Notes under the pieces: model-generated
Seen by the model: only the letters and a program-made list of their open reading frames with translations
Database searches by the model: none
Told to the model about the DNA's origin: nothing
Translations under genes and position numbers: made by a program
Shown here: positions 1-64,000 of the stretch, one piece after another
Numbering within the stretch: position 1 is the stretch's first letter
How the letters are laid out: every line of letters starts with the position of its first letter
Source: Bacillota bacterium
Lineage (GTDB): Bacteria; Actinomycetota; Aquicultoria; Aquicultorales; Aquicultoraceae
Length of the DNA stretch: 64,000 nt
Assembly (NCBI GenBank): GCA_023511485.1
Contig: JAIMBH010000015.1
Coordinates: 1 to 64,000, forward strand
Direction: 5' to 3'

Positions 1-263
1 TCATTGTAGTTGTAACCGTCAACGCCTAAGGTGTATGGGCTGTTCCAGGTTCCGTACGGGTGGACGCTACTGGTAGCACCGGGGTACAGCCTGACCGATG
101 AACCCTGCACCTTCTCGTTGTAGTCCTTGCCGCTTAGGTCATACTCATTAGCAACGATATTACCCTTACCATCTGCTGGAGGGTTCTCCTGCTTGGCTAC
201 TGCTAGGCTGGTCATGGCAAAGAGAAACGCTATAGCCATCAGGATGACTAAACCTTTTTTCAT
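1..263 (-). CDS. Secreted multiheme c-type cytochrome, N-terminal part (cut by window edge)
   Basis: The first 87 codons of a gene on the minus strand run off the left end of the window. The ATG at 261-263 is preceded by a strong AGGAGGTG ribosome site 8 nt away; an in-frame GTG at 270-272 lies inside that site and is not a credible start. Residues 1-23 form a signal peptide (MKK, hydrophobic core, then AVA-KQ). The mature part is nearly the same as the start of the multiheme cytochrome at 3718-5178: both have QENPPADGKGNI and an identical stretch beginning at SSVHPYGTWNSPYTL. No CXXCH lies in the visible part because the first one in the paralogue falls further in. By homology with that neighbour it is a secreted multiheme cytochrome, probably for electron transfer outside the membrane. 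It forms a tandem duplication with that gene. Confidence 0.8.
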   Translation of the reverse strand, partial: MKKGLVILMAIAFLFAMTSLAVAKQENPPADGKGNIVANEYDLSGKDYNEKVQGSSVRLYPGATSSVHPYGTWNSPYTLGVDGYNYN

Positions 264-567
264 CTTTTTCACCTCCTTTCGTTTTAAAGTAAGCCTATCC
301 TATACGGCATAGTAAGGTTAACCTTTGCTATGCATAAAAGGTTGGTCAAAGGGTATTTTAAAAGGTATTTTTATTCAGTTATCAAAGAACTAGTATAGTT
401 ATTGTGCTAACAATCACTAAGTATAGCAATTAAGTATAGCAATCTATTGCCTTATACTAATAGAACAACGCTATTGGTAGGCCGCCATGCTTTAGCGCCT
501 AAAAAGAACCGATACAGTTTAAGGAGCGATGGATTAAGCTAAGCAGCAACAGGTGTGGTGGCTTAGC

Positions 568-585
568 TTGTTTAGTAATTCACAA
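568..585 (-). promoter_or_regulatory. Candidate Rex-like operator upstream of cytochrome gene
   Basis: The + strand reads TTGTTTA-GTAA-TTCACAA. On the gene's strand this is TTGTGAA-N4-TAAACAA, one perfect and one imperfect half of the Rex consensus TTGTGAA-N4-TTCACAA. The same pattern, with the same preceding GC bases, occurs at 5426-5443 upstream of the paralogous cytochrome gene, with different spacer bases (GTAA versus TACG), as expected of a conserved operator. A Rex-like gene lies at 21961-22632. Confidence 0.45.
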
Positions 586-736
586 TTAGAGTATAGCAAG
601 CGCATTGCCGTATGTCAAAGGTAAAATTAGGAAAATTACGAAATATTAAGATTTGAGCCTCTATGGTAAAAATCAACCTAGCACTAGTAGCAGGTAGGGT
701 GCATTGTTTTACAAATAAGCAAGCGTAACTTTATAG

Positions 737-755
737 TATGCCCCCAGGGGGTATA
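737..755. promoter_or_regulatory. GC-tract palindrome, CsoR/CstR-like operator candidate
   Basis: TATGCCCCC-A-GGGGGTATA is an almost perfect inverted repeat of the C-tract/G-tract type bound by CsoR/RcnR-family repressors. A related site (TACCCC-CTA-GGGGTA) lies at 5262-5276 upstream of the second cytochrome gene. No csoR gene is in the window, so the assignment rests on motif shape alone. Confidence 0.4.
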
Positions 756-1023
756 TAAGTGTATAGTGCTAGCAATTATTACTATTGTTATAGTTATGAT
801 AGTTAATTTATAGCATAAAATAATCATCTAACAATAATTAGCGTAGGTAATAACCGCATGTTAGATATAGGTATTTATAATAATAATGGGGTTTCCCAAG
901 TTCTGTAAAGCTGTGGTGTTACAAGAATGGCGTTGGAACAGACAAATTCCCAGCAAGCTTACGGTGGGTATTTTGGCGGCAAGGAATGCAAATTATACCC
1001 CGTAGTGTAAGGGCAGGTCTGTT

Positions 1024-2778
1024 TTAGAAAAAGCCGTTTGCGCCCTGATCAAAGAACTCAATATGGTTTCTGGGGGCAACAAATTCAAGAATTGGGCGGT
1101 CATCGGTATTTATAGGGATAGGCTTACCGCTGGGAAGTGTCCCGCAGACGAGTTTGCGGACTGCCGATGGATCGGCGAAGAAGCTAAACTGAAGCTGATC
1201 AAACGATAATCTACTTTGGGAAGCCTCCCGCACAGCTCTCTCGATTTCTTTAACGTTAAGGTTTCTGTCTCCATTTACGCCAACAAGCATGACGTCTTGT
1301 GCCTCATTTGCCCCATAGTTGGCTCCCCAGACATACGTCTGCGGAAATACTGAGGAGAAAGTTTTAAACATCATAAGCATATCTTCGTTCTTCATGATAT
1401 ACCGGGGGATCCACTGGCAATAGACGCCTCCATTGTTGAGTCGTTTGGCGGCAAGCTCAAAGAACTCTTTTGTAAAAAGGTGAGACACATGGGTTGAGAC
1501 AGGATAACTTGGCTCAGAAGTTATGACGTCATATTTTTTATCGGTTACAAAAAGATAGTTCCGCGCATCGTTAAAGAAAAGCTGCACCCGGCGGTTTTTC
1601 TCGACAGAGTCGCCAACAAAATAGCGCGATGCTTGAAGAACCGATCTATTTATCTCAACTATGTCGACCCGGACACCAGGCTCAGAAAGAGCGGCATGCG
1701 CAGTCAGGCCGGTACCAAGCCCGATTACAAGCACGGATTTAGCGCCCCTTGTGCTCATAATCGGGATGAGTGCAAGAAGCGATGTGACCTGGCGGTCGTA
1801 TTGTGTGTTGGATCCCTCAATTTTTCCATCGTTTACAAGAGACCTCTCACCGCCTGGTACTTCAAAGACAGAAACCCGACCATGAATGTCGTCGGCAAAG
1901 AAAAGGGTATTAATGTTTTTCATATACTCTTTATATTCATCATACGTTTGGTAATCTGCAATGCGGTAAAAGTTATGAGTGATTGCCGGCTGGTGGATTG
2001 CTGCTGCAGAAGTTCCTACAATAACCAGGATAGCGGCTCCGGCCATAAAAGATCTCCTGGCGACGGATGATTTTGAGACGATGATCATTGTCAGCGAGAC
2101 GAAAAGATTTAAGCCCGCCGCAACAAAGGTAGTTCCTTTTATGCCGATTAAAGGAATCAGCAAAAATCCAGAGCCCAAAGAACCGATAATTGAGCCTACC
2201 GTGTTGATCGAATAGACATTACCTACATCATTGCCAAGTTCTTCGATAGAGGCAGTATTAATTTTTGCAACGACTGGAAAGGTCGCGCCCATAAATGTTG
2301 TTGGGATGAGCATAATAAGAAACGATAGAAGCAACTGGAAGAAGAAGAATAAAAAGAAGCCAGGCCTTGTAGTGTTGTAGACAAAAAAGTACAGCGTTGG
2401 AAGCACTTGAATCAGCGGTATTGTAAGCAGACCAAATATCGCTATGCCAAGTTCAAGCTTACCAAACAAAGCAAAAAGATTCTTGCTTTTATCTGCCCAT
2501 CTGCCACCGGCAAACGCACCCAGAGAAAGTCCAGACATAAAAGCGGTAAGCATCATGGAAACCGCATAAACCGTCGAACCGAAAATCAGTGAGAGCTCTC
2601 TCGTCCAGATCACCTCGTAAATGAGAGCTGCCATTCCCGAGAATGCGAATGCAAATACCGCTGTTTTACGGGCACGGGCGGTTGCTGTTTTTTGTTTATC
2701 AGCAGCTTGCCTGACTGCTATTTCTTTAATGGAGGGCTTTGGTCTTGATGATTTGCTTTTCGTATGTAACTTTGCCAA
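1024..2778 (-). CDS. Fused membrane (MFS-like) / spermidine synthase-like protein
   Basis: 584 aa. The N-terminal half (about 40-275) has seven or more hydrophobic segments resembling a transporter-type membrane domain. The C-terminal half (about 300-560) is a spermidine synthase-type Rossmann domain with the nucleotide-binding loop GLGTGLTAH, the acidic VEIN after the next strand, and a YDVITSEPSYP motif where aminopropyltransferases have the catalytic DS/DP loop. Members of this fused family are usually annotated as polyamine aminopropyltransferases, but the substrate is unproven and a methyltransferase-like role is possible. The start is TTG at 2776-2778 behind AAGGAGGTG at 9 nt spacing; no upstream ATG competes. 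It stands between cytochrome genes on the same strand but is separated by 230 bases from the next one upstream. Confidence 0.8.
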   Translation of the reverse strand: MAKLHTKSKSSRPKPSIKEIAVRQAADKQKTATARARKTAVFAFAFSGMAALIYEVIWTRELSLIFGSTVYAVSMMLTAFMSGLSLGAFAGGRWADKSKNLFALFGKLELGIAIFGLLTIPLIQVLPTLYFFVYNTTRPGFFLFFFFQLLLSFLIMLIPTTFMGATFPVVAKINTASIEELGNDVGNVYSINTVGSIIGSLGSGFLLIPLIGIKGTTFVAAGLNLFVSLTMIIVSKSSVARRSFMAGAAILVIVGTSAAAIHQPAITHNFYRIADYQTYDEYKEYMKNINTLFFADDIHGRVSVFEVPGGERSLVNDGKIEGSNTQYDRQVTSLLALIPIMSTRGAKSVLVIGLGTGLTAHAALSEPGVRVDIVEINRSVLQASRYFVGDSVEKNRRVQLFFNDARNYLFVTDKKYDVITSEPSYPVSTHVSHLFTKEFFELAAKRLNNGGVYCQWIPRYIMKNEDMLMMFKTFSSVFPQTYVWGANYGANEAQDVMLVGVNGDRNLNVKEIERAVREASQSRLSFDQLQFSFFADPSAVRKLVCGTLPSGKPIPINTDDRPILEFVAPRNHIEFFDQGANGFF

Positions 2779-2935
2779 TCACTAACACCTCCTTGCGTGC
2801 ATGAAGTTATAAAAAATGCAAAAAAACGGCTGCTCTGCCTTTATGCAAACGGTGTTTCTGCAACAAAACAATGCTTTCGCAGAAGAGATTTGAAATACTT
2901 AAGCAAGCCAAGCCACCGCCAGATGCAGAATAGGA

Positions 2936-2958
2936 GAGGCCCGTACGATACGGGCCTC
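2936..2958 (-). terminator. Hairpin downstream of the cytochrome gene, possible terminator
   Basis: A perfect 10-bp inverted repeat (GAGGCCCGTA / TACGGGCCTC) with a 3-base loop lies about 50 bases past the stop of the minus-strand gene at 3007. The stem is strong, but there is only a weak T-rich tail on either strand, so termination is likely but not certain. Confidence 0.5.
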
Positions 2959-3006
2959 TGTTATCCCTTGCCTCTTTGTTTGCAATCCTTTGTAAGTTAG
3001 TAAACG

Positions 3007-3708
3007 CTACGGTAATCCTCTTAGGATTACATCATCGTACTTGTCATCAGCAGTAGTGCCTGGCGTGTCGGTATGTCCTTCTACGCCTGCTCCACCGCCA
3101 GCCCAAGTGGTCGGGTTGTGACAATCCAGACAGACGCTGTCAATATCATGCGTCTTGGCGTTTAGGCCGCCAAACTGTCTGATCTGATTTGGTCCAATGG
3201 CCTGTGATGTTCCGTCGGTGTTGCCGACTACATCGATACCGAATAGATCGTCCTTGAGCATCATGTAACCAAGGGTTCGGTGTGGCCAGCTGAGACCATC
3301 ATCAGAACAGGTAGACGAAGACACGCCCGGATTAGTTCTCCAGTCGCTTCCTGGAGCACCCCAATTAACTTTGCGGGATACTTTGATGATTTGGGTCTTG
3401 AGGTTTGTATCGCTGTAAGCTAACGAGATATCGTTGACCGGGTCGCCATTAGCGTTTCTTGTCAGATTATACATCGTATAGGCTTTGTACTGAGTGTGGT
3501 TCGGATCGCCCATCGCCATCATGAAGAACTGCGTAATGTCGGTCCGGGTGTTATCCGCTGCTTCAGCCTCTTGCTCCTGCTTCGTTAGCGCCAGAGATGG
3601 ATTGACACCGCCACTTGTATTATGGCATCCACCACAGCCGCTTGAACCTCTGTGGCAGTTACGGCATCTCGGGCCGCCCAATTGGTCATCCTCCGGATTA
3701 AACCTCAT
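3007..3708 (-). CDS. C-terminal part of multiheme cytochrome, in frame after a TGA
   Basis: 233 aa if read from the ATG at 3706-3708. It contains three CXXCH heme-binding motifs (CRNCH, CGGCH, CLDCH). It is in the same frame as the upstream ORF 3718-5178, the two being separated only by TGA (3718-3720) and three sense codons (Ser-Arg-Ser). The ATG has no ribosome-binding site and the product would have no signal peptide, although heme c attachment happens outside the cytoplasm. I therefore read it as the second half of one heptaheme protein rather than an independent gene. Readthrough, recoding, recent pseudogenisation or a sequence error are all possible. Confidence 0.7.
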   Translation of the reverse strand: MRFNPEDDQLGGPRCRNCHRGSSGCGGCHNTSGGVNPSLALTKQEQEAEAADNTRTDITQFFMMAMGDPNHTQYKAYTMYNLTRNANGDPVNDISLAYSDTNLKTQIIKVSRKVNWGAPGSDWRTNPGVSSSTCSDDGLSWPHRTLGYMMLKDDLFGIDVVGNTDGTSQAIGPNQIRQFGGLNAKTHDIDSVCLDCHNPTTWAGGGAGVEGHTDTPGTTADDKYDDVILRGLP

Positions 3709-3717
3709 GCTGCGGCT

Positions 3718-5178
3718 TCAGTGCCTGACGTTGGAGTCGTGGCCATATGCTATGTCGTAGTTGCCTTTCCAGTTATCGCCTGCATTGCCCTGGTTTCTAA
3801 GGGCACGATCCTCGCTGTACTGCGGAGCCTGTATGGTGTGGAAGCCAGAGTTGCCGTCATGGCAGTCAGTACAGAACTCATCAAGTATGAGAGATCTGCA
3901 GAACGGGTTCCTTACAGTGTAACCATAGTTCTGATTTGCAGGCGGCATTCCCGGCCCGAACTGCTCATCCCAGAGGCTCGCGCTTCCGACCGGGTTGTTC
4001 CAGTCTGTCGGAACCTTGTTGATCGGGTAAGCGGTATCGGTGTCAAACTCATAGAGTTTGTCGGTTACGGCGTCTGGAATCTCCTGACCAGCAGTAATTG
4101 TTATGTCCGGGTCGCGTCTGTAGCCACCGCCGATATCAATGGTTCCCATTGGCGCTGTTAAGCCAAGTGGGTCGTAAGTTGTAATCGGGCTTTGAACCGT
4201 TACGTTGGTATTCTGCGACATCTCGCGATCCGGGTCTTTGATGAGTAGCCAGCTACCGGCCAGATAATATGGTTTTGCCTTTGGCAATGAGATGCCAAGA
4301 GCCGGTACGAGATATGCGCCCCTCGCTAGTTTGCTCGGGTCATCGCCGGCGAACCCTTTTCCGCCGGAAGTAAACATATCATGTCCGGGGTTACCGATAT
4401 TGTAAACTGCGCCGTTCTCAGTATCTACAATCGATGCGATCGGGTTACCGTTCTGGTCAAACCCCATGATTCTCTGCGGGTTAGCATGCGGGCTGTGGCA
4501 GTCAAAGCAAGAGAATCCACCGATCCAGTAGTTTGGAGTATATGCTGGATAGGTATCATCTGGAGCTTTCCACTTACCGTTATCGATACCAAAGCCCATG
4601 GTGTGACCGACGTTGTACTCAGTTGTGTAGTTATCGTCGTTGTCCATCTGGATGTTAAAACCAGAGCCGGCTCCTGTGCCGTGACACCAATCACATGCTT
4701 CATAGCGGGAATCGCCTCTTGTTAACTTGAACTTACCGGCCGCACGGTGAACCGCGTGGCACTCACGGCACCTGTGGGTAGAGGTGAGGTAACCACCGTG
4801 TGGACCTGAAGTAAAGACAGCCTGAGATGCGTTGGTGATGTCTCCAGGGGTACCGTCTTTGTTTACCAGAGTACCGTTATCGGTATAATCCTGGGCGTCA
4901 TTGTAGTTGTAACCGTCAACGCCTAAGGTGTATGGGCTGTTCCAGGTTCCGTACGGGTGGACGCTACTGGTAGCGCCAGCATAAACCTGATCTACTCCAT
5001 CGATTGTCACAGTTGCGCCCTGAGACCTCTGGGCCCAATCCTTGCCGCTTAGACTATAGTCATTGGCACGGATATTACCTTTACCATCGGCCGGAGGGTT
5101 TTCCTGAGCGGCGATTGCTATACTGGTCATGGCAAAAACAAGCAATATAGCCGTCATCAAAATCAAGGCCTTTTTCAT
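3718..5178 (-). CDS. Secreted multiheme c-type cytochrome, N-terminal part (interrupted by TGA)
   Basis: 486 aa to the TGA. The signal peptide covers about residues 1-24 (MKKALILM.. core, cleavage near AIA-AQE). Four CXXCH motifs follow (CRECH, CDWCH, CFDCH, CTDCH), interspersed with distal-type His residues; with the continuation at 3007-3708 the total is seven hemes in 722 coded residues. Long Gly/Asn/Asp/Pro-rich stretches between hemes suggest a large secreted protein rather than a small periplasmic carrier. The ATG at 5176-5178 is chosen because AGGAGGTG lies 8 nt upstream; the in-frame GTG at 5185-5187 overlaps that site. The gene is a tandem paralogue of the one at 1-263, including 77 identical bases. 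The likely role is extracellular or cell-surface electron transfer; the partner is unknown. Confidence 0.8.
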   Translation of the reverse strand: MKKALILMTAILLVFAMTSIAIAAQENPPADGKGNIRANDYSLSGKDWAQRSQGATVTIDGVDQVYAGATSSVHPYGTWNSPYTLGVDGYNYNDAQDYTDNGTLVNKDGTPGDITNASQAVFTSGPHGGYLTSTHRCRECHAVHRAAGKFKLTRGDSRYEACDWCHGTGAGSGFNIQMDNDDNYTTEYNVGHTMGFGIDNGKWKAPDDTYPAYTPNYWIGGFSCFDCHSPHANPQRIMGFDQNGNPIASIVDTENGAVYNIGNPGHDMFTSGGKGFAGDDPSKLARGAYLVPALGISLPKAKPYYLAGSWLLIKDPDREMSQNTNVTVQSPITTYDPLGLTAPMGTIDIGGGYRRDPDITITAGQEIPDAVTDKLYEFDTDTAYPINKVPTDWNNPVGSASLWDEQFGPGMPPANQNYGYTVRNPFCRSLILDEFCTDCHDGNSGFHTIQAPQYSEDRALRNQGNAGDNWKGNYDIAYGHDSNVRH

Positions 5179-5261
5179 CTTTTTCACCTCCTTTCATAGT
5201 GAAGTAAGCTTGAAAATCTGCAAGAGGTGGAAGAATTTATGCTGCTAGATAGTCTCCACAT

Positions 5262-5285
5262 TACCCCCTAGGGGTATACCCTAGG
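5262..5285. promoter_or_regulatory. GC-tract palindrome, CsoR/CstR-like operator candidate
   Basis: TACCCC-CTA-GGGGTA (5262-5276) runs into a second overlapping half (TATACCCTAGG, 5275-5285). It lies about 85 bases upstream of the cytochrome ATG at 5178, within reach of its promoter. It matches the TACCC..GGGTA shape of CsoR-family operators and resembles the site at 737-755. Confidence 0.45.
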
Positions 5286-5425
5286 CGAAAAAAATTTGTA
5301 GTCTTTTACGACAAATCGCTAATTAGAGCTTTTACACGCCAAGGGATTACTTAGGTCTCTTTATATTATATTTTTGTCAAGGAGCAGGTAGGCAAAGGGT
5401 GGCTTGGTGTTTCGTTTTGCCCAGC

Positions 5426-5443
5426 TTGTTTATACGTTCACAA
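5426..5443 (-). promoter_or_regulatory. Candidate Rex-like operator upstream of cytochrome gene
   Basis: The + strand reads TTGTTTA-TACG-TTCACAA, preceded by AGC as at 568-585. It lies 248 bases upstream of the ATG at 5178. The arms are identical to the first site and only the four spacer bases differ. Confidence 0.45.
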
Positions 5444-5586
5444 TCTAAACCTATCCCATAATTACATAGAAGTCAAGCGATTATTGAAAAAATTTTCACA
5501 TTCTTTTCCAGCTCTTGCATGCAGCCCTGGCTAATGAAAGACGAGGTGATATTCAAGGCCATTTGGGAAGGAAAGCACGAAAAAGA

Positions 5587-5615
5587 AAAAGCGGGCCCTT
5601 TATGCCCGCTTTTTA
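5587..5615 (-). terminator. Rho-independent terminator of the NHL-repeat gene
   Basis: An 11-base inverted repeat (AAAAAGCGGGC / GCCCGCTTTTT) with a 7-base loop, followed on the minus strand by a T-rich tail (TTTTTCTTTTTC). It lies 10 bases past the stop at 5625. Confidence 0.9.
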
Positions 5616-5624
5616 GCTTTAGGT

Positions 5625-7091
5625 CTAGTTGTGCAAAAGGACGCTCTTTTCATCCTCCTGCACGTCGTATTTTTCAATAAATTCTTTGTAGCTTATCATC
5701 TTAGGCGGTTTTTTACCGTTTTCCTCTAAGATCTCACGCACTTTACTATCTTCAAATGCAAGCGTAAATGAATCAAACTTTATCTTCTCAAAAAACCTCT
5801 TCCTGGCCAGCACGAGAAAGCTTGCGGTGTTCTCTTCAACTCCATATTTTTCCATTAGTTTTTCGATTTCGTCTTTTGAGTACTTTCTTACGTTTGCTAT
5901 GTCAACAAACTTTAACGTGTCTTCCTCATAATCTGCAAACCTGTCGAATACTTCCTGGCTTACCTGGATATTTTTTGCAACCTGGGTTAGAAGCCTTAGC
6001 TTTTGATCGGAAATGACGAGCTCAACGAAGTCCTCATTGGCGATAAACTTCTTGCGGCGCAGCAAGAGCATCAGAAGCGGTATGAAAAGCAGCACCCACC
6101 ACGGGAAGTTATCAAATGGACTCTCTTCCCCAGGAATAGTAAGCTTTACTACCTGGACTCGGTCGTTAAACTTATCTGCGATTGCAAACGTCTTGTTGCC
6201 GAGGTAACAGATACCATCCGGCATGTTAAACTGTCCCTCAAGGTTACCCGAACTTCCACCAAACTTGGCTATCTCTTTGCCCCTAGTGTTATAAACCTTG
6301 ATTGCATAGTCAAAGGCATCTACCACATACAGGCGGTCTTTTTCGTCTATTGCCATACCAGCTGGGAGGTTCAGGCCCTTCTTTGGGTCGAGAACACCTT
6401 TTGGCGGGTTACCTCTTATCCAGAGGACATCACCTTTTTTGTTAAGACAGACTAACCGCGTATTGTTGGTGTCTGATACGAATATATTCCCATGGCTATC
6501 AACGCATATGCCATGGGCGTAGTCGAAGCCGCCTACCATTCGGCTTCTAGCACCCCAGGTATCGAGTATCTTTCCGTCAAGGCTTAGAATCGCGATCGGG
6601 CCAAAAGTTGTTAGGTAGACGCGGTCTTTGGCAACAACCGGTTGTACCGGAGACATGAGTGTAGTCTCGCTTATGTACTTACCCTGAAGGTTAAAGATAA
6701 CCAACCGGAAACGCGCCCTATCTGCGACATAGACACGGTTTCTCTGGGCATCAACAGCAATCCCTAATGGACCGCGCAGCGAGCCCGGCGCCATGCCGCG
6801 GCTTCCAAAAGAGCGCACATAGTTGCCATTTCTATCAAAGACGACGACTTTGCCCCTACTGGGTAGAGTGACATATATGTTGCCCTTACCATCGGTTGCA
6901 ACTCCTGTTGGTCTTTTTAGTAGCTCATCTGGCCGGTCGCCCCAACCATAGATGCTGAAAAGATGGGTCATGCCTTCGCTTTGCACCTTTTCAGTCGAGT
7001 TGTTTAATACATAGAAGTAAAAGAATATAAGGAGTCCTAGCGTCAGCAGTAATATTGTTACCAGGATTATCAGTGTTCTAGTTCTAACCAA
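5625..7091 (-). CDS. Membrane-anchored NHL-repeat (six-bladed beta-propeller) protein
   Basis: 488 aa. An N-terminal membrane anchor (about 7-28) is followed by NHL-type propeller repeats (about 40-315) with recurring patterns such as PTGVATDGKGNIYV, PLGIAVDAQRNRVYV, AHGICVDSHGNIFVSD and PAGMAIDEKDRLYVVD. A second membrane segment (about 328-345, WWVLLFIPLLMLLL, then RRKK) leads to a charged helical cytoplasmic tail of about 140 residues. So the propeller faces outward and the tail inward. NHL propellers usually bind proteins or carbohydrate; this one often-type neighbour of multiheme cytochromes has no assigned function. The start is TTG at 7089-7091 with AGGAGG about 6 nt upstream. The TPR gene upstream (7138) is probably in the same operon, 46 bases away. 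Confidence 0.8.
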   Translation of the reverse strand: MVRTRTLIILVTILLLTLGLLIFFYFYVLNNSTEKVQSEGMTHLFSIYGWGDRPDELLKRPTGVATDGKGNIYVTLPSRGKVVVFDRNGNYVRSFGSRGMAPGSLRGPLGIAVDAQRNRVYVADRARFRLVIFNLQGKYISETTLMSPVQPVVAKDRVYLTTFGPIAILSLDGKILDTWGARSRMVGGFDYAHGICVDSHGNIFVSDTNNTRLVCLNKKGDVLWIRGNPPKGVLDPKKGLNLPAGMAIDEKDRLYVVDAFDYAIKVYNTRGKEIAKFGGSSGNLEGQFNMPDGICYLGNKTFAIADKFNDRVQVVKLTIPGEESPFDNFPWWVLLFIPLLMLLLRRKKFIANEDFVELVISDQKLRLLTQVAKNIQVSQEVFDRFADYEEDTLKFVDIANVRKYSKDEIEKLMEKYGVEENTASFLVLARKRFFEKIKFDSFTLAFEDSKVREILEENGKKPPKMISYKEFIEKYDVQEDEKSVLLHN

Positions 7092-7137
7092 CTTATGCCT
7101 CCTAGCTGTGAAGCGCCGATAATGTTATTTATTGTTT

Positions 7138-7800
7138 TTACTTATTGTTCTTTGTAGAGTTTTTGTTTAAATTCTTTGCCTCTAGTTCTTCAATTGCTCG
7201 TTGAGCCTCAGCATGGTCGGGTATAAATCTTAACGCCTCATCATATTCCTTCAATGCAAGGTCGTACTTGCCAAGACCTTCATACGCTTTACCCAGCTCA
7301 TAATGAGCATCCGCGCTACTATCCATCCTTTGCAGTGCCCTTGTGAGGCAAGCAACTGCTTGGTTGTAATCCTTTCTCTTATTCATTATAACGCCAAGGT
7401 CATACCAGGCCAGCTCATTTCTAAGCTCGGTAACCCTTAACTCTTCTTTCAGTTCTTTAATGGCATTGCTTTCCTGGTTTAAATCCTTATATATCTGAGC
7501 CAATGTGTAGTGAAGCATCGGTGCGGCAGGCTGTAGGTCTATAGCTTTTTTTAGGTGCCCTATCGCATCCTGGGTTCTGTTTAAATCGGCTTCTGCCTTG
7601 GCAAGCCTGAAAAGATAGTCCGGGTTTTTTGGGTTCTTAGCAACCAAGGCCTTTGCGACATCATATGCTTGTTCGGCCGGGTTTCGGGGTTTAGAGCTAG
7701 CGAAAAAGACATCCTTTAGCATCAATCCAAGTATGATTATAATTCCAAGGGTTAAGAGGATTGTTAGGTAGATCAATACCTTTCTTAGGTTGCCTTCCAT
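7138..7800 (-). CDS. Membrane-anchored TPR-repeat protein
   Basis: 220 aa. One N-terminal membrane segment (about 8-28) is followed by four to five tetratricopeptide repeats from about residue 45, e.g. PDYLFRLAKAEADLNR, MLHYTLAQIYKDLNQ, ADAHYELGKAYEGLGKYDLA and LKEYDEALRFIPDHAEA. TPRs scaffold protein complexes, so this is a candidate assembly factor for the membrane/heme proteins around it. The ATG at 7798-7800 is preferred, with AAGGAAG about 5 nt upstream; a TTG 15 bases earlier would put the ribosome site inside the gene. It is followed by the NHL gene on the same strand. Confidence 0.8.
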   Translation of the reverse strand: MEGNLRKVLIYLTILLTLGIIIILGLMLKDVFFASSKPRNPAEQAYDVAKALVAKNPKNPDYLFRLAKAEADLNRTQDAIGHLKKAIDLQPAAPMLHYTLAQIYKDLNQESNAIKELKEELRVTELRNELAWYDLGVIMNKRKDYNQAVACLTRALQRMDSSADAHYELGKAYEGLGKYDLALKEYDEALRFIPDHAEAQRAIEELEAKNLNKNSTKNNK

Positions 7801-8139
7801 GCTACTTCCTTTCAAGCTTTAATTGCCAGAGGTGACCCTTTTCACAAAGCGAAGCAAAAAAATAACGATTCAAATAATAACATAGAGGTTTTTTAGAGGC
7901 AAGATAACCAGTTAGCAGATGGTTAACTAACAGGTTGATCGCTGCATGTAACAAAGAGTCAAGATAAAGATATAAAATTAAGAACTGCGGTCCAGACACA
8001 AAAGGCTGCTAGGCAGGGCTAAAGCTTGCAGCTCAACGCTACATTGCAGCCTGCAATATTTCAATTTCTAGTAGCTGGGTTTAAAATTACGCGCCACCTT
8101 AGTATTATGGTTATGCACTAGTATTAACGGGAGGTAATT
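7801..8139. other. Divergent intergenic region, no feature recognised
   Basis: 339 bases between the minus-strand TPR gene and the plus-strand cyclophilin gene. It must hold both promoters, but I see no clear -35/-10 pair, hairpin or operator. The only evident signal is the GGGAGG ribosome site just before 8140. Confidence 0.4.
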
Positions 8140-8805
8140 ATGAGACAGATCAAGCATGGGTTAATCTTATTGGCGGTTATTGTTATTGCATTGCTTATTC
8201 TGGCAGTCGGATGTTCATCCCAGGGCGGCAGTTCAGGTAGGCAGGCAAGTAAGGACAAAGGCGCTATGCAGCCGGCCTCCCAACCCGGTGAGGAGCGCAA
8301 AGAGTCGTCTGAACAGGCAAGCAAAAGTCAAGATTCTCTTGATACATCTAAGAAGCAGTATGCCGTTATCGAAACAAACAAAGGCAGAATTGTGTTTCAG
8401 CTCTTTTCACACAAGGCGCCCAATACCGTTAAAAATTTTATAAAACTTGCCAACTCAGGATTTTTTAACGGTATTAAGTGGCACCGCTATGAGCCTGGTT
8501 TTGTCATTCAAGGCGGCGACCCAAACAGCAGAGATAACGACCCCTCTAATGATGGGTTTGGAGGCCCTGGATATACCATAAAGGCTGAGATAAACGATGC
8601 TCCTCATTTAAGAGGAACCGTTGCTATGGCTCACAATGCAAAGAGCATTGATAGTGCGGGCAGTCAGTTCTATATCTGCCTTTCCGATCAGCCAAGGCTG
8701 GATGGCCAGTATACCGTTTTTGGCCAGGTGACAGAGGGCATGGATGTCGTGGACCAGATACGGGTTGGCGATGTTATGAATAAGGTCTATATCGAGGAGA
8801 GATAA
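8140..8805 (+). CDS. Cyclophilin-type peptidyl-prolyl cis-trans isomerase, lipoprotein
   Basis: 221 aa. Residues 1-24 form a lipoprotein signal with lipobox LAVGC, so Cys25 is lipidated and the protein is membrane-tethered on the outer face. A Ser/Lys/Gln-rich linker (26-75) precedes a cyclophilin domain (about 78-221). Active-site motifs are present: [15 protein letters not shown] (Arg, Phe, Gln of the catalytic set), AGSQFYICL and the TVFGQV loop. It should catalyse proline isomerisation in exported proteins; abundant secreted cytochromes are plausible clients. The ATG follows GGGAGGTAATT. The domain is complete and of normal bacterial length. Confidence 0.92.
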
Positions 8806-8866
8806 AACCTTAAAACTGTAAAGTGGGCCACCAGGCGAATACTCCCGTCGCTGGCGAAAAAAATAT

Positions 8867-8885
8867 AAAAACTGGTTGAAAATTC
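8867..8885 (+). repeat. 19-bp promoter-upstream element shared with 51320-51338
   Basis: AAAAACTGGTTGAAAATTC occurs identically here and at 51320-51338. In both places it ends 1-2 bases before the -35 hexamer of a promoter (fur here, the M23 peptidase gene there). Confidence 0.55.
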
Positions 8886-8887
8886 AG

Positions 8888-8934
8888 TTGACATGGTGAG
8901 CAAAAGCAAGTAGTATTGAGATACAGTCTCAATA
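8888..8934 (+). promoter_or_regulatory. fur promoter with overlapping inverted-repeat operator
   Basis: TTGACA (8888-8893), 17-base spacer, TAGTAT (8911-8916). An 8-bp inverted repeat TATTGAGA-N5-TCTCAATA (8914-8934) overlaps the -10, the position expected for autorepression. A related 18-mer lies before feoA at 9421. Confidence 0.8.
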
Positions 8935-8945
8935 AAAGGTGATTT

Positions 8946-9377
8946 ATGAGAGCCGAAACAACGCAGTTTAAAAGCTATATCGAGGCTAGGGGATTGTATT
9001 TTACGCCAGAGCGGCAGTGTATTGCAGATGAGGTTTTCTCTAACCACGAGCATCTGGATGCTGAAGAGCTTTTGAAAATTTTAAAAGGCAAGGGGAGCAA
9101 GGCTTCTCGGGCAACGGTTTATCGCACCTTAGATCTGCTGGTTGAAAGCGGTTTGGTTGAGAAAATCGATCTTGGCGATGGCCGTTCGGTATACGAGCAT
9201 ACGGCGGGGCATGCGCACCACGACCACCTCATCTGCATCAGGTGTGGCTCAGTGCAGGAGTTCGAAGAGCCGCTAATAGAACAATTGCAGGATTGGGCCT
9301 GCGAGAAGGCAGCTTTTAAGCCAATTGGACACAATTTAAATATCTACGGTTACTGTAAAAATTGCAGTGCTGAATAG
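8946..9377 (+). CDS. fur: Fur-family ferric uptake regulator
   Basis: 143 aa. A winged-helix DNA-binding half (about 1-80, with SRATVYRTLDLLVESGLV as the recognition helix region) precedes a metal-binding/dimerisation half with the classic AHHDHLICIRCG motif and a C-terminal CKNC pair, so both the His-rich regulatory site and the Cys4 structural zinc site are there. Family members include Fur, PerR and Zur. Placement directly before feoAB, with a shared operator-like sequence before both, supports Fur. The ATG follows AAAGGTG. The promoter carries its own operator candidate, suggesting autoregulation. Confidence 0.9.
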   Translation: MRAETTQFKSYIEARGLYFTPERQCIADEVFSNHEHLDAEELLKILKGKGSKASRATVYRTLDLLVESGLVEKIDLGDGRSVYEHTAGHAHHDHLICIRCGSVQEFEEPLIEQLQDWACEKAAFKPIGHNLNIYGYCKNCSAE

Positions 9378-9420
9378 GTGCTGGATATTCGCATATTCGC
9401 ATATATTTTTTAAAGTTTGG

Positions 9421-9438
9421 CTGAGATAGAGTCGCAAT
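9421..9438 (+). promoter_or_regulatory. Candidate Fur operator before feoA
   Basis: CTGAGATAGAGTCGCAAT matches the fur-promoter sequence TTGAGATACAGTCTCAAT (8916-8933) at 15 of 18 positions and sits 16 bases before the feoA ATG. A direct repeat of ATTCGCAT precedes it near 9388-9402. Confidence 0.55.
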
Positions 9439-9454
9439 CTCAAAGGAGGATAAG

Positions 9455-9709
9455 ATGTGTCTTGATCAGATAAGGACCGGTGAAGAGGTTATCATAAAAA
9501 GGATTCCTGATAGCATGGCAAAAACACAGTTTATCAGATTTGGTATAGGTGAAGGAAGTACCGTCGTTTGCCATAGCAAAATCCCCTTCGGACCGGTGGT
9601 TCTGCGAAAGAACCGGCAGGAAATTGCAATCGGCCGCGCCCTTGCATGTACGATCGAAATCGAGAGGAGGGGCAGTCATGCCAAGAGACATAGACACGGC
9701 CGGGGTTAA
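9455..9709 (+). CDS. feoA: FeoA-family ferrous iron transport accessory protein
   Basis: 84 aa, the usual size for FeoA: a small SH3-like domain with the pattern MCLDQIRTGEEVIIKRIPDS..FIRFGIGEGSTVVCHSKIPFGPVVLRKNRQEIAIGRALACTIEI, split here by dots. It acts with FeoB at the cytoplasmic face of the Fe(II) transporter. The ATG follows AAAGGAGG. Its last 32 bases overlap the start of feoB, which means translational coupling. A Fur-operator candidate lies just upstream. Confidence 0.9.
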   Translation: MCLDQIRTGEEVIIKRIPDSMAKTQFIRFGIGEGSTVVCHSKIPFGPVVLRKNRQEIAIGRALACTIEIERRGSHAKRHRHGRG

Positions 9710-11570
9710 AACTACACATGGAGGGCACTGCCATACCGGCTCACTGGCGCTTGACGTGCCGCAGGATTGCCAGAAAATCGTCCTCGTGGGTAACCCGAAT
9801 GTTGGAAAGTCTGTTTTCTTTAATTACTTCTCGGGTTTATATGCCGATGTGTCTAACTATCCGGGAACCACAATCGAAATATCCCAGGCACGCTACAAAG
9901 ATAGCGCCATAATCGACACTCCAGGAATCTATGGCGTCTCGTCGTTTAATGACGAGGAGATCGTTGCACGGGATATAATATTAAGCGCCGATAAAGTTGT
10001 AAATGTGATCGATGCAGTGCACATCGAGCGAGACCTTTTTCTAACACTGCAGCTTATAGATATGGGCCTGCCGCTTATAGTGGCTCTTAACTTTATGGAT
10101 GAAGCTCAAGAACAAGGGTTGAAGATAGATGTAGATTTACTCTCTGACCTTTTGGGAGTGCCGGTAATTCCTACGGCTGCGGTTAAGAAGCAGGGCTTGG
10201 CCGATGTAGAAGCGGCTCTTACGGAGGCCAGGGAAGGGCGTCAGGACCCGTTTCTGCATAAGAAACTTCACGAGATGCTCTCACGAGTCGGCTCCCAACC
10301 GGAAGCTCTTATGGTTTTAGAGGGCGACCCATATGTTGCCGCAAGACATGGCATATCTCCTGGAACCGATCGGGAGGAGATATATGTAAGGCGCCGCGAG
10401 CGGGTAAACGATATTGTCAACCATGTTGTAAGCGAGACGAGAATATCTGAGACTATTCGGCAAAAAATCGGCCGGCTTGTTTTGAACCCAATAGCGGGCA
10501 TCCCTATTCTTGCGCTTGTACTCTACGGTCTGTATGAGCTTGTTGGAGTTCTCATAGCGCAAATAATCGTTGGAGTAACTGAAGAACAGATAATGCAGGG
10601 GCAATGGGAGCCCTTCATAAGGGGCATCGTTGAGCCGATTATAAGCCAGAAGACCGCACTTGGAACAATACTTATCGGCGAGTTCGGCGTTTTGACGATG
10701 ACAGTGACCTACCTCTTGGGCTTGCTCTTGCCTCTGGTTTTAGGTTTCTATCTGGCTCTTGCCTTGATGGAGGACTCGGGTTATTTGCCTAGGTTGGCTA
10801 CTTTGGTTGATAGGGCACTTAACGCCATCGGGTTAAACGGTAGGGCGGTTGTACCGATAATTCTGGGCTTTGGCTGTGTCACCATGGCGACCATAACGAC
10901 AAGACTTCTCGGTACCGAGCGGGAGAAGACGATTGCAACTGCGATACTCCAGTGGGCTATTCCCTGCTCTGCACAGCTTGGGGTAATTACAGTTCTTCTG
11001 GCTGCAATAGGGGGACCATATATACTGCTTTACGCTAGCATAATCTTTCTGGTTCTCGTGACGGTTGGAACCGTTCTTTCAAAATGGCTGCCGGGAAAAT
11101 CTTCGCCGCTTCTAATCGACCTTCCGCCACTGCGCCTGCCGAGGCCAAACAATGTGGCTAGGAAAGCTATCACCCGCACGTATGCATTCATGAAAGAGGC
11201 CACCCCCTGGTTTTTTGTCGGTGCACTTATCGTGTCGGTGATGCAGGTCACCGGATTGCTTAATGTCTGGCAGAATCTCTGGGAGCCGATTACTACTGGC
11301 TGGTTAAAGCTTCCAAAAGAGGCGGCAACAGCTTTTGTAATGGGTCTTGTTAGGCGAGACTTCGGTGCAGCCGGTCTTTTCGGGATGCATTTAGCCCCAA
11401 TGCAAACGGTTGTAGCGCTGGTTACTATCACACTCTTTGTGCCCTGTATAGCTTCGCTGATGATACTATTTAAAGAGCGCGGGGCAAGGCAAGCGGTGCC
11501 AATCTGGATCGGAAGCTGGGTTTTAGCTTTTGGTCTTGGTGGAGTGCTTGCGCAGATTTTGGTAAGGTGA
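9678..11570 (+). CDS. feoB: Ferrous iron transporter FeoB
   Basis: 630 aa from the ATG at 9678-9680, which has GAGGAGGGG 5 nt upstream; an in-frame upstream extension to 9549 is not supported. The N-terminal G domain has G1 GNPNVGKS (38-45), G2 Thr in NYPGTT, G3 DTPG (80-83) and G4 NFMD (138-141). The membrane part (about 260-625) has the Gate regions with EDSGYLPR, GFGCVTMATITTR, AIPCSAQLGV and LVRRDFGAAG, including the conserved membrane cysteines. It imports Fe(II), fitting an anoxic, heme-demanding cell. A His-rich N-terminal tail (HGGHCH) could bind metal. Confidence 0.95.
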   Translation: MPRDIDTAGVKTTHGGHCHTGSLALDVPQDCQKIVLVGNPNVGKSVFFNYFSGLYADVSNYPGTTIEISQARYKDSAIIDTPGIYGVSSFNDEEIVARDIILSADKVVNVIDAVHIERDLFLTLQLIDMGLPLIVALNFMDEAQEQGLKIDVDLLSDLLGVPVIPTAAVKKQGLADVEAALTEAREGRQDPFLHKKLHEMLSRVGSQPEALMVLEGDPYVAARHGISPGTDREEIYVRRRERVNDIVNHVVSETRISETIRQKIGRLVLNPIAGIPILALVLYGLYELVGVLIAQIIVGVTEEQIMQGQWEPFIRGIVEPIISQKTALGTILIGEFGVLTMTVTYLLGLLLPLVLGFYLALALMEDSGYLPRLATLVDRALNAIGLNGRAVVPIILGFGCVTMATITTRLLGTEREKTIATAILQWAIPCSAQLGVITVLLAAIGGPYILLYASIIFLVLVTVGTVLSKWLPGKSSPLLIDLPPLRLPRPNNVARKAITRTYAFMKEATPWFFVGALIVSVMQVTGLLNVWQNLWEPITTGWLKLPKEAATAFVMGLVRRDFGAAGLFGMHLAPMQTVVALVTITLFVPCIASLMILFKERGARQAVPIWIGSWVLAFGLGGVLAQILVR

Positions 11571-11575
11571 TTTAG

Positions 11576-11749
11576 ATGAAATGTGAAATAGTAAAGCCCA
11601 AAGAGGCAAAAGAAATAGAGAAGGTCTGTAACAGGTGTGGGTTTAAAACTAACAATCCTCTTATCACTGTCTGCCCTCGGTGTATGGCAGGACTGCCGGG
11701 TTTTGCCTCATGCAGTGGTGGCTGCAGCAGCTGCCACTTGTCCAGGTAG
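11576..11749 (+). CDS. Small Cys-rich protein following feoB
   Basis: 57 aa, starting 5 bases after the feoB stop. It has eight cysteines: Cys3, a zinc-ribbon-like pair of CXXC knuckles (CNRC and CPRC, about 14 residues apart), and a C-terminal CSGGCSSCH cluster. No membrane segment is seen, so it differs from the FeoB-associated Cys-rich membrane proteins and from winged-helix FeoC. The position as the last gene of the feo operon, before a strong terminator, suggests a role in Fe(II) transport, such as metal or Fe-S sensing. The exact family is not recognised. Ribosome site is weak; translation is probably coupled to feoB. Confidence 0.7.
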   Translation: MKCEIVKPKEAKEIEKVCNRCGFKTNNPLITVCPRCMAGLPGFASCSGGCSSCHLSR

Positions 11750-11800
11750 GTGGGTAGCTAGGAACACTGGTTGCCGTAGTTTTATACCTACTTGCTTATA

Positions 11801-11840
11801 AAGCCTAGCTTCTGTATTCTCAAGAGAAGCTAGGCTTTTT
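11801..11840 (+). terminator. Rho-independent terminator of the fur-feo region
   Basis: A 13-bp perfect stem (AAGCCTAGCTTCT / AGAAGCTAGGCTT) with an 11-base loop and a run of Ts to 11840. Confidence 0.92.
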
Positions 11841-11978
11841 GCTTAGGCGAAACTATGCTGCAAAAAGGATAGGCTATACTCTCAAGCGAACGTATTAGTA
11901 TTTGCATTGCTAAAGATTTTAATATAGTAGACGATAATTTCTTTAAGCAGTAATCCGGAAGCTAGCAGGGGGTTACCA

Positions 11979-13325
11979 GTGATGAAGCACAAAGACGCAA
12001 CAAATGTAGCAGTTATAGGCGCCGGAAGTGAGGCAGCGGATATTTTATCTACGCTTTGCAAGTGTCCAACGATTAATGTGGTTGGGTTTTGCGACCCCCG
12101 CTCCGATTCGTCCAGCACTTCGATCGCCCAGGAACTAAACATTCCCTTATTTGAAAGCATTGGACAGCTACCGGCAATTGGTAATGTCGACGTTATTGTT
12201 GACACGTCAGACGGACAGATCGATATAGGTTCTGTTAAGGAACTTAGCAAAGTCCAGGTAGTTCGCGGTAAAGCAGCTGATGTCATAAAAGGGCTTGTTG
12301 TAAACGGAATAAATGCAAGCGATAAACTTGATAGCATACTTGCCGCTTCAGATGAGTTTGGCACAATGCAGGATAGCCGGGAACTTTACCAGGCGATTGT
12401 GGAAAATGCTCTTAAAGTAGTTGGTTGTGCTGCTGGCACCTTGATAATCTTTAGCGAGAGAGATGAGACATGCCACCTTGCTGGAGTGGCAGGCTACTCA
12501 AAAACAATTAATGTGAAGAGCTGGGAACTTCAGCCTGGCGGAATTACAGAGCAGCTCCTAGATGAGGATACTCCAATGATTATCCAAAATATTAACGAGG
12601 AGCCTCTTTTTGATAACCCCGTAATGAATGAAGGAACGGTTTCTGTTCTTGCTACCTCGCTGAAGCAAGATTCCGAGGTGATAGGGCTTCTATTTGCCGG
12701 TGATTTTAAGCTAAGGAATTTCTCCGAACAGGAGTTATCTTTATTTTCTGCATATGCTGGGCTGGCATCGCTAGCTCTTCAGAAAGCAATGCTCCTTGAG
12801 AAAAACGAAGAGCTTACTGTTACTGATAACTTAACTGGGCTTTACAACAGCCGTCACTTCTTTACTACCCTAGAGGCGGAGATGGCAAGAGCAAAAAGAT
12901 ACGGCGGAGGATTTGCAATACTTCTCATGGATGTAGACGGTCTTGATTTTGTCAACAACTATTTTGGCTACTCGAAGGGAGACTGGGTCTTAAAGAAAGT
13001 CGCAGATGTTTTAAAAAGCTGTTCGCGCCAGACCGACTACAAGGCCAGATATGGCGGAGATGAGTTTGTCATGCTCCTGCCAAGCACCAGTTGCAGCCAG
13101 GCATCCATTCTTGCAAACCGCATTAAGCGTGAAGTTAGCGATTTAGTAATTAGAGAAGGCGGACAAGAGTTCAGACTCTCGGTTAGTATCGGGATAGCGG
13201 AGTTTCCATGCCTGGGTAAAAATTGCGACGAATTGATGAATGCAGTAAGTACTGCCCTTTATATCTGTAAGCAGCGAGGAAAAAACCTGGTCTGCTGCTA
13301 TGAAGATACCGGGGCTTCAAAATAG
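11979..13325 (+). CDS. GAF-GGDEF diguanylate cyclase with N-terminal Rossmann-like domain
   Basis: 448 aa. Residues 7-110 look like a dinucleotide-binding Rossmann fold (VAVIGAGSEAADIL, later VDVIVDTSD). A GAF domain follows (about 134-270), then a GGDEF domain (about 283-440). The catalytic motif GGDEF is intact (359-363), with the metal-binding DVD at 318-320 and an RXXD inhibitory site (RQTD, 350-353) five residues before it. It should make c-di-GMP with product inhibition, gated by a ligand of the GAF or Rossmann domain. GTG 11979 and ATG 11982 are both possible behind GGGGG at 11968-11972. No partner gene is adjacent; it converges with the O-antigen-ligase gene 5 bases away. Confidence 0.88.
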   Translation: MMKHKDATNVAVIGAGSEAADILSTLCKCPTINVVGFCDPRSDSSSTSIAQELNIPLFESIGQLPAIGNVDVIVDTSDGQIDIGSVKELSKVQVVRGKAADVIKGLVVNGINASDKLDSILAASDEFGTMQDSRELYQAIVENALKVVGCAAGTLIIFSERDETCHLAGVAGYSKTINVKSWELQPGGITEQLLDEDTPMIIQNINEEPLFDNPVMNEGTVSVLATSLKQDSEVIGLLFAGDFKLRNFSEQELSLFSAYAGLASLALQKAMLLEKNEELTVTDNLTGLYNSRHFFTTLEAEMARAKRYGGGFAILLMDVDGLDFVNNYFGYSKGDWVLKKVADVLKSCSRQTDYKARYGGDEFVMLLPSTSCSQASILANRIKREVSDLVIREGGQEFRLSVSIGIAEFPCLGKNCDELMNAVSTALYICKQRGKNLVCCYEDTGASK

Positions 13326-13330
13326 AAAAC

Positions 13331-15340
13331 CTAGCCTCCTCTTTTCTTAAGTAAAAAATCGGGATTAAGTTCCTCAACTTTCCTAAAATATCGCTCTGCT
13401 TTTTTGGTATCGCCGTTTTTTTGTGCATTGGTTGCAAGGATAAGATATGTTCTTGGGTCTTTATCTCCCAGTTTTTCTAGCTCCTCGGCAATCGCTATCG
13501 CACTACTTGAGTCATTTTCACGATTTGCAACCTCAAGGAGTCTTTTTTTCGTAAGTATAAGGCTTGGCCATAGATTTTCTGCTTGCTTGTAATATTTTTT
13601 TGCCTGCACAAGGTTGGTTCTATCCTCGGTTATCTCATAGGCTACTAAATTGGCCTCGCCAGCATAGTAGGTTAACTCAAAGCTTCTTTTGTTATAAATC
13701 AGGCCTTGGTCTGCAATTAATAAGGCTTGACGTGCGTAAATAGTACTATTATAAAGCGAGGCATAGCTTAAATAAAACTCTACTGCATCTTTCCTGTATT
13801 CTGTCTGGTAAGGGTCAAGAGCCAAGGCACGTTCGAAGTATGAAACCGCTTGATCTGGGGATGACCTGGCAAGCTCTTCTCCTTTATAGATGTAGTAATC
13901 AGCAAGTACCGGTTTGGCTGTAAATAAAACGACTAAAACAGAGACTATCACCAAAGCCGGTGTGGCTGGTTTTAGCTTAAGCCAGCCAGGCATCACTATC
14001 ACTTTTTTCTCTTTAGTCGGATACTTGATATTGCCCGCAATTCCCAGCAAGGACCAAATTAATGGTGTCAAAAAAACAGCAGTAATGCCGGTCTGAGCCT
14101 GCGCAAGGTAGCCGATTATAGCACCGAATAGACCTGTCATATAGGATGTTCGAAATGCCATCTTATTTCTGAAAAGCCCAAGGATCGCCATGATAAACAT
14201 CCAGACGTAAAGCAGCATTCCGGGTATGCCACCACTAAGTGCGGCTTGCAAAAAATCATTGTGTGCGTGTTCTGTAAGCATACGCGGCGAATCAGAAGCA
14301 TATTTCTCTGCTTTGTACAGAGGCATCCAATCGTTCATCTGTTCAGGACCATATCCCAGAAGGGGTTTATCGGCTATCATTTTAAGTGATGCTCTCCAGG
14401 TCTCTATTCGATTTGCCGCTAAACCTTCCGAAAAGCTAAAAGTTGAAACAAGTCGGCTTTTTAAATAATTGCCAGGGATGGCGATAAGGGAAGTTATCAG
14501 CAAAACAGCAATAACCAAGACCAGCCCAACTGTTCGCATCCTGTTTTTACTTTGGATGGAGGATTTAGCCCGGCTTGTTTTCATGCGTTTGCTAAGTGCG
14601 ATGTTGCCTCTCCATCTTATAAATACCGCAACGGCTGCTACCGAGATCCCAAGCCACGCACCTCTTGATTCTGTAAATATAAGATCGATTATTCCGATTA
14701 CTATAAGGGTCCAGGCAAGCAAACGCCACCTTTCCTCATTAGAATTTCTTGCAAGGCTAAGGAGAAGCGGCAGCATAATAACTAAATAGGCTCCAAACAG
14801 TACAGGATTGCCGAGGCTTGAGTGTACGCGGGTTTCAAAGCGAAAGACATTCGGAAAATCAAGTCCCGCAGCCTGCAACAGACCGTAGATGGCTACCGGT
14901 ATAAAACCAATCGTCATCACCTTAAGCACGCGCTCAAATGATTTCTCATCTCTTACGAGCTGGACTACTATAAAATAAATTATCGCATAACAAAAAAGGG
15001 CGGGCAGTGTCTCGTATTGTTGGTATTTGCCGATTATCCCAAGTATGGGCATGTCAGAAAATACTAGCGACAAGGTAGAAACCAGTAAAAGCAGTGCAAT
15101 AGGAATATCAAAAACCGACCTGTAGAGCAAAAGTTTTCCGGCCTTTATCGCACGGGCGGTGAAACCTACGATCAAAACTGTTGTTGCTATATAGAGAAAG
15201 GTTACCTTTGGTAGAGCGTACATATCAAAGCTATAAGGAAACATGACTATAGGTAAAAGGGCCAATATCACAACGACAGCTAGCGCTAACGGGTCGTTAA
15301 ATAAGTTATTGCTATCCGCATACCTAGTCTTTTTTCCCAT
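13331..15340 (-). CDS. O-antigen ligase/polymerase family protein with C-terminal TPR
   Basis: 669 aa. About 11-12 membrane segments fill residues 15-465. The Wzy_C/WaaL-type loop contains ESRGAWLG and HAHNDFLQAALSGGIPGM. A C-terminal region (about 490-660) has TPR-like repeats (DQAVSYFERALALDP, AKKYYKQAENLWP, GDTKKAERYFRKVEELNPDF). The family transfers or polymerises lipid-linked glycans on the outer face of the membrane; TPR-bearing members often glycosylate proteins or act in surface polymers. It is a paralogue of 17789-19813 with the same architecture, and the pair brackets the membrane cytochromes. The ATG follows AAGGA at 7 nt spacing. Confidence 0.85.
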   Translation of the reverse strand: MGKKTRYADSNNLFNDPLALAVVVILALLPIVMFPYSFDMYALPKVTFLYIATTVLIVGFTARAIKAGKLLLYRSVFDIPIALLLLVSTLSLVFSDMPILGIIGKYQQYETLPALFCYAIIYFIVVQLVRDEKSFERVLKVMTIGFIPVAIYGLLQAAGLDFPNVFRFETRVHSSLGNPVLFGAYLVIMLPLLLSLARNSNEERWRLLAWTLIVIGIIDLIFTESRGAWLGISVAAVAVFIRWRGNIALSKRMKTSRAKSSIQSKNRMRTVGLVLVIAVLLITSLIAIPGNYLKSRLVSTFSFSEGLAANRIETWRASLKMIADKPLLGYGPEQMNDWMPLYKAEKYASDSPRMLTEHAHNDFLQAALSGGIPGMLLYVWMFIMAILGLFRNKMAFRTSYMTGLFGAIIGYLAQAQTGITAVFLTPLIWSLLGIAGNIKYPTKEKKVIVMPGWLKLKPATPALVIVSVLVVLFTAKPVLADYYIYKGEELARSSPDQAVSYFERALALDPYQTEYRKDAVEFYLSYASLYNSTIYARQALLIADQGLIYNKRSFELTYYAGEANLVAYEITEDRTNLVQAKKYYKQAENLWPSLILTKKRLLEVANRENDSSSAIAIAEELEKLGDKDPRTYLILATNAQKNGDTKKAERYFRKVEELNPDFLLKKRGG

Positions 15341-15371
15341 GATATGTCCTTAAAAGATAATTTGATTATAA

Positions 15372-15399
15372 AGTGGTGCCGCCAGGTGGTGGCACCACT
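15372..15399 (-). terminator. Hairpin between cytochrome and ligase genes
   Basis: A perfect 9-bp stem (AGTGGTGCC / GGCACCACT) with a 10-base loop, followed on the minus strand by TTTATAATC. It lies past the stop of the decaheme gene at 15452 and before the ligase start at 15340. A weak terminator or attenuator is likely. Confidence 0.45.
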
Positions 15400-15451
15400 C
15401 AGTATAATTCTTTGCAGGACTTAAATCAAAAAAAGGGGCTTAGGCGTTTAG

Positions 15452-16732
15452 CTAGCGCATTCCTGTATTCCATCCGCTATGCATCGAGAAGGCACCTTCT
15501 CCTCCCGCATATCCCATTGGGTAGACTTTTTCCGGGTTGTCATGACACCTGCCGCAGAAGTCAAGTGCGTGACAATTGCAGCCGGCTCCGTTCGACTTTG
15601 CGACCTTCTGGTGCTCATAGTACCATTTATCAGGCAGCCCATGGATTTCACCTTCGCTGTGACACCCGCACATCCTGTTTTCGCTCATACTTTCCCAGTG
15701 GCATTTATAGCAAAGACCGTTAAGTTTCTCAGCCTGCATTGGATGGTGCTTCTTAAACTCGGCGCTGTGCGGCAGGGTTAACCCATGGCATTTGACACAA
15801 CCCTGAGTAGTTGCCGGTTGGTGGCAGCCGGTACAGGTAATTCTTATAGTTTTTACCTTAGGCCAGTCATCCAGCATTCTATTTTCCTTATACGCTATAT
15901 CTTGCTTATGGCAGGTATCACATTTGGCGCTTGCTATTTTGTTATTGTGGCAACCGGTGCAGCTATTCATGGCAAATAGCTTGGCTGTTTGCGTCTTGTG
16001 CGCGACATCTGGATGGCAGCCGGTACAACTAAAGCCCCCGGTTATTAAATCTTTATGCCTAACCATTACTTCCTGCTTACTCTTAACCGTTCGGTTGAAG
16101 ATATCATTATGGCATTGCAGACAGGAGCTGTTAGTTACAACTGCAGGGGACGGTTCACCCCCCTTAAAAAAGTATGCGATCAGGTGTTCTGCCCCGGTAA
16201 TGTTTCCGGTGATGTAACCGAAGATGCCGGGCTCGTAGTGGCAGCTTAAACAGCCTACGTCCTTGTGCGTTGACTTCTGCCACTCCGCATGGCTTTTCTC
16301 TATAGAGTGGCACTTTGCACAGAGTACCGGCTGCGAGGCGGCCACATTTACGATGGCTAGAAAAACTATTAGAGAAATCGACGCAATAGTGAATCTTCTG
16401 ATGATCTCTTCTTTTGGTATCGCTCTGTTGACGCTTCTCGCTGCTTTGTGGATCTCATATTGTTTCTTGATTGAGAAGATTATTAATATGAAAAGGATTG
16501 CTACGATTAGCGTTAAAACAATTGCCGAAATTATGATGACTGACTCACGCGGGAACCGCCTGGGATTCCTGAGGATTAATACCACCTGGTTTAAGAGCTT
16601 AACCAAGGTCGACTTAAGTTTATCCCAATTTGAGAAATATTTTGTTAAGCGGCCAAATAGCGATTCGGAATCGACCTGCGCAAATCCAGATATGTACAAG
16701 TGTGTTGCAAGTAGATACAGTTTTGCTAGCAT
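15452..16732 (-). CDS. Membrane-anchored multiheme cytochrome (10 CXXCH plus 2 CXCH), NapC/NirT-like
   Basis: 426 aa. Two membrane segments (about 65-88 and 112-130) precede a heme domain starting with CAKCH. Ten CXXCH motifs are visible: CAKCH, CLSCH, CLQCH, CTGCH (three times), CDTCH, CVKCH, CYKCH and CGRCH. Two further sites read CGCH (bases 15659-15670) and CNCH (15569-15580), i.e. CXCH, which is not a standard heme-binding motif. The layout fits quinol-oxidising or membrane relay cytochromes. The gene follows the 12-heme gene after 26 bases in one operon. The ATG at 16732 has an AGGAG site about 12 nt upstream, rather distant, so a different start is possible. Confidence 0.85.
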   Translation of the reverse strand: MLAKLYLLATHLYISGFAQVDSESLFGRLTKYFSNWDKLKSTLVKLLNQVVLILRNPRRFPRESVIIISAIVLTLIVAILFILIIFSIKKQYEIHKAARSVNRAIPKEEIIRRFTIASISLIVFLAIVNVAASQPVLCAKCHSIEKSHAEWQKSTHKDVGCLSCHYEPGIFGYITGNITGAEHLIAYFFKGGEPSPAVVTNSSCLQCHNDIFNRTVKSKQEVMVRHKDLITGGFSCTGCHPDVAHKTQTAKLFAMNSCTGCHNNKIASAKCDTCHKQDIAYKENRMLDDWPKVKTIRITCTGCHQPATTQGCVKCHGLTLPHSAEFKKHHPMQAEKLNGLCYKCHWESMSENRMCGCHSEGEIHGLPDKWYYEHQKVAKSNGAGCNCHALDFCGRCHDNPEKVYPMGYAGGEGAFSMHSGWNTGMR

Positions 16733-16758
16733 GTAAACCTATAGCTCCTTTAGCTTGA

Positions 16759-17745
16759 TTACGGGCTCTTGTGCCCCGGTGCGAACTTTTTCCCCGGAGT
16801 ATTTGTGTGAGCCGCTTTTGTATGGCAAGATACACATGCCTCGGGCAGATGGCAGCGCCAGCATAAGTCATAACCCCGGTCTTTTACCATAAATTCATGT
16901 TCCTTCAAAAATCCTTCCGGGTGTGGCATCTCTATACGATGGCAATCATTGCACAGGCTTTTTTTATGGCATTGATAGCACCCGTTTACGTTTTGCTTTG
17001 CAGCAGCAGGATGCAGATATGACCATGGTTTTGTATGTGGGACCGGGCTTTGATGGCATCCCATGCAGAAGTTATCATCATGGCAGGTAGTACAGGTCTT
17101 GGGGTCACCCATCCCATGCAATGCCTTCCAGCCAGGGCCGTGGGTTAATTTCCATGGACCTCCACTGGCCAGCTTTTCTGTCTCAGCGTTTTTCGGGTGG
17201 CATTTCTCGCAGGTCACGTCTCCTTCTGTATAGTTATGGCAGCCGGAGCAGCTGTCCATATCGGCCTGGTTTCTGATACGTCCTTTTATCTGGTGAGCGA
17301 TATCAGCGTGGCATGACGTACACAGATATCCCGAGAATTCTTTATGGCTCACCCTGATTCCCTTGCTGATAATTGTATGTTTGACTTCACGGCTGTGGCA
17401 GACAAGGCAGCTATCGTTTCCAACAGAAGCTACTATTGGGTCTTGATAAGAGCGAAAGAGCCATGTCGTAAAGTTTCTTCCCGCTTTTAACTCTGTTTTT
17501 AGAAACGAAAAATATCCGGTGTCCTGGTGGCAGGCAAGGCAGGATACCGAATGGTGGGGTGAGGATCTCCATGATACGGTCTGTTGTCTGGCGGCATGGC
17601 AAATAGAACAAGGGCTACCATACCTAGCGGAAAATTGGATAGATACGCCGACAAAAATCACTAGCGAGACTGCCAGGACCGCAAAAGCCCTGATTTGCTT
17701 GGTTATATCTCCATGATATTTACCCTTGGTCTGTATCTTAGCCAT
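16759..17745 (-). CDS. Membrane-anchored dodecaheme c-type cytochrome, NapC/NirT-like
   Basis: 328 aa. A single N-terminal anchor (about 18-40) is followed by twelve CXXCH motifs: CSICH, CLACH, CLVCH, CTSCH, CSGCH, CEKCH, CTTCH, CMGCH, CYQCH, CNDCH, CWRCH and CVSCH, many followed by isolated His residues that could be distal ligands. The first two hemes with the anchor resemble NapC/NirT quinol dehydrogenases. It probably takes electrons from the quinone pool and passes them outward, perhaps with the decaheme protein encoded 26 bases downstream. The ATG at 17743-17745 follows AAAGGG. All motifs are canonical and the heme density is very high, about one per 27 residues. Confidence 0.9.
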   Translation of the reverse strand: MAKIQTKGKYHGDITKQIRAFAVLAVSLVIFVGVSIQFSARYGSPCSICHAARQQTVSWRSSPHHSVSCLACHQDTGYFSFLKTELKAGRNFTTWLFRSYQDPIVASVGNDSCLVCHSREVKHTIISKGIRVSHKEFSGYLCTSCHADIAHQIKGRIRNQADMDSCSGCHNYTEGDVTCEKCHPKNAETEKLASGGPWKLTHGPGWKALHGMGDPKTCTTCHDDNFCMGCHQSPVPHTKPWSYLHPAAAKQNVNGCYQCHKKSLCNDCHRIEMPHPEGFLKEHEFMVKDRGYDLCWRCHLPEACVSCHTKAAHTNTPGKKFAPGHKSP

Positions 17746-17788
17746 TTAAACCCTTTATTCATAACATAATCAGCCTGCCTCTCATTTA

Positions 17789-19813
17789 CTATTCGAGGTT
17801 GCTCAAAGCAGCCTTGATGTCACTTCGGTTTGGGTACTTTTGCAAAAGTTCGCTATAGATTCGCTTTGCACGCCCGTACTTTCCGGTTTTTTCATATGCC
17901 TGGGCCAGGCGGTATTTAACCTCGCTATCTTCGGGATCGATCTGCAAAATTATCTTGGCCTGCTCTATTGCATCTGGATATTTTTGTTGAACCATGAGTA
18001 ATCCCAGCAAACCCCTTCTTGGATTTGTCGAGTAGGGGTTTAAGGTGATCGCCTGCCCGTAACATTGTTCAGCTTGCCCAATTAGAGCCTGTTCATTGAC
18101 CATTGCCGCATACACCCTGTATGCGGAAGCTTGGGCCAGGAGCAGGTCAAAATCCTGGGGATTATATCTTAATCCTTGATTGCTGACATCAATTGCCTGT
18201 TCAAGCAAGTTAGGGTCTTTAAGCACGTTGCCCTGGGCTATCATTGCTACCGTAAGGTCGCGTCTGTACTGGGACTGATAAGGAAAAATACCAACGGCAT
18301 TACTTAAGTTTATAATCGCCTGGTTTGGCTGGTTGTAATATCTGTTAGTTATCCCGTTAAGGTAGTATATATCGGCAATCAGAGGCTTTAACGAAAAGAT
18401 AAATAAAACCGATGCCGCAAGGGAAGCCGCCCCAATGATCGCTGTGCCGTATTTTGTTTTCAGGGGGATTGTGATACTTCTAAGCGATTTGTTGTAAGGA
18501 TATAGAGAGGCAATGGTACCCCCTAGCACCCATACAGGAGCTGTTATGCCTATAACATCGATGCCAGACATACCCTGAACAAGATAGCCGGCAATGCCGG
18601 CCAGCGCTCCCATGGCAAAGCCTGTCGTTGAGCTTTCTTTTTTGATAAGCTTAAGCCCGGTGGCAATTAAAATGATTACCAACCATAGAAATATCAACAT
18701 ACTTATGAGACCACCGTTTATGGCTGCCTGCAGGAATATATTGTGCGCTCGATCGGGAATTGTATTTTTCTCAAGCTGGGCTTTTCTTAGCGTGTTAAAC
18801 GCCGGCGACCATACATACATTTGATCCGGTCCATAGCCCACGAGCGGGCGAACCGATATCATCCCAAGAGAGCTTTTCCATATTTCGACACGGCTTGCCC
18901 CTGTACCGGCCGATGGATTGGCCGCTGTTGTAATTCTCTCTTGCAGAGAATTTACCGTGCCTACCAAAACGCTATTGCCTGCGGCCAGTAGGATAAGTAG
19001 TGCTATCGCGGTACTTATGACGCTGACAGAAAATGCAGTTGCAACGGCCCTTAAGAGTTGCTTTCTCTGCAAGATGATAACAGCCAGGATTCCCACTGCA
19101 GCTCCAATCCAGGCGCCGCGAGAGCCGGAGAAAATTACAGTAATAAAGCCAAGGCCCAGTAGAGGGGCAACAATCCACTTTGGAAGCCCCGGGATATTTT
19201 CTTTTCTGTCCAGAAAGTAGTTAAAAAATATCGGCCCCATGGTGGCAATATAGCCACCCAGGAAAACTGGATTGCCAAGCGTTGAGCGGCTCCTACCCTC
19301 GAAGCCCCGCATAACCGGCGGCAGAAAATCGAGGCCGAGGTACTGCAGGATACCGTAAATAGCTATTATGCCAAAAGAGATGGCCGATGCTACTAGCAGG
19401 CGATCTAGCCACTCCTTTTTGTTCATGAACTGCCCGGCCATAAAGCACAGTATTATATATGCATAAAAAGTAGGAAGATTTTCATACCGCGCGTATTCGC
19501 CAATCAGGCTAATGAGAACTATCGGTGAAGCAAAGGTAGCTATGGTCACCATAATCGCGAATGCGAACAATGGCTTATTGAGAGGATTCCGCTTTATAGT
19601 GATTCCTCCAGAGAGAAGTGAATATGCCAGATAGCTCACCAGTATAACCAGGGTTAAGGTATAAAGTACAATTGCTTTTGGAAGGTCGTAAGCATCGTAG
19701 TTTATTGCCGACATTACAAGCGGTAAGAGTGCGAATGCCGCAACTAAGGACCAGCGGATTGAATTGCTCCATACTTCTGTAGTGCTTACCGTTTTATTTT
19801 CCACGACACTCAC
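17789..19813 (-). CDS. O-antigen ligase/polymerase family protein with C-terminal TPR (paralogue)
   Basis: 674 aa. About 11-12 membrane segments (20-470), with SGSRGAWIGAAVG and the DRAHNIFLQAAINGGL loop typical of O-antigen ligases. TPRs occupy about 490-670 (PNQAIINLSNAVGIFPYQ, AEQCYGQAITLNPY, PDAIEQAKIILQIDPEDSEV, KYGRAKRIYSELLQKYP). It shares architecture and many motifs with 13331-15340. It lies 43 bases upstream of the dodecaheme gene on the same strand, so it is likely the first gene of the cytochrome operon. GTG at 19811-19813 is the called start; no good ribosome site is visible, and a second GTG nine bases downstream is an alternative. Confidence 0.85.
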   Translation of the reverse strand: MSVVENKTVSTTEVWSNSIRWSLVAAFALLPLVMSAINYDAYDLPKAIVLYTLTLVILVSYLAYSLLSGGITIKRNPLNKPLFAFAIMVTIATFASPIVLISLIGEYARYENLPTFYAYIILCFMAGQFMNKKEWLDRLLVASAISFGIIAIYGILQYLGLDFLPPVMRGFEGRSRSTLGNPVFLGGYIATMGPIFFNYFLDRKENIPGLPKWIVAPLLGLGFITVIFSGSRGAWIGAAVGILAVIILQRKQLLRAVATAFSVSVISTAIALLILLAAGNSVLVGTVNSLQERITTAANPSAGTGASRVEIWKSSLGMISVRPLVGYGPDQMYVWSPAFNTLRKAQLEKNTIPDRAHNIFLQAAINGGLISMLIFLWLVIILIATGLKLIKKESSTTGFAMGALAGIAGYLVQGMSGIDVIGITAPVWVLGGTIASLYPYNKSLRSITIPLKTKYGTAIIGAASLAASVLFIFSLKPLIADIYYLNGITNRYYNQPNQAIINLSNAVGIFPYQSQYRRDLTVAMIAQGNVLKDPNLLEQAIDVSNQGLRYNPQDFDLLLAQASAYRVYAAMVNEQALIGQAEQCYGQAITLNPYSTNPRRGLLGLLMVQQKYPDAIEQAKIILQIDPEDSEVKYRLAQAYEKTGKYGRAKRIYSELLQKYPNRSDIKAALSNLE

Positions 19814-19982
19814 GCCTAGTAGTTATCCGGTCCGGCATTGTTTACTGATTCGATGTTTAAATGCAGTGCAATCCCTATATTGCTCTTCTATTATTAACAG
19901 ATTGTGAATAGGGTGTCAAAGCAAAAAAGTATCAGACAAGAAGCTATTATCATTGGCAGCCAGCCATGGTCAAGTCTCAATC

Positions 19983-21351
19983 TGTCTGTAAATAGCAGTC
20001 CCGACTACGCCACGGTTGCTCAAGACTTTAACCTCCTTTTGCTTCTCATTTTCTCGTTGCTCAATATAGCGATTCTCAAAGCTTTGCGTTCATGTTCGGT
20101 AAAGCGAACTCTTTGCCATCTCTCGGATGCTCTTTAAGAGAGTACCAAAAACAAGCTTTAAGCATTGCTGCTCACCACGAAAACGAGGAATAATCTTAGA
20201 GCGGCGTCTTTCTTCAACAAAGCTTCTCTCGATTAGATTAGTCGTTCGCACGTTTTTTCTATGCACAGCCGGCAGTTTTAAATGAGCAAGACTTGCCTCG
20301 ATATCCTCATTGAAGCACTTGATCATCGAGGGATATTCTTTCTCGAACTGCTCGATAAATTGTTTGGCAAGTATTTTGCCCAATCAAAAGTCTGCGGCAT
20401 CTCTTATTGCTACAAGGTAGGGCTTTATAATTGCTTTTGCATCTTCCGGTACTTTCTCGAGTAGGTTTTTCATCTTATGAAACCAGCAGCGGATTCTCTC
20501 TGCCTCTGGCCACATTGCCTCTATGGCCTTGATAAGCCCTGGCGCACCATCACTTGTAATGGTTAAGGGTATTTTAAGCCCTCGTTTTACCAGACTTCTA
20601 AAGTGCTCAAGCCAGGCGTCATAGCTTTCTTTGTTGCCGGTAGTCATATGAATTAAAACCTTAGACCCATCAGAGAGTATCGCCCAGGTTACTAATATTC
20701 CCTCTTTTGTGCCGGATTGTTTTCTTAAGGACTCGTATACGGCATCTGCAAAAAGATAGACGACATCAAACTTAGATAGATCACGCTCGGTAAAGGCCTT
20801 GTATTCTTCCCAGAGAGTTTCAGTTATGCGGCTTACACTTGAGCGAGACAGAAGCAAATCGTCATCAGGAGCAAGACCTGAAAGTATATCTTCGATGTCT
20901 CTGGTTGTAAGGGGCTTACATACATCTCAACTACCAGGTTCTCTAACACCTCGGTCCTTTTCTTTAATTGCCTCCAAAGCTTTAGAAGAAAACGGTTCAT
21001 CGGTATCTCGTACTTGAGGCAGATCAATTGCAAGGCGGCCTTCAGCCGTATCTAAGTAGCGCTTTTTATATCCGTTTCTATAACCATTATTTTCTTCGCT
21101 TTTTCGCCCGTAATAACCGCGCCCCAAGACTTCTTCGACCTCCGACTCCAGAAATTCTTGAATTACTCTTCTTGCGCCGATCCTAAACAACTCGCCAGTT
21201 AAATCAGCGGCCTCATCGCCTTTTCTTAATCCTTGTGCCAACTTTTCTAAAGCCATTGCTCGGTGGTATTCTTTTCATTAGGTCTGGACTCCCTTCATCG
21301 ATGGTTTGATATACCATGATCGTAGTTCAGACCGCTACCTTTTTACAGACA
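19983..21351 (-). mobile_element. Decayed IS256-family insertion sequence
   Basis: Imperfect terminal inverted repeats TGTCTGTAAATAG (19983-19995) and, reverse-complemented, TGTCTGTAAAAAG (21339-21351) bound a 1369-base element, a typical IS256 length, around a broken mutator-type transposase. I see no flanking direct repeat, which fits an old insertion. The exact ends are tentative. Confidence 0.65.
20090..21256 (-). pseudogene. IS256-family (mutator type) transposase, frameshifted and interrupted
   Basis: Three pieces lie in order on the minus strand. The N-terminal piece is 20927-21256. The middle piece, 20384-20857, carries DDE aspartates in FADAVYESL and TSDGAPGLIKA. The C-terminal piece, 20090-20383, carries the Glu helix in NLIERSFVEERRRSKIIPRF. 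The middle and C-terminal pieces share a frame and are split only by TGA at 20384-20386. Between the N-terminal and middle pieces, conserved family text switches frame: LENLVVEMYV is in another frame, and PLTTRDIEDILSG is back in the first. That means two compensating indels. The enzyme is dead as written. Confidence 0.88.
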
Positions 21352-21476
21352 TTTTATGACGGGACCGCCAGCCATAGCCAGCCACTAACTTCTGTCTAAG
21401 TAAGCCGACGCTATAAGTGCCGGCAGCTATAAGTAGGTTTTACCGGCGGCTGGTAGCCACATGCTATAGCTTTAAT

Positions 21477-21546
21477 AAAAAACCAGCTACGAGCTTATTC
21501 CTGACAGCCGAAACCGGGTGTTTCGAATTAAGAAGCTCGTAGCTGG
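21477..21546 (-). terminator. Nested hairpin with T-run on the minus strand, terminator or end of a small RNA
   Basis: Perfect 14-bp arms (CCAGCTACGAGCTT at 21483-21496; AAGCTCGTAGCTGG at 21533-21546) enclose an inner CGAAAC / GTTTCG hairpin. On the minus strand the outer stem is followed by TTTTTT (21477-21482), a textbook intrinsic terminator. No minus-strand gene ends here; the nearest sequence upstream on that strand is non-coding. Confidence 0.6.
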
Positions 21547-21714
21547 CGTGCCCCCAGATGGTTTTATAAAAAATTTTCTATGGTTTATAAATCACATGGT
21601 TTAGCACGAGGATAATGCGAGCGTTAGTAATTGTCAACAAATTATTAAAGTTTCTATTGAATGCTTGGGCTGAGCAGGGATATACTGTTAAAACAGTGCA
21701 ACAGATACCATAGT

Positions 21715-21732
21715 TTGTTAAAATAATAGCAA
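21715..21732 (+). promoter_or_regulatory. Weak Rex-like site upstream of the rex-like gene
   Basis: TTGTTAA-AATA-ATAGCAA resembles the Gram-positive Rex operator TTGTTAA-N4-TTAACAA in the first half and 5 of 7 bases of the second. It could allow autoregulation but lies about 245 bases before the gene. Confidence 0.25.
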
Positions 21733-21885
21733 TTGTTTCAAAGCAAGCTTTATCTTTGCCGATTGAGCTAAGCTAAAGGATTCACAAAGTTTGCCAGATA
21801 AATGATATTAAGCTCAAAAAATTATTACAATACAGGAGGTATCTGGCTTAAAAATGCAAATATATGCTAGAGAATGTGAAAACAG

Positions 21886-21915
21886 TTGCTATTTTAATGA
21901 CTTATTGCGTATACT
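21886..21915 (+). promoter_or_regulatory. Promoter candidate of the rex-like gene
   Basis: TTGCTA (21886-21891), 18-base spacer, TATACT (21910-21915), about 45 bases before the ATG. Confidence 0.5.
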
Positions 21916-21960
21916 TAACTAAAGCTCGTAAAATAAACTACAAAGGAGGTGATTTTATTT

Positions 21961-22632
21961 ATGAGTAAACTGTCAAATATAAAGCCGGCTCCTGCAGCAG
22001 TGTTGCATAGGTTGTCTTTGTATCATTGCTTGTTAACCGACTGGCTGTTGGCCGGAAAGAAAGGTGCTATAACTTCCAAAGAGATAGCTTCCTCGCTGGG
22101 TCTCAATGAGGTTACCGTAAGAAACGACCTCTCGTTTCTAGGTGAAACTCCTGGCAAAAGGGGGGTTGGGTACAGCATTGATGGTTTGAGGCAGATGTTG
22201 GGCGAGTACCTGGCCTTGCCACCATTTGCTCCCGTGGCTTTTGTCGGTTCGGCAAAAGTAATAAGCTCGCTTTTTACTTTCTTTCTCGTTGAGAAATTCG
22301 GGTTTATATCTGCTGCTTTCTTCTCAGAAGACCCTAACGATAGAGGTGCGGTAATCAACGGCAGGGAGGTTGAGCCTGTCGAGGCAATATCACCTGAGCT
22401 GGGTGCCATGGGGATAAAGGTAGCCGTTGTTGTAACCCACCCAAGCTGGGTTCAGCACAGTATCAACCTTCTTGCGCAAGCAGGCATCAAAGGCATCCTG
22501 GTTTTAACACCATCGGTTGTAATTGATGTTCCTGAAGGTGTATACGTTACACAGGTTAGGATACCTTGCGATTTGAAGTCGCTCTTCCATAGAGTAAATA
22601 TGCTGGAGCAAAAAACGGAGGCCGAGATATAG
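21961..22632 (+). CDS. Rex-like redox-sensing transcriptional repressor with altered NAD loop
   Basis: 223 aa from the ATG at 21961-21963. The in-frame GTG at 21949 overlaps the AGGAGGTGA ribosome site and is rejected. Residues 12-85 form the Rex winged helix (SKEIASSLGLNEVTVRNDLSFLGETPGKRGVGY matches Rex in order, split by family variation). The second domain should be a Rossmann fold, but the expected GXGXXG loop reads VGSAKVISS (95-103), lacking the second and third glycines; the C-terminal domain-swap helix is also short. Rex normally senses NADH/NAD+ and represses fermentative or respiratory genes. Here NADH sensing may be weakened or the ligand changed. A strong terminator follows. Confidence 0.75.
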   Translation: MSKLSNIKPAPAAVLHRLSLYHCLLTDWLLAGKKGAITSKEIASSLGLNEVTVRNDLSFLGETPGKRGVGYSIDGLRQMLGEYLALPPFAPVAFVGSAKVISSLFTFFLVEKFGFISAAFFSEDPNDRGAVINGREVEPVEAISPELGAMGIKVAVVVTHPSWVQHSINLLAQAGIKGILVLTPSVVIDVPEGVYVTQVRIPCDLKSLFHRVNMLEQKTEAEI

Positions 22633-22689
22633 TTCAGCAAGATACTATAGCTTGCAACTAGAAGTCGTTTTTAAACAGGGTTCGAGTCG

Positions 22690-22729
22690 AGCGAGAGTAA
22701 AATGCCCCTATGTCTCGCTTCCGTTTTTT
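22690..22729 (+). terminator. Rho-independent terminator of the rex-like gene
   Basis: Stem AGCGAGA (22690-22696) / TCTCGCT (22713-22719), then CCG and TTTTTT (22724-22729). Confidence 0.85.
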
Positions 22730-22878
22730 GCGCAGTAAAACTAGTGTAAAAAACGTTTCTTAAGCAATCCTAAAAATCGGTAAACCCATTTTCTTTAATC
22801 CCAAAGACATTTAACTATCCCGTATCGGCCTGATATTGATAAGCACAGTTAGTTATCTACCGATACGATTCTACTCCC

Positions 22879-22926
22879 TTGACAGAATTCGGCGCAGGGT
22901 TTAATCTGTAATCGAACATATGTTCG
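22879..22926 (+). promoter_or_regulatory. SOS-regulated promoter of the DUF6504-dinB operon
   Basis: TTGACA (22879-22884), 17-base spacer, TAATCT (22902-22907), followed at once by CGAACATATGTTCG (22913-22926), a perfect LexA Cheo-box palindrome over the expected transcription start. The rest of the 22633-22956 interval holds the upstream terminator and an inverted repeat CGTATCGG / CCGATACG (22821-22828, 22860-22867). Confidence 0.9.
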
Positions 22927-22956
22927 GATTAGCAATCGGTAACGGAGGAGTCTGCT

Positions 22957-23226
22957 GTGCTTGATATTCATGAACCAATTGAGGTTTCTGCGGTCTTTAC
23001 TAAAGGCCGCCTAAAGCCAATCTCGTTTGTCTGGAAACGCAGATATTACAAAATCGACAGTATAACAGGGGTTTATAAATATTTTGTAGGCGCCTCCAAG
23101 TGCTATGGCTATATAGTAAGGTCGGGCTCTGACCTGTATGAGATATCGCTAAACACTGGAGAGATGGTCTGGCAACTAGAGAAGATACATGACGGATTTG
23201 ACTTCTACAGCCAGCGGAAGGTTTAG
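22957..23226 (+). CDS. DUF6504-like small protein cotranscribed with dinB
   Basis: 89 aa, no signal peptide or membrane segment. It looks like a compact mostly beta protein with a conserved-looking pattern (PISFVWKRRYYKIDSITG, YEISLNTGEMVWQLEKIHD). Short proteins of this type commonly sit next to Y-family polymerases in actinobacteria, from which I infer the DUF6504-like label; the function is unknown. GTG at 22957-22959 follows GGAGGAG at 6 nt. It is first in the SOS operon, 15 bases before dinB, which suggests a DNA-damage or polymerase-linked role. Confidence 0.7.
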   Translation: MLDIHEPIEVSAVFTKGRLKPISFVWKRRYYKIDSITGVYKYFVGASKCYGYIVRSGSDLYEISLNTGEMVWQLEKIHDGFDFYSQRKV

Positions 23227-23241
23227 ACGATAGGAGTTACC

Positions 23242-24483
23242 ATGTCAAGAACAGTTATTCATATTGATATGGACGCATACTTTGCCTCTATTGAACAGCG
23301 CGACGTGCCGTTGTATCGCAAAAAACCACTTCTCGTGTGCCATACAGACGACCTTTCCTCTTATAGGGGTGTTGTGGCGGCGGCTTCTTACGAGGCAAGA
23401 GAGTTTGGTATCAGGGCAGGAACGTCTGTTCTTGAGGCAAAAATCAAGCTTCCGAATGCTATCTATGTTGCCGGCAATTATGAGAAATATCTTTATAACA
23501 CGCGGCGGTTGGTTGAGATATGTGAAAGGTATTCCGACATTGTGGAAGTCTACTCCATAGACGAGGCTTTCCTGGACATGACATCAACAACACATCTTTT
23601 CGGTTCGGCCAGGGATGCTGCAGCGGCTCTACAAAAAGAAGTGCAGGAAAAGCTTAACCTTACCTGTTCAATTGGGGTTGGCCCGAACAAGCTGGTTGCA
23701 AAGATGGCATCCGAGTTTAACAAGCCGGGAGGTCTTTCAGTAGTAGACCGTAAGGACCTACCCGGCCTGTTGGCACCCCTTCCGATAGAAAGTATACCAG
23801 GGATAGGCAGGCGAATGAGCAAGCATCTTGATGCTATTGGGATCAAAACCATCGGGCATCTGGCAGAAGCGCGGCCTGAGGTGCTTAAAAAGAAGTTTGG
23901 TATCATCGGTGAGGTGCTTAGTCGGGCGGCCCGCGGTATAGACGATAGCCCAGTCATCTCAACGCGTGAGGGTGTAGATGTAAAGTCATTTGGCCAGAGC
24001 TTATCTTTGGGAAAAGGAAGTACAGATACTGACTATCTATACAATGTGCTTCTTGGCCTTTGCGATGGCGCAACAAGAAGAATGAGGAAGGCGGGGTATT
24101 TAGGAAGAACCGTTACTGTCTACATTATCATGGGCAGGCTTTTTAGCCTGAGCCGGCGTACCAGCTTGGGGGGATACACCGACCTTCCGGGTCGAGTCTT
24201 CGGCAGTGCCAGGCGTATCCTGTCATCTCTACTTGCGGAGAGGGCCGCTTTTGATATCTATCCCGTTACCAAAGTAGGTGTAAGCGTGGCTGATCTAACC
24301 AAAAAGGGTTTCGGGCAGCAAATATCGGTCTTTGATATTCTGGATAAGAAAGAGGCAGCTCTAACATCAACCGTTGACCGCTTGAAAAATAAATATGGCG
24401 AGAGGGCTGTTACCAGATGCTCTCTGCTTGGTCTTCGCAGTAAATATCTTGGGGCGCCGAGGGCGGAAATCGGGATTTTTTAA
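23242..24483 (+). CDS. dinB: DNA polymerase IV (Y-family, translesion)
   Basis: 413 aa. The palm has HIDMDAYFASIE (Asp9) and YSIDEAFLD (Asp107, Glu108), giving the three catalytic carboxylates. The steric-gate region is at YFASIE. Two helix-hairpin-helix elements occur around 185-205 (PIESIPGIGRRMSKHLDAIG), then the little finger domain. A possible beta-clamp motif, QISVFD, lies near residue 355. It performs error-prone bypass synthesis and is under SOS control via the promoter at 22879. Full length, with ATG behind a TAGGAG site. Confidence 0.95.
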   Translation: MSRTVIHIDMDAYFASIEQRDVPLYRKKPLLVCHTDDLSSYRGVVAAASYEAREFGIRAGTSVLEAKIKLPNAIYVAGNYEKYLYNTRRLVEICERYSDIVEVYSIDEAFLDMTSTTHLFGSARDAAAALQKEVQEKLNLTCSIGVGPNKLVAKMASEFNKPGGLSVVDRKDLPGLLAPLPIESIPGIGRRMSKHLDAIGIKTIGHLAEARPEVLKKKFGIIGEVLSRAARGIDDSPVISTREGVDVKSFGQSLSLGKGSTDTDYLYNVLLGLCDGATRRMRKAGYLGRTVTVYIIMGRLFSLSRRTSLGGYTDLPGRVFGSARRILSSLLAERAAFDIYPVTKVGVSVADLTKKGFGQQISVFDILDKKEAALTSTVDRLKNKYGERAVTRCSLLGLRSKYLGAPRAEIGIF

Positions 24484-24676
24484 ATGCCAAAGTCTTGGTG
24501 TAACGAAGTGCCAATGCCTGTGCTCTAGTGCTATGGTTTAGTGCTGAAGTTCGCCATTGCTCTCGTACTGCAGATAAGAAATACTAACTGGCAATTGATA
24601 ACTGATAGCTTAAGTAGCTTTACTTAAATTTAGCGCGTTGGAAGATTGGTATATAAAGACCTGTTGCGATAGGTGA

Positions 24677-25579
24677 TCAGCTTGATGTGTAGTAGAGCAT
24701 GTTCCAACCGGAGAGGTCGGTTATATAGAGGCTTGCCCTGTTAAGGCTGTTGTTGGTGCTGCCAAACCCCCAGCGGATTACAAGTAGCCAGCAGTCTTGC
24801 TTATTAAAATTTGCTTTCTCCATATAAATGGGAAGGGCGGGTCTTTTTGTCTGGTTTAAAATGGCGGAGATCGGGCTTCGCATCAGCTCGCCGTTGATTC
24901 CTGCCTTATCGCTTATTCTATTGACCAGCAAGTCCATGGCTTGATTGTGCAGCTCCTTTACGTCGCCTACGGTAAAGAGACCATCTGTTTTCTTCTTTAT
25001 GTTGATAAGCAGCTCATCAGCAGCTTTTGAGTCGTAGTTTTTCTGCAAGACAACGACTTCCGGCCAGGGGCCGATTTTTTTTGTCGAGGTTTGCGCTGTG
25101 TCTCTGCTTGCATTCGTGCGGCCTTCTACCCCCGCATCCGTGGGGGCTTCGGCTTTTTGCGCCTTATTGCTGCCATATTCTTCACTCAGCGCTGGGGTTT
25201 TTCCCGGCAGAGTATGTTGTCCGGTTGTGCCGTTTTCGGGTGTGTTTATATTAATCTGTGACAGTATGGACGCCAGCGCGATAGCAGCGACCACACCGGC
25301 TGCTACCAAGTACTGCAGACGAGGTAAAAACAGGCGACGCCCACGGACCCGCCCATCTTTTTCAGCGAGGGCGATTTCCCCTAGGGAGCGTGATACTTCG
25401 GCTGGCACTTCTAGCTCACCGAGGCTTTGAATCATCTTTATCGCACTCTTCATCCGCGCGAGGTTTTCTTTGCAGCCAGAGCACTCCTTAAGGTGAGCCT
25501 CCACCTGCTCTCTTTCTTCCGCCTCGAGTTCTTTGTCTATGTGTGCACTTAGCAGATCTCTTACATTCTTACAGTCCAT
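24677..25579 (-). CDS. Zinc-type anti-sigma factor (membrane-bound)
   Basis: 300 aa from the second ATG (25577-25579), which has AGGTGG 6 nt upstream; the ATG two codons earlier abuts that site. The N-terminus carries the ZAS motif HXXXCXXC (His29, Cys33, Cys36) in a zf-HC2 domain. One membrane segment is near 88-108 (YLVAAGVVAAIALASIL). The outer region is Ser/Thr/Lys-rich and then folded, with no known domain recognised. It should bind and silence the ECF sigma factor encoded 22 bases upstream in the same operon, releasing it upon an envelope or redox signal. Confidence 0.88.
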   Translation of the reverse strand: MDCKNVRDLLSAHIDKELEAEEREQVEAHLKECSGCKENLARMKSAIKMIQSLGELEVPAEVSRSLGEIALAEKDGRVRGRRLFLPRLQYLVAAGVVAAIALASILSQININTPENGTTGQHTLPGKTPALSEEYGSNKAQKAEAPTDAGVEGRTNASRDTAQTSTKKIGPWPEVVVLQKNYDSKAADELLINIKKKTDGLFTVGDVKELHNQAMDLLVNRISDKAGINGELMRSPISAILNQTKRPALPIYMEKANFNKQDCWLLVIRWGFGSTNNSLNRASLYITDLSGWNMLYYTSS

Positions 25580-25601
25580 AGCCATCCACCTATTTAGACG
25601 T

Positions 25602-26168
25602 TTATTCTCTCAAGCTGTTCCCATATGGCGCAAGTTTTTCGGCAAGTTTAAGTCGGGCGCGCGCCAAACGGGACTTTACCGTGCCGACCGGTGATTCGGT
25701 TATATCGGCTATCTCTTCGTAGCTGTAACCATTTAAGTCGTGAAGTATTACTACAATTCGCTGATCTTTTGGCAGCTCAAGGATCGCCTTTTGAACTATA
25801 GTCTCAATCTCTTTTTGCTCGTAGGCCTGGTGTGGCAGCATTCCCCCATCCAGAAGAGTTTCATCGGCCTCGACAGTTTCGGCCCGGTGAGATTCTTTGC
25901 GCAGCCAATCTTTACAATAGTTTATCGCCAGGCGGTAAAGCCACGTGGAAAAGGCAGAGTCACCGCGAAATCCTGGCAATTTTCGATGCAGGTGAAGAAA
26001 TATCTCCTGCGTCAAATCTGCAGCATCTGAGCCATTACCCGACATCCGATAGGCTAGGTTATACACAAATCGCTCATATTGCTTGACCAGCTCGTTAAAG
26101 GCATGCCTTTCACCTGAAAGGTATCTTCTAATGGTATGCATGTCCGGGTCTAATCTGTTGTTTACCAT
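25602..26168 (-). CDS. ECF-type RNA polymerase sigma factor
   Basis: 188 aa. Region 2 (about 25-95: FNELVKQYERFVYNLAYRMSG, AADLTQEIFLHLHRKLPGF, STWLYRLAINYCKDWLR) and region 4 (about 130-180: LPKDQRIVVILHDLNGYSYEEIADI, GTVKSRLARARLKL) are complete, without regions 1.1 or 3, as in the ECF family. It is encoded directly before its anti-sigma partner. The likely target is the DUF4349 gene, divergently transcribed and preceded by a GGAACT-N16-CGTCTA promoter. ATG at 26168 has a weak GAGAG site; a later ATG nine codons in (MHTIRR) is possible. Confidence 0.92.
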   Translation of the reverse strand: MVNNRLDPDMHTIRRYLSGERHAFNELVKQYERFVYNLAYRMSGNGSDAADLTQEIFLHLHRKLPGFRGDSAFSTWLYRLAINYCKDWLRKESHRAETVEADETLLDGGMLPHQAYEQKEIETIVQKAILELPKDQRIVVILHDLNGYSYEEIADITESPVGTVKSRLARARLKLAEKLAPYGNSLRE

Positions 26169-26249
26169 AACGACTCTCTTTTGCCTGACTGCATAGCTTT
26201 ACGTTGAAAGGATAGCACATATTTATACGGCCAAATAGCGCGACTTAAT

Positions 26250-26277
26250 GGAACTAAGAGCGACAAATCGGCGTCTA
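26250..26277 (+). promoter_or_regulatory. ECF-sigma promoter of the DUF4349 gene
   Basis: GGAACT (26250-26255), 16-base spacer, CGTCTA (26272-26277): the classic SigE/RpoE-type layout. It lies 42 bases before the ATG at 26320 and next to the ECF sigma gene. Confidence 0.8.
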
Positions 26278-26319
26278 AAGTTATGAAATATCTTTAAGGT
26301 ATCACAAGGAGGAGTAATT

Positions 26320-27276
26320 ATGGGAAAAAGGATTGTAAGACCGCTAGCTTTTGGACTGATAATCAGCTCGGCCGCTATTCTTTTTGGATATGCAGTCTTT
26401 ATTGGGGTAGCTCCGGAGGGGAGAAAGGCAAACATACCTTTAGGGAGCATTAAACAGGGCTATTCAACGGGTAGGCCAGAAGGGTTCGCTGCGGGGAAGG
26501 TTAACTCATCAGGAAGCGCCGTAGATTTTCAGTCGATGTCCCGCAATGCGAAAGTAGCTGATGTAGGTGCTCCTGAGGTGCTCCAAAAGCTCAATATACC
26601 ATCAGCTGATGGCAGAGTAGTAAAGAATGCTAATCTAGAGCTTCAAGTTAAGAAGGGTGAATTTGATAGTAGCTTTGAGCGGGCACTTTCCATTATTAGA
26701 AGCGCCGGCGGATATGCCAGCCAATCAAAAAGTCAGGCGATCGGGGATAGAATTACAAGCGGGGAGATTATTATGCGCATTCCCGCGGAAGAGTTCGACT
26801 CGGTTCTCGCCAGCCTTAAAAAAATTGGCAAGGTAAAGACGATTAACATAACAGGTGAAGATGTCTCTGAGGAGTATGTAGACCTGGAGAGCCGGCTTAG
26901 AAACTGGAGGGCGCAAGAATCCGTATTGCTTGGTCTTATGGGAAAGGCCAAGTCGGTTTCCGAAAGCATAATGATTCAGAACAGTCTCTCACGGGTACAG
27001 TTGGAGATAGAGAGAATAAACGGACGCTTAAACTTCTTAAAAAACCGGGTTAGCTTTGCCACCATAAGGCTATATATAGCCGAGCCGCAGGCAATAGTGA
27101 AACCTGATAAGTGGGGCTTCAAAACCGCGCTGGAAAATGCACTGCGGGCAAGCACAATGGTCTTAGGTGCATTTATTATACTCACGGGATACTTGCTTCC
27201 CTTGGCAGCTCTCGCTGCTATCGGCTATGCGATATATCGACTGATCAACTTGCGGCGTGTGGCCCATAGTTCGTAG
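26320..27276 (+). CDS. DUF4349 domain membrane protein
   Basis: 318 aa. N-terminal membrane segment (about 9-30), no lipobox. The DUF4349 region (about 105-260) includes VVKNANLELQVKKGEFD, GGYASQSKSQ, GEIIMRIPAEEFDSVLASLKKIGKV and EEYVDLESRLRNWRAQE, then a coiled coil. A second membrane segment is near 285-308. So the domain faces outward between two anchors. The function of DUF4349 proteins is not established; they are common near ECF sigma genes and are thought to act in envelope stress. The promoter at 26250 supports membership in the ECF regulon. ATG follows AAGGAGGAG. Confidence 0.85.
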   Translation: MGKRIVRPLAFGLIISSAAILFGYAVFIGVAPEGRKANIPLGSIKQGYSTGRPEGFAAGKVNSSGSAVDFQSMSRNAKVADVGAPEVLQKLNIPSADGRVVKNANLELQVKKGEFDSSFERALSIIRSAGGYASQSKSQAIGDRITSGEIIMRIPAEEFDSVLASLKKIGKVKTINITGEDVSEEYVDLESRLRNWRAQESVLLGLMGKAKSVSESIMIQNSLSRVQLEIERINGRLNFLKNRVSFATIRLYIAEPQAIVKPDKWGFKTALENALRASTMVLGAFIILTGYLLPLAALAAIGYAIYRLINLRRVAHSS

Positions 27277-27396
27277 CTTGCAAAAAGCTTGATTCTAGCC
27301 AAAAAGTGCCAACATGCGGAGGTGTCAAAGTTGAGTAAACAAAAGGCATTGGTAAAGATATTGGCACTTTGGCATATCAAGACTTCGGCACTTTAC

Positions 27397-28131
27397 CTAC
27401 AGGCGGGCAATTATCTCATCGCCCAGCTTCTTGATTTCCCAGCGGATGCGCCCAAGCGTTGTCCACTGCGAAGCAACAATGACCAGCGCGACATCCGGGT
27501 TGAGAGATGATACCGCTACCGGTCCGTGCTCGAATTCAAGAAGGGCTGTTTTAAGTCCGCCCTGATTTAATTCGTATCCGATTCTATCGAGCACGCTAAA
27601 ACTAGTTGCAATAATGGCGCTTACCATCTCCGCATCAAGCTCGGTGCTGGATACATGGTCGATTGTAAAACCGTCTCGCGTGACAAGGACAGCAGCTATA
27701 ACTCCATCGATATCTATAAAACGATGCAGCAGTTGCTGAAGGGTAACCATGTCAAGTGGGTCTTCATCGTTAAGAAGGCTTTCTACCTCTTCTTGTGTTA
27801 CAAGATCGCTGGCAGTATTATCTACTGGCTCAGCCGTAATGATTTTTTCTGCTACCTCTTCTATTATCGCGCTTTCTTCTGCTATCTCCTGTGCCGCGAT
27901 GGCCTCGCTGCTGCTTGCCTCTTTGCCATCGGCATTTTGGGGCGCATTTGCATTCTTGATTCTTTCGGCCAGTGCTTCAACGATATTTTTCCTTATTTCG
28001 GCCTCGTTCGGTTGTTTTGGCCTGCCTCTTTCGGCATCTTTTTTCTTTTTTTTCTTATCGTCCGGGGACTCATCCGGCTCGTTACCTTTTAAGAATACGG
28101 ATATTAGCTCAGCAAAATCTCGCTCATCCAA
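27397..28131 (-). CDS. Roadblock/LC7 domain protein with charged N-terminal extension
   Basis: 244 aa. Residues 1-120 are low-complexity and charged: a KKKKKDAERGRPKQ tract, then Glu/Ala-rich. Residues about 132-240 form a Roadblock/LC7 domain (LHRFIDIDGVIAAVLVTRDGFTID, MVSAIIATSFSVLDRIGYELNQGG, PVAVSSLNPDVALVIVAS). These domains usually regulate small GTPases (MglA-type) or scaffold complexes, but no GTPase gene is in the window. The start is TTG at 28129-28131, with GGAGG 6 nt upstream. It lies 200 bases after the KaiC-like cluster on the same strand and could be part of it. Confidence 0.85.
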   Translation of the reverse strand: MDERDFAELISVFLKGNEPDESPDDKKKKKKDAERGRPKQPNEAEIRKNIVEALAERIKNANAPQNADGKEASSSEAIAAQEIAEESAIIEEVAEKIITAEPVDNTASDLVTQEEVESLLNDEDPLDMVTLQQLLHRFIDIDGVIAAVLVTRDGFTIDHVSSTELDAEMVSAIIATSFSVLDRIGYELNQGGLKTALLEFEHGPVAVSSLNPDVALVIVASQWTTLGRIRWEIKKLGDEIIARL

Positions 28132-28330
28132 GGCGAACCTCCTCTGGGACGGGTATTCCGGTACACTTAGTATGTCATTAGTTTACAGGCAATCTATTTA
28201 GTTGCCAAGTCCTACCAGACATTACATGAATGCCAATGACTTGATTGCTGTAATAGTATTAAATGACGGTAGATAGATTGTCTACTATGTGATTTGGCGT
28301 TGGTTAGTCTTTGGGCACTATCAGCAGTGA

Positions 28331-28732
28331 TTAATTCTCTCTAAGTATCTCGTGGAGTTGTTTGAGAAGGTTGCTGTCTTCGGCACCTAAAGCAAAAATT
28401 GCGGCTATCGTACAGCTGATATCGGCCTTAGGTTCATAGGAGTAGACAGCGATGGGGTCGTTATCGGAAAGATTCTTTAGAATCCCGTTACGTGCCAGCT
28501 CATCGGCCTCTTTTTCTACCTGCCCTTGCCTTCGGCCGATTATGTTGGCAAGGCCTTTTACAGTATGTAAAGAGAAGGGATTCGCCTGATAGAAATTAAC
28601 TAAATCCCATTTAATGGGCGAATCAAGAATGTCTAAAACAAGCGATTTTGTTTTGTTGTCCAGAGCTTTTAGTATTCTTGCTATTTTTCTGTTTATCGTC
28701 TTACTCACCAGAATTGTCGTTGTCGTATTCAT
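28331..28732 (-). CDS. Winged-helix-like small protein
   Basis: 133 aa, no membrane segment. Residues 40-85 look like an HTH (SPIKWDLVNFYQANPFSLHTVKGLANIIGRRQ with dots of variation, then EKEADELARNGILK), in the pattern of archaeal/bacterial winged helices that predict DNA or protein binding. The exact family is not recognised. It is the last gene of the KaiC-like cluster; its first 32 bases overlap the end of the membrane gene 28701-29120, so translation is coupled. A dedicated transcription factor or a kinase-regulator adaptor are both possible. Confidence 0.6.
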   Translation of the reverse strand: MNTTTTILVSKTINRKIARILKALDNKTKSLVLDILDSPIKWDLVNFYQANPFSLHTVKGLANIIGRRQGQVEKEADELARNGILKNLSDNDPIAVYSYEPKADISCTIAAIFALGAEDSNLLKQLHEILREN

Positions 28733-29120
28733 GTTTGCTGGCTAACTCCTGGAAGAACTTGTATTGCCTGATCAAACCAATTAGGACCAGGATCAAGAAT
28801 AATAGCTCAGCAAGAATATGAATATTCTTAAGCACAAGTATTATAGGCTCCCATACCTTCATGCTGAAACCGGCTTTACCACCAGCCAGGTTTAAGTCAA
28901 GAGCAAGTGATAATACTGGTTGGCTAACTTTATACCTTAACAGAAAGTTATGTACGATTAGGATAGTAAAAGATATCGCATACACCGGCACGCTTGGAAG
29001 TATCCAGCGCCAGCTCTCTGCCAGATCACCCTCTAAGATAAGCCAGGTTTTGCGTGCGATTAGGGCGGCTACAAGTCCAATGACTGTAACTATAATGGCA
29101 ATTAAATCAACCGATGTCAC
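28701..29120 (-). CDS. Small four-helix membrane protein of KaiC-like cluster
   Basis: 139 aa. Hydrophobic segments near 4-24, 42-62, 70-85 (weaker) and 95-120, ending in an Asp/Asn-rich tail. It resembles the adjacent 104-aa protein, for example both end their last helix with a GLIRQYKFFQEL or GLLRQYQLLKGL motif, so the two are probably ancient duplicates. No known family is recognised. It begins right after the stop of the upstream gene (29121). Confidence 0.65.
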   Translation of the reverse strand: MTSVDLIAIIVTVIGLVAALIARKTWLILEGDLAESWRWILPSVPVYAISFTILIVHNFLLRYKVSQPVLSLALDLNLAGGKAGFSMKVWEPIILVLKNIHILAELLFLILVLIGLIRQYKFFQELASKHEYDNDNSGE

Positions 29121-29435
29121 TTAGGCACCTCGCCGTCTAGAGAGGCCTTTTAGTAGCTGATACTGCCGCAGAAGGCCGAAGAAGGCAAGTATAACAAAGA
29201 CGAAATGGGCGGTAATCCCAAGGAACTGCGTGCTTATGCCAGCGAGGGATGTTACATCAAGCTCATAAAGAAGCATAAATAGCATTGCCAATGCAAGTAC
29301 CTGGAAAGCGATGAAAGAATATGTCCAGCTTAAGGCTAAGTTGCCAGCGACTTTTCTAAGTATACCGTATGATATAAATGCTGCCAGGCACGCCAATAAC
29401 AAGTCGATTAGTTCTATAAAAGCTACGAAGCCCAT
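29121..29435 (-). CDS. Small three-helix membrane protein of KaiC-like cluster
   Basis: 104 aa with three hydrophobic segments (about 5-25, 38-60, 70-90) and a basic C-terminus (SRRRGA). Its last helix and following motif (FFGLLRQYQLLKGL) match the next gene's product. Located 5 bases after the KaiC-like ATPase gene. The function is unknown; it may form a heteromeric membrane sensor or receptor with its neighbour. Confidence 0.65.
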   Translation of the reverse strand: MGFVAFIELIDLLLACLAAFISYGILRKVAGNLALSWTYSFIAFQVLALAMLFMLLYELDVTSLAGISTQFLGITAHFVFVILAFFGLLRQYQLLKGLSRRRGA

Positions 29436-29440
29436 CGAAG

Positions 29441-30217
29441 CTACCTTTTCTTGCGAATTAGTCCCTCTTCAAGAAGAGTCTTACCGCTGACCAGGCGTGA
29501 TGGGAATCCGGTTAGAATTCCCTGTTGTCCTGCGAACTTGGTATCGATCTTTATACCTTTATCTGTAATTTTATATCTTCTAATATCTTTGGCATGTTTG
29601 CTGCCTCTGGCTTTAAGAATCGTAAGGGCGGTCTCAAGCTCACTCTCGATCTCAACATATCTTAAGAAGATTATATTATCAACGACAAAGCCAAGGCTTG
29701 CTTCAAGCACACCGTCGTGACCAAAAAACAGGGGAACCTCACTGGTTAATATGGTGGTTAGCCCTAGCCTCTTGAATCCATTTATCAAGCTGTTAAATAT
29801 CTGCCTTAATTCCTGGGGGTTGTTATCAAGCTGCTCCATTAAGGTCACGGAATCGATCACAATTCTTTTCGCGTCAATCTCCGCGACCAGGCGATCGATA
29901 AAGCCGTTTTCTTTCTCGAGCTCGCCCTTAAGGACAGCCGGGGACGTGAAAATAACCTTAATCTTGCCCTGATCTGCAAGTTTTTTAAGGTCCCAGCCCA
30001 TGTTTAGCGCATCCCGGTAGATAATCTCTGGAAATTCCTCAAATGTGATATAGATTCCCGATTCATCATAGTGAGCGGCTCCATTATGGATAAATTGTAT
30101 CCCAAAGGTAGTCTTCCCTGTTCCAGGTGGACCCGCTATTACAGTTGAGCTTCTCTCATAGAGGCCACCATCAAGCAGTTCATCTAATCCGGGTACGCCG
30201 CTTAGTATTTTTTTCAC
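29441..30217 (-). CDS. KaiC/RadA-superfamily ATPase, single domain
   Basis: 258 aa, one KaiC domain. Walker A GPPGTGKT (29-36), the catalytic Glu pair TFEEF (60-61), Walker B RIVIDS (117-122) and the KARGS motif (201-205) are all intact, so it should bind and hydrolyse ATP. Stand-alone KaiC-like proteins form hexamers and act as ATP-driven signal or switch proteins in archaea and many bacteria; they are not circadian by default. It is the first gene of a four-gene run that continues with two membrane proteins and a winged-helix-like protein. ATG follows GGAGG. Confidence 0.88.
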   Translation of the reverse strand: MKKILSGVPGLDELLDGGLYERSSTVIAGPPGTGKTTFGIQFIHNGAAHYDESGIYITFEEFPEIIYRDALNMGWDLKKLADQGKIKVIFTSPAVLKGELEKENGFIDRLVAEIDAKRIVIDSVTLMEQLDNNPQELRQIFNSLINGFKRLGLTTILTSEVPLFFGHDGVLEASLGFVVDNIIFLRYVEIESELETALTILKARGSKHAKDIRRYKITDKGIKIDTKFAGQQGILTGFPSRLVSGKTLLEEGLIRKKR

Positions 30218-30382
30218 TGTATGCCTCCATTATTAATTACTACATACTTGATCGCGCAATCTGCCCAGGTACACCGAACTGTTGCGCAGAGGCAAAAGCT
30301 CCGCAAAAATGTGCCGGCAGCAGGTGAAACAATTCGCTAATCTATAGACTAGGATAACATATAAGTAACTTCATCTCTACTT

Positions 30383-30414
30383 TTACTCTATAAATTTATC
30401 AAGAACTAGAGTAA
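30383..30414. repeat. 8-bp perfect inverted repeat, operator candidate
   Basis: TTACTCTA (30383-30390) and TAGAGTAA (30407-30414), 16-base spacer, between the KaiC-like gene and dnaK. Could serve either gene. Confidence 0.35.
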
Positions 30415-30597
30415 TTCAATATCTTGTAACCTCTTATACAAAGCCTCTCCTAGCCTGCATAGATGCTATGCTGAATATTTAGCATGTCGTGCGATCACTA
30501 ATCCTTGCATCAACTAATGGTATTTATAAGTTAGCGTTTGCGGTATAAAGTTAGTTTGCCGATGGTCGATAATATAATAAGAACCATATAATAAAAC

Positions 30598-30626
30598 TTG
30601 ACAATACCACGCTTAGATTTTATACT
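30598..30626 (+). promoter_or_regulatory. dnaK promoter
   Basis: TTGACA (30598-30603), 17-base spacer, TATACT (30621-30626), 33 bases before the dnaK ATG. Near-consensus housekeeping promoter; GCTTAG and ACTTAG half-repeats lie in and after the spacer. Confidence 0.85.
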
Positions 30627-30659
30627 TAGATTAAACTGAAGCGTAAGGAGTGTTGAATA

Positions 30660-32498
30660 ATGGCTAAAGCTCTGGGGATTGACCTAGGAACAACCAACTC
30701 ATGTATGGCCATTCTCGAAGTTGGCGAGCCGAAAGTTATCGCCAATGCCGAGGGTGGCAGGGTTACTCCATCGGTTGTGGCTTTTTCTAAGACCGGTGAG
30801 GTGCTCATTGGGGAGGTAGCAAAGCGACAGGCGATCACCAACCCGGATCGCACTATTAAATCAGTTAAGCGCCATATGGGTAGCGACTGGAAGATCAACA
30901 TCGACAGCAAGGATTATACGCCGCAGCAGATTTCGGCCTTTATCCTGCAGAAGCTAAAAAGAGATGCCGAGGCATATCTCGGTGAGAAGATCACACAGGC
31001 TGTAATTACGGTTCCGGCCTATTTTGAGGATGCCCAGCGTCAGGCAACAAAAGATGCAGGAACAATTGCTGGCCTTGAGGTTTTGCGAATAATCAACGAA
31101 CCTACTGCGGCAGCACTTGCCTACGGCTTAGATAAAGAGCACGACCAGACTATTCTGGTTTTTGACTTAGGTGGAGGAACGTTTGATGTCTCTATCCTGG
31201 ATATCGGAGACGGCGTTTTTGAGGTACGTGCAACTGCAGGCGACAACCACCTAGGCGGCGATGATTGGGACCAGAAGATAATCGATTGGATGGCTGACGA
31301 CTTTAAGGCTAAAAACGGGATTGACCTTAGAGCAGATAAGATGGCTATGCAGCGCTTAAAAGAGGCGGCAGAGAAAGCCAAGATGGAGCTTTCAACGACG
31401 CTTACGACCAACATCAATCTGCCGTTTATCACGGCCGATGCAGATGGTCCAAAACATCTTGACATGACGCTTACCCGTTCGGAGTTTGAAAGGATGACTG
31501 CAGATCTATTAGAGAGATGCAGCAAGCCGGTTGAGCAGGCGATGAAGGATGCCGGCGTTTCGTCATCTGATATCGACCATGTCATCTTGGTTGGTGGTTC
31601 AACTAGGATGCCTGCGGTGCAAGAGATGGTCAAGAAGATCACCGGTAAAGAGCCGCACAAGGGAGTCAACCCGGATGAAGTAGTTGCTGTTGGTGCCGCA
31701 ATCCAAGCCGGTGTCTTGATGGGAGAGGTAAAAGACATACTGCTTCTTGATGTTACACCGCTCTCGCTTGGTATTGAGACGCTTGGCGGCGTCTTCACCA
31801 AGATGATCGAGAGGAATACGACAATTCCAACCAAGAGAAGCGAGATCTTTACCACTGCTGCAGATGGGCAGACATCGGTTGAAATCCACGTATTGCAGGG
31901 CGAGCGTGAGATGGCGGCATACAACAAGACCCTGGGCCGCTTCCATCTAGTTGATATCCCGCCGGCACCGAGGGGTGTACCTCAGATCGAGGTAACTTTC
32001 GATATTGACGCCAACGGTATTGTAAACGTATCGGCAAAAGATATGGGCACCGGCAAGGAACAGAAAATTACGGTAACCGGCGCGACTGCGCTTAGCAAAG
32101 AAGAAATAGACCGGATGATAAAAGAGTCTGAGTCTCACGCGGAGGAGGATCGCAAACGCCGTGAGGAGGCAGAGGTCCGAAACAATGCGGACAACCTAGC
32201 GTATACGACTGAGCGCACGTTAAAAGATGTTGGAGATAAGCTTCCTGCGGCTGATAAAGAAGCGATCGAAAAAGCTATCGCCGAGGTCAAGGACGCGCTT
32301 AAAGGCTCTGATATTGAGAGAATCAAGAAGGCGCATGAGGAACTATTGCAGCAATCCTATAAGATCGGCCAGGCTGTCTACTCGCAGCAGCAGGCAACCG
32401 CATCAGACGGCGGCGCAGAACCTTCGGCAAACGGCCAGGGCGAGAATGTAGTTGATGCTGATTATGAGGTTGTAAGCGAAGAGGAATCTAAAAACTAG
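30660..32498 (+). CDS. dnaK: Chaperone protein DnaK (Hsp70)
   Basis: 612 aa. The ATPase domain begins with [12 protein letters not shown] and includes [15 protein letters not shown] and [13 protein letters not shown]. The substrate-binding domain includes [17 protein letters not shown] and the C-terminal lid ends in a Glu/Asp-rich tail. It is a full-length bacterial Hsp70 refolding unfolded protein with DnaJ and GrpE encoded downstream. First gene of the heat-shock cluster, with a near-perfect sigma-70 promoter. A small hairpin (GGTGCT-TT-AGCACC, 32610-32623) follows before hsp20. Confidence 0.98.
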
Positions 32499-32680
32499 AG
32501 ACTGAAGGTCAAAAACTGGAAACAAGAGGTCAGATTGAGGCTCTAGAGGGAATAAGGTGTTATTGTGAAGGGCCTTAGATCTGTAGAAATCTTAATCTGG
32601 TCTCTGAGAGGTGCTTTAGCACCAGTCTGAATTTTACTAATGAAACCGGGAAGAGTGGCGTATCTTAAGGAGGGATTAAA

Positions 32681-33130
32681 ATGGCAGTTCTGAGATGGGA
32701 TCCATGGCGTGATTTGTTGAGCATGCAGAATGAATTAAGCCGGATGTTTGAGCGAGCCTTTGGCACAGCAGATCGAGCTTCTCGTTCGACTGCCTGGATA
32801 CCGGCAATTGATATGTTTGAAAAAGAAGGTGCAATTGTAGTTCGCGCCGAGCTTCCGGGTATTAGGCCGGAGGACGTTGATATCTCAATAATCGAGGACA
32901 GGCTATCAATCCGTGGCGAGCGAAAGATTCAAGAAGAGGTAAAAGAAGAAAACTACTACCGTATGGAACAGCGCTACGGAACTTTTGAGAGAATCATGCA
33001 GCTGCCCGCAAAGGTCAACGCCGAGGATGTCAAGGCAGTGTTTGCCAATGGAATACTCGAGGTTACCTTGCCGCGGGCTGAAGAAGAAAAACCGAAGCAG
33101 ATAAAGGTTCGTGTTGAAAAAGAGTCGTAA
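32681..33130 (+). CDS. Small heat-shock protein Hsp20 (alpha-crystallin family)
   Basis: 149 aa. The alpha-crystallin domain (about 40-140) includes IPAIDMFEKEGAIVVRAELPGI and GILEVTLPR, the conserved terminal beta strand. It acts as an ATP-independent holdase. Its insertion between dnaK and grpE departs from the usual actinobacterial order. ATG follows AAGGAGGG. Confidence 0.95.
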   Translation: MAVLRWDPWRDLLSMQNELSRMFERAFGTADRASRSTAWIPAIDMFEKEGAIVVRAELPGIRPEDVDISIIEDRLSIRGERKIQEEVKEENYYRMEQRYGTFERIMQLPAKVNAEDVKAVFANGILEVTLPRAEEEKPKQIKVRVEKES

Positions 33131-33175
33131 GTTAGCAGTAACGCCACTTCTTCCCGTAATTTTGAGGTGATTTCG

Positions 33176-33802
33176 TTGCCAAAAGATAAGATTAAAAGCG
33201 ACATAAAAGATGACAATAACATAATAGATAGTGAAGCGCCCCAGGCAGATGCGCCGGCAGACGCAGGCGAGCCGGCAGTTACAAGTGACGCAAATGATGC
33301 CCATGAGAAGGCTGCGGCGGAAGAGGATTTTGAGAAGCTCTACTATGAGCTAAAGGAGAAGTTCGACAAAAAGGAAGCTGAAGCAGCTGAGTACCTTGAT
33401 ATGTTGAAACGCACGCAGGCGGAGATGGATAACTTCCGCAAGCGGATGATGAAAGAACAGGAGCAAATAACGCAATTTGCGTCCCAAGTTGTGCTGCTTG
33501 AGCTCCTGCCGGTAATCGACAACCTGGAGCGCGCGCTGAATACGGCCGATACTGAGGCTGGCGGCGGAAAACTTCGCGAGGGTGTGGAGCTTATCTACTC
33601 GCAGCTTAAGGGGATATTAGAAAAGGAGTGTGTCGAGGTAATCGATCCTGTGGGCGAAGAATTTGATCCCCTCTTACATGAAGCCGTTATGCAGGTTGAG
33701 GCTGATGGGTTCAAGGAAAACACCGTGGTTGAGGTAATGCAGAAGGGATACAGCCTAAAAGGCAGGCTTCTGCGTCCGGCGATGGTAACAGTTGCTAAAT
33801 AG
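33176..33802 (+). CDS. grpE: Nucleotide exchange factor GrpE
   Basis: 208 aa from TTG at 33176-33178, which has GAGGTG 6 nt upstream; the GTG at 33167 is inside that site. A disordered acidic N-terminus is followed by the long GrpE coiled coil (FEKLYYELKEKFDKKEAEAAEYLDML, RTQAEMDNFRKRM) and the beta domain (VIDPVGEEFDPLLHEAVM, MQKGYSLKGRLLRPAMVTV). It drives ADP release from DnaK. Confidence 0.95.
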   Translation: MPKDKIKSDIKDDNNIIDSEAPQADAPADAGEPAVTSDANDAHEKAAAEEDFEKLYYELKEKFDKKEAEAAEYLDMLKRTQAEMDNFRKRMMKEQEQITQFASQVVLLELLPVIDNLERALNTADTEAGGGKLREGVELIYSQLKGILEKECVEVIDPVGEEFDPLLHEAVMQVEADGFKENTVVEVMQKGYSLKGRLLRPAMVTVAK

Positions 33803-33880
33803 GTTTGGAAATTTTAATTTGTGAACTTTGGTTGTCGAATTAATAATTCCTCCCCTTGAGGGAAGGCCAGGTGAGATAAT

Positions 33881-33945
33881 CCATCGTTACCTACCCTTGC
33901 TCTGGATTTGTTAACGATGGACCGGGAGTGAGACCCAGAGGTCTC
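33881..33945 (+). other. Two hairpins in the dnaJ leader
   Basis: CCATCGTTA (33881-33889) / TAACGATGG (33912-33920) and GAGACC (33930-33935) / GGTCTC (33940-33945). The second one ends just before the AGGTG ribosome site of dnaJ, so it could modulate translation. Confidence 0.45.
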
Positions 33946-33956
33946 AGGTGATAGAT

Positions 33957-34895
33957 ATGAACGCGAGCAGGACGTATAAGGACTATTATGCGATACTTGG
34001 GATTAGCAAAAATGCAAGCCAAAAAGAGATAAAAGATGCGTACCGGAAATTGGCACGCAAATACCATCCTGATGCAAATAATTCGAATAAAGAGACCGAG
34101 GAGAAGTTTAAAGAGATAAATGAGGCCTATGAGGTCTTAAAAGACCCGGAGAAGCGCAAACAATATGACGCTATGGGTAGCTACTTTAGCGGGAAAGGCT
34201 TCGGTGGGTTTAATCCGCAGGATTTTGCCGGATTTGATGGTGCCGGCTTCTCCAATTTCAAAGGAGGTTTCTCTTTTAACGGCCTTGGAGACTTGTTCGA
34301 CATTTTTAACTTCGATATAAATGGACGGGCTGCCGGTACCCGTGCTTTTAAGGGTGAAGACATAATCTATAATATACACCTTACTTTTGATGAAGCGCTT
34401 AAGGGAAAAACTGTGCAGTTTGTTGTCAACCGGGGCGGGTCTCAGGCAACTGAGACGGTAAAGATACCGCCTGGTGTGGCAGATGGCAGTAAGCTCAAGT
34501 TTAAAGGAAAGGGAGGCGCCGGCAAAAATGGCGGTCCTGCAGGTGACCTCTATGTTGTGACTAAAGTAGCTGCACATCCGTTCTTTAAGCAAAAAGGAAG
34601 CGATATATTGCTAGATGTTCCTGTGACCTTTACCGAAGCTGCGCTTGGGGCAAGCATCGAAATTCCAACGATTGACGGAAGCGTTGCGCTAAAAATACCG
34701 GCAGGCACACATGATGGGCAAACGTTCAGGCTGCGCGGAAAGGGCGCTCCGAAGCTTAAAGGGGCCGGCCGGGGTGATATGCTAGCTACTGTTCGTATAG
34801 AGGTGCCCAAGGATATTACGCCTGAGCAAAAGGAACTTTTGCTAAAATTTGCAAGTAGCAGAAAAGACGATCCAAGGCGTATTTTTAAAAGATAG
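33957..34895 (+). CDS. dnaJ: DnaJ-family co-chaperone lacking the zinc finger (type II)
   Basis: 312 aa from ATG 33957, with AGGTG 6 nt upstream. The J domain (about 8-70) has the HPD tripeptide (KYHPDAN). A Gly/Phe-rich linker (about 80-125) leads straight to the C-terminal beta domains ([30 protein letters not shown]). The four CXXCXGXG repeats of canonical DnaJ are absent, so it is a CbpA/DnaJ2-type protein. It stimulates DnaK ATPase and delivers substrates. Confidence 0.93.
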
Positions 34896-34954
34896 AAATT
34901 AATTGAAAGATTGATTTTTGTCGGGCAATAGGTCCGGTTTTGGAGTGAGAAGAT

Positions 34955-35338
34955 ATGTATGATGAGCCAGTCTATATGATAAGCGTTGCAGCAAAGCTTG
35001 CGGGGATGCATCCCCAGACGCTCAGGATCTATGAGCGCAAGAAGCTCATCAAACCGAATCGCACAAAAGGGAGCACCCGTCTTTATTCCCAGCGCGATGT
35101 TGACCGCCTTAAGTTAATACAGATGCTCACCCAGGAATTGGGAATAAACCTTGCAGGCGTTTGCAAGATATTTGAGCTTCAGGATGAAATAGAGCAGTTA
35201 CAAAGCATTATGGCAGAGCTTGAAAAGAGGGTGTCGATCCTGCAAGAAAGCTTAGATAAAGAGCTGGAGAAAGTGCAAAGAAATGCCCTTGTTCCAATAT
35301 CTCGCGGTCGCATAGTCTTACGTAAACCAAAGCATTAA
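34955..35338 (+). CDS. hspR: HspR, MerR-family heat-shock repressor
   Basis: 127 aa. MerR-type winged helix (about 5-75: YMISVAAKLAGMHPQTLRIYERKKLIKPNRT, RLYSQRDVDRLKLIQML) and a coiled coil (about 85-112), with a basic C-terminal tail. HspR of actinobacteria represses dnaK and clpB operons with DnaK as corepressor. Its place between dnaJ and clpB is typical. No HAIR consensus is found in this window, so its target sequence here may have diverged. Confidence 0.93.
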   Translation: MYDEPVYMISVAAKLAGMHPQTLRIYERKKLIKPNRTKGSTRLYSQRDVDRLKLIQMLTQELGINLAGVCKIFELQDEIEQLQSIMAELEKRVSILQESLDKELEKVQRNALVPISRGRIVLRKPKH

Positions 35339-35367
35339 AAAGGTTTACAATTTGGCAAGCATCTTAC

Positions 35368-35386
35368 TTCAAAGTAATCCTTTGAA
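35368..35386 (+). promoter_or_regulatory. Inverted repeat upstream of clpB, operator candidate
   Basis: TTCAAAG (35368-35374), 5-base spacer, CTTTGAA (35380-35386), in the 130-base hspR-clpB interval. A perfect 7-bp repeat, distantly like a HAIR arm (CTTGAGT) but not a match. Confidence 0.35.
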
Positions 35387-35477
35387 CTATTAAATGTGGC
35401 GCAGCCCTAAATGGCTGTTAACAGGCAGGGCTAAAGCCCTGCACTACTAGCGCAGAGCTAACATATAGGTGATAAAC

Positions 35478-38063
35478 ATGAGGCTAGATAAATTTACTAT
35501 AAAGTCGCAAGAGGCTTTAGGTGAAGCACAAAGGATAGCCGAAGGACTTGGCCACCAGCAGGTAGAGCCGGAGCACCTCGCCTTAGCACTTATTGGTCAG
35601 AAGGACGGGGTGGTAATACCAATACTGCAAAAGCTTGCAGTAGAGCCTAATGCAGTCAAAGCGCAAATTGAGACCGAGCTTGCACGCAGGCCTAAGGTCT
35701 CCGGTACGGCTGCGGCATCCTATATAGCTGCAGAACTTAAGAAAGTTTTAGATGATGCTTTTGTGGAGGCGGAGAAGCTAAAGGATGAGTACGTCAGCAC
35801 GGAGCATTTGCTTATTGCGCTGGTCGGGAACGAAAATGGTGTGGCAAGGGTACTAAAATCCTTTGGTGCAACAAAAGAGGCCATATTAAAGGTTTTAGTT
35901 GATGTGCGCGGATCACAAAGAGTAACGGATCAAAATCCAGAGGAGAAATACCAGGCACTTGAAAAATACAGCCGCGATCTCACAAGGCTTGCCCGCATTG
36001 GAAAGCTTGATCCGGTAATCGGACGTGACGATGAAATTCGCCGGGTTATCCAGGTGCTCTCGAGAAGGACTAAAAATAACCCGGTTTTAATCGGTGACCC
36101 AGGAGTCGGCAAAACTGCAATCGCCGAAGGATTGGCGCAAAGAATTATATCTGGTGATATACCCGAAGGGCTAAAGGATAAGCGTGTTGTGGCGCTTGAC
36201 CTTGGTGCGCTTATTGCCGGAGCAAAGTACCGCGGCGAGTTTGAGGATCGCTTGAAGGCCGTCCTAAAGGAAGTCACATCGGCTGAGGGTGAGATAATCC
36301 TTTTTATCGACGAACTTCACACGTTGGTAGGAGCGGGTGCGGCCGAAGGTGCTGTTGATGCAGCAAACCTGCTAAAGCCGGCTTTAGCTCGGGGTGAGCT
36401 TCGTGCGATCGGCGCAACAACAATTGATGAATATCGAAAGTATATCGAAAAGGATGCGGCGCTTGAGAGAAGGTTTCAGCCAATTCTTGTTGGTGAGCCC
36501 TCTGTTGAAGATACAATTGCAATCCTTAGGGGGCTCAAAGAGCGCTACGAGGTACATCACGGTGTTCGCATAACCGATTCTGCGCTTGTCTCGGCAGCGG
36601 TATTATCTAACCGTTATATAACCGATAGGTTCTTACCTGACAAGGCGATTGATCTAATTGACGAGGCGGCAAGTCGCCTGCGTATCGAAATAGACTCAGT
36701 ACCAACCGAAATAGACGAAGTCGAGCGCAGGATAAAGCAGCTTGAGATTGAACGGCAGGCATTTAAACATGATACCAGCAAGGCGGCTCTCGAGAGGCTT
36801 GCCAACATAGAAAAAGAGCTTGCCAATCTCAAAGAGAAAGTTTTCAACATGAGAGCCCATTGGGATAACGAGAAGCGCGTGATTCAGGATATAAGGTCTC
36901 TAAAAGAGAAAATCGAGAAAGCCAAGACCGACGCCCTGGCCGCAGAGAGGACAGGCGATCTCGCTCTGGCGGCAAAACTTCGCTACGGGGATATCCTCGC
37001 CTTCGAAAAAGAGCTTGACGAAAAAAACAAGCAGCTTGTGGAGCTCCAAAAAGAGCAGAAGATGTTGAAAGAAGAAGTTGACGAAGAAGATATCGCAGAA
37101 GTCGTTTCAAAATGGACTGGTGTTCCGGTATCCCGCCTTATGGAGGGCGAGATCGAGAAGCTCGTCCACATGGAGGAGCGGCTGCATATGAGGGTCATCG
37201 GGCAGGACAGCGCGGTCTCGGCTGTTTCAAATGCGATAAGACGCGCGCGCGCCGGCCTGCAAGACCCTAACCGGCCGTTAGGCTCGTTTATCTTCCTCGG
37301 GCCGACCGGTGTGGGTAAAACGGAGCTTGCAAGGGCACTAGCCGAGTTTTTATTCGATGATGAGCGGGCGATGATTAGAATCGATATGTCCGAGTACATG
37401 GAAAAGCACGCCGTATCAAGGCTAATTGGGGCACCCCCGGGCTATGTCGGCTATGAAGAAGGAGGCCAGCTTACCGAAGCGGTCAGAAGAAGGCCTTATG
37501 CCGTGGTGCTTCTTGATGAGATAGAAAAAGCGCATGCAGATGCCTTTAACGTGCTTTTGCAGATTTTGGATGACGGGCGGCTAACTGATGGGAAAGGACG
37601 TACTGTAGATTTTAAAAACACGATTGTTATCATGACATCAAACTTAGGGTCGCAGTTCATTCAGGAGGTTATCGACCCGGAAGAACTAAAAGCAAAAATC
37701 GATGAAGTTATGAAACTTCACTTCAGGCCTGAGTTCTTGAATCGGGTTGACGAGGTTGTGATTTTTAACCGCCTGTCTATGGAGGATATTGAAAAGATCA
37801 TCGATATACAAATCAGTTACTTGAAGAAGCGGGTTGCCGAGCACGGCATAACCCTTGAGTTAACCGGGGCAGCAAAAGAAGTGCTTGCACTTGAGGGCTA
37901 TGACCCGGTCTATGGAGCCCGCCCCTTGAAGCGAGTCATACAAAGGAAGATCCAAGATGCCCTCGCCTTAAAGATACTTCAGGGCGAGATAAAAGACGGC
38001 GATAGCATAACTATTGATGCCGAGTCAGGCAACATAACATTTAACGCAAAAGTTACCGTCTAA
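35478..38063 (+). CDS. clpB: ATP-dependent chaperone ClpB
   Basis: 861 aa from ATG 35478 (AGGTG 6 nt upstream; the GTG at 35469 overlaps it). Clp-N repeat domain (1-145); first AAA+ module with [10 protein letters not shown] and [13 protein letters not shown]; a long coiled-coil middle domain (about 400-520) as in ClpB rather than ClpA/C; second AAA+ module with [11 protein letters not shown]. It disaggregates proteins with DnaK. Full length. A terminator follows at 38095. Confidence 0.97.
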
Positions 38064-38094
38064 GGATAACTTAAAATATGTCAAATTTATAAAT

Positions 38095-38120
38095 AAAAGG
38101 CAGGTTTCGGCCTGCCTTTT
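38095..38120 (+). terminator. Rho-independent terminator of clpB
   Basis: AAAAGGCAGG / CCTGCCTTTT with a TTTCGG loop, 32 bases after the clpB stop. Confidence 0.92.
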
Positions 38121-38183
38121 ACATTTTTATAAAAACTGCTTCCATACTAGATGGCATTATTAACCAATCCAGGAAAAGTAAAC

Positions 38184-38227
38184 GCAAACCTCCTGCAATT
38201 AAATTAAGGCAGGTTTGCTAGCAAACC
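38184..38227. repeat. Triple GCAAACC repeat able to form alternative hairpins
   Basis: GCAAACCT (38184-38191), its complement AGGTTTGC (38211-38218) and a second direct copy GCAAACC (38221-38227). The last two form a 16-base perfect palindrome (38212-38227). The middle arm can pair with either side but not both. Confidence 0.6.
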
Positions 38228-38372
38228 AACAAGGTTAATTTGAAAAGAAGATTTTACCGCTATATGCTACTTGCGTGCGGGTAAAACATTAAAATGCTTG
38301 CATGTTAAGATTAGCTTTTCCTCCTGGTAGTTAAGCTACCATCTAAAGGCAGAAAACAAGCCGTTACATCAC

Positions 38373-38425
38373 CCAGGTAATTAATACCATATACCATTAA
38401 ATGGTATATGGTATTAATTACCTGG
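38373..38425. repeat. 53-base perfect inverted repeat (26-bp arms, 1-base centre)
   Basis: The arm 38373-38398 begins CCAGGTAATTAATACC and is exactly complementary to 38400-38425, with a single A between. There is no T-run on either side, so it is not a standard terminator. Such a long perfect palindrome is rare by chance and would extrude a cruciform or form a very stable RNA stem. Confidence 0.9.
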
Positions 38426-38745
38426 CATATTAGAAAAACTACAAAGTGCTATAAAGCACAGCAATACCGCAAGCGCCGCATTGCGCAAAGCCCTGCCTTC
38501 TTATCCTATTATGCGTGCTACAGATTATGCATCTAGCACACTATACTTATATCTAGCAGCAGTATTATAGTAAAGGCATAAAAAAACGCATTTCTTCAAC
38601 AGCCTCCAGAATTAACCGCCTATCTTGGCACAAATTTAAAAGCGCCCTGTCGCTTAAACTTACACTCTTAAAATTGCAGCTGGAGCTTAGGCTGTGTAAC
38701 AACCTAAATCTTTTAAAATAGCCGGTAGAGGAGCTATCTTAAGCC

Positions 38746-39009
38746 TTGCTTAAAACCTGCTTAGGCCATGCCTCTAGAGACCTGATAGGCACAGAAAGCA
38801 TCTCTGCAGCCTATGTCAACCTAAAAAAGAAGATGGTTTACCAGGAAGTATCCGCACAAAACGGCCAAGCTTTAATGAAAGAAGTGCATATTTCCCTTGA
38901 CGCGGCAGTATATTTAACAACAAAAATAATGACTAACAGAATATACCAGAGCTACCTGACCAGAGGAGAAACATATGTTCTATTAGTTTTCCACAGGCTG
39001 GCATGCTAA
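38746..39009 (+). pseudogene. Possible decayed heavy-metal-associated (HMA) domain fragment
   Basis: An 87-codon open frame. Part of its translation (CLGHASRDL, then ESISAAYVNLKKKMVYQEVSA, ALMKEV) loosely follows an HMA domain: a Cys-containing loop, then the I-S-A-x-V-N-L strand. The second metal Cys is missing and there is no plausible start with a well-spaced ribosome site. It may be a remnant of a P1B-type ATPase or copper chaperone, or chance. Confidence 0.2.
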
Positions 39010-40411
39010 TATAACTACAATGGGGCTGGGATAATAGGTCCCTTAATTGTTTGAATTTACCATCCTAGATAGGCGATTAAGACAGATTGCCAAGTTAAGC
39101 AAATTATTATTGCTGCACAGAGAAGGTATGACATCATAATCAAAATGCCATAAAATGCCAGTTTACAAATCTGCGAAATCCTGCATTCCCCAAAATGTGG
39201 CTTCATGATATCAAAACTACATGGTATCGATAGGTAATCGTTTGACTGGGGTACCATAGGTTACCAGATATACCATAAGTTGGCAGTTATGCAAATTAAG
39301 TAGTATAGCAAATATATAGCCGAGCAATACTAGGCAGATGTATACACCAAATATAAATATATCCTTGCCAAGCCCGTTGCAACTCAATGGGAAAAACCAA
39401 ACAATAAAGTAGCGATTGGGAGTAAGGGTCAGGCTTCATCGGACATACGAGATAAGACCAATAGCAATAAGGGGCTATCCGCTGCGACTTAAAAATCTGT
39501 TTTAAAAAGCAACCACTATAAGGGTAGCAAAGAGGCAATGCGCTTGGTCTTCTTTGAAGTTGAGTGCAAGAGCAGAAAAAAAGGAAAAGAAATAACCAAG
39601 CAGAAAATTTATTTTCTATTCGTAAGTTTGTATCGAAGAGTATAGTTATTGCGTAAAGATAGCATTGTTAGGCGTATATGCCCAGGTAATGGACCTAATA
39701 TGCTATTATATGCTATATAATAGAGCATATGTTTTCTCGGTTGCGCTAACCAGCATAGCAGATAAACAAGTTTCCAAACAACCGGCTGTATATTTAAAAA
39801 GGGATTATAAAATATCAGATCGCTTTAGCGTAAAGGGCGCTAGATACCGGCATCACTATTTCGCTTAAGGAATCTCTATAATTGGAAGTTTTAAAGATGG
39901 GCTATGATTAAAATCCGACCCGTGTTCTCATACACGAAAGCAACGCTCGGGTCTCAAATAAACACAAAACAGTTGCATAAATTCAGATACAGGCTTTGCC
40001 GGTGGCAGAAAGTGGTGTTTAGAATAGGATGTTTTAAGCATCCTGCGTGAGCTGTTTTGACAGCCCATGAAGAATTAATTGTTAACTCGTAAGGCTATAT
40101 AGGTATACAATTAAAACCCCGCATATGGCGGCATTTTAAGAAGCAGGATTTAAACATTGGCGAAGGTCATGATGTGGCCGGTAGCCGCAAGATTTATGCG
40201 AACGGAAACAATGCCGGCAACACTATATACACATACCACTAGTGTATGGTATGGCACGTCTAATATTGACGCTGCAGAGAGTATTTTTGCGCCGGATTAA
40301 GCAGGAAGATATTGCCTGAAAATGCCTATTTATACCATCGCTGGAGCTTTGCAATATTATGCCTGGAAATGGTAATAAATCCCTGGTTAAGGCAGAAATT
40401 TGAAAGTAATA

Positions 40412-40449
40412 TGTCAAATTTTGACATTTACTTTATAGCGTGTTATCTT
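40412..40449 (+). promoter_or_regulatory. Palindrome-covered strong promoter in the gene-poor region
   Basis: TTGACA (40421-40426), 17-base spacer, TATCTT (40444-40449). The 15-base perfect palindrome TGTCAAATTTTGACA (40412-40426) covers the -35, a typical operator position. No open reading frame follows; a structured sequence does. Confidence 0.7.
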
Positions 40450-40455
40450 TATATT

Positions 40456-40556
40456 AGTTAATTAGCGGTAAGTTACCATCTAGAGTGCAAGCCCCTGCTG
40501 TGGACAAAAACAATCCTAGTGATTGTTGGTCATGGCAAGCACAGCGGGGGCTTTGC
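40456..40556 (+). ncRNA. Candidate structured small RNA
   Basis: Starting at the predicted transcription start, the next 100 bases fold into one outer stem of about 16 pairs (left arm 40487-40502 from GCAAGCCCC; right arm 40540-40556 ending GGGGGCTTTGC) with one bulge and one G-U pair. An inner AACAATC-CTAGT-GATTGTT hairpin (40509-40527) is flanked by GAC/GTC. A small GGTAA-G-TTACC hairpin precedes. I do not recognise a known riboswitch. No coding frame follows within 290 bases on this strand, so a free small RNA is favoured over a leader. Confidence 0.5.
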
Positions 40557-40745
40557 AATTTATGGTAATCTAGCCCTAAAAAAGCCTGCCCTTTACCGAT
40601 TGAGATTTGGTATCAAACATAGCTTTTGGCCGCTTTAACCGATTACTTTGAAGCGGGCACCGGTTTGCCTTATCTCTACTGAGCCTTAACTGTGGGCAGA
40701 TACAAGAAGGATGCTTTTGGCGCCAAAAATGCTTTAGCTTTAACC

Positions 40746-40778
40746 AAAAAGTAAACCTATTAAAGATGATAGGTTTAC
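40746..40778 (-). terminator. Rho-independent terminator of the sortase gene
   Basis: On the minus strand GTAAACCTAT / ATAGGTTTAC (arms 40769-40778 and 40751-40760) is followed by TTTTT (40750-40746). A second hairpin, GTAAACTTA / TAAGTTTAC (40832-40855), overlaps the sortase stop codon. Confidence 0.85.
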
Positions 40779-40851
40779 AATCAAGGTATTAAGATGGCAT
40801 AAATCAACCGTTAATTTATCCGCATATGCCGGTAAACTTATCGCAGTAAGT

Positions 40852-41484
40852 TTACTGCATCTTCGCAACTATAATAAGGCGAGTTTTTGCGCTGAAACGT
40901 GGGTTGCAAGTGGTAAGAGTTAGGGTTCTGTCCGGCGTTGGATCAGTCACGCTTATCTCGGTTGGTTTTACTACTTTTTGCTCGACTACCCGATAAGTAA
41001 ATTTATCCGTCAGAGCGTATATGTAGATAGGGTCGCCTATCGTAAGTTTATCTAAGTCAAAAAATGGGCGGCTGTAAGTCACCCTGTGTCCGGAGATTAC
41101 GACATTTCCTATCTCGCCAGGATAAGCGGTTCCCTCCATGTGCCCGGGTCCTTTCGCAAGGACATCCGCCGACACACCTTCCAAAACTATGGCATCGAGG
41201 TTTATCTTAGGGATAACTAGCCTTGCGAAAGGTTTGCCGTAGACAACTTGGGAGCGCAGCCTTTCATTTATTGCCGCAAGCGTTGTGGTTGTGCTGCGCT
41301 GTATGGACGTCATAGTTGGGGGCGGTTTTTTCGCTATAGACTTACTCCAATCATCCCTTAACCGCTTTTGGGTTAAGCCCGCATAAATATCGGTATAGGC
41401 GGCTTGAACAAGTATGAAGACCGCGATACCCGTAAGGGCTAGACCGGCTAATTTAAGTATACGGTTGAGAGTCATTCTGCCCAT
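40852..41484 (-). CDS. Sortase (class E/D-like)
   Basis: 210 aa. N-terminal membrane anchor (about 11-30), a Thr/Pro-rich linker, then the sortase beta-barrel with catalytic His133 (VISGHRVTYSRPF), Cys193 in TLTTCNP and Arg202 (SAKTRLI). All three catalytic residues are present. It would join LPXTG-like surface proteins to the cell wall or lipid-linked acceptor on the outer face. No sortase substrate gene is recognised in the window. ATG 41484 has GAGG only 2 nt upstream; the in-frame ATG at 41475 is a reasonable alternative. Confidence 0.88.
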   Translation of the reverse strand: MGRMTLNRILKLAGLALTGIAVFILVQAAYTDIYAGLTQKRLRDDWSKSIAKKPPPTMTSIQRSTTTTLAAINERLRSQVVYGKPFARLVIPKINLDAIVLEGVSADVLAKGPGHMEGTAYPGEIGNVVISGHRVTYSRPFFDLDKLTIGDPIYIYALTDKFTYRVVEQKVVKPTEISVTDPTPDRTLTLTTCNPRFSAKTRLIIVAKMQ

Positions 41485-41766
41485 GGCCTCTTTCTTTTAT
41501 AGTTAGGCTATTTTATCAGCATGCTATAGGATATCTTCCATGATTGAGCGCAGAGTAAACAGTAGATTTTTCCGCTCTGTTTTTATCCGACAAAGCGGCT
41601 TCAAAAAGATGTTTAGAAAAACTGCACGCGGGTATGTTTTTGACAGAAATTACCCTATAGGCGATTGCTTGAACTAGTGTTATGCTTAACATCAAGCTAG
41701 TTGTTTTTCGAGTGCTGGCCGGTTAGACTTTCGCAGTCAAGATTTACATGGGGGTGCGGGTACACG

Positions 41767-42726
41767 TTGAGTGCAACAGTAGGGATTCCCCAGGCACTGC
41801 TTTATTACAAGTATTATCCTTTATGGGAAGGTTTTTTAAAGGGACTTGGTGCAGAAGTGGTTACCTCTAATGTAACCACTAAAAGGGTTGTAAATGCGGG
41901 AACTGCCGTGGCGGAAAACGAACTGTGTCTTCCGGTAAAGATATTCTTTGGGCACCTGATCGAGCTCAAAGACAAAGTCGATGCATTATTTGTTCCCAGA
42001 GTTATAAGCGTTGAGAAAGACACTTATACATGTCCCAAATTTTTGGGCCTGCCTGACCTCGCGAGGGCGGTTGATGTTAAACTTCCCAAGATACTCGATC
42101 CCTATTTCAACATTAGACTTGGGCGCAGGCGCTATTATGAGGCTATATTTGATTTCGGAAAGCTTTTCACCAGCAGCAAATATAAGATTTGGCGGGCATG
42201 GCAATCTGGTGTTAGAGCTCAGAGGCTCTACCAAAAGAAGCTTCTATCCGGTTTATCGCCACTTGATATATTATCCGGTATCGAGGATGCTCCCTCCAAG
42301 GGCAACATAAAAATTGGGGTTGCAGGACACCCGTATAACGTTCATGACCCGTATATCAACCTCAACTTGATCAAGAAGTTAAAGAGCTGGGGAGCCCAGG
42401 TTTTCACCGAGGAGATGATACCCCACAAGGTTCTTGATCGCGAAGCCGGCAAACTACCCAAGAGGCTTTTTTGGTCGTATGAGAAAGAGGTAGTTGGTGC
42501 GGCGTTTCACTGGATGCAGACAAAATCGGTTGATGGCATAATATATATACTCTCTTTTGCCTGTGGGCAGGATTCTCTTATCCAGGTTCTTCTTGAGACT
42601 AAAGCCAAAAAGCAAAGCGACGTACCGCTTATGTCGCTCGTTATTGATGAGCACAGCGGCGAGGCGGGTCTTGTCACCCGCGTTGAGGCTTTTATCGATA
42701 TGCTAAGGTGGAGGTCGATATCGTGA
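41767..42726 (+). CDS. 2-hydroxyacyl-CoA dehydratase-like protein, DUF2229 type
   Basis: 319 aa from TTG 41767, chosen because homologous proteins begin with VGIPQALLYYKYYPLWEGF at their N-terminus; the frame is open further upstream without a ribosome site. Cysteines in ENELCLPVK, DTYTCPKFLGLPD and LSFACGQDS are placed like the three cluster ligands of HgdB-type subunits. Family members act with an ATP-dependent activase to do low-potential reductions. It overlaps the next gene by 4 bases (GTGA), so the two are translated together and likely form a heterodimer. Confidence 0.8.
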   Translation: MSATVGIPQALLYYKYYPLWEGFLKGLGAEVVTSNVTTKRVVNAGTAVAENELCLPVKIFFGHLIELKDKVDALFVPRVISVEKDTYTCPKFLGLPDLARAVDVKLPKILDPYFNIRLGRRRYYEAIFDFGKLFTSSKYKIWRAWQSGVRAQRLYQKKLLSGLSPLDILSGIEDAPSKGNIKIGVAGHPYNVHDPYINLNLIKKLKSWGAQVFTEEMIPHKVLDREAGKLPKRLFWSYEKEVVGAAFHWMQTKSVDGIIYILSFACGQDSLIQVLLETKAKKQSDVPLMSLVIDEHSGEAGLVTRVEAFIDMLRWRSIS

Positions 42727-43868
42727 GAGTAACGACTCCCCATATGGGTAAGCTTGATCGGATATTTTTAGATCTCTTTGCCCGCACGGGCATCGAATAT
42801 ATTGCCCCACCGAAAACAAGCGCCCGCACGCTTCAGCTTGGCGTGCGCTACTCTCCTGAGTTTGCCTGTCTTCCTCTTAAGGTAACTATAGGGAACTTTA
42901 TTGAGGCGCTGGAATCGGGTGCGGACACGCTGTTGATGGCTGGGGGAGTGGGCCCATGCCGCTTCGGCTACTACGCCGAGATACAAAAGTGCGTCTTGGA
43001 AGAGGCGGGATATAAATTTAATATGATTGTGCTTGAACCTCCGGCTGCCGGTTGGAAGCTGTTTATAGATACGGTTAAGATTCTCGCGCCGGGCAAGTCA
43101 ATATACCAGATATGGCAAATCATAAAGGTGAGTTTCCGCAAGGCCAGGATCATGGACGAGCTTGAAAAGTACGTTTTAAAATACCGTGCTTACGAGGTCA
43201 ATCGGGGCGATACCACCAAAGCCTACAAAAAGGCGCTGGATATAATACAGCCCGCGATGACAAATGAAGAAATAACGCAGGCTGCAGAAGAGGCGTTTTT
43301 AATCCTTGAATCGGTTGAGAAAGATATGGACAGACCGGTTCTTAAGGTTGGCATAGTAGGTGAATTCTTTGTTCTTCTTGAGCCGTTTACCAACTTCGAT
43401 ATCGAAGAGTATTTGGGCAATATGGGGGTTTCGCTTGAACGGTCGGTTTACTTAACCGACTGGATAAGCCCATCGTCAAAGAACCCGGTTATGGGGATTA
43501 GCGACAGTGAGATCGCCAAAGCGGCAAAGCCGTATCTAAACCATTTTGTGGGTGGAGAAGGATTGCCAAGCGTTGGCCACACAATAATCTACGCAAAAGA
43601 GGGGCTGGATGGCGTAATCCAGCTTTTCCCGTTTACTTGTATGCCCGACACTATTGCAAAGTCGATCCTGCCTCAGGTAAGTCGTGACTTCGACATTCCG
43701 ATTATATCATTTGTGATTGATGAGCAAACAGGGCGTGCTGGAATTATAACACGTCTTGAGGCATTTATCGATCTTCTGGCAAGTAGGAAGAAACATAAAG
43801 ACAGGCTCCAGGCTCTAGGCCATGGAGCTCATAGACGGGAGCTAGCCAGAAGCGGCGCAGCACTGTAG
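42723..43868 (+). CDS. 2-hydroxyacyl-CoA dehydratase family (HgdB-like) protein
   Basis: 381 aa from GTG 42723, with GGAGG 8 nt upstream. Cysteines recur in EFACLPLKV, GVGPCRFGYYAEIQKC and FPFTCMPDT, the last two in positions of iron-sulfur ligands. Similar in plan to the preceding protein. In many clostridia, the counterparts of these two and the activase are one very long fused protein; here they are separate. The substrate is unknown. No CoA-transferase or fatty-acid gene is adjacent, which argues against a classical amino acid fermentation role and leaves a double-cubane-type reductase possible. Confidence 0.8.
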   Translation: MRVTTPHMGKLDRIFLDLFARTGIEYIAPPKTSARTLQLGVRYSPEFACLPLKVTIGNFIEALESGADTLLMAGGVGPCRFGYYAEIQKCVLEEAGYKFNMIVLEPPAAGWKLFIDTVKILAPGKSIYQIWQIIKVSFRKARIMDELEKYVLKYRAYEVNRGDTTKAYKKALDIIQPAMTNEEITQAAEEAFLILESVEKDMDRPVLKVGIVGEFFVLLEPFTNFDIEEYLGNMGVSLERSVYLTDWISPSSKNPVMGISDSEIAKAAKPYLNHFVGGEGLPSVGHTIIYAKEGLDGVIQLFPFTCMPDTIAKSILPQVSRDFDIPIISFVIDEQTGRAGIITRLEAFIDLLASRKKHKDRLQALGHGAHRRELARSGAAL

Positions 43869-43947
43869 CCGCGCCAGATAAAGATCTCGCACAAAATCTT
43901 TTTGGTGAGCTGTGAGTTGTAAGTAAGTTTGGAAGGAGATTTTACGC

Positions 43948-44937
43948 ATGAAGGGCTTTTTGGGAGTCGATGTCGGTTCTGTCAGCACCAACTTGGTTGT
44001 TGTGGATGAACGTGGCGATGTCATAAGCCTCATTTACCGCAGGACGCAGGGGCAGCCGATAAACGCAGTTCAGCAGGGCATTAAAGAACTTCGGGAGAGC
44101 TTGCCTGATGATATAGAGATAATTGGTGTTGGCACGACTGGGAGTGCAAGATATCTAAGCGGGGTCATGGTCGGTGCGGATATCATCAAGAATGAGATAA
44201 CGGCGCATGCGGTTGCCGCATCCCATGTTGTGCCGCAGGTAAAAACTGTTCTAGAGATTGGGGGGCAGGACTCAAAGATAATCCTGCTACGCGACGGAAT
44301 CGTCATCGACTTTGCGATGAATACGGTATGCGCTGCTGGTACCGGCTCTTTTCTTGATCACCAGGCGACACGACTGGGTATCCCTATTGAGGAATTCGGC
44401 AGTTATGCTTTAAAGTCGAGCGTCTCTTGCATGATTGCTGGGCGCTGCTCTGTATTTGCAGAATCCGACATGATACACAAGCAGCAGATGGGATATCGTA
44501 TGGAGGACATTATATATGGTCTTTGCCAGGCACTTGTACGCAACTATATGAACAACCTTGCTAAGGGCAAAGAGCTTGCCGCCCCGATTGTGTTTCAGGG
44601 TGGCGTTGCTGCAAATGCTGGTATGAAGAAGGCTTTTGAAGAAGCGCTTCAGATGGAGGTTATTGTACCGCAGCATCATCACGTAATGGGTGCAATTGGT
44701 GCCGCACTGCTTGCGCGCGGGACGGTGCGCGACGGCAGGACCAACTTTAAGGGATTTGAGATATCCTCAGTCGATTATCAAACCAGGAGCTTTCACTGCC
44801 GTGGGTGTGAGAACAATTGCGAGATCGTAAAAATTCAGGTTGAAGGCAAGACGTTGGCCTGCTGGGGCGGCCGCTGCGGCAAGTGGGAGATAGCTTCCCC
44901 GGATGAGGTTGACCTTCTTGTGCAGGCCTCTACTTAG
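43948..44937 (+). CDS. BadF/HgdC-type ATP-dependent activase
   Basis: 329 aa. ASKHA-fold ATPase with GVDVGSVSTNLVVVD, GVGTTGSARYLSG, EIGGQDSK and FQGGVAANAGM. The [4Fe-4S]-ligand cysteines are present in NTVCAAGTGSF and AGRCSVFAESDM, one per monomer of the dimer as in HgdC. An extra C-terminal Cys segment (FHCRGCENNC..LACWGGRCGKW) suggests an additional metal site. It would deliver single low-potential electrons, using ATP, to the two dehydratase-like proteins encoded just upstream. ATG follows GGAAGGAG. Confidence 0.92.
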   Translation: MKGFLGVDVGSVSTNLVVVDERGDVISLIYRRTQGQPINAVQQGIKELRESLPDDIEIIGVGTTGSARYLSGVMVGADIIKNEITAHAVAASHVVPQVKTVLEIGGQDSKIILLRDGIVIDFAMNTVCAAGTGSFLDHQATRLGIPIEEFGSYALKSSVSCMIAGRCSVFAESDMIHKQQMGYRMEDIIYGLCQALVRNYMNNLAKGKELAAPIVFQGGVAANAGMKKAFEEALQMEVIVPQHHHVMGAIGAALLARGTVRDGRTNFKGFEISSVDYQTRSFHCRGCENNCEIVKIQVEGKTLACWGGRCGKWEIASPDEVDLLVQAST

Positions 44938-45358
44938 TTACTTAAGCTACCAGTTACCAGTTCTTTAGTTAATATTTGCTACCGCATATTTGCTACTGCA
45001 GCGCTAAAATAAAACTCTGGCATTTGGCAAGCGTGGGACACCAGGGCATAACCCCACCCTAGTCCCACGCTTACCCGCAGAATCAACCTTTCAAGACGCT
45101 ATTTCTACCGCTTACTCAAATTAGTTTACAAGTTAGCTATTGGTGGTATCTTTATTATATTCAGGGAGCGTTTTTATAATTTTTATGTCTAAAGGTTTCG
45201 GTTAGCTGTGGTCTTCATCGCACCTTTCTGAGCTGTGGTGATAGGGCTTAAGCAGCGGGAGAAGCCTTGACATTTAAAAACGCACTGCTTTATGATGAAA
45301 GTTACTTTTTTTGTCAATAATGTAGCAATATAATAGTGCTGGGAGAGAGGAGTGCAAA
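44938..45358. other. Intergenic region with hairpin and nfnA promoter
   Basis: 421 bases without a gene. A perfect 11-bp inverted repeat AAGCGTGGGAC / GTCCCACGCTT (45029-45039, 45062-45072) with inner AGGG/CCCT pairing lies in it but has no T-run. A promoter follows at 45267. Nothing else is recognised. Confidence 0.55.
45267..45296 (+). promoter_or_regulatory. Promoter of the nfnAB operon
   Basis: TTGACA (45267-45272), 18-base spacer, TATGAT (45291-45296), 63 bases before the TTG start. Confidence 0.75.
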
Positions 45359-46198
45359 TTGGCTAATAAAATACTTGAAAAACGCGAGTTGCGTTCTGAC
45401 TTGTTTTTCTTTGTAGTCGAAGCGCCCGAAATTTCAAAGAAAGCGAAAGCGGGCCAGTTCGTTATTGTCCGCCCTACTGAAAACGGCGAGCGTATTCCAC
45501 TATCTCTGGCGGATATCAATCCAGAAAGAGGTACGATAAGTCTTATTGTACAGACAATTGGTGTGACCTCAACCAAGATCTCGACTCTAAATGTGGGCGA
45601 GGAGATCAGCGATATTGCGGGTCCAATGGGACACCCAACTCCGGTTAAGAAATACGGTAGGGTAGTTCTGGTAGGTGGCGGTTTTGGTGCTGCGCCACTC
45701 TATCCGATTGGCCGCGCAATGAAGGAGGCCGGAAACACAGTCATCTCAATTACCGGTGCAAGAACCGAGAGCTTACTTGTTTACGAGAAAGAGCTGGCGG
45801 AGTTTAGCGACAAGGTTTTAATAAGCACCGATGACGGCAGCAAGGGACATAAAGGAGTTGTCACGGAGGTTCTCAAGAGCGAGATCGAAGAGAACGGAGC
45901 GGACCTTGTTATTGCTGTCGGGCCGGCTATTATGATGAAGTTCGTCTCGTTAACCACTAAACCCTACAATGTAAAGACGCTTGTTAGCTTAAACCCGATT
46001 ATGGTAGACGGAACTGGCATGTGCGGTGCCTGCCGTGTCTCGATTGGCGGCAAAACCATGTTTGGGTGCACCGATGGGCCGGATTTCGATGGCCATCTAG
46101 TTGACTGGGACCTTCTAATGGCAAGGCAGCGCACGTATCTCGCTGAGGAAAAAGAGGCCATGGAAGCTTATACGTGCGACTGTGTACCACATTCATAA
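45359..46198 (+). CDS. nfnA: Ferredoxin-NADP+ reductase subunit NfnA (FAD/NAD-binding, 2Fe-2S)
   Basis: 279 aa. FAD-binding barrel (about 1-95), NAD-binding domain (VLVGGGFGAAPLYPI), and a C-terminal [2Fe-2S] site (GTGMCGACRVSIGG..FGCTDGPDFDGHLVDWD). Next to nfnB this fits the small subunit of the electron-bifurcating NADH-dependent ferredoxin:NADP+ oxidoreductase; sulfide dehydrogenase SudB is a close relative. TTG at 45359-45361 follows GAGGAG. Confidence 0.9.
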   Translation: MANKILEKRELRSDLFFFVVEAPEISKKAKAGQFVIVRPTENGERIPLSLADINPERGTISLIVQTIGVTSTKISTLNVGEEISDIAGPMGHPTPVKKYGRVVLVGGGFGAAPLYPIGRAMKEAGNTVISITGARTESLLVYEKELAEFSDKVLISTDDGSKGHKGVVTEVLKSEIEENGADLVIAVGPAIMMKFVSLTTKPYNVKTLVSLNPIMVDGTGMCGACRVSIGGKTMFGCTDGPDFDGHLVDWDLLMARQRTYLAEEKEAMEAYTCDCVPHS

Positions 46199-46231
46199 AG
46201 GCGATCGGTAAAGTAAGGGGAGAAGATATAG

Positions 46232-47674
46232 ATGGCAGAGACAAAGTTACGTGAATACACGAAAGAGGAGATAAAAGAAATAAGAAAAACGCGCACGCCG
46301 ATACCCGAGCAAGATCCGGTTGCGCGCGGCAAAAATTTCGACGAGGTCGCGCTCGGCTACACCGAAGAGCAGGCTCTTCGCGAAGCTAACCGCTGCATGG
46401 CCTGTAAAAAAAGAGACTGCGTAGCGGGATGCCCGGTTGAGGTACCAATTCCGGAATTTATTGAACTTATCAGACAGGGCGACTTTATTGGCGCTGCCAG
46501 AAAAATTAAAGAGAAGAACAGCCTGCCGGCAATTTGCGGGCGGGTTTGTCCACAGGAGAACCAGTGCGAGTCACTTTGCACTCTTGGCAAGAAGATGGAG
46601 CCGGTTGCTATAGGTCGTCTTGAAAGGTTTGTCGCCGACTATGAGAGGATGCATGGCTCAGGCAGTGGCGGTGAAGATGTGAAACCAGAGCCGACTGGCT
46701 TTAAGGTTGCGGTTGTCGGCTCCGGTCCGGCGGGTCTTACCGTTGCATCCGATCTTGCAAAACTGGGCCATGAGGTAACTATATTTGAAGCTCTGCATAA
46801 AGCGGGCGGCGTTTTGGTTTACGGTATACCAGAGTTCAGGCTGCCTAAGGCAATCGTTCAGTCCGAGGTCGAGGGCATACAGAAACTCGGTGTTAAAATA
46901 GAACTCAACTCGGTTGTCGGCAAACTCTATACCGTAGATGAGCTTCTTGAGAGAGGCTTTGATGCAGTATTTATAGGCTCAGGAGCGGGTTTGCCGTGGT
47001 TTATGGGAATCCCTGGTGAGAATTTAAATGGCGTCTACTCGGCAAACGAGTTCTTAACCAGAACCAACCTGATGAAGGCTTACCTGTTTCCGGAGTACGA
47101 CACGCCGATTAAAAGAGGCAAGCATGTTGCGATAGTCGGCGGTGGGAACGTAGCGATGGATGCGGCAAGGACTGCGCTCAGGCTTGGCGCCGAGAAAGTC
47201 TATCTTGTCTATCGCCGTTCTATGGATGAGCTTCCGGCAAGGAAAGAGGAAGTTCACCATGCAATTGAAGAGGGAATTGAGTTTAAGCTCTTGACCAACC
47301 CAGTTGAGATTATCGGTGAGGACGGTTGGGTTAAGGGAATCAAGTGCGTTCAAATGGAGCTCGGCGAGCCGGATGAGTCTGGCAGGCGGCGCCCGATTGC
47401 TGTAGAGGGAAGCGAATTTGTGATCGATGTCGATACAGTTGTCATGTCGATTGGTACCGGATCTAACCCAATTATTCCAGAGTCAACGCCGGGCCTTGAG
47501 CTAAACAAGAGAGGCTATATAGTTGCCGATGAAAACGGTGCGACATCTAAGCCAGGTGTCTTTGCCGGCGGCGATATCGTAACCGGAGCGGCAACTGTAA
47601 TTTTAGCTGCCGGCGCAGGGCGCAAAGCGGCGAATGCTATTCACGAGTATTTGATGAGTAAAGTAAAGAACTAG
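46232..47674 (+). CDS. nfnB: NfnB / glutamate synthase small subunit-like flavoprotein
   Basis: 480 aa. N-terminal Cys-rich [4Fe-4S] domain (RCMACKKRDCVAGCPVEVP, CGRVCPQENQCESLC), then FAD-binding (VVGSGPAGLTVASDL) and NADPH-binding (VAIVGGGNVAMDAAR) domains, ending GDIVTGAATVILAAGAGRKAA. Commonly annotated gltA; without a glutamate synthase large subunit and adjacent to nfnA, NfnB is the better reading. It equilibrates NADH, NADPH and ferredoxin in anaerobes. It starts 33 bases after nfnA. Confidence 0.92.
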   Translation: MAETKLREYTKEEIKEIRKTRTPIPEQDPVARGKNFDEVALGYTEEQALREANRCMACKKRDCVAGCPVEVPIPEFIELIRQGDFIGAARKIKEKNSLPAICGRVCPQENQCESLCTLGKKMEPVAIGRLERFVADYERMHGSGSGGEDVKPEPTGFKVAVVGSGPAGLTVASDLAKLGHEVTIFEALHKAGGVLVYGIPEFRLPKAIVQSEVEGIQKLGVKIELNSVVGKLYTVDELLERGFDAVFIGSGAGLPWFMGIPGENLNGVYSANEFLTRTNLMKAYLFPEYDTPIKRGKHVAIVGGGNVAMDAARTALRLGAEKVYLVYRRSMDELPARKEEVHHAIEEGIEFKLLTNPVEIIGEDGWVKGIKCVQMELGEPDESGRRRPIAVEGSEFVIDVDTVVMSIGTGSNPIIPESTPGLELNKRGYIVADENGATSKPGVFAGGDIVTGAATVILAAGAGRKAANAIHEYLMSKVKN

Positions 47675-47712
47675 GGTCCAGGGACCGAGGTTCGGGGACT
47701 AGGATAAATATT

Positions 47713-47737
47713 GGGCGGACGTAAGGTCCGCCCTTTT
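47713..47737 (+). terminator. Rho-independent terminator of nfnAB
   Basis: GGGCGGAC (47713-47720) / GTCCGCCC (47726-47733) and TTTT. It is enclosed by a larger inverted repeat AGGGTCCAG (47673-47681) / CTGGACCCT (47779-47787). Confidence 0.88.
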
Positions 47738-47874
47738 GTTGTGCTCTTCAATAAACCCTAGACCCCAGTCCCTGGCTTCTGGACCCTGAAATCGTCGTTT
47801 ATATTGTTCGCGCACGGGAAAATAGAAGTTAGTGATGCGGATGAAATTGACAAGGTAGAAAGGAGGCGGCGCAG

Positions 47875-48171
47875 ATGGCATCACGCTTGAGCGCACTGCG
47901 TGAATCGGCCATGCCGGCCGTTGAACAATTGGAAGACCGCGTCTCGAGGCTTTTTAGAGAAGCGCAGGAAAGGAATATGCTAACATATGCCCTTATTGCC
48001 GTAACCGGATTTACCCTTGGTATGTTAACAGGGATATTAGTTGCACCGGCAAGCGGGGCGGAAACCCGCAGAAACATCAGCAAACGTGCATCGGAAGCAG
48101 CCGAAAGTGCAAGAAAGATGGCAAAGAGAAGAGCAGCAGAGATGGCCGAAGAGGCCGAGAAGATTGCATAA
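47875..48171 (+). CDS. YtxH domain membrane protein
   Basis: 98 aa. One membrane segment (about 37-57, ALIAVTGFTLGMLTGILVAP) with the GMLTGILVAPASGAETRR pattern typical of YtxH, flanked by amphipathic helices and an Ala/Glu/Lys/Arg-rich tail. Usually linked to stress; function unknown. ATG follows AAAGGAGG. A terminator follows. Confidence 0.85.
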   Translation: MASRLSALRESAMPAVEQLEDRVSRLFREAQERNMLTYALIAVTGFTLGMLTGILVAPASGAETRRNISKRASEAAESARKMAKRRAAEMAEEAEKIA

Positions 48172-48190
48172 CTTAGCTTTAAGTAAATTA

Positions 48191-48220
48191 AAAAGCTGTG
48201 GCAGAAGCTGCAGCTTTTTT
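48191..48220 (+). terminator. Rho-independent terminator after the YtxH gene
   Basis: AAAAGCTG (48191-48198) / CAGCTTTT (48211-48218) and a T-run, 20 bases past the stop. Confidence 0.88.
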
Positions 48221-48468
48221 AATTACCGCCGTTTTCCAGCTAAAATACTAAGTCTACTAAGTTAATCAACTATATCAGCAATTTTAAGGTTTGCATATAA
48301 AAGCTTTTTTCCTGATATATGTTTGCGTCAGCTTTTTGCCGGCCCATTATTAAAGCCTGCTGTGTTATAATTAAGCCTTAGCATTAATCCAGCTGTTTAC
48401 AGCAAGAGCATACCAGTTGGCAGGCAAGAAAAGGGCTGTTTTTGTAAGAGAAAGGCTATTTTTAATCT

Positions 48469-48933
48469 ATGGTAGCGCAAAGAAATGATACCAGACACAG
48501 AAACAGTATGGTTGATTTGTTTAGAAAGAGCCTTATAAGAGCAGATATGGTCTTTCATATACTGGCCGGGATCTTTTTGCTTGTTGCCGCCGCCATCATC
48601 TTTTATTACGCTGCATTAAATATACTCGCTCCAACTAAGGATTCGATGGTACACCTGGTAAACGATGTATTGCTTGTCCTTATCATCCTAGAACTTCTGT
48701 GGACAGTTTTGCGGTTCTTGAAGAAACAAAAGTTTCTTCTTGGGCCGTTTTTAGCGATAGGTATTATTGCTTCCGTAAGGAGAATCCTCCTTATCGAGGC
48801 TCAGACGTCAAATATGAACCATGTTCCGGTAGACAAACTCTACGAGATGGGTCTAAGCGCACTTGTAGTTATAGTTCTTGTGGCTGCGTATTACCTATCG
48901 GTAAAAGCGCAGAACTTGGAGCAGCAAGATTAG
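48469..48933 (+). CDS. PsiE-family small membrane protein
   Basis: 154 aa with four hydrophobic segments (about 28-50, 62-82, 90-110, 130-148). The motif LLGPFLAIGIIASVRRILLIEAQ in the third region matches PsiE-type proteins, a family named for phosphate-starvation induction but of unknown activity. ATG 48469 has only a distant AAAGG; the ATG at 48508 is an alternative. Nothing in the surrounding genes suggests a phosphate role. Confidence 0.7.
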   Translation: MVAQRNDTRHRNSMVDLFRKSLIRADMVFHILAGIFLLVAAAIIFYYAALNILAPTKDSMVHLVNDVLLVLIILELLWTVLRFLKKQKFLLGPFLAIGIIASVRRILLIEAQTSNMNHVPVDKLYEMGLSALVVIVLVAAYYLSVKAQNLEQQD

Positions 48934-48984
48934 AAAGCTAGGTCTCAGTGACTTCTCGTGTCTCGTAGGTAGCTGAGCTTTAGC

Positions 48985-50346
48985 CTAATTATTCAGACTT
49001 GTTAGCGGTGCCGGAATGCGGCCGCCGCGGCGGACAAAGCTGGCGCACGAGAAGTTGTTTACCCTCATTACTGGTGCAGAACCCAGAAGGTCCCCGAAGG
49101 TAACCCGATCGCCTTCTCTTTTACCGGGAGCTGGTATAAGTCTGACTCCGGCAGATTTTTTGTTTACGACCGCAATGGCCATCTGGTCAGCAATGATCCC
49201 CGCAATCGTCTCGGCCGGTGTGTCTCCTGGGATTACTATCATATCGAGGCCAACCGAGCAGACTGCAGTCATCGCCTCGAGTTTCTCAATTGAAAGCGCG
49301 CCGGCCTCAACAGCTTCGGCCATGCCAAGGTCCTCTGATACCGGGATAAAAGCTCCCGACAGCCCGCCGGTAGAGGACGTGGCCATTGCACCGCCTTTTT
49401 TGACCGCATCGTTAAGAAGGGCAAGTGCTGCGGTAGACCCTGGCGCCCCACAGCGCTCGATACCCATAGCCTCGATAATCTGCGCAACAGAATCGCCAGG
49501 TGTCGGCGTTGGCGCAAGCGATAGGTCAACTACGCCGGGCTTTACACCAAGCATTGCTGCAGATTCCCTGCCGATGAGCTCGCCCATGCGGGTAATCTTA
49601 AAGGCAGTCCGCTTGATTGTCTCAGCAATCTGCATAAGGTCTGCATCCGGGTGCTTCTCGAGTGCTGCTCTGACCACACCTGGACCGCTGATGCCGACAT
49701 TAATTACTTTGTCAGGCTCTCCAAAACCGTGATACGCACCAGCCATGAAAGGGTTATCCTCGGGTATATTGGCAAACACGACCAGCTTTGCGCATCCGAT
49801 GCCGTCCTTATCGCCGGTACGGTTAGCGGTTTCTTTGACGACATCAGCCATCCTTAAAACCGCATCCATATTGATTCCGGCTTTGCTCGAGGCGACATTG
49901 ACCGAAGAGCAGAGCTTCCTGGTTTCAGTAAGCGCTCTTGGGATAGAATCGATAAGCTTAATGTCTCCCGGGGTCATTCCTTTATGGACAAGGGCGGTAA
50001 ATCCCCCGATAAAATCAATCCCAATATCTTGTGCTGCCCTGTCCAGTGCTTTTGCAACCGGCACGTAGTCGTCCAAGTCGCTTGACTCGGCTATTGCCGA
50101 GATGGGGGATACTGAGACCCTTTTGTTTACGATGGGTATGCCATATTTTTTCTGCAGAGTCTCGGCGGTCTCGATCAGATTCCGTGCGGACTCGGTTACC
50201 TTGCGGTATACATTTTCGGTAAGCTGTTCCCCGTCGGGGCTAACGCAATCGCGAAGGCTGACCCCCATTGTAATTGTTCTGATATCTAGCCTTTGCTCCT
50301 GGATCATTTCAATGGTTTCTTTTATCTCATCCTGGTTTATAAGCAT
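48985..50346 (-). CDS. UPF0210/DUF711 family protein
   Basis: 453 aa. Full-length member of the PFL-like UPF0210 family: [14 protein letters not shown] near the N-terminus, [28 protein letters not shown], and [33 protein letters not shown] near the end (split by family variation). No reaction has been shown for the family. It is encoded 14 bases after an ACT-domain protein, the usual pairing, so the two probably work together and an amino acid may regulate the complex. ATG follows AAGGAG. Confidence 0.93.
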
Positions 50347-50360
50347 TGCTTCAAGTCTCC

Positions 50361-50636
50361 TTAAATCCGGTGCATATAACGGAATATATCCTCGCTTTGT
50401 ACAGTAATTTTAAGACTCATCTCTTGTGCCAGCTTATTTAGCTTGTCTTGTAGGTTGGCGATCGAGATTATATCTTCGTCAACTGTGACCAGCATTATCA
50501 TAGTGAAAAAGTCGTGCATAATAGTTTGGCTTATATCCTCGATGTTTATGTTGTTTTCAGCAAGTACCCGGCTGACTCCGGCAACAATGCCGACTCGGTC
50601 TTTACCGAGCACCGTGACTATGGCTTTGCTTTTCAT
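50361..50636 (-). CDS. ACT domain protein (UPF0237)
   Basis: 91 aa, a single ACT domain ([36 protein letters not shown], with the ligand-loop Gly and Asp) and C-terminal strand-helix. ACT domains bind small molecules, often amino acids. Upstream partner of the UPF0210 gene in the same operon. Confidence 0.92.
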
Positions 50637-50776
50637 CTATTCCCCCTGTGGCTTTTATTCACTGCAGTAAGTCATAGTATAGAATAGTTTTATCTACCTG
50701 GAAATATGGGCAGAGCCGGGGCTTTGTGGAACTTCATTTTGTGCATACGGCGTTGTATTATTAGTTTGGTGATCCT

Positions 50777-50986
50777 ATGGAAATCATTAAAATTGAGGTT
50801 GGCGACGTTGTCAAATTGAAAAAAAACCATCCCTGCGGGGCGAACGAATGGGAAGTAACAAAGCTTGGGATGGATATCGGCCTTACGTGCCTGGGATGCG
50901 GTCGAAAGGTTCGCTTGTTAAGGTACGATTTCGATCGAAGGTTTAGGGGATTTATAAGGCGGTACCAGGATAGTGCCGCCACTTAA
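50777..50986 (+). CDS. DUF951 protein
   Basis: 69 aa. Matches the DUF951 layout: IEVGDVVKLKKNHPCGANEWEVTKLGMDIGL then CLGCGRKV and a basic tail. The three cysteines (CG, CLGC) could bind zinc. Small cytoplasmic protein of unknown role; in Gram-positives it is often near chromosome-partition genes, not seen here. It converges with the two-CW gene. Confidence 0.85.
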   Translation: MEIIKIEVGDVVKLKKNHPCGANEWEVTKLGMDIGLTCLGCGRKVRLLRYDFDRRFRGFIRRYQDSAAT

Positions 50987-50997
50987 ATTAAAAGCTT

Positions 50998-51192
50998 TTA
51001 GCTAGCTATGCCTTTAGTCTTTTTGTAGTAATCGCATTCCATACAGCTTGCAAGCTTTTGCGCAAATGTACCCTGAACCACACCGCCGCACATCGTGCCG
51101 GATATTCTCCAGCACTCCATACCTCTTTTGGGATATGCTGGGCAACCGCCATCTTTATTTCTTCCGCAGTTTTTATACTCCCAACAATTCAC
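50998..51192 (-). CDS. Two-CW domain protein
   Basis: 64 aa from GTG 51190-51192, with AAAGGAG 8 nt upstream; an upstream extension to 51234 adds 14 residues without support. Begins NCWEYKNCGR and has CPAYP, CWRISGTMCGG and CMECDYYK, the cysteine pattern of the two-CW family. Likely binds metal or is redox-active. Such proteins are found in sensory and anaerobic contexts. Standalone here. Confidence 0.85.
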   Translation of the reverse strand: MNCWEYKNCGRNKDGGCPAYPKRGMECWRISGTMCGGVVQGTFAQKLASCMECDYYKKTKGIAS

Positions 51193-51319
51193 AAAAGCCA
51201 CTCCTTTAACAACCCTACGATACAGATGATTCAAGGAATAGCAGTTTTAGTACCATATTTTTTATCGGATGATAGGCCTTACAGTATTAGCGGAAGTAGA
51301 AAAAGTATGAAAAAACTAA

Positions 51320-51338
51320 AAAACTGGTTGAAAATTCC
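51320..51338 (+). repeat. Second copy of the 19-bp promoter-upstream element
   Basis: Identical to 8867-8885 (AAAAACTGGTTGAAAATTC), ending one base before the -35 of the M23 peptidase promoter. Confidence 0.55.
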
Positions 51339-51339
51339 T

Positions 51340-51368
51340 TGACCTAAAGCCATATTTACGCTAGTTTA
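51340..51368 (+). promoter_or_regulatory. Promoter of the M23 peptidase gene
   Basis: TTGACC (51340-51345), 17-base spacer, TAGTTT (51363-51368), 51 bases before the ATG. Same hexamer style as the fur promoter. Confidence 0.6.
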
Positions 51369-51419
51369 CTTATTAACATAAAAGCACATATATGCAAATA
51401 CTGGAGGGGCGCTTCTATT

Positions 51420-52487
51420 ATGAGAAAACTTTTTATATTCTCAGTTGTCTTTACGCTGCTTTTTGGGGTGCTGCCGGCCGCCTTTGCAGGTAGCGCCCTA
51501 GCCTGGCCGGTAAAGGGTAGTATAATCAAGCAGTTTGCACAGGGTGAGCACAGAGGTGTAGATATCTCGGCTAATATCGGCGATACTGTCGTCTCAGCAG
51601 GGGATGGGGTGGTCTACGGAATTGGAAAAACCCCAAGGGGAGAGCCGTATATATCAATAGACCACCCGGGTGGTATAACGACAACTTATCTCCCCGTAAA
51701 GGCATCTGTGTCTAAAGGCCAATCGGTTAAGTCCGGAGAGGCGATTGGTGTATTATCAGAGGAAGGCGACGAATCATCAGCTGCACCGCACCTTCACCTT
51801 GGGCTTTTTTTGACCGCAAGCCGCGGTAAACCGCATTACCTAAATCCAGAAGAGTACCTTGCGCTAGCAGATACCTCCAGCCCAAACGCTGCCAAATCTG
51901 CTGCTTTGAGCAGGGCATCTAATCTGCCATCCCTTGGGGTGACAGCTAGCGGGAAACCTCCTACCCGGGAACAACCTCTTACCCAAGAAACAAAACCCAA
52001 CCGGGAATTAGCACCGCCGCCTGCTGCAGCTTCGCCTATTGGCAACAATGCTGTCTTAAGAAGTAGTCTGGCCAGTTTGGATAAGCCAACCACGAATATT
52101 GGAAGCATCGCAATGAAACCGCAGGCTAGAATATCCAAAGTGCAAAATAATACTCCAGATACTGCACCAGATATGGCAGGGGAGCATACTCTTTCTCTTA
52201 AGCACGGCGCTGGTCCAGTAGCCCATGCAGATATGCTTGCCAGCATAAATAGCTCCGCCGGTCCAGCAAAAGGTCTAGTAAAAGATCTAAATAAAGGAAA
52301 AGTAGGAGATATAGCTGCAAATCGCCCCATCCATTCCTGGGCTGCAGCGATTTGCGATAGGTTATTGCCTAAACCCGTACTGATAATGGCGGTCTTTACT
52401 GCAGCACTGATAAGCACTAGTCTATTAATTAAGAGAATAAGGTGGGTTAAGGCTGATCCCCTGCTGCACACAAGCGCATCTTGTTGA
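51420..52487 (+). CDS. M23-family (LytM-type) peptidase, secreted and membrane-anchored
   Basis: 355 aa. Signal sequence (about 1-23). M23 domain (about 28-150) with zinc ligands His44 and Asp48 in HRGVDI and HLHLG (His124, His126). A long Pro/Ser/Ala-rich low-complexity region follows (about 155-310). A C-terminal membrane segment (about 318-338, LIMAVFTAALISTSLLI) ends in basic residues. It probably cleaves peptidoglycan cross-links outside the membrane. ATG behind GGAGGGG. Position directly before the ribosomal/dnaB operon. Confidence 0.88.
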   Translation: MRKLFIFSVVFTLLFGVLPAAFAGSALAWPVKGSIIKQFAQGEHRGVDISANIGDTVVSAGDGVVYGIGKTPRGEPYISIDHPGGITTTYLPVKASVSKGQSVKSGEAIGVLSEEGDESSAAPHLHLGLFLTASRGKPHYLNPEEYLALADTSSPNAAKSAALSRASNLPSLGVTASGKPPTREQPLTQETKPNRELAPPPAAASPIGNNAVLRSSLASLDKPTTNIGSIAMKPQARISKVQNNTPDTAPDMAGEHTLSLKHGAGPVAHADMLASINSSAGPAKGLVKDLNKGKVGDIAANRPIHSWAAAICDRLLPKPVLIMAVFTAALISTSLLIKRIRWVKADPLLHTSASC

Positions 52488-52509
52488 TATCTCGTGTAGC
52501 TGCTATAAT
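52481..52509 (+). promoter_or_regulatory. Promoter of rpsF-ssb-rpsR operon
   Basis: TTGTTG (52481-52486), 17-base spacer, TATAAT (52504-52509). It overlaps the stop codon of the M23 gene. Confidence 0.8.
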
Positions 52510-52571
52510 TGTTAGGTCCTGTACTCCTGCTTCAGCCTAACTGAAGCCGATTAGTCCAGAGGAGGTGAAAA

Positions 52572-52859
52572 GTGAGGAACTACGAAAGCATGATCATTCT
52601 TGACCCCACTTTGGAAGCTGAGGCGATTGATAACCTCATAGCCCGGATCTCGGATGTGATCGTAAAAAATGGCGGCAAGGTCGAGAATGTAAACAAATGG
52701 GGTAAGCGCCGTCTCGCCTACAAGATCGGTCAGAATAATGAGGGCTACTATATTGTTATAAACCTGCAAGGTGAAAACGAAACAGTAGCCGAGCTAGACC
52801 GCATTCTTAAGATTACCGATGAGGTTATCCGTCATAATGTCATCCGTCTTGGAAAATAG
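52572..52859 (+). CDS. rpsF: 30S ribosomal protein S6
   Basis: 95 aa, full length: NYESMIILDP, GKVENVNKWGKRRLAYKI, EGYYIVINLQG. GTG at 52572-52574 follows GGAGGTG. Part of the 30S platform with S18 encoded two genes on. First of the conserved rpsF-ssb-rpsR(-rplI-dnaB) order. Confidence 0.97.
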   Translation: MRNYESMIILDPTLEAEAIDNLIARISDVIVKNGGKVENVNKWGKRRLAYKIGQNNEGYYIVINLQGENETVAELDRILKITDEVIRHNVIRLGK

Positions 52860-52868
52860 GAGAGAAAA

Positions 52869-53288
52869 ATGGCCAGTTTAAACAGGGTGTTTATTATTGG
52901 AAACTTGACGATGGATCCGGAGTTAAGATTTACCCCAAACGGGACTGCGGTTGCTAACCTTCGCGTTGCAGTTAACCATCGCTATCAGGGAGCTTCTGGT
53001 GACTGGGTAGATGAAGCGAGTTTTTTTAACGTGGTTGCATGGGGAAGGCAGGCTGAGGTCTGCAACGAGTATCTAAGAAAAGGCCGTCCGGTTTTGGTTG
53101 AGGGGCGACTTCGCAGCCGATCCTGGGAGACACCCGAAGGCCAAAAACGCTCCACCGTCGAGATTGTCGCGAGCCGAGTCCAGTTCTTAGATAGAGCTGG
53201 AGGACGCAGTGAAGATATGATGGCGGAACAGGCTGATGCCGATCTCCAGGCACTTGGAGTCGGCGATATTGACGATGTGCCGTTCTAG
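52869..53288 (+). CDS. ssb: Single-stranded DNA-binding protein
   Basis: 139 aa. OB fold (about 1-108: LNRVFIIGNLTMDPELRFTPNGTAVANLRVAV, FNVVAWGRQAE) and the acidic C-terminal tip DIDDVPF for partner binding. The linker is short, only about 20 residues. Starts 9 bases after rpsF behind AGGAGAG. Confidence 0.97.
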   Translation: MASLNRVFIIGNLTMDPELRFTPNGTAVANLRVAVNHRYQGASGDWVDEASFFNVVAWGRQAEVCNEYLRKGRPVLVEGRLRSRSWETPEGQKRSTVEIVASRVQFLDRAGGRSEDMMAEQADADLQALGVGDIDDVPF

Positions 53289-53376
53289 AGACTAGAGACT
53301 AGAAATCAGAGACTAGAGAGTATGGGCTAGACTTAAAGAAGGTCTAGATGAGAGAATTTTTGGGAGGATTGTTAGT

Positions 53377-53604
53377 ATGGCAGATTATGTCCGCAAGCCC
53401 AGACGCAAGTACTGTGCTTTCTGCAAGGATAAAATCGACTACATCGACTACAAAGATTTTAATATGTTGCGCAGGTTTATGAGCGACCGCGGCAAAATAA
53501 GGCCGCGCCGGGTTACCGGCACATGCGCTCAACACCAGCGCGATCTCTCGATAGCTATAAAACGCGCGCGAGAGATGGCTCTACTGCCTTATACGCTTAG
53601 GTAG
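53377..53604 (+). CDS. rpsR: 30S ribosomal protein S18
   Basis: 75 aa. Zinc-binding (C+) form with CAFC and a C..H pair (GTCAQHQR), plus [11 protein letters not shown]. Between ssb and rpsR lies a tract of repeated AGAGACTAGA-type words (53287-53330). Conserved operon position. Confidence 0.96.
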
Positions 53605-53731
53605 TAAGTAGTTGGTTGGTGAATTGGTGAATGGCAGAAACGGGTTATCATTGCGCGGGAGCAATGAGGCCATGGCAATCTCATACCGTGCTACTTGCCT
53701 TCACTTAATGAGCGATGGATGATGAACGTAA

Positions 53732-53757
53732 AGAGGTGGAGCTAAAGCTCCACCTCT
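53732..53757 (+). terminator. Perfect 12-bp hairpin after rpsR
   Basis: AGAGGTGGAGCT (53732-53743) / AGCTCCACCTCT (53746-53757), 2-base centre, no T-run. Possible terminator or attenuator before rplI. Confidence 0.5.
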
Positions 53758-53857
53758 GTGCAGTTATTTGGAACGGTTGATTTTCTTTCAATCGACTAGC
53801 TAACACAGTTATGTTAAGATTATATGTCCAAGATTATTTCTTGTTTGGAGGAGAACG

Positions 53858-54313
53858 ATGAAAGTAATCCTTAAAGAGGCCGTAGGTGGCCTTGGTAAAA
53901 TGGGTGATGTTGTAAATGTAGCGGACGGCTACGCCCGCAATTATCTTGTCCCGAAAGGTCTGGCAGTTGCAGCAACACCGGGAGCTTTAAAAGAGTGGGA
54001 GCAGAAGAGGGTAACTATCGCCAAGAGGGAAGCAGCTGAGCGTGCCGAAGCCGAAGCCCTGGCTGCGCAACTCAATGACAAAGAAGTAACTGTCGAAGCC
54101 AAAGTAGGCGAGGAAGGTAAGCTTTACGGCTCAGTTACCTCAAAAGAGATTGCAGCTGCGATTCTTGAGCAGCTTAAGGTAGAGATAGATAGAAAGAAAA
54201 TTGAAATTGGCCAGAGCATAAAGGAAGTTGGCACCTACCCGGCTCATATCAGGCTTTATCCGGGTGTTGATGCCACGGTAAAAGTTAATGTTGTCGCAAG
54301 CAAAGAGGGGTAA
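53858..54313 (+). CDS. rplI: 50S ribosomal protein L9
   Basis: 151 aa. N-terminal domain (MKVILKEAVGGLGKMGDVVNVADGYARNYLVPKGLA, here joined for reading as MKVILKEAVGGLG and DGYARNYLVPKGLA), long central helix rich in Ala/Glu/Arg, C-terminal domain. ATG behind GGAGGAG. Its stop overlaps the dnaB ATG by one base (TAATG). Confidence 0.97.
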   Translation: MKVILKEAVGGLGKMGDVVNVADGYARNYLVPKGLAVAATPGALKEWEQKRVTIAKREAAERAEAEALAAQLNDKEVTVEAKVGEEGKLYGSVTSKEIAAAILEQLKVEIDRKKIEIGQSIKEVGTYPAHIRLYPGVDATVKVNVVASKEG

Positions 54314-55686
54314 TGAGAGCGGCAGATAAACCGCAGCAATTTGGTGGTTTTGATAAGGTTCCGCCGCATAACCTGGAGGCAGAGCAATCGCTCCTGGGAG
54401 CGATGCTTATATCCCCGGATGCGATCACAGACATCCTGGAATTTTTAGCTGCGGATGCCTTTTATACTGAGGCGCACAGGCGCATCTATGAAACTATCAT
54501 CGAGCTTTATGCAAGGGGAGATCCGGTGGATCCAATTACCCTTGCTGAGGCTCTCTCCAGCCGAGGGTGTCTAGAGGTCTGCGGTGGAAAGCCTTATATA
54601 CATACCCTGGTCAGTTCAGTGCCGAGTGCGGCCAATGCAAGATACTACGCAAGGATTGTTGAGCGAAATGCGACCTTAAGGTCGCTTATTAAAGTGGCGA
54701 CCGAGATAGCCGCGCTTGGTTATGAAGCTCCAGAAGATGTTGAAGGGCTGATCGACCGGGCAGAAAACCTCATTTTTCAGATCGCGCACAAGCGCATGAC
54801 TGAAAAATTTGTCCATATCAAAGACCTTCTTAAAGAAGGCTTTGAGATGGTCGAGAAGCTGTATGAAAAGAAAGAACAGGTTACTGGTATACCGACCGGT
54901 TTTGTAGATCTTGATAAACTCTTAACCGGCTTTCACCCAGGAGACCTTGTCATCCTGGCCGCCAGGCCCGCTATGGGGAAGACGGCTCTTGCTTTAAACA
55001 TCGCCGCCAATATTGCATCAAATAAGGGTTTAAACAACATCCCGGTTGCAATCTTCTCTCTCGAGATGAGCCGACACCAGCTCGCTCAAAGGCTTATGTG
55101 TGCAGAGGCAAGAATAGATAGCCATCGCTTGCGCACTGGTCATTTACGCGACGAGGACTGGAGAGACCTTGTTAACGCAATTGGCAAAGTTGCAGAGCGG
55201 CCGATCTTTATTGATGACACGCCAAACATCGGGATTCTTGAGATAAGGGCTAAGGCAAGGCGCCTTTTCGCCAGGCACTCACCGGGCATTATCATCGTTG
55301 ACTACCTACAGCTTATGCAATCCTACCGTAGAGTAGAAAACAGACAGCAAGAGATTGCTGAGATATCAAGAGGGCTCAAGATTCTTGCCAAGGAACTTGA
55401 AGTCCCAGTAATCGCCCTCTCGCAGCTCTCCCGAGCGGTCGAACAAAGAAGCGACAAGAGGCCGCAACTCTCTGACCTGAGAGAATCCGGAGCCATCGAA
55501 CAAGACAGCGACATCGTCATGTTTATCCACCGCAATGTCTACGGAAGCCCGGATGACCCGGATGCGGCAGATGAGAGAAGAATTGCTGAGATACACATCG
55601 CAAAGCACAGAAACGGCCCCACCGGTATCGTTAAACTAACCTTCCAGGAGCACTTCACCAGATTCGATAACTATATCGGGGGATAA
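54313..55686 (+). CDS. dnaB: Replicative DNA helicase DnaB
   Basis: 457 aa. N-terminal domain (PPHNLEAEQSLLGAML), linker, RecA-like domain with Walker A ARPAMGKTALA, NIPVAIFSLEMSRHQLAQR, Walker B IIIVDYLQLM and DLRESGAIEQDSD. No intein. Unwinds DNA at the replication fork as a hexamer. Coupled to rplI by a one-base overlap. Confidence 0.97.
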   Translation: MRAADKPQQFGGFDKVPPHNLEAEQSLLGAMLISPDAITDILEFLAADAFYTEAHRRIYETIIELYARGDPVDPITLAEALSSRGCLEVCGGKPYIHTLVSSVPSAANARYYARIVERNATLRSLIKVATEIAALGYEAPEDVEGLIDRAENLIFQIAHKRMTEKFVHIKDLLKEGFEMVEKLYEKKEQVTGIPTGFVDLDKLLTGFHPGDLVILAARPAMGKTALALNIAANIASNKGLNNIPVAIFSLEMSRHQLAQRLMCAEARIDSHRLRTGHLRDEDWRDLVNAIGKVAERPIFIDDTPNIGILEIRAKARRLFARHSPGIIIVDYLQLMQSYRRVENRQQEIAEISRGLKILAKELEVPVIALSQLSRAVEQRSDKRPQLSDLRESGAIEQDSDIVMFIHRNVYGSPDDPDAADERRIAEIHIAKHRNGPTGIVKLTFQEHFTRFDNYIGG

Positions 55687-56009
55687 GAGACCTGCTGATT
55701 TGGTATTCAGTAATGGTGCACATCGCCGCATCCATTCTTAATCCAAGGAACCACCGCAAAGCAAAACCCAGAGAATATTCCCAAGCTTACGCTTTAATCC
55801 TAACGTTGACAGCTATGATCTAAGGATTTGGATAGGATCTCATTGCCAATGATCTATTGGCATACAAACGTATGTTCGATTATAATTGTGCTATGAGAAA
55901 TATCTTGGGTAGTAGGCGTTTATTTATTTTCACCAAGTGTGCAGCAGTTTAGTTAAGTTGTCATTTAATTTGTCATTATAGTTGTCGTTTCGTTAAGACC
56001 GGAGGCACT
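55687..56009. other. Intergenic region between dnaB and ORF6N gene
   Basis: 323 bases with no gene. Holds the SOS-type promoter at 55857-55886; no clear terminator for dnaB is seen. Confidence 0.5.
55857..55886 (+). promoter_or_regulatory. Promoter with near-consensus SOS box before the ORF6N gene
   Basis: TTGGCA (55857-55862), 18-base spacer, TATAAT (55881-55886). CAAACGTATGTTCG (55865-55878) lies in the spacer and matches GAAC-N4-GTTC at all but one position, counting on the reverse strand. Confidence 0.6.
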
Positions 56010-56531
56010 ATGCTAAGTCCTGTAATTCCGTTTGAAAGCATTAAGCGCAAGATTTTAACAATTAGGGATCATAAAGTTATGTTAGATGCGGATTTGGCTT
56101 ATATTTACGGAGTTAGCACAAAACGCCTCAATGAGCAGGTAAAACGCAATCACGAACGTTTCCCTAAGGATTTTATGTTTCTGTTAACAAAGGAAGAGAA
56201 AGACGAGGTGGTCGCAATTTGCGACCACCTCGAGAAACTTAAATTTTCACCTAACTTGCCCTATGCGTTTACAGAGTATGGCGCAGTTATGGTTGCGTCT
56301 GTTTTAAATACGCCTGTTGCTATCCAAATGAGCGTACAGGTTGTAAGGGCATTTATTAAACTGCGTGAGATAATAGCAACACATAAGGAACCCGAATATA
56401 GGCTGGCGGAGCTAGAAGGAAAGGTTGACAAGCATGACGAGGAAATAAAAATGATTCTAGAAGCAATACACCAGTTGATGACGCCACCGCAAAACACACG
56501 CCGAAAGGTTGGGTTTATTAAAAATGAATAA
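56010..56531 (+). CDS. ORF6N domain DNA-binding protein (KilA-N/Rha type)
   Basis: 173 aa. ORF6N domain (about 10-100: KILTIRDHKVMLDADLAYIYGVSTKRLNEQVKRNHERFPKDFMF in family order), YAFTEYGAVMVASVL helix and a C-terminal coiled coil. Such proteins derive from phages or plasmids and bind DNA. A near-consensus LexA box in its promoter suggests DNA-damage induction. No phage structural or integrase genes are beside it, so it is a stand-alone mobile-origin regulator. ATG follows CCGGAGG. Confidence 0.88.
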   Translation: MLSPVIPFESIKRKILTIRDHKVMLDADLAYIYGVSTKRLNEQVKRNHERFPKDFMFLLTKEEKDEVVAICDHLEKLKFSPNLPYAFTEYGAVMVASVLNTPVAIQMSVQVVRAFIKLREIIATHKEPEYRLAELEGKVDKHDEEIKMILEAIHQLMTPPQNTRRKVGFIKNE

Positions 56532-56600
56532 CAAAAATTCAAACAAACAGAAATAGGAAGAATACTGAAGGATTGGAGGGTTTTGAGGGTTGGTGATATT

Positions 56601-57188
56601 TTATTGTACGCAGATATAAGTCTCAAAAGGAAAATCTGCCTCTTTGCGCTCGATCTTCCAGCCGGCGCCTTCTATAAGATTAGCAACATTATAACGGGTG
56701 AATTTGAGGAAGCCCGGTGGCTCAAATATTGCAAGTGCGTATCTGAAAAAACTCCAGAACAGGGGCCATCTATCAAGACCAAACTCCACAACAGCCAGCT
56801 TTTTTGCAATGCGCCGGGTCTCAACGAGCGCTTTTCTAGCTTCCTCAATTGTCATTTCATGAAGCCCAAGCACAATTAAAGCAACATCGAACTGCCCATC
56901 GGAAAAGGGAGTTTTGGTTGCATCCATTACACGAAAGTCGATACTATTAGCACGTAGATCGGATTTGGCTATCTCAATGCGTCTCTCGTTTATATCGATT
57001 GCTGTAACATGGCTTGTCTTCTCGCGTGCGGCAAATGCCATGCCCCCGACGGCGGTGGCTATATCGATTACCTTGGTATTCGGGCCGATCCCAGCCAAAT
57101 TAATGATCTTTCGCCTAAACTCAGAAGTTTTGCCCGGCCGGCTTAAATATCTCAGGGCTAGCGTTTCTATGTTTTCTCGTAAGCTCAA
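56601..57188 (-). CDS. SAM-dependent methyltransferase (class I)
   Basis: 195 aa. Motif I VIDIATAVGGMAFAA, AIDINERRIEIAKSD, RVMDATKTPFSDGQFDVALIVLGLHEM: a UbiE/COQ5-like class I fold. Likely a small-molecule methyltransferase; substrate unknown. TTG at 57186-57188 with AGGAG 5 nt upstream. Single-gene unit, divergent from the polysaccharide locus. Confidence 0.85.
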   Translation of the reverse strand: MSLRENIETLALRYLSRPGKTSEFRRKIINLAGIGPNTKVIDIATAVGGMAFAAREKTSHVTAIDINERRIEIAKSDLRANSIDFRVMDATKTPFSDGQFDVALIVLGLHEMTIEEARKALVETRRIAKKLAVVEFGLDRWPLFWSFFRYALAIFEPPGFLKFTRYNVANLIEGAGWKIERKEADFPFETYICVQ

Positions 57189-57497
57189 GTACTCTCCTAA
57201 AAGTTCGGTTACAGTTATTTACTGCAGTTATTTTTAAGTATATCCTAACCAGCTTGCTTTTACCTGCTTTTAGTATCTGAGCGCAAAAAAGCGAAGCGTC
57301 ATTGCCTACCATTGTCAGCAGTGCTACCAAGCGCCGTTTTTACCATATATTGACATACAAGCAAACCTTAGTTAAACTTTTGATAATTGTACTATTATTT
57401 TAGCGAATATGCTGGCTGCGCTCGGGGCTTAAAGCCTGCTTGGTTTTGTTCAATAAAAACGCACCCAAGCGCATCTGGTTCAAAATGGAGAGGTAAA

Positions 57498-58868
57498 TTG
57501 GAAGAAAAGATAGAGCTCCTCCAACTTTTAAAAGTAATCAGCAAAAGAAAAACCGTTATTATTGTTGGCACAATCACGTGTCTTCTTGCCGGAATTTTTA
57601 TAACCGCTTATATGGCTCCTCAGTATGAAGCGTCAGTGCGCGTTTTGGTTACTCAAGGGCAATCCTCTTCGACAAACCAGCCGGTAGTTGAGTCTTATCA
57701 GGCTGTCCTCTTAAGTGAGCGACTAACCAAAACGTTAAGCCAGATGATAACAAGCAGAACACTTACACAGAAAGTCATAAACGACCTTAATCTTCGCCTG
57801 CAGCCCGAAGAGCTGGAGGAGAAGATAACAGCAAAGCCGGTAAAAGATACCCAGCTGATACAGCTCTCCGTTACGGATAACAATCCGGTTTTGGCGAAGA
57901 AGCTTGCCGACTCAGTTGCCGCTAACTTTGTCAGAATGACTGCAGAAGCGCTACCGGCTACAGCGCTTATAAGCGTAAAAGTAATAGAGCCGGCAGTAGT
58001 TCCGCCTGAACCGGTAAGACCAAAGCCTTTGATAAACATATCTCTGGCCTTTTTGCTTGGTATTGTGGCAAGTACCTCCTTTGCATTTCTTCTTGAAATT
58101 CTCGATTTGACGGTGGGTGAGGCGGATGAGGTGGAGCAGCTCACCGGTTTATCTTCCTTGGGCAGAGTACCCAAGGTAGATAATCCAAATCTTTTGGTAA
58201 ATGCCGGTGCTGCATCAGCAGAGGCCTACCGCAGCCTGAGGGCAAATCTTCAGTATCTTAACTTTGACCGCTCAATAAAAACATTAATCGTTACCAGTCC
58301 AAACGAGGGGGAAGGAAAGACTACTACCGCATCAAATCTGGCAATTGTGCTTGCTCAGGCTGGAAATAAGGTACTTCTTATTGATTGCGATATGCGAAAT
58401 CCCCGTGTTTATAGCTTTTTTAATAAGGTATCGGATAAGGGTCTCTCCAGCGTCTTGATAGATGCCGCAGATGAAGAATCCGCTGTTTTAGATACCTCTG
58501 AGAAGGGATTGCGGATCATGACAAGCGGACCGGTTCCTCCGAACCCATCAGATCTTTTAAACTCCGTGCGTATGGATAAGCTTTTAGCCAGCTTAAAAAC
58601 AAGATTTGACCTGATTGTTTTGGATACCCCACCGATTCTAGCCGTATCCGACGCAACTATACTTGCTGCTAAAGCGGATGCAATTCTATTAGTAGCAGGA
58701 TACGGCAAGACAAAGAAGAACGATATAGTAATGGCAAAGGATGCGCTGGATAAAGTGGGAGCGCGCACTATAGGCTTCATCCTAAATGGTGTGGAGGTGT
58801 CTGCAAGATACGGAAGCTATTACCATAAGCCATACGGCAGTCGACAGGTCGCTGTAGACAATCGCTAA
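57498..58868 (+). CDS. Polysaccharide co-polymerase / bacterial tyrosine kinase (BY-kinase)
   Basis: 456 aa from TTG 57498 (GGAGAGG just upstream); the open frame to 57387 has no site. Wzz domain with two membrane segments (about 19-40 and 178-200), then a kinase domain with Walker A SPNEGEGKTTTASNLA, Walker A' LLIDCDMRNP and Walker B LIVLDTPPI, and a C-terminal Tyr cluster (RYGSYYHKPYG). It should set chain length and control export through autophosphorylation. First gene of the polysaccharide locus. No separate phosphatase gene is visible. Confidence 0.9.
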   Translation: MEEKIELLQLLKVISKRKTVIIVGTITCLLAGIFITAYMAPQYEASVRVLVTQGQSSSTNQPVVESYQAVLLSERLTKTLSQMITSRTLTQKVINDLNLRLQPEELEEKITAKPVKDTQLIQLSVTDNNPVLAKKLADSVAANFVRMTAEALPATALISVKVIEPAVVPPEPVRPKPLINISLAFLLGIVASTSFAFLLEILDLTVGEADEVEQLTGLSSLGRVPKVDNPNLLVNAGAASAEAYRSLRANLQYLNFDRSIKTLIVTSPNEGEGKTTTASNLAIVLAQAGNKVLLIDCDMRNPRVYSFFNKVSDKGLSSVLIDAADEESAVLDTSEKGLRIMTSGPVPPNPSDLLNSVRMDKLLASLKTRFDLIVLDTPPILAVSDATILAAKADAILLVAGYGKTKKNDIVMAKDALDKVGARTIGFILNGVEVSARYGSYYHKPYGSRQVAVDNR

Positions 58869-59121
58869 ATATCCAGCCATTTAAGTCCTTCGTCTATCAG
58901 TGCAATGGCTTTATTGCCATTTAATATAAGTATACCCAGTATGTCCGTACGAGCGCTTGACTATTTAACGGTGCTATGTTAAAATTAGCGATACTAGCCA
59001 AAGGCAGGACAATTATATACCACTATACAACGCTTCTTTCGTATCAACTACAAGCTATTTTTACCGCACACTCAAAGCAACTTGCCAAAACATTTAAATC
59101 CGGTCTGCTTTAGTTAAGACG
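58869..59121. other. Intergenic region, no feature recognised
   Basis: 253 bases between the BY-kinase and the priming transferase. AT-rich; I see no clear hairpin or promoter pair. Confidence 0.4.
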
Positions 59122-60684
59122 ATGGATAAAGCAATGGCAAATATGTCTCAAGATCTTGCACAGCATAATTTTATAGAGCGTGCGGATAAAGATTTATTTT
59201 TAGCTAAAGATGCGTATCCGTTACCTTTGGCCGGCGGCAGGCAATCAATGGCTCAAATTCCTGCCGTTGTAGTGCTGGCATCAATTGATTTAGCCATCCT
59301 TACACTTGCACTATCTCTTGCGTTTCTTATCAGATTGAATGTACTTCCGCTGGTAACCCCGATATTTCCGATGGCCGTGCCTCCGACTCTGTTTAGCTGG
59401 CTGTGGGCATTGCTGATCATTGGTATATTTTGCTTGGCTTACGAGGGACTGTACACAAAACGCCTCCATTTTTGGCAAGAAGCTAAGCAGTTGGTCAAAT
59501 CAATGACGCTGGTGTTCATAATATTGCTTGCACTTGTTTCACTAGGAAAATTAAGCGGTGAGGTATCCCGCACAGTGCTTGTGCTGACCTATCTCATCTC
59601 GGTCATCTTGCTTCCCTTAGGCCGGTTTCTTGGCAAATCAGTGTTAACGCGGGCCGGCATAGGGATACAGCCCGTACTTATCCTTGGTGCGGGGGACACC
59701 GGCAGGCTTGTTGCAAACTCACTGCTACGCGAAAGATATTTGGGATACCGTATTATTGGTTTTTTAGATGAAGACAGGGCAAATATTGCCCGCAATGTTC
59801 CGGTTAACGGCACTTTGTTCCCAGTGCTGGGCAGCTTTAGAGATAGCGACCGCCTGATGAGAGAAACTGGGGTGCGCAACTTAATTGTTGCTGTGCCGGA
59901 TATGCCATCTCGTGATCTGGTTGGATTGGTAAACCGCCTTCAGAGGTCGGCTGCTTCAGTCACGGTTATTCCTGACCTTTTTGACTTACCAGTGCTGGGT
60001 GTTGAAGCGGATTACTCATTCGATGACCGGATGCTATCCTTTAGGATTCGCAACAACCTCGCTAATCCTTTGAATATATTAGCCAAGCGGCTTTTTGATT
60101 TAGTTGTGGGCAGTCTGATATTGGTTGTCGCCCTGCCGTTGATGACTCTGATTGCGATTGCTATAAAGCTGGATTCACCTGGGCCGGTATTTTTCTCTCA
60201 CCGGCGCATCGGTAGAGGCGGCAGAGAGTTTAGGTGTTATAAGTTTAGGACTATGTACCAAAACAATGACGAGATCCTGCGTAAGTATTTGGAGGACAAC
60301 CCTCAGGCAAGATATGAGTGGGAGCGTTTTGCAAAGCTGCGCGGTTACGACCCACGTGTAACACGTGTAGGCAGATTACTCCGAAAGTTTAGCCTGGATG
60401 AGCTGCCGCAAATTTTTAACGTGTTAAAAGGAGATATGAGTTTAGTTGGCCCACGACCGTATCTATTGCGGGAAGCAGCAAAATTAGGTAGAAGCGCTTC
60501 TTCGATTTTATTAGCTAGACCAGGCATCACAGGACTCTGGCAGGTTAGCGGCCGCAACAATATAGATTTTGAAGGCCGGTTAAAACTTGAATCCTGGTAC
60601 GTCCGCAACTGGTCGCTGTGGTTGGATATTTCGCTATTGGTACGAACGGTGGGTGTGGTACTGGCAAGAAGAGGGGCGTATTAA
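59122..60684 (+). CDS. Polyprenyl-phosphate sugar-1-phosphate transferase (WbaP/CpsE-type)
   Basis: 520 aa. Four to five N-terminal membrane segments, a CoA-binding-like domain (VLILGAGDTGRLVANSL), a further membrane helix (about 330-355), then the catalytic domain with DSPGPVFFSHRRIGRGG, FRCYKFRTM, SLDELPQIFNVLKGDMSLVGPRP and ARPGITGLWQVSGRN. It starts surface-polysaccharide repeat synthesis on undecaprenyl phosphate. Three in-frame ATGs (59122, 59134, 59143) lack a strong ribosome site; the first is used. Confidence 0.93.
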   Translation: MDKAMANMSQDLAQHNFIERADKDLFLAKDAYPLPLAGGRQSMAQIPAVVVLASIDLAILTLALSLAFLIRLNVLPLVTPIFPMAVPPTLFSWLWALLIIGIFCLAYEGLYTKRLHFWQEAKQLVKSMTLVFIILLALVSLGKLSGEVSRTVLVLTYLISVILLPLGRFLGKSVLTRAGIGIQPVLILGAGDTGRLVANSLLRERYLGYRIIGFLDEDRANIARNVPVNGTLFPVLGSFRDSDRLMRETGVRNLIVAVPDMPSRDLVGLVNRLQRSAASVTVIPDLFDLPVLGVEADYSFDDRMLSFRIRNNLANPLNILAKRLFDLVVGSLILVVALPLMTLIAIAIKLDSPGPVFFSHRRIGRGGREFRCYKFRTMYQNNDEILRKYLEDNPQARYEWERFAKLRGYDPRVTRVGRLLRKFSLDELPQIFNVLKGDMSLVGPRPYLLREAAKLGRSASSILLARPGITGLWQVSGRNNIDFEGRLKLESWYVRNWSLWLDISLLVRTVGVVLARRGAY

Positions 60685-60737
60685 TTAGTTAGGCCTCAAC
60701 TATATTTAGACCTAGACTTAATTATGGCGAGAGTTTG

Positions 60738-62063
60738 ATGTCAAGGATAGTAATAACTCACGGATATTCCGATTCTAACAAAGGTGATTTAGCCATCGTT
60801 ATAGCTACTATCAATATTGTAAAGAGGCTATTGCCTGATGCTAAAGTGACTCTTCAATCAGTCTATTCTGAAGACGATCCCCAATTCAATCACCATACTA
60901 GATTTACAAGATCACAGGGTGTAAGAGTTGAAGAGGGCATATTGCCATCTCCCTATATTGACAATGAACCGCACGGAATGCTGAGAAATTTGAAGGCAGC
61001 TATCCGACTTATCAAAAATATATTATACATATATCTATTCAATATATTCTCCAGCCCTCTTTTTAGCTCTTATGCCGGGCAGTTTAATGCTTTGGAGTCC
61101 CTTAAATATGCAGACCTAGTTATTGTAAAAGGGGGGCAATTCATATATAACGACCAAGGTGGCTTACGAGGATTTCTATATTTATGGCGTATTTTGAAAT
61201 CTATCTCTTTACCAGCCAAACTTGGCAAAACTGTTATATTGTTGGGGCACAGTATAGGTCCAATTCGAGGAGCCTACGCGTTGCGTATGGTTCGCAAAAC
61301 GCTTTCCCGGTGTAAGGCCATTGTAGTGCGTGAAGAGATTACAGCAAATCTAATGCGTGATATCGGCTTAACAGAAAAAGTCTTTCTGGCTCCCGATATA
61401 GCGTTTTTAATTGAGCCAGAAGAACCGACTGAGAGAAATGATATCAAGTCTATGCTGGATAACGATAATTGGTTAGGTGTTACAGTAACTAATTGGTCAT
61501 TTAACGATAGCAAGAAACCAGATCAGAAGAGAAGAGAGTATATCGAAGTAATGATCAGGGTATTAACGGAAGTTTATAAAAGATGGAAGCTGAAGATTAT
61601 CTTTTTCCCACAAGTATCGGTTAAGAGCCATGGGGAAAGTGACTTAGATCTCATTGAACTGCTACTTAATAATTTAAAAGAAAACGGCGTAGACGCCGAG
61701 TATGCAGATGGCGACTTATCCCCATCTAAACTCTGTTACCTATATGGAAGATGCAGAGTTTTACTTGGCACAAGACTACACTCATGTATTTTAGCTGCAT
61801 GCGCTGGAACTCCAGTTGTGGCAATTCGTTACCAGGGGCATAAGACAGAGGGTGTTATGGCTAATCTGGGTCTGCAAGAGTTTGTTCATGACATAAATAG
61901 CCTAGATGAAAGATCAATACTCAATAGCATAGAGAAAGCTTACTCTACGAGGGATGTTTTATCTGAGACAATAAAGAGAAGAGTCGATTATTGTCGCAGC
62001 GATCTTGAAATCGTATTACACAAGTTAATTATCAAAGGTGAACGAGGCAAATCTTATAACTAA
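60738..62063 (+). CDS. Polysaccharide pyruvyl transferase family protein
   Basis: 441 aa from ATG 60738; the TTG just before is less likely. Two Rossmann-like halves with GYSDSNKGDLAIVIATI, LLGHSIGPIRG and LLGTRLHSCILAACAGTPVVAIRYQGHKTEG, the end motif typical of CsaB/WcaK-type enzymes. It probably adds ketal pyruvate to the surface polysaccharide. It overlaps the next gene by 26 bases. Confidence 0.88.
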   Translation: MSRIVITHGYSDSNKGDLAIVIATINIVKRLLPDAKVTLQSVYSEDDPQFNHHTRFTRSQGVRVEEGILPSPYIDNEPHGMLRNLKAAIRLIKNILYIYLFNIFSSPLFSSYAGQFNALESLKYADLVIVKGGQFIYNDQGGLRGFLYLWRILKSISLPAKLGKTVILLGHSIGPIRGAYALRMVRKTLSRCKAIVVREEITANLMRDIGLTEKVFLAPDIAFLIEPEEPTERNDIKSMLDNDNWLGVTVTNWSFNDSKKPDQKRREYIEVMIRVLTEVYKRWKLKIIFFPQVSVKSHGESDLDLIELLLNNLKENGVDAEYADGDLSPSKLCYLYGRCRVLLGTRLHSCILAACAGTPVVAIRYQGHKTEGVMANLGLQEFVHDINSLDERSILNSIEKAYSTRDVLSETIKRRVDYCRSDLEIVLHKLIIKGERGKSYN

Positions 62064-63510
62064 AGGAGAGATTATTATAACCCGCACTTATAGAGCTTTC
62101 TTGCTTTGGATAATTGGTTTATATCTCATTCTAAACATGGGCTTCATGCAGATCCGCATACCACCTGTTGTAGGGGGCGGTATTCCTATTGGAGAGATAG
62201 TTTTGCTGATATCGCTTCTGACAGTCAACCATGTTCACCAATTACGGGACCTATCGAAAACCGTCTATCTAGTACCGTTTATAATCTGGTGGACACTTAG
62301 TCTTAGTCAGGCTACCCTTGGTGTTTCCGAATATGGCATGTGGGCATTACGAGATGCCTCGCACGTGATTGAGTCACTATTTCTTATCGTTGGATTTGCC
62401 TTTGCTGTTCGCATACAGGAAATAGATCGATTTTTTAAATGGATTCCGAAAATATTACTTATAGCTACCATATATGGATTTACATATCCCTTTAGGGATA
62501 CATTAAGTAGTATCTCGCCAATTTTAGTATCTGGAGCAGGCTATGACGTTCCGCTTTTCTTTAACTTTAATACAACGTTTCCTCTATTACTAGTGGCTTC
62601 AGCCTATCTTCTTCTCTACGAGGATGGTAAACGCAACAGAGGCTGGCTATATTATCCGGTGTCGATCCTCGTTTTAGGGTATACCGTGTTTATATCCCAG
62701 TCGCGAACCGTATATCTTCAAATAGCCGCCTTGCTTTCACTATTTTTTATTTACCGAAGAAAGCTTTTCGGTAAATGGGTTATTGCAATCCTGCTCCTTG
62801 CCATCATTTTATTAGCAATATCGGCATTTGATATTCAAATCATAGGCCGTCTCGGACAGTCTGTATCCTATGATTTTCTAATTAAACACTTTTTAACTAT
62901 CGGCGGTGTTGAGAACCAGGGTGTCGAAGGTGCTGCCGCTGGGGTAGATCTACGCTTATCTTGGTGGAGCATGCTTTATGATCAATGGGCATCAAATATT
63001 CAGACCGTCTTTTTTGGCTTAGGGTACGGATTACCGCTTACAGATTTTTATAATTTAGAAGGCGCTATCGTTAGAGAACCTCATAACTCCTACATATCTG
63101 TGTGGGCAAGGCTTGGTATTATCGGTATATTAGCTTTTACTTGGATGCATATTCTTCTTATAAAGACCTGGCTTAGCGCTTATAGGAAATGTGTGAGGTT
63201 AAATTGGCAAGAAGGCATAAAGTGGCTTTTGCTTATGATGATATTCTTTGTCTTAGTTTGGACAAATGCTATAGGCGAGGATGCTTTTGAGAAACCATTT
63301 TTTGCAATTCCATATTACTTCTTCTGGGGTGTTACATTACGGTTTGCACTATATCTGAAGAGTCAATCGGCAGAAATGCCAGCAAGCGATATTTTGGGTA
63401 GAGATGGTGCTTTGGGCTATAAGCCGATAGTTAGCTATGGTCAACCGTATTATCGCGGTCTGCCGGCATTGTCTGGAGGTAAGGGTGCTGAAAATACTGC
63501 TAGTTCATAA
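62038..63510 (+). CDS. O-antigen ligase/polymerase family membrane protein
   Basis: 490 aa as called from GTG 62038, with ten or more membrane segments and the outer loop REPHNSYISVWARLGIIGI typical of the Wzy/WaaL family. Unlike its two relatives at 13-20 kb it has no TPR. Better ribosome-site placement (AAAGGAG at 62063) points to a rare ATT or ATA start near 62071-62077, which would shorten the N-terminus by about 12 residues. It probably polymerises or ligates the locus polysaccharide. Confidence 0.85.
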   Translation: MNEANLITKGEIIITRTYRAFLLWIIGLYLILNMGFMQIRIPPVVGGGIPIGEIVLLISLLTVNHVHQLRDLSKTVYLVPFIIWWTLSLSQATLGVSEYGMWALRDASHVIESLFLIVGFAFAVRIQEIDRFFKWIPKILLIATIYGFTYPFRDTLSSISPILVSGAGYDVPLFFNFNTTFPLLLVASAYLLLYEDGKRNRGWLYYPVSILVLGYTVFISQSRTVYLQIAALLSLFFIYRRKLFGKWVIAILLLAIILLAISAFDIQIIGRLGQSVSYDFLIKHFLTIGGVENQGVEGAAAGVDLRLSWWSMLYDQWASNIQTVFFGLGYGLPLTDFYNLEGAIVREPHNSYISVWARLGIIGILAFTWMHILLIKTWLSAYRKCVRLNWQEGIKWLLLMMIFFVLVWTNAIGEDAFEKPFFAIPYYFFWGVTLRFALYLKSQSAEMPASDILGRDGALGYKPIVSYGQPYYRGLPALSGGKGAENTASS

Positions 63511-64000
63511 TTACTACCAACAACCTGGTGGGGAAGACCAGGTATTTAAGTCTGAAGCCCTTCTTCTAGAAAGCATGGGCTCTAGAGTTTTTCGTTACGA
63601 GGTTGGTAACCAAATCATAAACAATATGAGTAAACTGACGGTAGCATTAGCGACGGTTTGGAATAGGTCATCTTATAATAGGTTTCTTGAATTATTATCC
63701 AATATAAAGCCCGATGTGGTTCATTTTCATAATACCTTCCCCCTCATATCACCTTCTGCTTATTATGCGGTGAAGAGTAAAGGGATTCCTATTATCCAAA
63801 CATTACATAATTATCGACTACTTTGTCCTAATGCCATGTTTTTCCGCGACCGCAAGATATGTGAAAACTGTTTTGGTAAGAATGCTCTTTGGGATGGTAT
63901 CATTCATAAATGCTATAGGAATAGCCGTATATCTACAGGGGTTGTCTCAGCCATGATTTTGTTTCATCGCTATCTAGGTACATGGACAAATATGGTGGAT
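63485..64000 (+). CDS. Glycosyltransferase family 4 protein, N-terminal part (cut by window end)
   Basis: 172 codons visible, open to the end of the window. GTG at 63485-63487 has GGAGG 5 nt upstream and overlaps the previous gene by 26 bases. The translation starts LKILLVHNYYQQPGGED and has PDVVHFHNTFPLISPSAYYA and TLHNYRLLCPNAMFFRDRKICENC, the standard GT4 N-terminal domain with a Cys-containing insert. It should transfer a sugar to the growing lipid-linked repeat at the cytoplasmic face. Confidence 0.88.
   Translation, partial: MLKILLVHNYYQQPGGEDQVFKSEALLLESMGSRVFRYEVGNQIINNMSKLTVALATVWNRSSYNRFLELLSNIKPDVVHFHNTFPLISPSAYYAVKSKGIPIIQTLHNYRLLCPNAMFFRDRKICENCFGKNALWDGIIHKCYRNSRISTGVVSAMILFHRYLGTWTNMVD

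Follow-up and report, generated by a model that had tools for sequence, protein, structure and literature searches.

A KaiC-like ATPase gene with a pair of membrane protein genes and a winged-helix gene as a candidate signalling module in a Candidatus Aquicultor-like genome

Results

Genes of the locus

The window analyzed in this study is a stretch of 64,000 nucleotides from a Candidatus Aquicultor-like genome of the Actinomycetota (2.37 Mb, estimated completeness 100%), to which Ca. Aquicultor MAGs are closest among named relatives. Within positions 27397-30217 it carries five ORFs on the minus strand, which encode a KaiC ATPase, two paralogous proteins with three transmembrane (TM) segments each, a winged-helix (WH) protein and a Roadblock protein. 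An earlier sequence-only reading had described the first four as a tightly packed group with gaps of 5, 0 and -32 bases, and its coordinates, strand and spacing are all borne out, except that the overlap of 32 bases applies to the longer WH ORF and is probably 8 bases, the likely start being the GTG at 28708. These ORFs are real genes: they are syntenic across the family, and a rough median dN/dS of 0.06-0.17, with dS saturated, reveals purifying selection on all genes of the locus as far as that saturation allows.

An Rfam search of the locus gave no match. A defence system was considered and rejected, since PADLOC found none for four of the five proteins and only weak P-loop matches for KaiC. 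Regulation together with the adjacent dnaK through HspR HAIR or CIRCE sites was rejected as well, because such sites show no excess over chance and none lies between kaiC and dnaK. The same kaiC-dnaK gap in relatives (L027-L034, L140) appears to carry a small gene for a 4Fe-4S ferredoxin-like protein, which in G003 shows up as an ORF of 61 aa and which the window lacks at 30218-30659. Elsewhere in the window, a protein of 89 aa and unknown family is encoded at 22957-23226 on the plus strand between rex and a DinB-type polymerase gene, and it is conserved beside dinB in relatives.

The KaiC ATPase

The kaiC gene (29441..30217, minus strand) starts with GTG behind a GGAGG and encodes a single-domain protein of 258 aa. 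It matches PF06745 at 195.6 bits (cut-off 26.6) and carries a Walker A motif (GPPGTGKT), the catalytic glutamate E60 and a Walker B motif (RIVIDS), which places it in the KaiC ATPase family and agrees with the earlier claim that all catalytic motifs are present. Across 12 homologues the key residues of these motifs do not vary, the C-terminal tail SGKTLLEEGLIRKKR shows strong conservation within the family, and nine other genomes within the family and order hold relatives at 69-86% identity. The cyanobacterial KaiABC clock is alike in the KaiC fold and ATPase motifs, but the window KaiC has one domain, Gly-Phe stands where the second KaiC domain has its Ser-Thr phosphosites, and no PF07689 (KaiB) match is found in the genome. 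The KaiC module is for these reasons no Kai clock. Among KaiC homologues, those of about 250 aa come mostly from archaea and from few bacteria, and have neither KaiB nor the phosphosites (PMC5520375), a picture that the window KaiC fits. In another genome, G020, two kaiC copies with interrupted frames lie beside winged-helix genes (L040:4115-4884 and 15715-16493), reflecting either assembly error or decay.

The two membrane proteins

Membrane protein A (104 aa; 29121..29435, minus strand) and membrane protein B (139 aa; 28701..29120, minus strand) each have three TM segments, and A belongs to no Pfam family. The suggestion that they are paralogues is confirmed by profile-profile comparison (probability 97.4%, E 1e-11). 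In both proteins the TM1-TM2 loop is the best conserved region, and the TM2-TM3 loop is poorly conserved. Protein B has a conserved loop motif, ARKxW..EGDLA.SWRW, and a C-terminal motif, GLxRQY..F. The first loop and the C-terminus of both probably face the cytoplasm, an orientation for which the charge also argues in A, with the charge signal in B being unclear. An AlphaFold model of B reached a pLDDT of 64.9 and was left unused.

The winged-helix protein

The WH gene (28331..28708, minus strand) encodes 125 aa from GTG or 133 aa from an ATG at 28732. The GTG is probably the true start, because relatives begin around residues 9-13 of the 133-aa form. AlphaFold2 predicts a winged helix with a pLDDT of 90.5, in line with the earlier description, and in a Foldseek search ArsR/MarR folds are nearest (best E 1.5e-3). 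The recognition helix is acidic, with a mean net charge of -2.1 and a range of -5 to 1 among 39 members, which counts against simple DNA binding and makes protein binding as likely as DNA binding. Members of this family also occur without KaiC in many Actinomycetota, and the genome itself holds a second copy. On a tree of the family the KaiC-linked members are clustered, with 3 label changes compared with 9.4 in shuffles. The second copy (G000:C4, L174:5698-6048, minus strand) is KaiC-free and adjoins DUF167-like, DivIVA-like and YggT-like genes and ileS. In two other Actinomycetota (L180, L185) a KaiC-free winged-helix gene has the same orientation as dnaK and lies two genes upstream of it.

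Conservation in the family and the sister family

In eight genomes of the family the locus lies beside a divergent dnaK, with the order kaiC, A, B and WH followed by the Roadblock gene about 100-200 bases further on. The full kaiC-A-B-WH set is present in seven of the eight, and in G005 no WH gene is detected at the locus. In the sister family (G011) the same four genes adjoin dnaK without the Roadblock gene. The sequence-only reading had proposed a neighbourhood search and would have given way had the genes not co-occurred beyond this genome; instead, conservation in the family and its sister shows that they do. Two further genomes depart from this pattern. In G003, kaiC and membrane protein A are gone and membrane protein B is a decayed remnant, with WH and Roadblock kept in place. 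In G001 the set is absent, and this may be an assembly gap, since only 578 bases of contig remain upstream of dnaK.

The Roadblock gene

The Roadblock gene (27397..28131, minus strand) starts with TTG and encodes 244 aa, with a Roadblock/LC7 domain at residues 132-220 (27472..27738, minus strand; PF03259, 42.5 bits, cut-off 23). The long charged part that the earlier reading took for a tail is in fact N-terminal (residues 1-130) and contains conserved motifs, among them the opening MDExDFAELISVFLKG (28084..28131, minus strand), which is almost invariant. Upstream lies a conserved promoter-like element, TTGGCA-N17-TAAACT with a TG before the second hexamer (28180..28208, minus strand), which is found in 10 of 10 genomes, including G003, with an identical spacer. 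As judged from this element, the gene is probably a transcription unit of its own. A regulon sharing the element was rejected, since the genome contains no second exact copy. In the sister family the Roadblock gene is on a different contig from the kaiC set, and the Chloroflexota KaiC loci described below yielded no Roadblock gene. Because it has its own conserved promoter-like element, is apart from the kaiC set in the sister family and has survived the loss of kaiC in G003, the Roadblock gene is probably a lineage-specific neighbour and not core to the KaiC module, in contrast to the earlier reading, which counted it in the set. It may act as an added regulator.

The MglA/MglB system and the actinobacterial conservons (PMC4316618) likewise contain a Roadblock/LC7 protein, but here the Roadblock gene is separable, no histidine kinase adjoins it, and no MglA-like or Ras-like GTPase matches in the genome, which extends to the whole genome what had been claimed locally; class relatives G016, G018 and G023 do have matches. 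A system of either kind was rejected because the partner GTPase was not found. In three class relatives the Roadblock gene is near a GTPase gene, and the loci L142, L143 and L144 show a run of PilB-like, Roadblock, DUF4388-like and Ras-like GTPase genes. A separate 294-aa protein of the window genome (G000:C38, L146:9421-10305, minus strand), which has a relative in G008 (L145:8893-9774), combines a DivIVA domain (50.9 bits) with a weak C-terminal Roadblock match (18.6 bits, cut-off 23).

Comparable gene sets in other phyla

A KaiC profile scan of 84,980 species genomes, blind to neighbouring genes, yielded 80 loci, and at most of them, including loci of Armatimonadota, Bacillota and Nitrososphaera, a WH-family gene adjoins KaiC. 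In Chloroflexota, 36 loci found by KaiC alone had at least 600 bases upstream and at least 1200 downstream. A WH gene upstream and two small three-TM genes downstream were present at 31 of these 36, and secA lay upstream of KaiC at 28. A histidine kinase was encoded within 2.5 kb downstream at 18 of the 32 loci with longer flanks; those examined have GAF, mostly also PAS, and HisKA and HATPase domains. The two Chloroflexota membrane proteins are probably paralogues of each other (93%). They have in common with the Aquicultor pair the size, the three TM segments and the position. However, profile comparisons between the two pairs gave no signal, so the common layout may be convergent, and the WH gene comes last in Aquicultor but first in Chloroflexota.

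Three loci of Methanosarcinales show a KaiC of about 490-505 aa followed by the same three-TM pair; no WH gene was detected beside KaiC at these loci. The single KaiC of this group that was analyzed for domains has two KaiC domains, and at the one locus examined further downstream a dCache-HAMP-PAS histidine kinase follows the pair. Other Actinomycetota of the class have a different type of membrane gene after KaiC, one of which shows a weak, sub-cut-off similarity to the TM region of an archaeal histidine kinase. Other arrangements were also observed, such as an 872-aa ORF in Armatimonadota in which two KaiC domains are fused to a solute-binding-protein domain (L100:6141-8759, plus strand), and in Virgibacillus a run of KaiC, a winged-helix gene and a GAF/PocR-like protein with a LuxR-type DNA-binding domain (L102:9048-11186, plus strand).

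Discussion

This study describes a compact gene set for which we favour, with slightly more confidence than doubt, the reading that KaiC, the two three-TM proteins and the WH protein constitute one membrane-coupled signalling module. The gene set, its order and packing, the predicted folds and the ATPase motifs are the observed part of this reading. It is further supported by the synteny of the core in seven of eight family genomes and the sister family, by the same kinds of genes at 31 of 36 Chloroflexota loci and by KaiC with the three-TM pair in Methanosarcinales, as well as by the clustering of KaiC-linked WH proteins, the conserved TM1-TM2 loop, the invariant ATPase motifs and the conserved KaiC tail. 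The GAF/PAS histidine kinases encoded immediately downstream at related loci make signalling the best reading. Of the earlier suggestion of a membrane sensor or a polarity or signal relay, the signalling part therefore stands, but nothing in these results speaks for polarity. Several findings count against a module, including the lack of profile similarity between the membrane pairs, the differing gene order, the WH proteins without KaiC in many Actinomycetota, the family genome without WH, the retention of WH after the loss of kaiC in G003 and the fact that no histidine kinase adjoins the locus in the window.

We infer that the proteins form a complex, in which the paired three-TM proteins would sit in the membrane as a sensor or anchor and would bind the KaiC ring on the cytoplasmic side, through the C-terminus and the conserved loop. 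A cue from the membrane or from outside the cell would then alter how the ring binds or hydrolyses ATP. The ring would act as a switch and relay the change by holding, releasing or reshaping the WH protein as its output, and the WH protein would in turn act on another protein or on DNA. In Chloroflexota, the GAF/PAS histidine kinase that is often encoded downstream probably feeds into the module or reads it out. More tentatively, and with more doubt than confidence, we suggest that bacteria may have a form of signalling across the membrane that connects a paired three-TM receptor with a winged-helix output by means of a KaiC ring ATPase, and uses neither a histidine kinase nor a one-component receptor for this step. 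It may be common to Aquicultor-type Actinomycetota and Chloroflexota and partly to archaea.

It is conceivable, if rather unlikely, that the functional unit consists of KaiC and the membrane pair only, and that WH is a frequent operon neighbour with a role of its own, such as general regulation, kept by operon history. The solitary WH genes of many Actinomycetota, the second copy in the genome, G003 and the Methanosarcinales loci all agree with this explanation. However, WH adjoins KaiC in several phyla at differing positions, either upstream, immediately downstream or after the TM genes, so that descent of a single operon is not an easy explanation. We consider it improbable that KaiC is an ArlH-like assembly or secretion factor that helps to build a membrane machine through the three-TM pair. 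ArlH, the KaiC-like ATPase of the archaellum, is indeed a KaiC relative linked to membrane proteins at a membrane motor (PMC13286277), and secA precedes most of the Chloroflexota copies, but the window KaiC scores only 37 bits against the ArlH model (cut-off 215), the locus has no pilus, archaellum or secretion genes, and its neighbour in Aquicultor is dnaK, not secA. An equally small chance is given to a five-gene unit in which Roadblock would regulate the KaiC NTPase as MglB does MglA. PMC4316618 describes Roadblock proteins as likely regulators of NTPases, the genome yielded no GTPase as a partner, and the gene lies downstream in all eight other family genomes with the cassette; against this stand its own promoter-like element, its separation from the set in the sister family, its retention without kaiC in G003, and the Chloroflexota loci in which it was not found. 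A reduced Kai timing system, suggested by the KaiC homology, is highly improbable for a single-domain KaiC with its clock phosphosites replaced, no KaiB in the genome and no oscillator sites, as described for single-domain KaiC (PMC5520375).

The signalling reading bears on a wider idea about KaiC proteins. Makarova, Galperin and Koonin in 2017 reportedly proposed KaiC-like ATPases as signal transduction hubs in archaea. In this published proposal, which PMC5847659 and PMC13286277 cite, single- or double-domain KaiC proteins are reportedly encoded near helix-turn-helix, membrane and two-component genes, which resembles the present set, but the window set is bacterial and has a defined pair of paralogous three-TM proteins. 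Links of KaiC to sensory, helix-turn-helix or two-component genes, of the kind expected for such hubs, are found here as WH in the window and as WH, the three-TM pair and histidine kinases in relatives. No description of the bacterial kaiC-TM-TM-WH set was found in the literature searched, a search that did not extend to the central 2017 paper on archaeal KaiC hubs, and within that scope we agree with the earlier statement that no such system is described. For KaiC proteins beyond the cyanobacteria, little is clear about function (PMC5520375). The present set, compact and recurrent, combines a single ATPase with a membrane pair and a single WH partner; with so few proteins to purify, it makes the idea of KaiC as a signalling hub in bacteria directly testable.
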